NCBI RefSeq assembly: GCF_033807715.1
Contig: NC_084590.1
Coordinates: 35,057,505 to 35,121,504 of the forward strand
Origin: Cololabis saira
Lineage: Eukaryota > Chordata > Actinopteri > Beloniformes > Belonidae
Direction of reading: 5' to 3'
DNA: 64,000 nt
A program made the position numbers and the translations under genes. This document shows, piece by piece, positions 1 to 64,000 of this stretch. Under the pieces are notes generated by a model. The model ran no database searches. It saw only the letters and a program-made list of their open reading frames with translations, and was not told where the DNA came from. Position 1 is the first letter of the stretch. Each line of letters begins with the position of its first letter.

Positions 1-1930
1 ACCTTGCGCGCCAAAAACGCATAATTTAGCCACTATAACAAAGAATAATATATAAATAATAATAATGTCATAATTCGTGTATATATCACGACCACGCCTC
101 CCATTGACTTTGCATAGTACTATATCCGTGGTGGTCAGATTAAAACATCATTAAAACACTGCTAAAACAGCGTTAAAAACATGTTTTTACAAACTGACAG
201 TAAAAAACCGTACCTTGCGCAACAAAAACGCATAATTTAGCCACTTTAACAAAGAATAATATATAAATAATAATAATGTCAAAAAACGTGTATATATCAC
301 GACCACGGATCCCATTGACTTTGCACAGTACTATATCCGTGTTGGTCACACGGAATTATAGCACTTTCCGTGTTGGTACCACGGAAAATAGGTCGTGGGC
401 ATTATCCGTGTGTATATCACGACCATGGATCCCATTGACTTTGAAGACATTGTACTATATCGTGGTGGTCACACAGAATTATACCACTTTCCGTGTTGGT
501 ACCACGGAAATAGGTCGTGGGCATTTCACAGACTTTTGTGAGATCAGGTTGCTTTGCATAGTAGGCTACTATATCTGTGGTGGTCAGATTAAAACCTCAT
601 AAAAACACTGCTAAAACAGCGTTAAAAACGGGCTTTTACAAACTGACAGTAAAAAACAGTACGTTGCGCGACAAAAACGCATAATTTAGCCACTATAACA
701 AAGAATAATATATAAATAATAATAATGTCATAAAACGTGTATATATCACGACCACAGACCCCATTGACTTTGCATAGTACTATATCCGTGGTGGTCAGAT
801 TAAAACCTCATAAAAACATTGCTAAAACAGCGTTAAAAACGGGCTTTTACAAACTGACAGTAAAAAACAGTATGTTGCGCGACAAAAACGCATAATTTAG
901 CCACTATAACAAAGAATAATATATAAATAATAATAATGTCATAATTCGTGTATATATCACGGACCCCATTGACTTTGCATAGTACTATATCCGTGGTGCT
1001 CAGATTAAAACCTCATTAAAACACTGCTAAAACATCGTTAAAAACGGGCTTTTACAAACTGACATTAAAGATCAGTACCTTGCGCGCCAAAAACGCATAA
1101 TTTAGCCACTATAACAAAGAATAATATATAAATAATAATAATGTCATAATTCGTGTATATATCACGGACCCCATTGACTTTGCATAGTACTATATCCGTG
1201 GTGCTCAGATTAAAACCTCATTAAAACACTGCTAAAACATCGTTAAAAACGGGCTTTTACAAACTGACATTAAAGATCAGTACCTTGCGCGCCAAAAACG
1301 CATAATTTAGCCACTATAACAAAGAATAATATATAAATAATAATAATGTCATAATTCGTGTATATATCACGACCACGGACCCCATTGACTTTGCATAGTA
1401 CTATATCCGTGGTGGTCAGATTAAAACCTCATAAAAACACTGCTAAAACAGCGTTAAAAACGGGCTTTTACAAACTGACATTAAAAATCAGTACCTTGCG
1501 CGCCAAAAACGCATAATTTAGCCACTATAACAAAGAATAATATATAAATAATAATAATGTCATAATTCGTGTATATATCACGACCACGGACCCCATTGAC
1601 TTTGCATAGTACTATATCCGTGGTGGTCAGATTAAAACCTCATTAAAACACTGCTAAAACAGCGTTAAAAACATGTTTTTACAAACTGACAGTAAAAAAC
1701 CGTACCTTGCGCGACAAAAACGCATAATTTAGCCACTATAAATAAGAATAATATATAAATAATAATAATGTCATAATTCGTGTATATATCACGACCACGG
1801 ATCCCATTGACTTTGCATGGTACAATATCCGTGGTGCCCACACGTAATTTTACCAGTTTCCGTGTTGGTACCACGGAAAATAGTGGTGAGAGGTCGTGGG
1901 CATTTCACGGATTTTTGTGAGATCAGGTTG
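1..1930. repeat. Satellite array, ~205-211 bp unit
   Basis: Head-to-tail repeats whose landmark ACCTTGCGCG recurs near 1, 212, 661, 872, 1077, 1282, 1493 and 1704. The spacing is 211 bp or 205 bp, with one long interval of 449 bp (212-660) in which the unit is internally extended by diverged sequence. Each unit carries an A-rich half, a conserved ATAATATATAAATAATAATA stretch and a small palindrome around CGTGTATATATCACG. The array runs off the left edge and ends near 1930. Short ORFs inside it are read-through of the repeat and not genes. Confidence 0.9.
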
Positions 1931-2925
1931 TATTTGTGTACAGGGAGAAGAGCAGAGAGAGAACGCAGCCTTGAGAGGATCCGGGGCTGAGGGTCCGAGG
2001 GTCAGAGACATGTTTTGCGTCTGTGGGCCACTTGGAAATGTGCATCTGTAATAGTAAAAGCTGTCACGGATATGAAGGATTAAATGGCTAATTCATGGTA
2101 TATTCAGTTCATGATGATTCTGGGGAGACTGCTTTTGTGTATCGACAAAATATAATAATATGAAATCAACAATTTCTGTCTTTGTTCAATAAAAAATGAA
2201 ATCTTTTTTGTCAATGAGACGATTACTTTTTCCTCTGTATGCTTTAAAAGCCATAAAATGTGTCAAAATGTCTGTTTATGTCTGTTAAATGTGCACCAAT
2301 ATTTAATGGTACTCATTTTTTACAGACTAGACTGTAAGAAGAAAGCCAACAGCATCATCAGAGTCTCACATCACCTAGCCCACGGTCTTCTCAAACACAA
2401 ACATACAGTACACAACTGGGGGAAAAAGTAGAGAACACCCCTTTTCCCCCTACCAAATAATAATACATTAAAAAAAAAAGATGCACAATGTGATTTACAT
2501 TAGAAACTCTCTAATTATGACTGCATTTGAATTAAACATGTCTCATCTCATTTTGCAGATGTAGAGCACATGGAGTATTTCACTACTTAGAGTTTAATAC
2601 TTGATTTGCTGATATAAGTTTAACTATATCAACTTTTCTTGACTACAATATATCCGTTCTGTATGTATATCCTCTTCTGTATGTTTTAAATATACCTTAA
2701 AAGACTGTCAGACAGTTTCATGCAACACACATCTGAGTTTGCATAGTGGAGTCGTCTTGAGTTGGTAAAAAGAGGAAATAGCCGTGACAACACTCTCTAG
2801 CAGTGTGTGCGCCCTCGCCCTGTCATGTGGAGGAGCTTGTCACAGCTTGAAAGTAGTCTGTCGCAAACTGTTTCAGCGCCGCGCCATCACACTGAAGACA
2901 GAAAGCAGAAGAGGAACCTTTCAGA
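1931..2925. other. Intergenic / GMF promoter and 5' UTR
   Basis: AT-rich unique-looking sequence between the satellite and the GMF start codon. No gene is visible. The last ~150 bases are less AT-rich and contain a purine-rich GAAGAGGAA stretch just before the ATG. That is an Ets/PU.1-like core, which would suit a blood-expressed GMFG promoter, but this is inference only. No TATA box stands out. Confidence 0.4.
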
Positions 2926-5953
<3,028 letters not shown>

Positions 5954-6033
5954 TTCTGCATCTTCATCTTCTACAACCAACTTTTGTCTCAGTGGAAAAA
6001 TCACCATGACATTGCCATCCATGATTAACTGTG

Positions 6034-6132
6034 AATAAAATAAAAGTGGGATCATTAAGAGTTGATCTTACATAAACATTTGAATTACAGAGAAAAACAC
6101 TTTTTTGACCAAAATGTCACCTGCAATTTATT
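6034..6132. terminator. Convergent polyadenylation signals of GMF and PAF1
   Basis: The plus strand has AATAAA at 6034-6039, 81 bases after the GMF stop. The minus strand has AATAAA (TTTATT on plus) at 6127-6132, which would serve PAF1, whose stop is at 6460. The two 3' ends are therefore within about 100 bases of each other and transcripts may overlap. Confidence 0.6.
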
Positions 6133-6459
6133 ATCAGTTTCAAAAGTGTACCACAATGGTATGGTTAAAAGCAGGGAGAACAGGATATTTTTACACAATG
6201 TTCTGATCACAGACAACACAAAGGAATGGTGTACAACCAGTATTGGTGTGTTATTTGAATCTAAAAATAAAAAGTGAATTTAAAAAAAAAAAAAAAAGTC
6301 TCCGGGTTTAAATGCAAAGTGTGACACACGTATATCCCATCATCAAAAAGTTACCCCCCCAGATTCTATTCTTAGTCTCAATGACAGGTTGAGAGTGCCA
6401 TGTTTGGAGCAGAATACACAGGTAAGACAGTCATCACCCTGCTCTGCAGACTGCAGAGA

Positions 6460-12710
<6,251 letters not shown>

Positions 12711-13673
12711 GTTTATGAAGAACTGCCCACAACGAAAACAAAGCTTCTGTGTTTACACGAACAATCAACGCAGATCCGTCTGTCGACGATCACAACTCTT
12801 GAATTAACACAAAATATAACAATTCGAGTAAACTCCGAGCAGAACTACGAACTACACATTTTTATTTTCGCACAGCAGGACGGGATGCTGACCCGGCGGC
12901 TCATGCTTGGCTCTGGAAACCCTCTGCTTCGAGACGAGCGCCCCCTGGCGGCTCGGGGCGGAATGTTTAGTGGCGTCAAACCTGAATTATGGTTCCGCGT
13001 TAAATCGACGCAGACCCTACCGCTGTGAAATATTTCTTCAGCCAATTACCCCCTAACCAGCGCATACTTTTAGTTGTAAAAAAAAGACCTAAAACAGCAC
13101 TGTGCCATCAGTAACTGATTTATTAAACATAAAAATATTGCTGCTATGCTTCAACCACGACTCCATCGTTGGTCCAAGTGATTGACAGGTGAAGCCAGGT
13201 GGCATTTGACCATGGATCAATTATAAAACGCATTTGACAGGTTAGGTGGAACCATCCTGATGTGGGGGAAACTCTGGGGTTTTAGGATAATAAGTTGAAT
13301 AGCCTACTCCTGAAGATAAAATTCATTTTATGAATTTAGACTTATATTTTCCTCAATTATTTATGAAATATTTATTTTTAACGGATTTTTGCATGGATGC
13401 TACTTTTTAAATATATGTATATTTTAAAATCTCACGTACCCCCAGGGGTACACGTACCCCCATTTGAGAACCACTGGTTTAAGGTGTAACGCGGAACCGT
13501 AAATCAGCCTTAAACGGTAGAAATGTTGCAAAACTCACGAAATTGAGCTATGCCCCGATCTGATTTGGAATTTTCTTCAGTTTGCATTTAGTGAATTGGG
13601 AAATAAACACACAAGTAAATAAATACACAGTAGCAAACGGACAATAACAACAAGATGTGCAATATCTTTGTAC
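12711..13673. other. PAF1 upstream region with repeat fragments
   Basis: Likely holds the PAF1 promoter just right of 12710, moderately GC-rich at 12,880-12,970. It also holds two fragments of the GGTTCCGCGTTAAATCGACG palindromic family, at about 12,984-13,022 and 13,483-13,513, and the CCCCCATTTGAGAACCACTG end typical of a fish interspersed repeat near 13,460. No gene seen. Confidence 0.45.
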
Positions 13674-14204
13674 TACGGAAGAGTATTAGGGCCAAGCAGG
13701 AGAAAAATCATATTTTAGAGGAGGAAGATTTTTCTTTTCATTGTGCACTTCGAGAAAAAAGTTGAAATGTCGAGAAAAAAAAGGTCGAAATGTTGAGAAA
13801 AAAGTCGAAATGTCGAGATTAATGTTGAAGTATAATTTCGAAAAAAAAGTCGAAATGTTGAGAAAAAAGTCGAAATGTCGAGATTAATGTTGAAGTACAA
13901 TTTTGAGAAAAAAGTCGAAATGTCGAGATTAATGTTGAAGTACAATTGAGAAAAAAGTCGAAATGTTGAGAAAAAAGTTGAAGTACAATTTCGAGAAAAA
14001 AGTCGAAATTTTGTGAATAAAGTTGAAATGTTGAGAAAAAAAGGCTAAATTTCGACTTTATACACGAAATTTTGACTTTATTCTTGAAATTGTATTTCAA
14101 CATTAATCTCGACATTTCGACTTTTTTCTCGAAGTGCACAATAAAAAAAAAATCTTCCCCTCTCAAATATTTTTTCTACTCCATGGCCCTAATACTCTTC
14201 CGTA
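13674..14204. mobile_element. Palindromic MITE with expanded GTCGAAATGT-type array
   Basis: Bounded by near-perfect inverted ends TACGGAAGAGTATTAGGGCC and its complement. The interior is a degenerate tandem array of GAGAAAAAAGTCGAAATGT and GAGATTAATGTTGAAGTACA motifs on the left. The complementary arm (14,040-14,140) has fewer copies. A second member of the family lies at 52,278-52,598. Open frames on both strands are repeat read-through. Confidence 0.8.
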
Positions 14205-14950
14205 TTATACCTCATACACATCCTACTGTTTTTTTTCTTCTCGTACTGCACTACTTTTATTTGTATTCCACTGTTTATATTTTGAAATTATATATTTTCT
14301 ACTTTTTTCATCCTTCTTTCGCTGCATGTGTGTGTTGTGTGTACCGCTGCTGTACAAAGCAAATTTCCCCACTGAGGGATGAATAAAGGACTATCTAATC
14401 TAATCTAATTCCTACTTTACAGAATGTCTTCTACACTTCACACTTCCCTAAAACATTTACACAATTGTGTACATATTTGTGTAGGTCACTTTAATTATGT
14501 GGGCTAGTAATACAAATAGATTGACTGTACAGTGGTCATTTTGTTACAGCATGGCAAGAAGGTCACTGGTTCTAATCCCGACAGGGGTCTTTTTACCTAG
14601 TTGCCTACAGGTGCCCCGCTAGTCCAAAAGCATTCATGCAAAGTCTGATCTTGTGTCCCAGAAATGGGGATAATGTATTTTTTTTAATGTCATGCCTCCT
14701 TCAAGAAAGGTCCTTTGGAAGGCTTCCGCCTACTCTTGTTTTCACATCCAGGTGTATGAAGGACTGAGACTGTGGACATCCTTCAAAATAAATCCTCCTG
14801 AGATTGTTTCCGGTTCAGAGGGAGGAAGACAAAGCGGAGCAAGGAGGAAGCACAAATCACCCCCCCCAACACACACATACACATCCACACACAATGTTGT
14901 ACCAGGAAAGAAATATTTCCATGATCACCAACAAGGCTTCAAGCTCAAAT
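14205..14950. other. Intergenic, repeat-derived and unique sequence
   Basis: Includes a common fish repeat tail ending GATGAATAAAGGACTATCTAA followed by TCTAATCTAAT at ~14,372-14,408. That looks like a retroposed 3' end with an AATAAA-like signal. The rest shows no gene. Confidence 0.4.
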
Positions 14951-14954
14951 AACA

Positions 14955-15623
14955 TTTATTGTATGAACTGAACTAATGAGAATGTTATGTGAGAAAAAAT
15001 AATAATTAAGAAATCCTTATTCAAATTATAAAACATCTATTCTAAAACCTAACAAACTGCTCCATTGTATCCAATAAATTGCTCAATTAAAATAAAAAGT
15101 TAATTGTAGTGGGGAAAAACATGTTTTTACATCAAACATAAATCTGATAAACATTATGAACATTCACATGCCTCGTGGGCAAGGACTTGGATGAACAACA
15201 AATATAGCTGTAAATAAGAACAGCTGGAGTTGCATAGAATGACAAAAACATTATATCTGTGCAAAACTGAGTGTAGGATGAAGTAAAGAAATAAGATACA
15301 GATGCACCAAGCTCATCTTTCTTGAGCTAACATTTTCTCTTACATTAAGTCCACACCCCCAAAATCTAGAAAAAACAAAAAGATGCATGCAGAGGTGGAA
15401 GTGATACGCAAATCATTGAGGAACATCCTCCGAATCCTCATTGCGTCTTGAATCAAGCTGTACCTCTGGACTTGCTATTATGGAAAGTGGACTATGCGCA
15501 TCTGAGTGAGAGGCAGTGCAAAGGAAGAACAGCAACTGCCTCTCATTGGTTGGTCTCCAGTCACATGATTGTAGCAACCCTGTATTGGAAGTCGTTCCAG
15601 TGGATTTCCTTATATATTTCCTC
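14955..15623 (-). other. Probable 3' UTR of the 69-aa membrane protein gene
   Basis: Follows the stop codon at 15624-15626 on the minus strand. The first good minus-strand AATAAA is at 14,960-14,955. No repeat is obvious. A minus-strand frame running across the stop region (15,413-15,658) is a shadow. Confidence 0.45.
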
Positions 15624-16112
15624 TCAGGTCTGAACCTCTGGCTCCACTGGGTTTTCAACTCTGGAAAAATACAAAAACAGTGAGCTTGTCTTGCACAAAA
15701 GCATGTATATGAGATTCTTCTGAAAGAAAAGTGATAAATTCAAGTATTTCGAGTTGAAGGTTCATACCTGCTCAGCATGTATACCATCTGTCCTGGATCA
15801 TCTGCAAATGCCCTGCAACATCAAATTAATACTTGAATGATTCTCTCTCAGTGCATGAAATGGGTGCTCCAGACAAACCCTTTTTTTTCACAGCGACTAT
15901 ATATCTTACAGCGCATTCTAATTTTACTTCTGTTCTCTCTATTTCCTGTTTATTTATAACAAACATAAAGAAATAATTTCTTACCCATCTCCCCAGTGGT
16001 AAAATGCTCGGTCCTGGTAAAACATGGACAGAAAGAGCCACACACCGATCGTCTCAATCCAGAAGATAACAAATAGGAACCATAGTGATGACAGAAGAAT
16101 TTCACACAGCAT
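15624..16112 (-). CDS. Small membrane protein, 69 aa, three coding exons, unrecognised
   Basis: Exons 16112-15985, 15812-15768 and 15660-15624 join with consensus GT-AG sites and matching phases into 210 bases, or 69 aa plus stop. The ATG follows an acceptor (TTCTCACAG) nine bases upstream, so a 5' UTR exon, or a further coding exon in frame, lies to the right. Residues 1-30 or so are strongly hydrophobic (LLSSLWFLFVIFWIETIGVW), probably one transmembrane helix. A polar tail follows with FYQDRAFYHWGDG, ADDPGQMVY and an acidic PVEPEVQT C-terminus. I do not recognise the family. It could be a SMIM-type microprotein or the end of a larger protein. The consistent phases and clean splice sites argue against chance. 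Confidence 0.6.
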
Positions 16113-16340
16113 GATGGAGATCTGTGAGAACAAACACAAAGAAGAGATAAACAACACCATCTGGTGTATAATCATCAATCATCAATCAATCATCAATCAC
16201 CACAGCTAGTAAACTCCTATAAATGTATCTACATTTTCCTGGAATCTTCTCTCAAGTCTGCATCTTGGACAGTGCTGTCCTGATGAGACAAAACATTAAC
16301 TTAATAACTTAACTTTAATGGAAGAGGCTTTGCACCTAAT
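16113..16340. other. Upstream region of the small membrane protein gene
   Basis: Contains a short ATCAATCATCA simple repeat at 16,168-16,200. The 5' UTR exon of the small gene may lie here. A minus-strand GATTCCAG/GAAAATG around 16,240 is a weak possibility. Confidence 0.3.
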
Positions 16341-16720
16341 TTCCCATCGCTACTGTGATGCACAGTGGAGGGAGCATCATGGTTTTGGGCTGGTTTGGTA
16401 TGCTAGCAAGTCATGAAGGGAAGAATGACTCAAGAATTATGTCAAGAAACCTTATAGGACAACGCCACAGCAGTGATCCATAACCTGATGCTTCCAAGAT
16501 GTTGATCCACAGTAGTCGAGTAAATCAAAAACAAAATGGTTAAAAGGACCAAAGAATTTTTGGATGGCCAAGTCAGTCCTGTAACCTAAATGAGATGCTG
16601 AGGCATGATCTGGGCTCAAAATTAAGAATAATTTTGTAAAATATCTAAACTGTTACAAAACATCTAAGAAAAACATTGTTTTGTAATAAAGGTTATATAA
16701 ACCTGCTGGAATCAAATTCC
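16341..16720 (+). mobile_element. Tc1-like transposase relic
   Basis: Degenerate plus-strand DNA with the recognisable Tc1 motif order: GGGAGCATCATGGTTTTGGG, then GTGATCCATAACCTGATGCT, then AAAGAATTTTTGGATGGCCA. No open frame survives. Ends were not defined. Confidence 0.65.
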
Positions 16721-16739
16721 TTGTTTGTTTGCACAAACC

Positions 16740-17270
16740 TGGCAAATAAGGTTGATTCTGAATGAATGAATTTATTTCGAGTATGTATATAAAAAAATAA
16801 AAATAAAAATAAACAGTAACATCTTGATATGCACATAGGTTTGAAAAAATTAGTAGGAAGAAGTATACACTTTTCCCTAGTTCCTACCCCTTTATAACTC
16901 TATGAATTTACATTATTGCTATTATTATATCTACACAATATCCCTATAAATATAGTCTATATTAATACTACGTAAACATGCCTATTACTACATAATTATC
17001 CATATAAGTATATAGGAAATATAAATATTACATAAATATATCAATATATAGAAAATACAAATATTATATAAATCTATATAAATATACACTATATAAACTA
17101 CATGAATATCCCTATAAATATATATATGCTACATACATACATAAAAAATATATAACATATATTGCATAATTATAACTATCCCTCTCAACATATAATATAT
17201 ACTACATAAATATCCACATATATATCTAAACATATCTTAATCAATCACATTCTATGAGCAGGCACAAAAA
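16740..17270. repeat. AT-rich degenerate simple-repeat tract
   Basis: About 500 bases of imperfect TATAAATAT and ACATAAATATCC motifs. No gene. Confidence 0.6.
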
Positions 17271-17319
17271 AAAAAACAAGATTGCAGACGCAAGCAACTG
17301 AAATTAGTTCTCCCAAAGG

Positions 17320-17660
17320 GTGGCAAGACCCTCACTTAGAAACAGGATGAGGAGTTACTTGCAATCCAGAGAAAATTGGGTAGAATTGTTGCTCTTTCAC
17401 ACAGAGGACCCAGTTGGGGTGATTTGGGCATCTGGTTAAGATGCCTCCTGGACACGTCTCTGGAGATGTGTTTTGAGTATGACCAACTGGAAGGAAGCCC
17501 CAGGGCACACTGGACAGATTACATCTCTTGGCTGGACTGGGAATGCTTTGGTATTCCCCCGAAAAGGGCTTCAAGGGGGTGACTAAGGATCGGGAGATCT
17601 GGGCCTCTGCTTGGGTTACTGCACTCGTGACCCTGACTTAGATAAGCGGTAGCTGGATCG
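17320..17660 (+). mobile_element. LINE 3' end relic
   Basis: Diverged copy of the same non-LTR element 3' end found at 36,963-38,005. Matching steps include GGGCATCTGGTTAAGATGCC, GCACACTGGACAGATTACAT and the terminal GATAAGCGGTAGCTGGATCG. It is 5'-truncated with no intact frame. Confidence 0.75.
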
Positions 17661-18029
17661 ATGTATTTCAACAATGAAATGAAAATGAATTCAAGCAAAA
17701 ACAAACATTATCACATGCTTATATTATGCTTTTTAATTCTCCCTCGCAAAAGGTTAGTGTTGAGCAAAATAGAAGTATTGAAACGCTGCAACAAACATGT
17801 ACCTGAACAAACTTTATATAAACTTGCAGTTGGGAGCAATTTAAAAAAATTATTTCAGAATCAGAATCATTGGCCAAGTCAGGTCAAACAAGACAGGGAA
17901 TTTGACTCTGGTTATTTCGCTCACTGTACAGTAAATACACAAATTACAGCTCTTATTAACATACCATTTTTTTTTTAAAGTGAAAGGTGCAGCAGGATGA
18001 GGTAGACATGGTTATTGAAAGGTGCATTG

Positions 18030-18205
18030 TTACAGCATATCCATCCATCCATTATCTATACCCGCTTTATCCTTTGCAGGGTCACGGGGGTCTGCTGGAG
18101 CCTATCACAGCTCATTTCAGGTGAGAGGCAGGAGTTCACCCTGGACAGATCACCAGTCCATCGCAGGGCCACATATAAACACACAAACCATGCTCACTCA
18201 CTGTT
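18030..18205 (-). mobile_element. LINE/SINE tail fragment
   Basis: Minus-strand tail starting at the (ATCC)n end CATCCATCCATTATCTATAC, then GGGTCACGGGGGTCTGCTGG and CCAGTCCATCGCAGGG. This is the well-known 3' end of fish L2-type retroposons. (ATT)n follows at 18,226-18,266. Confidence 0.75.
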
Positions 18206-18480
18206 ACAGCATATGATTGTGGTTATTATTATTATTATTGTTATTATTATTATTATTATTATTATTGCACAGTGATTGATTACTCTGAGACTCTATGAGT
18301 GTCGAGAGTTCATCAGAGCAACATTTAAGAAAAAAACAATAATTCTTGCATTTAACATTCCACATGTCTGTTTTTGGTACCATTTTAAATCAGATATCAG
18401 GTATAAATGATTTGCAACATTCAGCCATCTGATTTAATGTATAGCTCAACTCTTGGGGGGAAAATACAGCAAACAACGCA

Positions 18481-18840
18481 ATGTACAGGACTGTCTCAGA
18501 AAATTAGAATATTGTGATAAAGTTCTTTAGTTTCTGTAATGTAATTAAAAAACAAAAATGTCATACTTTCTGGATTCATTACAAATCAACTGAAATATTG
18601 CAAGCCTTTTATTTTAATATTGCTGATTATGGTTTAAAGTTTTTTAGATAGATTAGAGATTAGAGATAGGATATTTGAGTTTTCTTAAGCTGTAAGGCAT
18701 GATCAGCAATATTAAAATAGTAAAAGGCTTGCAATATTTCAGTTGATTTGTAATGGATCCAGAATGTAGGACATTTTTGCATTACAGAAAATAAAGGACT
18801 TTATCACAATATTCTAATTTTCTGAGACAGTCCTGTACAT
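18481..18840. mobile_element. Long palindromic MITE (Tc1/mariner type)
   Basis: Arms of well over 100 bases, starting ATGTACAGGACTGTCTCAGA and ending in the complement. The arms contain AAAATTAGAATATTGTGATA and, deeper, TTGCAATATTTCAGTTGATT. It forms one large hairpin with a short loop around 18,640-18,670. No coding capacity. Confidence 0.85.
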
Positions 18841-20085
18841 GTGGCAAATCAAATTGTACATAATTTACTTTTACATAGATTAAACTCATTCCTATTTTAT
18901 CAAATTTTAGCTAACATGTAAATGGTTAATGGTAGTCCACAGTAATACTACATACGACCTAAACTACTGTATTTGAACTATTAATCACAGCGCACACTAC
19001 ATAACATCATGGCATAAGACTTATATAAAACATCCCAGCAGTGGAGTTCAAAACATTATTGCTTATAATAATCTGTTACCACACTATCCAGAAACTGTTT
19101 CAGCAAAGACAAAGTGTGTATGAACTGAGAGGACGGATGTCAAACATAGATGTGTTTCAGTTTATGGGGTTAATCTGTGGAATGTTTTGAAATGAAAATT
19201 AAAGAGTACAGTACCAAATATAAAAAAAAATATTGAAGAACAAGATGCTCATTAAGTATGGTCATATTGTATAGTATATAGTGTTTAAGTAAGTGTCAGA
19301 ACTTAAATAGATAATAGGTTTAAATAGTATATTGAATGTTTTCAATATACAAAAAGTATATGAAATGTTTTTCTTTTAACTGATTTACTGCTCTGTATCG
19401 GTATATTGATTATAAAAGGGTAGGCTAAGCTTCAGCCTTTTCGGTCTGGTTTTGTTTATATATTTTGGTCTAATCCAATATCAGCATTAACTTCCTGTTT
19501 ATTTGGTGTTTTATTTTCTTTCATTTCTTTTGTATTTGAATTCTTATTTTGGAAATTATCGAAATAAACAAACAAATAAAAGAAATAAAAATAATAAAAA
19601 TAAAACTGTCATGCCGGCGAGACAAAAAAGAAGCATCATAACGAGCAAAACATGTAAATAAATGTTAAAAAAGTTATTGAAAATAGTCCAGGTTGTTGAC
19701 TAGCTAGCCTAGCCACAGAGCTAGCGCCAGTAACGCGTTTAAACTGCGTAGATTCTCCACAATGTCGTCCAGAGTATTTGAGCTCAGGTTATCATTTTGC
19801 ATTGAAAAATAATTCAATCTTAATGTCCAGTCAGGTGATCAACATGAGCGAAAAAGATAGTTTTAACGTTAGTCTGTACATAACCACCGTCCGCGAGTTT
19901 AACACGAACACGTATCCCGGCCGTTTTCATTGGTGTGTTTTAGTATTTGTACTTACTCAGGTTAAACACTCTGTAAACGGCATCACTTTGAAAGCACATT
20001 TACTTTTGTTTACAAAGCTCATCACACGTCCCGGCACTTCCGCTTTGGGGAGCAGTGACGTCACTGGGTGATTCCCAGCCTGTGG
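18841..20085. other. Intergenic, no gene seen
   Basis: AT-rich to 19,600, then a more balanced segment (19,620-20,085) with CpGs and ACGTCA motifs that resembles a repeat-borne or promoter-like stretch. Short frames here have no recognisable family. Confidence 0.35.
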
Positions 20086-20094
20086 TCCGCGGAC

Positions 20095-21440
20095 CTTCAG
20101 AGGTCTGACCAGCCCCCGGGTCTGGCACTCAGAAGGCGCGCCGATTTTTTCCAGTGGCCAACCGCGGTACTGCAACCAAAAATCCCATGCGGCCCAGAAA
20201 GCTTTTTTCCCATAGACCGCAATAATAAAAGAGAAGCCTCTAAAACTGTTCACAGGACACCTCCAGCTGTAATCCCCGGCAATTACTAATCTTTGTATTC
20301 TATATTTTTAAGTCATGGACTTTATATCCGTCAAAAATGTTTTATAACGGCCAGAAAAGTAAAAGAAAAGTCTCTTTCTGGGCGTGACGTCACGGCTGAC
20401 GTCACAGCCGTGTCCGTGCATTCCACGGATGTTTTATATTAATATATATTATATAATTATATTATATTAATACATTAATAATATATGTAATGCTATACAT
20501 GTAATAATATACATTAATTAAGATATTATATTAATACATATTATATTAATACTTGCGTCATTGCCCCGGGGCATGATGGGAGGCCCCAGAGCATCATGGG
20601 AGGTGACTCAACTGCGCATGCTCTATGGGCCGCTGTATGCGGAAGTAAACCCGGAAGTCAGAAATTTTTTCGGTTTATGCGCTGGCTGAGCAGAATGCAT
20701 TGAAATGAATGGGCGGCCATTTTTAGTCTCCAATCCAGTTTCTATAATACATCCATGGGTCTGACCCATAGACATATGTCTATGGTCTGACCAGCCCCCG
20801 AATCTCGCGCTCAGAAGGCACGCCGATTTTTCCCAGTGGCCAGCCGCGGTACTGCACCAAAAAATCCCATGGGGCCCAGAAAGCTTTTTTCCCATAGACC
20901 GCAATAGTAAAAGAGAAGCCTCTAAAACTGTTCACAGGAACCTCCAGCTGTAATCCCCGGCTATTACTAATCTTTGTATTATACATTTTTAAGTCATGGA
21001 CTTTATATCCGTCAAAAATGTTTTATAACGGCCAGAAAAGTCAAAGAAAAGTCTCTTTCTGGGCGTGACATCACAGCCGTGTCCGTGCATTCCACGGATG
21101 TATTATATTAATATATATTATGTAATTATATTATATTAATACATTAATAGTATATGTAATACTATACATGTAATAAAATACATTAATTAATATATTATAT
21201 TAATACATATTATATTAATATTCGCGTCATTGCCCCGGGGCATGATGGGAGTCCCCAGAGCATCATGGGAGGTGACTCAACTGCGCATGCTCTATGGGCC
21301 GCATAAAGCGGAAGTAAACCCGGAAGTCAGAAATTTTTTCGGCGTATGCGCTGGCTGAGCAAAATGCATTGAAATGAATGGGCGGCCATTTTTAGTGTCC
21401 CATCCAGTTCTATAATACATCCATGGGTCAGACCTGGGCT
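20095..21440. repeat. Tandem duplication, two copies of a ~675-bp repeat-derived unit
   Basis: GGTCTGACCAGCCCCCG begins copies at about 20,102 and 20,784. GCCCCGGGGCATGATGGGAG recurs near 20,563 and 21,232. Both copies contain the same CCCATAGACCGCAATA, TTATATCCGTCAAAAATG and palindromic AT-rich core. Divergence is small (a few percent by eye, plus a short indel that drops the offset from 682 to 669). Confidence 0.85.
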
Positions 21441-22620
21441 GTTTCCGAATTCGGACCAGTGTTGCCAACTCCTCAGTAAGGAAAGTCGCTATTGGCTGTC
21501 CCAAAAGTCGCTAGAAGTCGCTAAATGACGTCATCGCCTAATTTGCATAATTGGCAATTTGCATATAACTGTAATGGACGCTGTAGGAGAGAGGAATAAC
21601 GTCGTGGGAGAGACAAAATTGAGTAAAAAACACCCTAAATATGTTTAGAACTACAAATGTACAAAAATAATTTCAACCTTAACAACATTTAATGATTTTA
21701 ATGCTTTGTCTAGATCCACATTACACACATCAGTTTTGTCCTGTATTGTTAAATGTTATAACAGCAAATTTAATCAAAAGATTGTTATGTAGGGTGAAAT
21801 TGCTAGCTCTACAACCAACCCTCCTCCTTTATCCGGGCTTGGGACCGGCAAAGTGACCCAAAAGACGCACTCTGGCAGAGATACTTAGGTTTTTTTTTTC
21901 AGTTTTTTGTTATTTGTTTTTTTTTTTTAGGGGGGGGTTTGTGTAGTTTTGGTTTATAACTTAATACTCCACTTAATACTCCACTTACCTGTAGGAGCCT
22001 ACAACAAGTCACAGTAAACCATGAACATAATTTGCAATAACAATAACATTTTTTTGTATAGACGGTTTTAACTTGACAACATTAACAATCTAAATGGACC
22101 AAAAAGAGACAACAGAAAAAAACTGTCAGTGGCAAAGAAAATGATAACTAGTTTGGCCTTAATTCAGGTTCATTGTTTTTTACAGGTTCCTCGGCCTCCA
22201 CACACACACACGCTGTCTCTGCGTCGATTTAACGCGGAACCATAAATCAGGCTTTACCCATTCATTTATGTGCGCTCGGCGCAGAGCGGAGCTCAGCGGC
22301 GACGAGAGGCCGCCTGCCGCAGGGTTTGCGCTGGAACATTGTCTCCAAAACACCAGATAAGTCTCCAATAACACCAGAAAAAGTCGCTAGATTTGTCGCT
22401 AGTCGCTTTTTTGAAAAAAAGTCGCTATAGGGGTCTGAAAAGTCGCTAAATCTAGCGACAAAGTCGCTAAGTTGGCAACACTGATTCGGACACTACCGCA
22501 CTACATGCTACATACTGCAAAGTATGCACTGAATACTGCCTACTAAATGAACGATTCAGTACGCTGCTACAGCAGACCGTTCACACAGCAGTGTGCTACA
22601 GTGTATCCCAGAATGCATTT
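21441..22620. mobile_element. Older interspersed repeat split by the hAT insertion
   Basis: Sequence resembling GGGCTGTTTCCGAATTCGGA continues after the inserted hAT element as ACTACCGCACTACATGCTAC and TGCATACTG-like words, a known style of fish repeat. The hAT insertion at 21,457-22,483 interrupts it. Confidence 0.55.
21457..22483. mobile_element. Complete non-autonomous hAT element with 8-bp TSD
   Basis: Perfect 14-bp terminal inverted repeats CAGTGTTGCCAACT, flanked by identical 8-bp direct repeats ATTCGGAC at 21,449-21,456 and 22,484-22,491. Subterminal AAGTCGCTA motifs are clustered at both ends, as expected for transposase binding sites. At 22,218-22,258 it carries a fragment of the CGTCGATTTAACGCGGAACC palindromic family. 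No transposase frame. Length 1027 bp. Confidence 0.93.
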
Positions 22621-23015
22621 CGCACCAAAACGACAGCGAAAGCCGAGATTTAAAAGCAGACTAGAAACTGTTTTAATTTCAGCTGTAGCGCTGTTAATAT
22701 GCCACTTTATTACGTTTTAACATCTTTTCAGGCGTAAAAGTAACCGTTAAGATCCCGACCCTGGGCTCAGTTTATCCAAATAACGCCTGTTAAGAAATTT
22801 GATCCGATGTTTCGGGGATCAAAAGAGCCGCCGGCTCCGGGGAGCAGCAGAAGCTCACGGCCGGGGGGACAGACGTGATCGCCGGGTCAACCCACGTCGT
22901 CGTCCCGGGGAGAAACCTTCAGCTCTGTGGAGAATTACCGCTGGATGAAATAAATCATTTAGGAAGATAAATGTTGGTTTAATAGATGAAATCTAACAGT
23001 TGTAGCTGTCACGTT
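22620..23015. repeat. Dispersed repeat shared with 34.05-34.39 kb
   Basis: Runs from GTTTTAATTTCAGCTGTAGC to AGATGAAATCTAACAGTTGT with near-identical order and text to 34,050-34,385, and part of it appears inverted at 61,345-61,480. It is internal sequence of the TCCCAAT-ended element family described at 33.9 kb. Confidence 0.8.
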
Positions 23016-23020
23016 TGTTT

Positions 23021-23127
23021 GTCTGAATATAAAGTGAATCTTCATGTTTTTACTAGATAGATAGATAGAACTGTATTCATCTATCTAGTAAAAAAAAAAA
23101 ACATGAAGCTTCACTTTATATTCAGAC
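23021..23127. repeat. Hairpin inverted repeat
   Basis: Arms begin GTCTGAATATAAAGTGAATC and end in the near-exact complement, separated by a short (TAGA)n-containing loop. Both arms also carry ACTAGATAGAT and its complement. Confidence 0.8.
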
Positions 23128-23149
23128 AAAACTACAGACGAAAACAAAG

Positions 23150-23673
23150 CATATATTGGATTGGAATTGGAATTGGAATTGGATTTCAGGCTCAGTTGGT
23201 TACACCTGTAGATAATAGTTAACCTGCCTCATTTTTGTTGTTTGCTTCTGATCCGGTGTGAATAAAACGGCTTCGTCAGTGGAACTACTTCCCCGATAGG
23301 TATCAGAACGATATCCATTCGTGGATTCGTTGTTTTAGTTTGTTATTTTAGTTTGTTGTTTTTGTGCATTAGTTTGGCCACAGCCTTGTGCTTCGGGTAC
23401 ACATCCATGACTGACTAGGTAGGTCGCCATTTTTAATGGTTGCCTGGCCGGGTCATTGGGCTTAGTGTTTAAATCTCCCACCAGCGCTATATGCATGAAG
23501 ACTAGGGTTGAGACAGTTAGTTTTCGGGTTAGGTAGGTAGCCAGGGGGAAGGTTGTTCCACATTTTGACTGTCATATCGGGTTGGTAGTAAACATTTGTA
23601 GTCAGTTTGTCAGGTTAGCCTAGAGTGTCAGGTGTAAGTACTTGGTTTTTGTGGGTCAGCTGTTGTTCCAATT
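23150..23673 (+). other. 5' leader of the Gag-ST6 retroelement with LTR-end-like signals
   Basis: Holds (GGAATT)n at 23,160-23,185, an AATAAA at 23,261-23,266 and, 33 bases on, GGTATCAGAACG (23,299-23,310). The last resembles the tRNA primer-binding motif GGTATCAGAGC common in LTR elements. The order signal-then-PBS is what the R-U5 end of a 5' LTR looks like, yet the sequence does not match the 3' LTR at 26,357-26,738. Confidence 0.4.
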
Positions 23674-25495
23674 ATGTCTGCGATTGAGGATTTTTTGCAG
23701 AATCCCAGTGAAAGTCTGTTGGAGACTTACACAAAGGATCGTTTGTTGAAGGTGGCAGAGCATTTTGGTGTTGAAATCCCCAGTCAGGGGCGTAAAGCTA
23801 ACATTTTGTGTGCACTAAAGGATGGTTTGGTTCAGTTTGGGGTTTTGTCTTCTGAAATTGAAGGTAGTGACACCCAGTTGGCCGGGGACATTTCTCCTCA
23901 GGTTGAGCCAGAGCTGTCGCAAAAGTTTGTGAGGCCTATAGCTGGGATTGAGGTGCCTTTAACTTTTGAACAGAAAAAAGAACTGTTGACTTTGCAGAAT
24001 AAATTACAAACTACTCGTGCACAGGAGCAGGCTCTAGAGATGGAGAAGTTCAAATATACTATGAGGTTACGTGAAGCTGAGCTGCAGCAGGCGAGAGAGC
24101 GTCAGGAGTTTGAGCGTTACAAGCTGGACTTAATCAAGGAGGGGAAGATTCTTGATCCCATAGCAGTTGGGAAGGGAGAACCTGTGGCAGGTACCTCTCT
24201 GACCTTTGATGTCTCTGGTTCTTTGCGGTTGGTGCCCAAATTTTCAGAGAAGGATCCAGATACATTCTTCTTGCTCTTTGAGAGGTTGGCCAAGAACAGG
24301 AAGTGGAGTGATTCTGAGCAGACCCTCCTGTTACAGTGTGTATTGACTGGTAAAGCCCAGGAGGCTTATTCTGCTTTGCCTTTATCAGACAGTGTTAACT
24401 ATCTCAAGGTTAAAATGGCAGTCTTAAAAGCATATGAATTGGTGCCTGAGGCTTATCGACAGAAATTTAGGAGTGCAAGAAAGCATGAGGGAGAGACTTA
24501 TATAGAGTTTGCACGTGAATTGTCTACCCTTTTTGGTCGTTGGAGACTGGCCTCTGATGCTCAGACTTTTGAACAGTTGAGTGAACTACTGTTGCTAGAA
24601 CAGTTTAAAGAAACGCTTCCTGAGCGCCTGGCTATTTATTTGAGTGAGAAGAAGGCTAAGACTTTGGCTAGAGCTGCTGTCATAGCTGATGAATATGCCC
24701 TGATTCATAAAGTACGTTGGGACTATGGACGGAGGGATAATGTTGTTGGTGGTCATCAAAAAGGTACCGGGAGTGATTCTCTTCCTTTCAAGATGGGAAA
24801 TGCTGGTAGCAAGTTGGATTCAGGTCAAACTTGTAACTACTGTTTAGGCAAAGGTCATTGGAAAGCTGACTGTCCTGTCCTGAAAGCTAAGCAAAAGTCC
24901 CAGCCAGGAAATCGCCAGGTTAAACCTGCAGCCTTAGCCGTTCCAGTACGGTTGACAGAAAACATTTTGAGGGAGAGGGCTGCGGCTATCGCTGCTGTTC
25001 AGCAGCTTACCAAGCCGTCAACATTAGCTGCTCATTCTTTGTCTGAGACTCTGTTTCCTCTTGAGGAATCTGTTGCTTCTTCTACAGAAGACTCTGGTCA
25101 GGCTAACGGTGATGAAATTGATCCTGGTTATCACAAGCACGTCAGTGATGGGTTTGTCTCTTTGGTAGGAAGTGATAAAAAAGTTCCTGTCAAAATTTTG
25201 CGAGACTCTGGTGCTTTAGACTCCTTCATAGTGGCATCTGTGTTGTCTTTTACATCAGCCACTGACACTGGTGATTCGGTTTTGGTCAGGGATATGGGGT
25301 TGTCTGTGTTCCCTGCACCATTGCATAAGGTGGTGCTCTTTTCAGATCAGGTTAAGGGGGAAGTAGCTTTGGCAGTGCGTCCTGCCCTGCCAGTTCAGGG
25401 TGTGCAGGTAATTCTGGGTAACTATCTGGTTGATGGTCCATTCCCAGGGGCTTCTCCCTCACCAGTGGTAACTTGCTCTCCTTTGGTAGACCAGG
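23674..25495 (+). CDS. Retrotransposon Gag-protease polyprotein
   Basis: The start ATG opens a long frame. Residues ~1-60 form a SAP-like helical start. About 80-160 is a charged coiled coil (QEQALEMEKFKYTMRLREAE). About 185-350 is a capsid with SCAN-like features (LPERLAIYLSEKKAKTLA). A zinc knuckle CNYCLGKGHWKADC begins near residue 387. A retropepsin-like active site D-S-G lies at residues 511-513, followed by a beta-rich stretch. This is the gag-pro arrangement of Ty3/Gypsy (Gmr1-like) elements. The frame stays open to 26,100 (808 codons), but after about 25,495 it runs out of frame through the GC-rich captured segment and no longer encodes element protein. Function is inferred from motifs. 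The DSG core looks intact, but activity is unknown. Confidence 0.85.
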
Positions 25496-26128
25496 TTGAG
25501 TGCAGAGACCTCCAAGCAGCCGTACAAGGGCTTCAAGCCTCACCTGGGCTACGTCAGCATCTCCAAACAGGAGCCCCTGAAGTTGCACTGCGACCTGTGC
25601 AGCATCGTGTCCAGCTCCGGGCAGATGTTGGGCCAGGCAGCCGTCCCAGAGATGGACAGCTCGCCCTGCGTCTGGCGCATGAACAACGCCCCCACGCGGG
25701 GGTTCGAGGACGACGTGGGCCAGCGCACCACCCTGAGGGTCATCTCCCACACCAGCGTCCCCCTGCTGCTGCAGAAGCCCCAGTACTTCTTCGGCCAGGC
25801 CAACGACACCGTCTACGTCGTGTGTGGGCCGCTGCGGAACATGAGGAAGGACGGGAAAGGCATCGTTTACAACATGCTGCGCCAGGCCTCGGAGAACTAC
25901 CTTCACGCTCGCATCTACGTCACCACAGAGGACCGGATGAACTACTGCGACATGGTCTTCAAGAAGGAGATAGGAAAAGACAGGATCCAATCTGGCTCCT
26001 ACCTGAGCACCGGCTGGTTCCCACTCATTCTCTCTATCGACATGTGCAAGGAGATCCATATCTACACCACATTGAAAGGTTCCGAAAATGTTGTGGCTGA
26101 TGCATTGTCTCGTGCGTTGCCTGCATAA
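25496..26128 (+). CDS. Captured ST6GALNAC3-like sialyltransferase fragment fused to RNase H tail
   Basis: Open frame, offset +1 from gag-pro, that starts without an ATG (its first codon here is TTG). About 185 codons match the lumenal domain of the GalNAc alpha-2,6-sialyltransferase family. The L sialyl-motif region runs from LHCDLCSIVSSSGQM through WRMNNAPTRGF to the RVISHTS stretch. RNMRKDGKGIVYNML, IYVTTEDRMNYCD and the S-motif stretch SGSYLSTGW follow. Among paralogues the wording is closest to ST6GALNAC3. The cytoplasmic tail, signal anchor and the C-terminal motif III/VS part are absent. At about 26,062 the frame passes into GSENVVADALSRALPA, the end of a Gypsy RNase H domain, and stops. 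No introns and high third-position GC contrast with the AT-rich element. It is open throughout. Enzyme activity is unlikely because the active-site tail is missing. Confidence 0.9.
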   Translation: MSAETSKQPYKGFKPHLGYVSISKQEPLKLHCDLCSIVSSSGQMLGQAAVPEMDSSPCVWRMNNAPTRGFEDDVGQRTTLRVISHTSVPLLLQKPQYFFGQANDTVYVVCGPLRNMRKDGKGIVYNMLRQASENYLHARIYVTTEDRMNYCDMVFKKEIGKDRIQSGSYLSTGWFPLILSIDMCKEIHIYTTLKGSENVVADALSRALPA

Positions 26129-26356
26129 TGCATTTTATCAGTTGTCCCTTTTTGCTCTGCACTGTTTTTCTCTCCCTCCTGCTCTTAATTTGCTTCTCCA
26201 GGTACCAAAGTTGCTGAGTGAATGTGGGTTGGGTGAGCAGTTTGGAAGTGGATTTGGGATGTTCTTGTAAGATGAGAGAACTATTAATGTTCCGGTGTAT
26301 TGTTTGTATTATTTTGTTTTGAGACCACCTTGGGGCCTCATTTATATGGGTGGGGG
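26129..26356 (+). other. Retroelement 3' region and polypurine tract
   Basis: Non-coding sequence between the RNase H-tail stop and the LTR, ending in ATGGGTGGGGG, a plausible polypurine tract for plus-strand priming. Integrase is absent here. Confidence 0.6.
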
Positions 26357-26734
26357 TGTGACGGCCTTACTAATTTGTGTATCTTCACAGCAGTTCCTGT
26401 CCTTGTGGCTGAAGAGGGCGGCCGTCCAACCTTATTGGCCACACCTGAGGGTGTTGTCTCACCATTATAAAAGGCCTCAGTTGTCAGCCTGCTCACTCTC
26501 TCCTTGATTGAGCAGCTGACAGCCACATGGCCAACATGGTGTAATTTGGGTTTGCTTTGGTTGTGTATTCTGTTTTACACACATCTACACCTACACACAC
26601 TCACTGCATACACTCACAACATGACAACATACTTTACTTTCATTTGGGAGTATATTTAGTTAAATAAATCATCTTTTTTGTACCTTGAATTGTGTGTGGA
26701 GACTCTTTTGTTGCAAACTGTGAGCCAGGTTTGT

Positions 26735-26738
<4 letters not shown>
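26357..26738 (+). mobile_element. 3' LTR, 382 bp
   Basis: Begins TGTGACGGCC right after the polypurine tract and ends GTTTGTAACA (TG...CA termini). TATAAAA at 26,466-26,472 and AATAAA at 26,663-26,668 fit a promoter and polyadenylation signal. (AT)n follows directly, so the 3' target-site copy cannot be read. Confidence 0.8.
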
Positions 26739-26783
<45 letters not shown>

Positions 26784-26784
26784 C

Positions 26785-26878
<94 letters not shown>

Positions 26879-26882
26879 CAGT
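26739..26882. repeat. (AT)n / (TATAC)n microsatellite
   Basis: Almost pure alternating AT with occasional ACAT interruptions. Tyr-Ile frames on both strands are artefacts. Confidence 0.95.
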
Positions 26883-27207
26883 ACTCAAGTTGTAAAAGAA
26901 AATCAGGGGGGATGGTGGATTTTATCATATGGGGACAGATAATTTGTGCTGATTACAAATAATATAATATATTACAAATAATAGCACTGACCAAAACACC
27001 TGCAGAAATGACATGGCAGCAGTTAAATGCAGCCTTCTGTAAGCTTTAAATATCCACTGGGCTTACATCTAATACATCAAAACACAACAATAAAAAACAG
27101 TTTTCTTTCTTAACAAGAATATTTGTCTTATTTCTAGTTAAAATGTTTCATTTTATTAAAAAAATCTCATTACACTTAAAACAAGACTCATCACTGGAAA
27201 AAAACAA

Positions 27208-27369
27208 CAATTTTCACCTGTTTCAAGTAGATTTTCACTTAAAATAAGTGGAAAAATCTGCGTGTGGAACAAGATTTTATTGCTTGCAATGAGAAGATAA
27301 ATCTTGTCCCATTGGCAGATTTTTCCTACTTATTTCAAGTGAAAATTTACTTGAAACAGGTGAAAATTG
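27208..27369. mobile_element. Palindromic MITE
   Basis: Inverted arms of about 55 bases: CAATTTTCACCTGTTTCAAG on the left and its complement on the right, sharing TTTTCACTTAAAATAAGT-like text. It forms a strong hairpin and resembles fish Angel-type elements. Confidence 0.75.
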
Positions 27370-27699
27370 TCAAATCAGTTATTTTTCTCGTGATGACTAA
27401 ATGTTGAAATAGCAGTAATACCACATTCATTGATGAAATGACATAACAACGGCAGGAAGTGACGTGTGCGCTCTTAATAGTACGTTGATTTGGTGCCCCC
27501 TCATTGGCTGGTGCCCCTGGGCGCTCGCCCGGCTCAGTATGGATAATCCGGCGTAGGGTCCAACCAAACTTCACCTGGGACGCAAGAAAACACACGCCAG
27601 TCCCAAACCTCACACGCTGAATACCTAAACAGATGTTTCAATAAACCAACTAACCAGAATAGACAAGCAAAATAACGCAAAGAGAAGCAAAATTATTCT

Positions 27700-29427
27700 A
27701 AAATTACTTTATTACAACTGATTTCTTTTCAATATCCCTCTGCCAACACAATGGTAAATACAATACAAACAATATAGTAAATTCAATCCTATTTTTATTG
27801 TTTTATCTTTTTTACACAATTTAAATTCAATTTTAGTACTTTACCATCTCTTATGTAGTATGTTCATAATCTCTCTGACATTCAATAACAAGCTCAATCA
27901 TCTATACATTTTAATACAGGTTATGTGTTGTAGTGGTAATGTGCCAAGAGAATGCTAACATCTTCGAAGAAATGCAAACTTCTCATCATTTGCCTCTCAC
28001 ACCAACATTTCTTTTTTCCTTTTCAAGCCAATTTACTTTGGCCTCTAGACCACAACTATACATTTTTCCATCATCAGCCCAACAATATATGAAAACTTGG
28101 AGATGAAGCAAATGCAGTGGTGTCTGGACTTGGCAACTCCGGTATGGCACAGTGTTTGACCATCAAAAGAATCATTTTCAGTTGCCAATCCTCATTCAGT
28201 ATCCCACGTGCTTTCAGTCAGTAGGATCAAATCTGACATCAGAGATAAAGTGAAACAGTCATATTTGGAAGAAAAAAAAAAAGACAGGTGGCAAGGTCTT
28301 GTGATTGACAAATACATCTACATATATTCCTACACACGCAATTGTGACGTAGAAATGAACCAAAACTGTCCACATAAACTAAAAAAGTTGGCATGCGTAT
28401 GATGTTAGATTGGCCCAACACTGAAACACTTGGTCTTGGCTTTTGATTTATGGTAAGAAGTCCAGAAATGACAAACACATTCTTGTTTGTCAAACAATAA
28501 ATGTCATCTGCTTTGTTGTGGTGGCTGGAACTGTTAGCACAAAAGAAGAGATTTTGGAGCATATAATGCTAAATTCGATAAAATGCATACTTTCTCTGGT
28601 GGAATCTGTATGTGTGAAAAATTAAAAAGCGACTTAAAAACAAGACATATGCCAGCATTTTTGTGTCCTCAAATATACAGGGATATATCCAAGAACGACA
28701 TTCAGAAAGAGCCAGCATCTGAAAAGGTAGCCCTAAATCAGCCTGGAATGATGACAAATGCTCAAAAAGGTGCAAAGCAGGGGAGAACAAACTGCAACAA
28801 TAGTCCTCAAGAATGGCCATTCAACTCCTTAGGCGACATTTAAATGAGAACAACAAATACAAGGGTATTTAGTCTGTGTACACAACCAGAAATATCTCTG
28901 AATTAGTCATGTCCACATAACTAAACAGCACATTGACTAAAAACAAAATATGTCCTAACGGCAGTAAAATTAAATGGAGCATAGAAATTATTTTCTGAAA
29001 AACTGACAAGCTTTTTTGAAATTGGTTCTTACATAAACAATACAAATATGAACCTTTCACCCAAGCTTTGCGGTTCAGGGAAGCACACACTGCAATCAAT
29101 TCCAGATAGTTGTCCTTAAAGGCCTTTTAAACTGTTTTAATTTTGCTGAGGAGAAATGGAAACTCACTTGGAAGGAGAGGATGCTGGGAAAAAAAAACAA
29201 CTAAAAAAAGGGCAGAAACTAGCCCAGGGATATTTAATTCACCACAAAGTGGAGAGAGGGAAGGAAGAAAAAACATCAGACAGGAACTGCTGGAGCCATC
29301 AAAAGACCCAAGTGCATTTGCTACATTTATCTTGCATATGGCTGTTTTTTATTTTATTTTTTGTTTTGTTTTAACAGAGTGTATGCAGACTCAGTTTTAT
29401 GTATGTATGTATTTGTGTGTGTGTATG

Positions 29428-29465
<38 letters not shown>

Positions 29466-31089
29466 TACATACACACACATTTCTACCATGTCAACTTGCA
29501 AGTGTGTGCTTAATTCAGTCACTCTGGTTTTTGAGTTCTAATGAGATGCTATTACAGTTTAAACTTAGCACCTTTTAGTTTTTTTAAGTGTTATTTATTG
29601 GGGCCCCAGCATATTTAAACAGTGTTTTAGTTCATTAGCGCCAAGCCTGCTGTTATGGTCATAACGATTACCTTTCGTAACCAGCCTGCACACTAAGGAC
29701 TCCACATTTAATTTAGTTTAGCTTCTTTAATGGAAACTGTAGCCAAAACATGTATAAAAACACTGAAGCATCCACCCATACTCTATTTATTCAAAATTAA
29801 GCATTTATGTGAGGGCGCACACATACACACATACACACAGACACAAACACACGCGCACACAGAAAGAGTAACTAAGAGCTCCATTCTCCAAACGCTGTAA
29901 AAGATGCTAAACTGGGGAAACACTTTCACTCAGATAAATGCATGTTAATATGCACTTGGCTTCACCTGTACTTCGGTAACTCTTCTTTCAAAAAAAACAA
30001 AAAAAAAAGAAGATATGTTTGACTTCTGTACATGCGTACCGATGAAACATTCATCCATAAGGAGCTTTGCAAAAAGAAGTCTCATATTCATTTTACATGC
30101 ATTTAGATGTTTAAAGTGCTTTGATAAAGGCAGCAGTTTAAAAGGCACTAATAAAAAAAAGAAAAAAAAAAAAGATGAGCACTATGATTGTTTGTATAGG
30201 TTGATACATTTCCAATTTTCTCACAATAATTTTCTATTTCTCAACATCTGTAAGAGTGCAACCAGCATCACTGCATACTCTGTCACGATGAAACTGCAAA
30301 AATATCAGGAGGTCCGTAAATAAAACCTCATGTTTTAAATGAACCTAAACTTAAACATACACTACTACTGACCAAAAATGGATGATCAAATTGAAATATT
30401 TAACTCTAAACAGCTGAGACTGACAAAAACTATCAAGGCTTAAAGGCACAATATAAGTATTACTATACACCTGAAACATTAAAGGTGGATTTATTTGGTT
30501 TTGCATTGTAAAGTCTTGTTTTGATGGTGTCTAATCTTTCACAATGACCATTACAGCAGGCTGGTAGGAGAACAGCAAAGCATCTTCAGTTAGGTCCGCT
30601 ATGATTTCTTTTTTTTTTTCTTTTTTTTTCTTTTTAAACCAACTTCACAGAATTGGTCAGTGTATTACTGAATATGAATGAGAGGAGTGACTGTCTGACC
30701 CAATTATGAAGGACAAGTAACACATGTCAAAAAGGTTTCTAAGAGTATCTTATGTGCAAAATAAGAGCAATGGCTGTGAATAGCACAAATGTATCTTAAA
30801 AAAAAAAAAAAAAAAAAAACTTCTGCAGGAGAGGACTGTATATTAAACAAGAAGAATTAAATGTTGACAATCAAAATGTTTATGTAACAGAAGATTAAGG
30901 ATCTGTGTGCGTGCTGATAAACTGCCGTAAGAACGGGCTGTGCCTTTTCCAGCACTTTTGACCTGAGCAATATTTATTTCATCATACATCCACATCTGTA
31001 CATGGGAGAAATTGTGGGATAGTGTCATAGAGCGGCAGAGCTCGGCCAATACTCTATCCTGCTATGTCTGTTGGATACTGACAGTGGGT
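27700..31089 (-). other. taok1: TAOK1 3' UTR
   Basis: A 3.4-kb stretch after the TAOK1 stop with little repeat content beyond a (TA)n(CA)n run at 29,424-29,485, T/A runs and a CA-rich run at 29,820-29,860. A minus-strand AATAAA sits at 27,713-27,708. Long AT-rich 3' UTRs are normal for TAOK1. The distal end is inferred. Confidence 0.6.
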
Positions 31090-45965
<14,876 letters not shown>

Positions 45966-48900
45966 ATTGGGGAGCGGGGGGCAATGCCGCTGTCGCCAGG
46001 AACTATCTGGTTCTGCGACAGCGACGAGAAAGCCCCCACTGCTGGCTCATCTACAGGACAGCGGTTTCATAGGAATTCAGAGCTGAAAATTCCAATAGAA
46101 ACAAAAATTAGTAAAATATGAAAAACACAGCAGCAGAGTCATCAGTCATATAATTCAATGTATTCATTTGTCTGCTGTATATACCAGAGGGCTTTTCTCC
46201 ATTAAAAACTGGACCGTAGTGACATACAATACTTTTCAACACAGAACAGAAAATATTTTGGATTTTTTTGTGGAATGAGTCATACATAATACTACTGTAT
46301 ACCAAGTTCTTTTTTTAACTATGCGTATTCATATGTATTAATGTTACATATAAACATTAGTTTGTATTAGCAAAGTGCAATGTTGTGGCACTGTCACTTC
46401 AAAAGGTGAAAGGCACTGAGTTAAATTCTTCTCTCCAGGAACTTGGGCTTCTCCCCACGGTCCAAAAATATGCATGCTAAGTTTAATGGGGATTCTCCAT
46501 TATATGTAGGTGCAAGTATGAAAATGCTTGGTTGTTTGTCTCTGTGTCACCTTGTGGTGGATTGGTGAGCTGTCCAAAGTGTGAACTGTCTTCTGCAACC
46601 ATGAACAGGATGAAGGAGGTTTACAAGATGGATGGATGGATTAGTGAGAAAGCTCACAGGCTGATGTGTATGTATTAGCAGCAGTACTCAGTGAGTCAAG
46701 GGAAAGAAGGCTATGCAAAACCTTAGCTGAACTATGTCAGGTGCCAAGGAGAATGGCCAGTCAGAAATCTTGATTTAATCATTAGATAAGTCTCTTGTTT
46801 CTACAGTAACAGCAGCTACAGTGCTCATATCAGCGGGGTATGTCCCGACTAAATGGCCTCACAACTTTAGTAACTGGGATATACATATTGTCAGATGAGG
46901 ATAAAATCAAAGAATATCTTTCACATGACAATCTTTACCTCTAACATTTTTTTAAGGTTGCAACAAACTGTTTTACTGTGCGAATGATACCTGAACTGAG
47001 ATAAAGCAGTCCAGTGACAAAACACAAATTTTATACATATAGCTTTCCAATAAAAGAATGAATGGTTACTTGATAAAAATCCAAAAGAAAAACATTTTTC
47101 TAACCATCCAGCTGTTTGAGTTTATTTGCTGAAGCTTTCTTAAATCCACAGCACAAGGTTTCCATCAAACAATGTAGATACTTTGTTTATGGTGGTTCCC
47201 ATATGGAAAAACACATGCAACAATCACCATGGCTATCAAAAAGTCATGTCCTGGGCAGAGACCCTTACTGAAAACTGAATGCAAAAACATTGAAAATATC
47301 CATACAAGGTGTACATGCCCGCAAAAGTTAACCACATAAAAGCAAAACTATCTGTACAAACACTCAGGACGAGGGGAAATTGGTTTCTGTCTTTTACTTT
47401 TAGGTAACTGGGTGAACTCTCTTAAAATTACAGAAATTGAAAGCGCATTGTACAAATCTACAACAGTGCTGTCCAGATCAAGCATTTCCATAATTAAGCT
47501 GTTGTATGAACAGCTTTACCAATGTAGCTTGTAAAAGATCACTGAGTAAAATTTACTGAGTCCATGCAGCTCAGATGATCAGTTGCAAACAGATGCAGAG
47601 CTGACGCTAGAGTCACAAGACTTCTTTCCCAGCCTGGAAGAAACAGCCCCCAGTTCAAGCAGACGTCTTTTGTCTCACAACAACACAGAACAACCCACTA
47701 TTCTACACAGATGCGGCCACGGCCCTGAAATAAAGCCTCATTACCATGTGAGACTGTGGGTCTTTTTTGCTATTGTTCTTTAGAACATTGTTGCCAATCA
47801 ATGAGCTTTGTTGTCATATTTCATAATTACATTTTTGATCATGGCCACGTGAGGAGAAAAATTAGTGATGATAACTGATACCTTTATAAAAGCACACCCG
47901 CGTTCCAACAACAGACACACATGCACAAGAATGCAGCCGGACAGGACAACAAAGCTGGAGGGCTGGAATTCCCAATGTATGTCTTCACTGTGCACTATTT
48001 CCCAGCACTTCCTGTTCACACAGCTTACAGGGAGGTAGGAACGGGCCCTGGTGAGCAATTTGACAAGTCATTATCTTACTTCCTTGACATAATTGCAATG
48101 GCAATCAAACCCCGAAAGTTTAGACAGTACATTAAAGACTTCCAGGGTATAAGAACTGGCGAAAGCGTAAAGAGAAATCTGTGGAAACGAGTATCTATTT
48201 AAGTAGACAATACCTCTTTTGCTTCCTTGATTATTCAGATTCAGATTACTTTATTAATCCCTTTGGGAGGTTCCCTCTGGGAAATTGACATCTCCATCTC
48301 ACACACACAGCACTGTCATTTACAAATCAAGCACCCATATAAAGATAAAACAATTAAAAATAAAGATAAAAATAGAAATGAAAACAAAAATAAAAATAAA
48401 AAGTGCAGTGCCATAAAAAGAATTATATGGATAGAAAAAGTGTTGTGTAATATTGCACAAGACACTTTTTGATTAGGCTTTGAATGCCCCCCTCCTTAAA
48501 TATTTCACGCTATTTGAAATGATTCAGCTTTTACAAATTGGCAACTTTTTCCTTTTAAAAACCATAACTTAAGGAGGAAAGAGGGAACTTTTTTCCCCTT
48601 TAAAAACCATAACTTAAGGAGGAAAGAGGGAACTTTTTTCCCCTTTAAAAACCATAACTTAAGAGGAAAGGCGGTCTATTCAATCGTGCCATTTCATCTT
48701 GGCCTTCCAATCCATATCATAACAAACGCAACATTCTGACTCAGTATTAAATGTTAAATGGATGCTGTTATTGCTCTGAGAAATGGAAAAACCAAACGTA
48801 TGCCGTTCATGTAAGGGTTTGCCTGTCAGAATTAAACCCACCTCGAAACTTTAAGCCCCCCCTCGCCTTACTTACTTACCTGTGGCGTTTCTGCCTAAGT

Positions 48901-48990
48901 TACCTGTGGTCATGCTCATGTAAACCCCGCTGGGAGCGTTCCCTGCAGGACTTACAGAGCCAGCAGGATCAATCTTAAATCCACCACTCG
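45966..48990. other. Probable TAOK1 5' UTR intron
   Basis: Contains an L2-type tail at about 46,530-46,645 (GTCTCTGTGTCACCTTGTGG ... ATGGATGGATGGATTA), and a repeat start TTTATTAATCCCTTTGGGAG at 48,248 followed by an A-rich tail. A three-copy 47-bp tandem repeat is listed separately. No coding gene is seen. Confidence 0.4.
48547..48668. repeat. 47-bp tandem repeat, about 2.6 copies
   Basis: TTTAAAAACCATAACTTAAG recurs at three positions about 47-48 bases apart, each followed by GAGGAAAG, with the third copy missing bases. Confidence 0.85.
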
Positions 48991-49560
48991 TACGTGCGTA
49001 AATAAATCTGGTTCCTGGGGATCCACAGCAGACCGACGCTGACTAATGTTAACTTTTTACTGCAGTGAACACCCTCCACGCTGATTTCAAAACCAAAAAA
49101 CAGCTACATAAACACTCGAATCGCCTTCTTTTTTGTTTTTTTGCTGGGGTTTAACAGAAAAGGCACCACATGCGCAAAGGCAATGGCTGTGTTGTTGCTA
49201 CGTTAGCTTAGCCAGCTGGCTGAACTCACCCTCCTGTGACAGGCCAGCTCGCAGCGCAAAAGTCGCAACAAATCAACACGGTTTCGGCTCAGAAAACACT
49301 CTCCCCGTCTCATGCTACCGTGCACGTTAAATCCTCGCCGTTATTCGAGTTGTCAGTCGAGTGTGCGCCGCGCAGGAGCGAGTATGTAAAGGTTAAGATC
49401 CCCACCCTTGAAGTAGCTGAGCTGCCACAGCAGTCGGATCAGGCTGATCCAAGATGGCCGCCGGCCGCTGCGCCGGCGCCTCCCTTCGTCGAAAATACGC
49501 TGGGAAAAAAATGTGAGGGAAGTTTAAATCCCTCCGAAACGCCACAATAAAGCCGCGTCA
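48990..49560 (-). promoter_or_regulatory. CpG-rich promoter region, probably TAOK1
   Basis: CpG-dense patch, with GATCCAAGATGGCCGCCGGC (YY1-like AAGATGGC core) at about 49,448-49,467 and GCGCCGGCGCC next to it. It lies upstream of the minus-strand TAOK1 start codon and would place a non-coding first exon here. It is about 3.3 kb from TSR1, so one shared promoter is unlikely. Confidence 0.45.
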
Positions 49561-49643
49561 ATAGTAGAATCGATGACCCAGGTCGGATGTTTGTGCTTAG
49601 GTCTCCTTGGCCTTCCAGTTTTTGGAAGTTATTGGTGTCTAAA

Positions 49644-49796
49644 GGCTGAATTTTGGGTCCGCGTTAAATCGACGCAGAACCTACGGCGTAGCTTACGGCG
49701 TAGGGTACCGCGGCGACGCGCAACGTGCCGGTGCGTGTCGCGGCGTAACCTACGGCGTAGGCTTTGCGTTGGTGTAACGCGGAACCATAAATCAAC
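49644..49796. repeat. TACGGCGTA palindromic element, near full length
   Basis: From TTTTGGGTCCGCGTTAAATC to ACGCGGAACCATAAATC, with a GC-rich core (CGCGGCGACGCGCAACG) flanked by CCTACGGCGTA arms in inverted order. Confidence 0.85.
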
Positions 49797-49997
49797 TCTG
49801 CCTGTTTGTCCGTCTTTGCGACATGCTACAAACAGTAGTTCCGCCCAGACACTTGGAGTAAACTGTAAACCCTGAAAACATCCAGAGGAAGAGCTTTTCT
49901 GGCATTTAACAGTGATTTAAAACATTTCTATGTGTGTTCAGAACGAGTAAAAAAATAAACAAATAGAGAATAAAAATTAATTTACAATAAAATATGC

Positions 49998-49998
49998 G

Positions 49999-50064
<66 letters not shown>
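49998..50064. repeat. (AT)n microsatellite
   Basis: Pure alternating AT, about 33 repeats. Confidence 0.95.
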
Positions 50065-50069
<5 letters not shown>

Positions 50070-50457
50070 CGCTAACATCAAACAGAGTGGTACACATCTG
50101 GACTATGGAAACATTGGAACAGATGTTTGCATGTATTTTAATGTGTGACCTGTAATTTTTATGTATTTTATATGGAACCTTTATATTACCTTTTTATCGT
50201 ATATATGAAATGTTTACTATTAAAAGAAAAGGCTAAAACTAAACTTAAAAAAAACTTAAACTTTCAGCCAAAGCTTTAATGTGAGTTCAGTTTAATGTTT
50301 TGTCTCTCAAATCTCTTTTTTGTCTTTTTCCTTTCACTCCAGTGTACAATTTCATCAGAATAAAAAAGGTCTTTGAAACAATCATCAAAATGTGATGAGA
50401 AACTCTCAGACAACTCCTTCCTTTGATCCGCCTGGATCAACTAACATAATTAACATA

Positions 50458-52277
<1,820 letters not shown>

Positions 52278-52598
52278 TACGGAAGAGTATTAGGGCCATG
52301 CAGGAGAAAAAATATTTGAGAGGGGAAGATTTTTTTTTATTGTGCACTTGGAGAAAAAAGTCGAAATGTTGAGAAAAAAGTCGAAATGTCGAGATTAATG
52401 TTGAAGTACAATTTGGAGAAAAAAGTCGAAATGTTGAGAAAAAAGTCGAAATGTCGAGATTAATGTTGAAATAAAATTTCAAGAATAAAGTCAAAATTTC
52501 GCCTTTTTTCTCAACATTTCAAGTGCATAATGAAAAAAAAATCTTCCTCCTCTAAAATATTATTTTTATTTTTCTCCTGCCTGGCCCTACTCTTACGT
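52278..52598. mobile_element. Second copy of the TACGGAAGAG MITE
   Basis: Left end TACGGAAGAGTATTAGGGCC, right end GGCCCTACTCTTACGTA (degraded). Three GTCGAAATGT units lie in the left arm, and the complementary right arm is shorter. Same family as 13,674-14,204 with fewer units. Confidence 0.8.
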
Positions 52599-52778
52599 AA
52601 AGACTGAATCTCGTGACCTTTCTCCTTTTATTCAGTAGTACATCAAGATTTAAAGTGCAAAAGGATTTTAAAATAATCCGGCCTTTATTTTGAAGTAAAA
52701 TAAAACTTCCGGGAGACACGCCTCTCGGTCATGACGCCGGACACACTCCGGAAGTATCTGACGATCTGACTTTCCCAC

Positions 52779-55700
52779 ATGGCGAAAATGGCTGAGAACG
52801 GGGAAAAACAACAGGCCCACAGACCTGGCATATACAAACAAAAAAATAAAGGACACAAGCATGGCAAACACCGGACGAAAGGAGAAATTGAAAGAGAAAA
52901 CAAAGGTAAGTTACTTTCATTTCCCAAACTTTACCTCTGTCGTTTTTGCAGCTCGCGTGGCTCCGGTGAACCCACGTGACTCCGGTCGTGGGGGGTAAAA
53001 GTGTGTTACTTGTAATCAATATTATAAGGCACTTTTTCAAATGGTATTTTGTGAAATTGTCTGGTCGCGTGGCGATCCTAACGGGACACTGTTGTTGAAT
53101 GTGCAGCGTGTCCAGTTGATCTCCAGCCATCAACACTTGGGGGAGACAATCAGACAACCAATACACCAATAAAACTGAGCACTTGTATTGATTACAGATA
53201 CTTGGTGTGTGTCAACTGTTCTTAACCACAGATTCAACCGCATCATTGTACATAGAAACGTGGTGTAATTTCCAAAAAGCTGATTCGGGTTTCAAAACGA
53301 CCCTTGCAAATACTCTCAAAAAGCAAACAAAACGTTGGCTCACGTTTTTTTATTCTTCATGCAGTGATACTAAAATTTTCAGCAACAACAAACCAAGATA
53401 TTGATTCATATATTTCAGTATAGATATGAAATCACTGTTTTCTTATAATATATAACCAGCAAACTTTTCCTTGAGTAAATAATTACTTTTATTATGCTTT
53501 AATATGTTATCCAGCCAGAATATGATCATAAACGACTACAGCCCTTGTTTGCATATATTTAGTTTTCTTATATATATTTGACAGCTTAGAACGGCGTTCT
53601 ACATACAAAGATAACCTAAATATTAAGTTTACATTTGCATAATTTGACATGCTATAACACAGATACATGTTACTAAATCCCATTGGTCAGAAAACTAAAT
53701 ATAGATGTTTTAATATAGATGCTTATTTCTAAGCAGCAGGGCAGTTTTTGCAGGCAGTTACAACCTGAACTGGGCACTGATATGTCAGTTTATTTTATTT
53801 CTTTGACACAAATATTGTGTTGGAATCCTGTGCACAAAAACTGATATGTGCAGTTTTACACACTTTAAATAACTTATAATAAAACATTGAAAATAGTTAT
53901 TTTATGTAGCTCATCAATGGGATGGTTTGTGCAAAAAAGCACTATCATCCTTCTGAAAATATGCACGGGAACGCGCAAAATTTAGGGGTAGGGCTGAAAA
54001 GTAGGGCTAGGGGGTGTATTGGGACTGGGCCCTAAGTGATCCTCGCACGGATCCTTCTGTGTCCAGTCAACCGTGTGCTGGGAAAACTTGCAGATCATTG
54101 AATCACCAGACACGTTACACACGGACACGGATACACTCATACACACGCCCACCCGTGAACAACCAGTGTTCAGTGCTTTGGATATTTCAGCTTAAATTTC
54201 AAAATGTTATATTAGTTCAATGAAGTTCATATTATCTAGATTTCTAGCTTGTTTGGTTTCTTCTGTTATCGGATACAGTTTGTCATGACATAAGTGAAAA
54301 ATGCCTGATGCTTCATGGCAATATGTGTGTGTGGTGACAGAATAAATTAGACAAGCTAAAAGGATATTGAAAAAGAAGGGATGTTGAAAAGCATATTTGA
54401 GTTATTTATTTCTTAGTTGTTTCACAATAATTATTGTGAAATTATTATTTCACTAGTTATTTTACAGTCATATAATTCAGGCAACAGCTCAAAAAACATT
54501 TTTAATAACACTAATCCACATCAATATCGGATCGAATCGAATCAAATGGTGATAATCGATTCTGAATCTTAAGAATCGGAATCTAATCGATTCTTGACAT
54601 TTGAATAGATACCCAGCCCTAGGAGGCAGTGAGGTACTATGCAAAATTAAGTTGCTTACTGACTTTTCAGCATTAGAAACAAAGCAGTGCACTGTCCTGG
54701 TTTATATAAAACATGTAAATTTCATGCACTTTAATTTGTCCAGTTGTACAGTGTTTACATTTACAAGCCTAGGAGGCAGTGAGGTACTATACAAATGCAC
54801 TTTCTTTGTACATTGTATGAAGTTTTGGAATTTAATAAATGCATAACTATAGACGTTTTCCTTTTTATAGGTATTTTTTTCTTTTTCAGTCACATATATC
54901 GTTGATGAAATTTCTTAAAATATATCGATTATCGAAAATATCGTGATATTATCGTTATCGTGGGCCACATATCGCCACAGTATTGAATCGTGAGTTACCC
55001 GTATCGTCCCACCCCTAATGTGTGTGTAGGTGAGTAGTTATTACTGCAGACTGTGTAGATATTTGCTTCTTCATGTGAGGATCTTATCCATCGTACTGTA
55101 TTGATACATCATTGATTTGCACTGTCTTACAGGACGAGTGTCAGTGATGATGCTTACCAAAAAACAGAGGAAGGAGATAAAGAAGATGGACAGAAGGCAC
55201 AAAGCTAACCAGCTACGCAGGAATAAGAAAGACATGGTAACTTTTTGTGTTGTTTGAAGAAAAGCATTTGGGTGATTTTTGTGATTGGTGCTGCATGTAT
55301 CATGTCTCTTGCTGTATTAGGTCCTGACAGAAAAGCGGCGCCTGGGCAGCAGGGACGGTCCTCCTCATTTGGTTGCTGTGGTTTCCCTGCATGCCGGAGC
55401 CGACGCTGGCGCTGTTACCAAACTGCTGCGGCAGGAAGGTGCAGGGGGAATCGTACATCAAGAACGGTGCATCAGTGGTATCAGTGACAGTTTTGGGATA
55501 ATTCTGCCTCGTTTCAAACAAAGGTTCACCTTTCTAAACCAAAACACAGGTAAGATTTGGGGAGTGTTGAGCTTCAAAATAAAGTTAAAACACTGTTGGA
55601 CCTTGGATAAAAAGTAATGTTGACTTGACTAATATCAATTGTATATGCTTCTATATATTTACGTGTTTTTTAACATTTTAAATTGAAAATTACTGTATTT

Positions 55701-58700
55701 GTTTAATAAATACAGTAGCTCCTCTGGACATTATGCATATCTTTGAGTATGTTTACACTGAAACTATACTGTGACAATCTTCTGAAAGATGATATCTGTC
55801 TCACTATGTAGAGTAGCATTACATTTTTATTTGTGTTGATATTAAGTACAATTTTCCATTTTAACATGTTGTAAAGTGATGGATGAAGTTGTTTTCCTTT
55901 TTTGTGCATGCAATGAGACTTTATTCTGAAGCTCATATAACTGTTTCTTTGAACAGCTGACATGCACTCCCTGCTGGATATAGCAAAGATTGCAGATAGC
56001 CTCTTGTTTGTGCTGGACTCCACCGAAGGTTGGGACACATACGGAGAATATTGTCTCTCCTGCCTCTTTGCCCAGGGCCTCCCCAGTCATGGTGAGTATT
56101 TCTTTAAGTACGGTTCAGGACTCCTCTGTTGACACAGGTTTTTATTTCCTCCTTTTACTGATGCACAATTTCTAAAGGCCTTGTGTCCCAAATCCTTCCT
56201 GTCCAGCCTTGGTGTGTCAGGGTGTGTCTGACATTCCAGTGAAGAAGAGGGTCGACTCCAGAAGAGCTTTGTCAAAGATTGCGGAGGTCCGTTTCCCAGA
56301 TGCTCGTCTCTTCCCTCTGGACTCAGAACAAGATGCCACGCTCCTCCTCAGACACCTGGGCTCTCAGAGACAAAGAAAGTTGGGCTACCGCTCCAGACGC
56401 TCCCATTTAATAGCACAGAATGTCACTTTTACGCCCAACAGCCCTGCTGAGGGCACAGACAACGGGCCTACTGGCCTGGGCACCCTTTGCGTCTCAGGGT
56501 ATGTCCGTGGTCGTCCCCTGGGCGTTAACAGACTGGTGCACATCAGTGGACATGGAGACTTTCAGCTCAGTCAGATTGATGCTCCTTCAGATCCCCTTCC
56601 CCTCATCCTAACAGCAGCCAGACCAACAAAGCCTGGCAAGGAAGGAGATGAAGAGATGCAGGTAGGTGTTTGTTTTTTAATGTAAGTTACTGCCCAGAAA
56701 GAGCTGCACGTGGCCTTTTGTGCAACGGTCACAAAGTGACTACATTTTATGGCTAGGAACACCCATTCGACCTAAGTGTCAATTTTATTTTTTAAATTGT
56801 CAGCCCGCGAAGGGGAACAGGAACTGGAACTGGTGTCCGTTGCTACTTAGTTTGCTCTTTCAGTATCAGTTCAAAACATTAAGTGGTGTCTTGTTGAAAG
56901 ATGAACATCTCCCCTTCCAACACAAATGTCTCACACAGTTGGAGTGGTGGATATGTTGCAGATTAAGTTGTTATAAACAGATGCACTTCTTATTTGTGAA
57001 TTGTACAACAAAATACACATCACATGCTGAGTGGTAACTGAGCTGCAACCTGGAAAACTCCTTTTGTCCTTTAATAAACCATAGATTTGAATAGTAAAAT
57101 GTCTTTGTTTTGGGATTTATTTAAATGCAGATGATTAAACATCTTACCAAAAAACGTTTAACATCTTCATATCTGACAGGATGGAGCTGAAACGGAGGCT
57201 CCAGTGCGGGTGCTCATGAAGGCAGACCCGTCCTCCAGGGAGAACCTGCAGGCGGAGGCAGAGGTGGACCCCATGGACGGAGAGCAAACGTGGCCAACAG
57301 AAACTGAACTGCAGGAAGCTGAAGGTGCAGAAACAGAATCTAGTCATCTTAGTTTATTGAGACGATACTTTAGTCTTTTTCACACAGCCGGTCTGACATA
57401 TCAGCACAAGAAAAACCTTAATTCTTGTTTATAAAACCACGCAGACTGAATGGAGGTGGCACCTCACCTCATCAGTGCTTGATTACACACGCGTTCCAGC
57501 TCTGTGTGATCTTTTGAGTGACGGGAACCTTGTTGGTAAGAAGAACGGTGTGTTCCTCCCACAGAGAGTCTCCATTGGACACAGCAGAGATGTGAGTCCC
57601 TGTAGCCCTGGTTTGTCTGGGGTGCTGAATCCTAAACTCAAAGAAATAAAACCCGACTGTTGTAGAGCTGCTGTTCACATCAGTGGGGTGTAGAAAGTCC
57701 AGATAGTTGATATAAGGCGCGTTTCCACGCGTGGGAGTTCCGGGTAAACCCGCCAGACAGGAACCTCCAACGGGGCCGGCCGTCTCCATTACACTGTAGA
57801 GCCACAAAATAACACCGCTGACCACGAGGTGGGGGTCATGCACATTATTTGTTGTTCTCAAACGGCCAGCAGCACAAAAGGAGACAAAAAAGGAGAATGC
57901 AGCAAAAGACAAAAGAGAAGAAGAAACATGTAAACAATGGATGCTACTTGTGTTTTTTCAACATACACAGCGGTGGCACTAGCGATTGAGATTAAAAGAA
58001 ACCCCCCCGCTGAACCTCCGCATTGGCATAATATGGCAACAAGGCCTGAACCAACTCGTCGGCCCATCTATCGTTTTTTTCTTGTAATCTCCAACTTCAT
58101 CAAAAGCACTCGCAGCAAAATGTTTCTGGTTCAAACGATTTATGTTCATGTGGGAGTGCTGAACAAAAGCAGGAGGTTCCTGTTGGCCAGCAGGAGTACC
58201 TGTCCCAGTGCGGGAACCTTTTTCACCCTGCGCAGGTTCCAGAAGCCCCTTTTTTCAGGGTCGTTCCCGGTAATGGAGACGCGCATCAACGATCCTGCCC
58301 GAAAATTTCCACCTGGAAATCCCACTAGTGGAAAGGTTCCTTTGGGCCACTGTTTGAATCAGTATTTTCCATGTATCACGTAGATTACAACACATATAAA
58401 ACATACAGCTTCCTGCTCATCCAGACACTTTGCAGACACATGAATGACACATCTGGGTTGACAAGTCGGTACCTGAGTTCACGGGCTCACTCAGGCCCTG
58501 ATTATTCAACCCATATGCGCTTCCCGTCATTTCTCGCCACCTCACTTTTGTGCACTCCCACACTGCGTTATACTTGGATGAACGCACCAAAAAAGGGAAC
58601 TTTGATATTTTTGCAAAACAGTAGTCTGTCTGTAAATTTACATGTAAAAGTAAAGCAAAATCACATCAACATCTTGATATTTGACTGTCTAAAAGCTCCG

Positions 58701-59825
58701 CACACCCCCAGATCAAAACAATACATGAAAAAAAAACAATAATTTGAAAATGACCCCCAATATATTCACATAAATGTAAATAAATATATAAATTAGGAAA
58801 CTAAAGTAAACTAAAAGTTGAAATTGGGGGCATTTTTATTTTCAATATATAATGAACACCCAAATGAAAATATATTAAATAATATTGAGAAATTGTCATT
58901 TATCAGGCACTAAGGGATTAAATCCCTTCATCTAAACAAGCTCCTTAAAACAGTGACATGAGGCTTCGTTACACTCTCTTCTCTGCATAATTGTTAGCTA
59001 TCAAGCTCAGATGTACTTATTTGTAGTTTGAGTCATTAGACTCCCGTTTCACTGGCAGGATTTCTACGTTTGTTTAGAGTCCAGGGATCAGAAGAATTTG
59101 TCAGATCTCATCTCTCCTCGTTTTCGCCACGGTTGGTACCTTCCAACTCTGAAATCTGGTCTTCTTCCAGCTTCTTGTATGGGTTTAACAGAGCCACGAC
59201 AAAAACTCCCAGCCAATCCTCCTCCAGCAGTCCAAAAGTCCCGCCTTGAATGTGATGCATGTGAGGAAAGATCACGGGGAGCCTAAATGGGACCTGACTT
59301 GAGTCAGAGCAGTCACAGCTGGTTTAATTTTAATCATTTAATCAATTTGAGATGTCGCCTTGCAAAGCTCTGTGGTGGCTGGAAATAATTGAACCGAAGT
59401 ACAAAAGGTTTGCCACATTTCCCCAGATTACCGTTTTCTACATCACCGCAATGTGAAAAACAGGTTTGATTGAACACACACACACAGATGTCTTCCCCTG
59501 ACCTACATTCAGCTAAATGAAGCTATATAATGCAGTACTACACCAACGTGAAAGAAGTAAACAGTTTCTGGAGGTTTCCAGGTTTACATGCCCCTAAAAC
59601 ACAAGCCTCTGATTCTTTGATGCTTCTCTTTGCTGTGTAGCGGCCAGGAAGAACAAACGCTTAATGAAGGTCCCCAAGGGAACATCTGACTACCAGGCCA
59701 CGTGGATCGTTGATGAAAATGACGAGGAGAATGATGACGTGGATGAAGAAAGCAGTGACGACGACGATAATGACGACATGATGGATGAAGCCATGGATGG
59801 GGACGATGATGAGGCCAACTCTCAG
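52779..59825 (+). CDS. tsr1: TSR1, pre-rRNA processing / 40S maturation factor, 5' part
   Basis: Nucleolar Bms1/Tsr1-family protein required for late 40S assembly. It is GTPase-like without a working active site. Exons: 52779-52905, 55133-55236, 55321-55549, 55957-56091, 56207-56661, 57180-57324 and 59641-59825. They total 460 codons in frame. The human protein is about 804 aa, so the C-terminal ~350 residues lie beyond the right edge. N-terminus: basic AHRPGIYKQKNKGHKHGKH. Then LTKKQRKEIKKMDRRHKANQ; DMHSLLDIAKIADSLLFVLD and GWDTYGEYCLSCLFAQGLPS of the G-like domain; SGYVRGRPLGVNRLVHISG (AARP2CN); and VLMKADPSSRENLQAE with GEQTWPTE. Exon 7 has KVPKGTSDYQATW followed by a very acidic Asp/Glu run. 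A second ATG lies three codons after the chosen start. No donor problem was seen. No later exon was found in 59,826-64,000. Confidence 0.95.
53960..54036. mobile_element. Solo end of the TCCCAAT-ended element
   Basis: CACGGGAACGCGCAAAATTT ... GTGTATTGGGACTGGGCCCT, nearly the same text as the right terminus at 61,580-61,635 and the inner text at 60,830. A single terminus without its partner, in TSR1 intron 1. Confidence 0.7.
54500..55020. mobile_element. Degenerate repeat fragments in TSR1 intron 1
   Basis: ATCGATTCTTGACATTTGAA-type text at 54,530-54,620 and TATCGATTATCGAAAATATC then GTATCGTCCCACCCCTAATG at 54,925-55,020 are typical fish interspersed repeat ends. Between them CTAGGAGGCAGTGAGGTACT occurs twice (54,619 and 54,768). 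Confidence 0.55.
57712..58355. mobile_element. Non-autonomous DNA element in TSR1 intron 6
   Basis: Inverted subterminal text GTCTCCATTAC (57,781) and GTAATGGAGAC (58,270), with TTTCCACGCGTGGGAG on the left and CTAGTGGAAAGGTTCC on the right. No transposase frame. Confidence 0.6.
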
Positions 59826-60774
59826 GTAGGCCTGAAAGATGAATTCATTAATGTTAAAACTGGAATTTTAACTGAAGCAATATGAAATCTCTAAAATCAC
59901 AGTTATTTAAACAGCTCAAAATCAATTATGAGTATTTTGCTCAGCACAGTGAACATGTTCCCATATCTGTAAAAGCACATGCAAAAGGCATGCACAGGCA
60001 AAAGTTAAATGAAGATGCAGCAAACAAAGGTGCGCTGGTCCTGCCCAAGAACTACTGCTTCCAAATCATTGTTTAAAAGTATTATATGATGAAAAGTGAG
60101 CTGAAGCTTGACTTGAAAATGTTTTATCCTCAATCAAATTGAAACTCCAGTACTTGTCACAAACACTGAATTAAATATTGTCCCCAAATCATTCAGCCCT
60201 TCTCTCAGGAGCACATCTGTGGCTTTATTAGACACAAATCCTTGCTTGTTTTCAGAACTCCAAATTGTTATTTTCTTTTGATTATAGTAAAAGAAAATCA
60301 TTGATTTAGGTTCTAGTGATGTGATCATATTTATTAAATGTATTTTAACTGTCCTGTGTAATACTTCTTGGAAGTCTATTTATAATAGTGAAGTACTGTA
60401 GATTACGTGTGTAATGTTTATTGTGACTCCAAAAAAAAACAAAACTAGATTGTGCAGCATCTCTACCTTCAACATCCTCACTCTACTAATGTTGCTCACT
60501 TTTCTGAACCATTCAAATGTAGGATACGGCAGAACGAGAGTTCTTCAGCATACCACAATCACACGCACAAATCCCTATCAGCACAATTTAATTGGTGGCC
60601 GTATCCGTGGTTAGGTCGTATAGAGCCAGATGTTTGGACCTTGTGACTGATCCAGAAAGAGATGGTGATCAGCTATAGCGGTGCGCCGTCCGTTACCGGG
60701 GGATAAAGTTGTCTGCACTCATCTACGGGATACCACCCAACTGGAAGACCCGTAGTTCGACCTTCAGCTACACT

Positions 60775-61740
60775 TGGGCCCAGTCCCAATCCCCCCACTA
60801 CCCCTACTTTTCAGCCCTACCCCTAAATTTTACGCGTTCCCGTGGTAGTGGTGTCCCAATTCCTCTTTTCACCTAGGGGGAGTGGGGAAAACGAGTGTTA
60901 GGGGGCATCAATCTAGCTCTTCAGAGCGAGGGTTTTCAGATGCACACTAGCTGACCGAGGGCCAGAAAAATTTCCCAGAATGCTTTTCGTCGTCATTTGC
61001 AGACTGAATAAGAAAAAAACATGGCGGACATTTCTTATTTTTTAGTGAATAAAATCAATATTTTGAGTTAGTTTCTGCATAAAAATGCGTTTTGATTACA
61101 TTTCTAGCGAGAATTATATATTTTACTTTCATAATATTCACTCAGTGAATGCATATAATCACTCGCTTGCTCGTTGTTGCAAAGTCTTTTTCAAACCTCG
61201 CCAGAATAAAGGCTGATTTATGGTTCCGCGTTACACCAATGCAGAGCCTACGGCGTAGGTTACGCGACGACGCGCGCCGTATGCCGTAAGCTCTGCGTCG
61301 ATTTAACGCAGAACCATAAATCAGCTCCCGAGTTCTCATCCCGAAATTTCTTAACAGGCGTTATTTGGATAAACTGAGCCCAGGTTGGGGATCTTAACGG
61401 TTACTTTTACGCCTGAAAAAATATTAAAACTTAATAAAGTGGCATATTAACAGCGCTACAGGGGAAAGTAAAACAGCTTCTAGCTCTGGCTTCCTGATAT
61501 GGTGTGACGTATGTGCAAACGTAACTACGCAGTCGCTTACGTACCCGAACGTAAACCACGCAGTGACGTAGCAAGCAAAATTTAGGGGTGGTGCTGAAAA
61601 GTAGGGGTAGTGGGTGTATTGGGACAGGGCCCTGGGAAGATTACAAGGGCCCTAAAATCTGTGGCTTAATTTTTAGGGGTAGTGGTAGAGAGGGAAGGTT
61701 AGTGGTAGAAAGTAGGGGGTGTATTGGGATTGGCCCTTGA
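60775..61740. mobile_element. TCCCAAT-ended composite element in TSR1 3' intron
   Basis: Left end GGGCCCAGTCCCAATCCCCC and right-side termini GTGTATTGGGACAGGGCCCT (61,613) and GTGTATTGGGATTGGCCCTT (61,720), suggesting two nested or tandem ends. The interior holds the inverted CAGCGCTACAG block shared with 22.7 and 34.1 kb and a TACGGCGTA palindrome. Confidence 0.7.
61207..61326. repeat. TACGGCGTA palindromic element
   Basis: GGCTGATTTATGGTTCCGCG to ATTTAACGCAGAACCATAAATC. Clean 30-base inverted ends around a GC-rich CGACGCGCGCCG core. The most compact member of the family in the window. Confidence 0.88.
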
Positions 61741-63615
61741 TGTTGACAATATTTGCAGAGTCTCTAAAAGCAGGAGATCAGTATGATATAATGACAATGT
61801 TGTAACAACAACTGTAACAACTGCTGTTTTTCATATAAAACTAACTTCACAACACAAAGAATAATTTATTTACTGCAAGAAGTACAGGGATTGAATTCTG
61901 GTGTCAAGGTGGCTAATTTTACATCAAGTATTATGTTTAGATTGTATTTAGATTAGGAATATTGACATGCAGTGAGATTTTAAGGGCCGTTTAGGCAAAT
62001 ATTGGCAAAATGTGTGTGTAGGGCGAGGCGTGTCTCTTTCAAAGGATGTTTGGTCAAACCTGCATGTATTCTGTTAAAAGCAGCACGAAGGACTTTTATT
62101 CACATTAAAACTTCAGGTTTAACTTTGCCTGAAAGAATAGTGGCTTAGTTTAATGAAGCGTCGTCTCTGTGCAGCCATCTTTCATGCCTGCTATTAGTAA
62201 AAACCAGACCAGAGAAGTTCCAGCCCCCGTCCTGGTGGGACAACTGCACATTGCTTACGGTACTATGTCATCTATCAACAACGATGAAACTAGCTGACAG
62301 AGCTACAGTGAACATCATGGCAGAAGCGACTGATCAAGAAAGTGATGACAGAATCGATAAAGACGTTGTATTTGAGAAACCCTTTTGTGCTGCTTTGTGC
62401 TGCAAATGTGAGGGGAAAAAGATAAATAGGGGCTGATGTAATAATTGTTTGAAAACATGTTATTTGAGATCAATCGCCCGTAGATGAAACCATAGGAGCT
62501 AACGACAGTAAAAGGATTCAAGAGGTTGCACGAGATTTTACATGAGATATGCGTTTAAAACCAGATTAAATGCCCTTAACCCTCAGCTATACCTACAACG
62601 GAGTGAGTGGCCCACTTTGTTCATTTTCACCTTGTTGTCATAGCAACAGTGCAGCCGGAGACAGCTTTATCATATGTTGCATGATGAGGATGCTAATGTG
62701 TGGAGAAGCGGCGACGCGCCGGTGGTTCCGGGGCCGGAGCGGTGCATACGTGACCCGCCGTCTGTGCACCTCGTTGCTGAGAGGCACTGTTTGTTTTCTC
62801 AGCGTCTGTCTCTGGGCTGCAGTGCCAGGCTGCTCACCACACAACAACAATAGTGTTTGGAGCAGGAGTCCCGAGAGAAGCCTCCTGTCTTCCTGTCTTG
62901 TGAACAGAACTTCCTGTCTGGACGGAGGGAGGGGTGGACCATTTATTTATTTCCAGCTCTGTTTGAAAAGAAGAGGGGGGAAACTCTCCTTATGCAACGG
63001 GTTCATTAGGATCTGTAATTGTTATTAGCATGCATTTGATGTTGAGGTTAGCACACAGGAATACGCATGTCGGAGAGCGTAACAATGGGCAAAGGGGTAC
63101 TTCAAATGATAATGATTATTATTACTGCGGCGAGGATGTCGGAGAGGTTGTGAATCAACCCCATGCTGATGGCTTTCCGCTCAAGTGTCTGGCTTCTCCA
63201 GCAATTTGCCCGTCGAGCGACCACTGTGAAGCATGTCGTCTTTGATGGTTAATTTCCTTTTACAAATGTAGTGCACACTGAAGTTGAAATTTTAGATGTT
63301 GGCACAAGAGCATGGCCTGACCCGTCCTTGCTATACACGCTTGGCAACGCACCAAATTCAAATGCATGCAAAGCAAAAATGCCCATAGTTTGAAAGACGG
63401 GAGCGTCACATCACCTTCACACATCCAAGTGGTTTGCCTAGTTGGTCTTGGTTGCTTATGGTTCTAATGCAACTAAAGTTTCTTTATACTTGTGTCTTTC
63501 TCAAACATTTAGGCTACAGTTTAGAAGGTAGAAGTGCAAAATCAGTACTTACGGTAATACTAGTGTAACCTGTTTGTGGAAAATGATGGAATACAACGAA
63601 TTTCACCCAGTTACA
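61741..63615. other. TSR1 intron or intergenic, no gene identified
   Basis: Short frames at 62,251-62,436 and 62,570-63,028 have no recognisable domain. A CpG-bearing patch at 62,690-62,780 is present. No tRNA or TSR1 exon was seen. Confidence 0.35.
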
Positions 63616-64000
63616 TGTAGTGGGCGACCGATAATCGGCCGTGGCCGATTATCGAATTCGATATTCATAATTTTCATTAATAATCGGTATTGGCCCCCCC
63701 CAATAAAAAATCGAAAATAAATCATTTCGATTTTTTTTTTTTTTTTAAAGAAAAATTAAGAAATTTACTGAAATACTGCATTTTCTTTTTGTATTAAGAA
63801 TGTTCAACATGCTCAAACTTAAGTAAACTTAAGTAAATATTTGCACTTAAAAAAACAACCTGTGTAGCCATTTTCACAACCTGTACTGTTTGGTTGTTTG
63901 TCATGTGTACTAGTTAGCTTACTGTTACTACCTCCAAGTAGGCACTTGCTGTGGTTTGGGTCTGGGAATTGGGAGTATTGTGCCTGACTGTTCTAAAATT
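63616..64000. mobile_element. Repeat fragment with AATCGG palindrome, cut by window end
   Basis: GTGGGCGACCGATAATCGGC then CCGATTATCGAATTCGATAT is a typical fish DNA-transposon or repeat terminus. The other end is outside the window. Confidence 0.5.

Follow-up and report, generated by a model that had tools for sequence, protein, structure and literature searches.

The window analysed here (G000:C4:35057505-35121504) is a stretch of 64,000 nucleotides on contig C4 (52.8 Mb) of the Cololabis saira genome, and it contains a hybrid LTR element in which a fragment of a host sialyltransferase gene, ST6GALNAC3, follows a Gag-protease coding part. This window copy is a 5'-truncated Gmr1-like (SCAN-Gag, IN-before-RT) Ty3/gypsy element; having lost its 5' LTR and roughly its first 515 bp, it is therefore itself a remnant. 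Its parts, in window coordinates, are as follows.

23176..23673, plus strand: residual 5' untranslated part, without the 5' LTR and PBS
23674..25509, plus strand: Gag-protease coding part, open
about 24,445-24,702, about 24,829-24,876 and 25,204-25,212, plus strand: SCAN, CCHC text and protease D-S-G, respectively
25510..25511, plus strand: 5' join of type A, a 2-nt microhomology (CT) between the element and ST6GALNAC3 exon 2
25511..25573, plus strand: captured 3' part of ST6GALNAC3 exon 2 (63 bp)
25574..25983, plus strand: captured ST6GALNAC3 exon 3, entire (410 bp)
25984..26065, plus strand: captured 5' part of ST6GALNAC3 exon 4 (82 bp)
26063..26066, plus strand: 3' join, a 4-nt microhomology that reads TACG in the other six copies and differs in its last base here
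26067..26128, plus strand: terminal RNase H scrap and pol stop codon, with GSENVVADALSRALPA at 26,078-26,125
26357..26738, plus strand: 3' LTR (TG...CA), with a G-rich polypurine tract just before it

The truncation point lies at about 23,166-23,176, where the alignment with six other chimeric copies begins; this corresponds to about element position 516 in one of them, L011. No partner for the 3' LTR was found within the window; LTR pairs in those six chimeric copies and in three full-length copies support its identification. The RNase H scrap ends in ADALSRALPA before the stop, and the same terminal motif ends a related element protein, P0127. Directly 5' of the truncated element, window positions 22654-23130 contain a stretch 87% like 34036-34387, with an inverted repeat at 23018-23130 beside the element's 5' end; the repeats at 22654-23130 are perhaps what broke that end. 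Elsewhere, the repeats at 1-1930 and 20102-21434 are a tandem array built of units of about 205-216 bp and a sequence of about 665 bp that is present twice.

The captured piece consists of 555 bp of spliced ST6GALNAC3 cDNA (25,511-26,065), and in the window copy its sialyltransferase frame runs on into GSENVVADALSR without a stop. A sequence-only reading of this DNA had described stop-free, GC-rich, intronless codons from the ST6GALNAC group, and this description stands, with ST6GALNAC3 as the member concerned: the fragment matches the GT29 sialyltransferase family (Pfam E 8.7e-21), and each of the fish proteins P0002-P0012 matches its 212-aa frame with 81–89% identity over 87–90% of the frame's length; one predicted Cololabis saira protein matches the window's frame at 100% from end to end. 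Captured exon 3 and its counterpart in the saury gene share about 96% of their nucleotides; with identity at both the protein and DNA levels, chance is therefore excluded. GC content is 59.7% in the fragment (90% at third positions) as against 45.9% in Gag and 39.4% in the window as a whole. Stretches of the fragment carry text that the sequence-only reading took to be the L and S sialyl motifs. The GT29 domain is partial, covering profile positions 47-223 of 272 alone; the fragment is without the membrane anchor and about 70 C-terminal enzyme residues, the fish protein P0002 running about 70 residues further. No relative of the captured piece was found in viral contigs.

The parent gene lies on contig C10, where the matches at 19.167, 19.198 and 19.248 Mb correspond to three exons of a single gene, bordered by GT and AG and separated by introns of about 30 and 50 kb. 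Exon 2 ends at C10:19167503 with GT next, exon 3 (C10:19197818-19198227) is flanked by AG and GT, and exon 4 starts at C10:19247974 after an AG. The captured piece begins within exon 2 and ends within exon 4, and the splice-site ends of the parent fall exactly at points where it is continuous, so exons 2, 3 and 4 are joined without introns. An intronless parent, which the sequence-only reading had said would refute the capture, is thus not what the genome contains, and the exact loss of introns at the exon joins of an intron-bearing gene is what capture of an mRNA calls for. The same two exon joins fall at the same residues in other fish, as judged from exon-skipping isoforms and from frames that read into introns.

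The host element is equally well defined. As the sequence-only reading had noticed, the window copy encodes a Gag-protease with zinc-knuckle text and, downstream of the knuckle, a D-S-G protease text; Pfam adds a SCAN domain (E 5.2e-17, 61.9 bits against a cut-off of 27), and the CCHC knuckle, although visible as text, scores 15.1 bits, under its cut-off of 20.8. Among relatives of the Gag part, the best are SCAN-Gag proteins of fish. One of these, P0127, has the order SCAN, knuckle, integrase (688-857, with H2C2 at 688 and rve at 762; C-terminal part at 1003-1037) and RNase H (1223-1320), with NVVADALSR near the protein end; RT follows the integrase in four more of the relatives scanned (P0138, P0147, P0162 and P0222), and in P0121 SCAN alone was seen. 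The saury genome retains full-length copies of this family (L048, L049 and L050; 6.36–6.39 kb), which by tblastn are colinear with P0127 and P0147 and carry IN-RT-RH where the chimeras have ST6GALNAC3. Some 0.55 kb of exon 2-3-4 cDNA accordingly stands in place of about 2.85 kb of IN-RT-RNase H. It had been proposed that the RT region was swapped for the host fragment; RT is indeed missing, but so are IN and nearly all of RNase H.

The LTR pairs of the three full-length relatives differ at 1/385, 0/383 and 0/383 positions, and two of the three have a 4-bp TSD, L050 being without a clear one. Two LTRs, a polypurine tract and TSDs are thus found in the element family, the window copy having the 3' LTR alone. 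The PBS presumably matches tRNA-Pro. A SCAN domain in Gag and an integrase upstream of RT are traits of Gmr1-like Ty3/gypsy elements in the consulted passages of PMC3424704, PMC3587641 and PMC8220671, the last two of which name IN-before-RT as the unusual order of Gmr1. The saury family shares the SCAN domain in Gag with these elements, and the integrase upstream of RT-RNase H is seen here in the protein relatives and, by colinearity, in the full-length saury relatives; unlike Gmr1-like elements, the chimeric saury copies are without IN, RT and most of RNase H.

Three further observations concern SCAN-Gag sequences at large. Near-identical copies of one internally deleted Gag piece lie on the small unplaced contigs C125 and C221 (L052 and L053) and are possibly haplotype duplicates. 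A second SCAN-Gag-like family is present in the saury genome, with at least 25 matches among the 40 of 45 candidates scored, which are 66–67% identical over about 280–300 bp of Gag-protease. In Pseudochaenichthys georgianus, the predicted protein P0123 ('cep104 isoform X1') combines a SCAN-Gag part with other Pfam domains and is either an element-host fusion model or an annotation fusion.

A search of the 1.146-Gb assembly with window positions 25,490-26,065 gave 11 matches (10 of 10 first-look candidates scored), namely the three parent exons on C10 and eight matches at seven chimeric places. The hybrid is thus present at no fewer than seven places in the saury genome, which sit on six large contigs and are listed here.

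C4: the window copy
C13:42.05M: L009
C9:34.61M: L010
C14:12.65M: L011
C13:11.69M: L012
C10:2.05M: L013
C19:34.09M: L014, in two pieces

All six chimeras outside the window have two LTRs, with pair differences of 0/381, 0/382, 0/382, 1/383, 3/380 and 9/360 (the last with 23 gap columns in addition), so that the pairs are identical in three of the six. TSDs of 4–5 bp flank five of them, L009, which sits in an AT repeat, being without a clear one; a hybrid enclosed by LTRs and TSDs is therefore seen outside the window and not in the window copy. A separate search with the RNase H tail (40 of 63 candidates scored) gave at least 15 tail-bearing matches. Five of these places, L054-L058, have about 0.2 to 1.8 kb of native pol upstream of the tail, and no second captured host gene was seen at them.

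We consider it very probable that a saury Gmr1-like element caught a spliced ST6GALNAC3 mRNA once, and that the resulting hybrid is a non-autonomous carrier of a passenger, moved in trans and later recombined. The joins, defined against the three full-length relatives, are the most direct record of the event. The type A 5' join, found in five copies, has CT common to the element and exon 2; the type B 5' join, found in L011 and L012, lies about 0.18 kb further into pol and has GCAG common with exon 3; and the 3' join has TACG common to the element and exon 4. The microhomologies at joins A, B and 3' are thus 2, 4 and 4 nt, and since an overlap of at least 4 nt has a chance probability of 0.016 each and one of at least 2 nt a probability of 0.156, join A alone is not significant. 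Short homologies of this kind are as expected of template switching, which is the model described for LTR-mediated retroposition in passages of PMC5408686. Taken together, the exact exon joins, the microhomology and the extant full-length relatives bear out the suggestion that a Gypsy element captured a spliced mRNA by template switching. Under this model, element RNA and ST6GALNAC3 mRNA would have been packaged together in one particle; during synthesis of what would be the minus strand, RT would have left the RNase H tail for exon 4 and subsequently returned to element RNA 3' of the protease. IN and RT would have been provided in trans by the full-length relatives present in the genome, with which the hybrids would later have recombined.

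The existence of two 5' joins raises the question of which is the older. One could envision type B as the first capture, type A having arisen by a second switch onto ST6GALNAC3 mRNA; type B does keep more element sequence, and no change common to several copies lies in the 5' 89 bp present in type A alone. This order would require two switches to host mRNA, whereas the passage from A to B requires an exchange between two element RNAs alone. In addition, at a position 22 nt upstream of join A both type B copies have the base of the three full-length relatives and all five type A copies differ from it, and both type B copies follow the sequence of the relatives as far as their join. We thus regard type B as unlikely to have come first. 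Within the captured piece, the test of whether the type B copies form one clade is not significant (AU p = 0.18).

The reading frames bear on whether the captured piece does anything. The Gag-protease frame had been thought to break at about 25,495, but in the window copy it stays open to 26,100, reading the captured piece in the wrong frame, and the sialyltransferase frame is +1 to the protease in all six copies whose captured frame was read (L014 being left out). In L011, whose captured piece is free of indels, the Gag-protease frame continues open through the piece, not in register with the sialyltransferase frame, and terminates at the stop codon of RNase H. The seamless run of the sialyltransferase frame into the RNase H tail, which the sequence-only reading had stressed, is real in the window copy; it is nevertheless secondary and not the original state, because the window copy has a one-base length difference from the full-length relatives just 3' of the 3' join and because the tail is out of frame in two of the six copies. 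The tail is in the sialyltransferase frame in the window copy, L009, L010 and L012 and out of it in L011 and L013; if three independent events are assumed, in-frame tails in four of six copies through differing indels would be expected by chance about 1 time in 8.

The sequence-only reading had also suggested that the sialyltransferase frame might have been maintained, and had proposed a comparison of selection with the parent gene. Counting each change once against the saury parent, with kappa set at 4, the captured piece has 49 nonsynonymous and 20 synonymous changes plus one stop, a nonsynonymous fraction of 0.710 as compared with a neutral expectation of 0.712 (p = 1); with no transition bias the expectation would be 0.769. 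The captured piece thus evolves at the neutral rate, and no purifying selection on the sialyltransferase frame was found. The Gag-protease of the seven chimeras is under constraint (43:37 plus one stop; expected fraction 0.693, p = 0.0035; contrast with the captured piece, p = 0.042), and this constraint may be kept in the full-length lineages that recombine with the hybrids, or in the hybrids. Among the chimeras, pairwise NG86 ratios come to 0.32 in Gag-protease and 0.68 in the captured piece, and the captured piece gives 0.54 against the parent; we put the values of 0.54–0.68, which fall below 1, down in part to transition bias, which NG86 ignores. Nor do the residue changes avoid conserved positions: of the 49 distinct changes, 28 hit columns that do not vary among 22 fish proteins, such columns making up 99 of 185, and in the window copy the figure is 9 of 15. 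Indels are found in the captured piece in five of the seven copies (L009, L010, L012, L013 and L014), and L010 has a stop in it. A maintained frame is rejected on these grounds, together with its being out of frame with Gag-protease.

A related proposal is that the captured part has been retained as a working product, whether as an enzyme, a decoy or a spliced Gag fusion. The captured part is open in the window copy, differing indels have brought the RNase H tail into its frame in four of six copies, and two NCBI models, P0001 and P0029, link Gag pieces to it through predicted introns. Because the changes are neutral in rate and do not spare conserved sites, because indels and a stop have accumulated, because the frame is out of step with the protease and because the membrane anchor and C-terminal residues are missing, the captured piece is most readily interpreted as a passenger that has no enzyme function, and a working product appears highly unlikely. 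The two models deserve comment in their own right. P0001, a predicted Cololabis saira protein on C4, covers the window copy and P0029 covers L011; both are named 'sialyltransferase 3-like' and both are element fusions with introns inside Gag. Both skip one and the same in-frame segment of Gag, 19 residues (57 nt) long, an omission that might reflect spliced reads.

As to the number of captures, A175S is found in all six chimeras covering that position, as are R71Q and a silent change at Y164 in the six covering those. All 22 of the other fish proteins compared have A at position 175, as does the saury parent; A175S therefore arose after capture. Its presence in every covering copy, together with a 3' join that is the same in six of seven copies apart from later point changes, indicates one capture event. 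Several independent captures at recurrent breakpoints would account for two distinct 5' joins and for mixed Gag lineages, but they are hardly compatible with a derived residue common to all covering copies or with the common 3' join, the seventh copy, L013, having a deletion of about 147 bp that extends up to that join; we regard them as extremely unlikely. Single capture followed by exchange probably explains both features. In Gag-protease the chimeras are interleaved with the full-length relatives and do not form one clade, the free tree being better than one with the chimeras as a clade by 67.6 log units (AU p = 0.0002). From the mixture of Gag lineages and the second 5' join of two copies, we infer an exchange of parts between hybrids and full-length elements after the capture. 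M176I is shared by the window copy and L011, and a 2-nt deletion by L010 and L012; this distribution of 3' variants suggests exchange among the hybrids too, but the clade test on the captured piece is not significant (AU p = 0.18). Against a single capture, L012 is without two changes common to the other covering copies. A 33-nt in-frame Gag length variant is common to the chimeras L012 and L014 and to full-length L048.

That the hybrid is a chimera of the assembly or a product of DNA-level joining, to which the sharp change in composition at both joins might point, is exceedingly unlikely: recurrence at seven places on six large contigs, with six LTR pairs and five TSDs, speaks against an assembly chimera, as does the probable assembly, fColSai1.1, being built from HiFi reads in the consulted part of PMC11090075, and the exact loss of two introns favours an RNA intermediate over joining of DNA. 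The search for further copies with the same joins, which had been suggested as a check, has thus removed the concern that none would exist.

Capture of a gene by an animal LTR retrotransposon is therefore documented with unusual completeness in the saury genome. The parent, the full-length relatives, the switch points, hybrids with measured LTR divergence and signs of exchange are all found in one genome, and the steps of capture, spread and recombination are thus testable within it. There is also a warning for annotation, in that P0001 and P0029 are fusions derived from elements rather than paralogues of a sialyltransferase. Because the copies differ from ST6GALNAC3 mRNA by only 2.7–4.6%, one could further imagine antisense or small germ-line RNAs against the element also hitting ST6GALNAC3 mRNA by way of the multiplied sense-oriented block; this is very unlikely, but it would, if true, give the element a means of tuning a host glycosylation gene.

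That LTR elements can capture host mRNA has been described in animals (passages of PMC5408686 and PMC4299795) and in plants (Bs1 of maize, in part of PMC13317346). The sequence-only reading had held capture of a glycosyltransferase in a Gypsy element to be undescribed; the process itself is known, but among the titles and abstract openings of open-licence PMC articles we found no report of a sialyltransferase captured by an LTR element or of ST6GALNAC3 together with a retrotransposon, and 'sialyl' is absent from the main text of the published saury genome papers. The saury case thus belongs to a type of gene capture that is already known, and it is a well-resolved instance of it, with a host gene for which no earlier report was found in that search. 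The consulted passages of PMC5408686, a review that credits LTR-mediated retroposition to Tan et al. (2016, Genome Res) and names mosquito, zebrafish, chicken and Drosophila, contain no mention that we found of ST6GALNAC3 or of the Gmr1-like clade. The cases described there share with the saury an intronless cDNA carried by an LTR element, joins with short stretches of similarity and insertion by element machinery; set against them, the saury hybrid is present at seven places, has extant full-length relatives and has a second 5' join. Crocodilian ERVs carrying nectin3 and KIT-ligand mRNA (passages of PMC4299795) likewise combine a vertebrate element, a host mRNA and several insertions, but there nectin3 replaces env, whereas in the saury element IN-RT-RH is replaced, and crocodilian retroviral ORFs are reported to be under purifying selection, whereas the saury captured piece is neutral. 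Bs1 and the saury element are both LTR elements with host gene fragments; the plant element, as described in part of PMC13317346, contains pieces of three host genes in a chimeric, translated ORF, whereas the saury element contains a piece of one host gene, which is out of register with the Gag-protease frame that reads through it.
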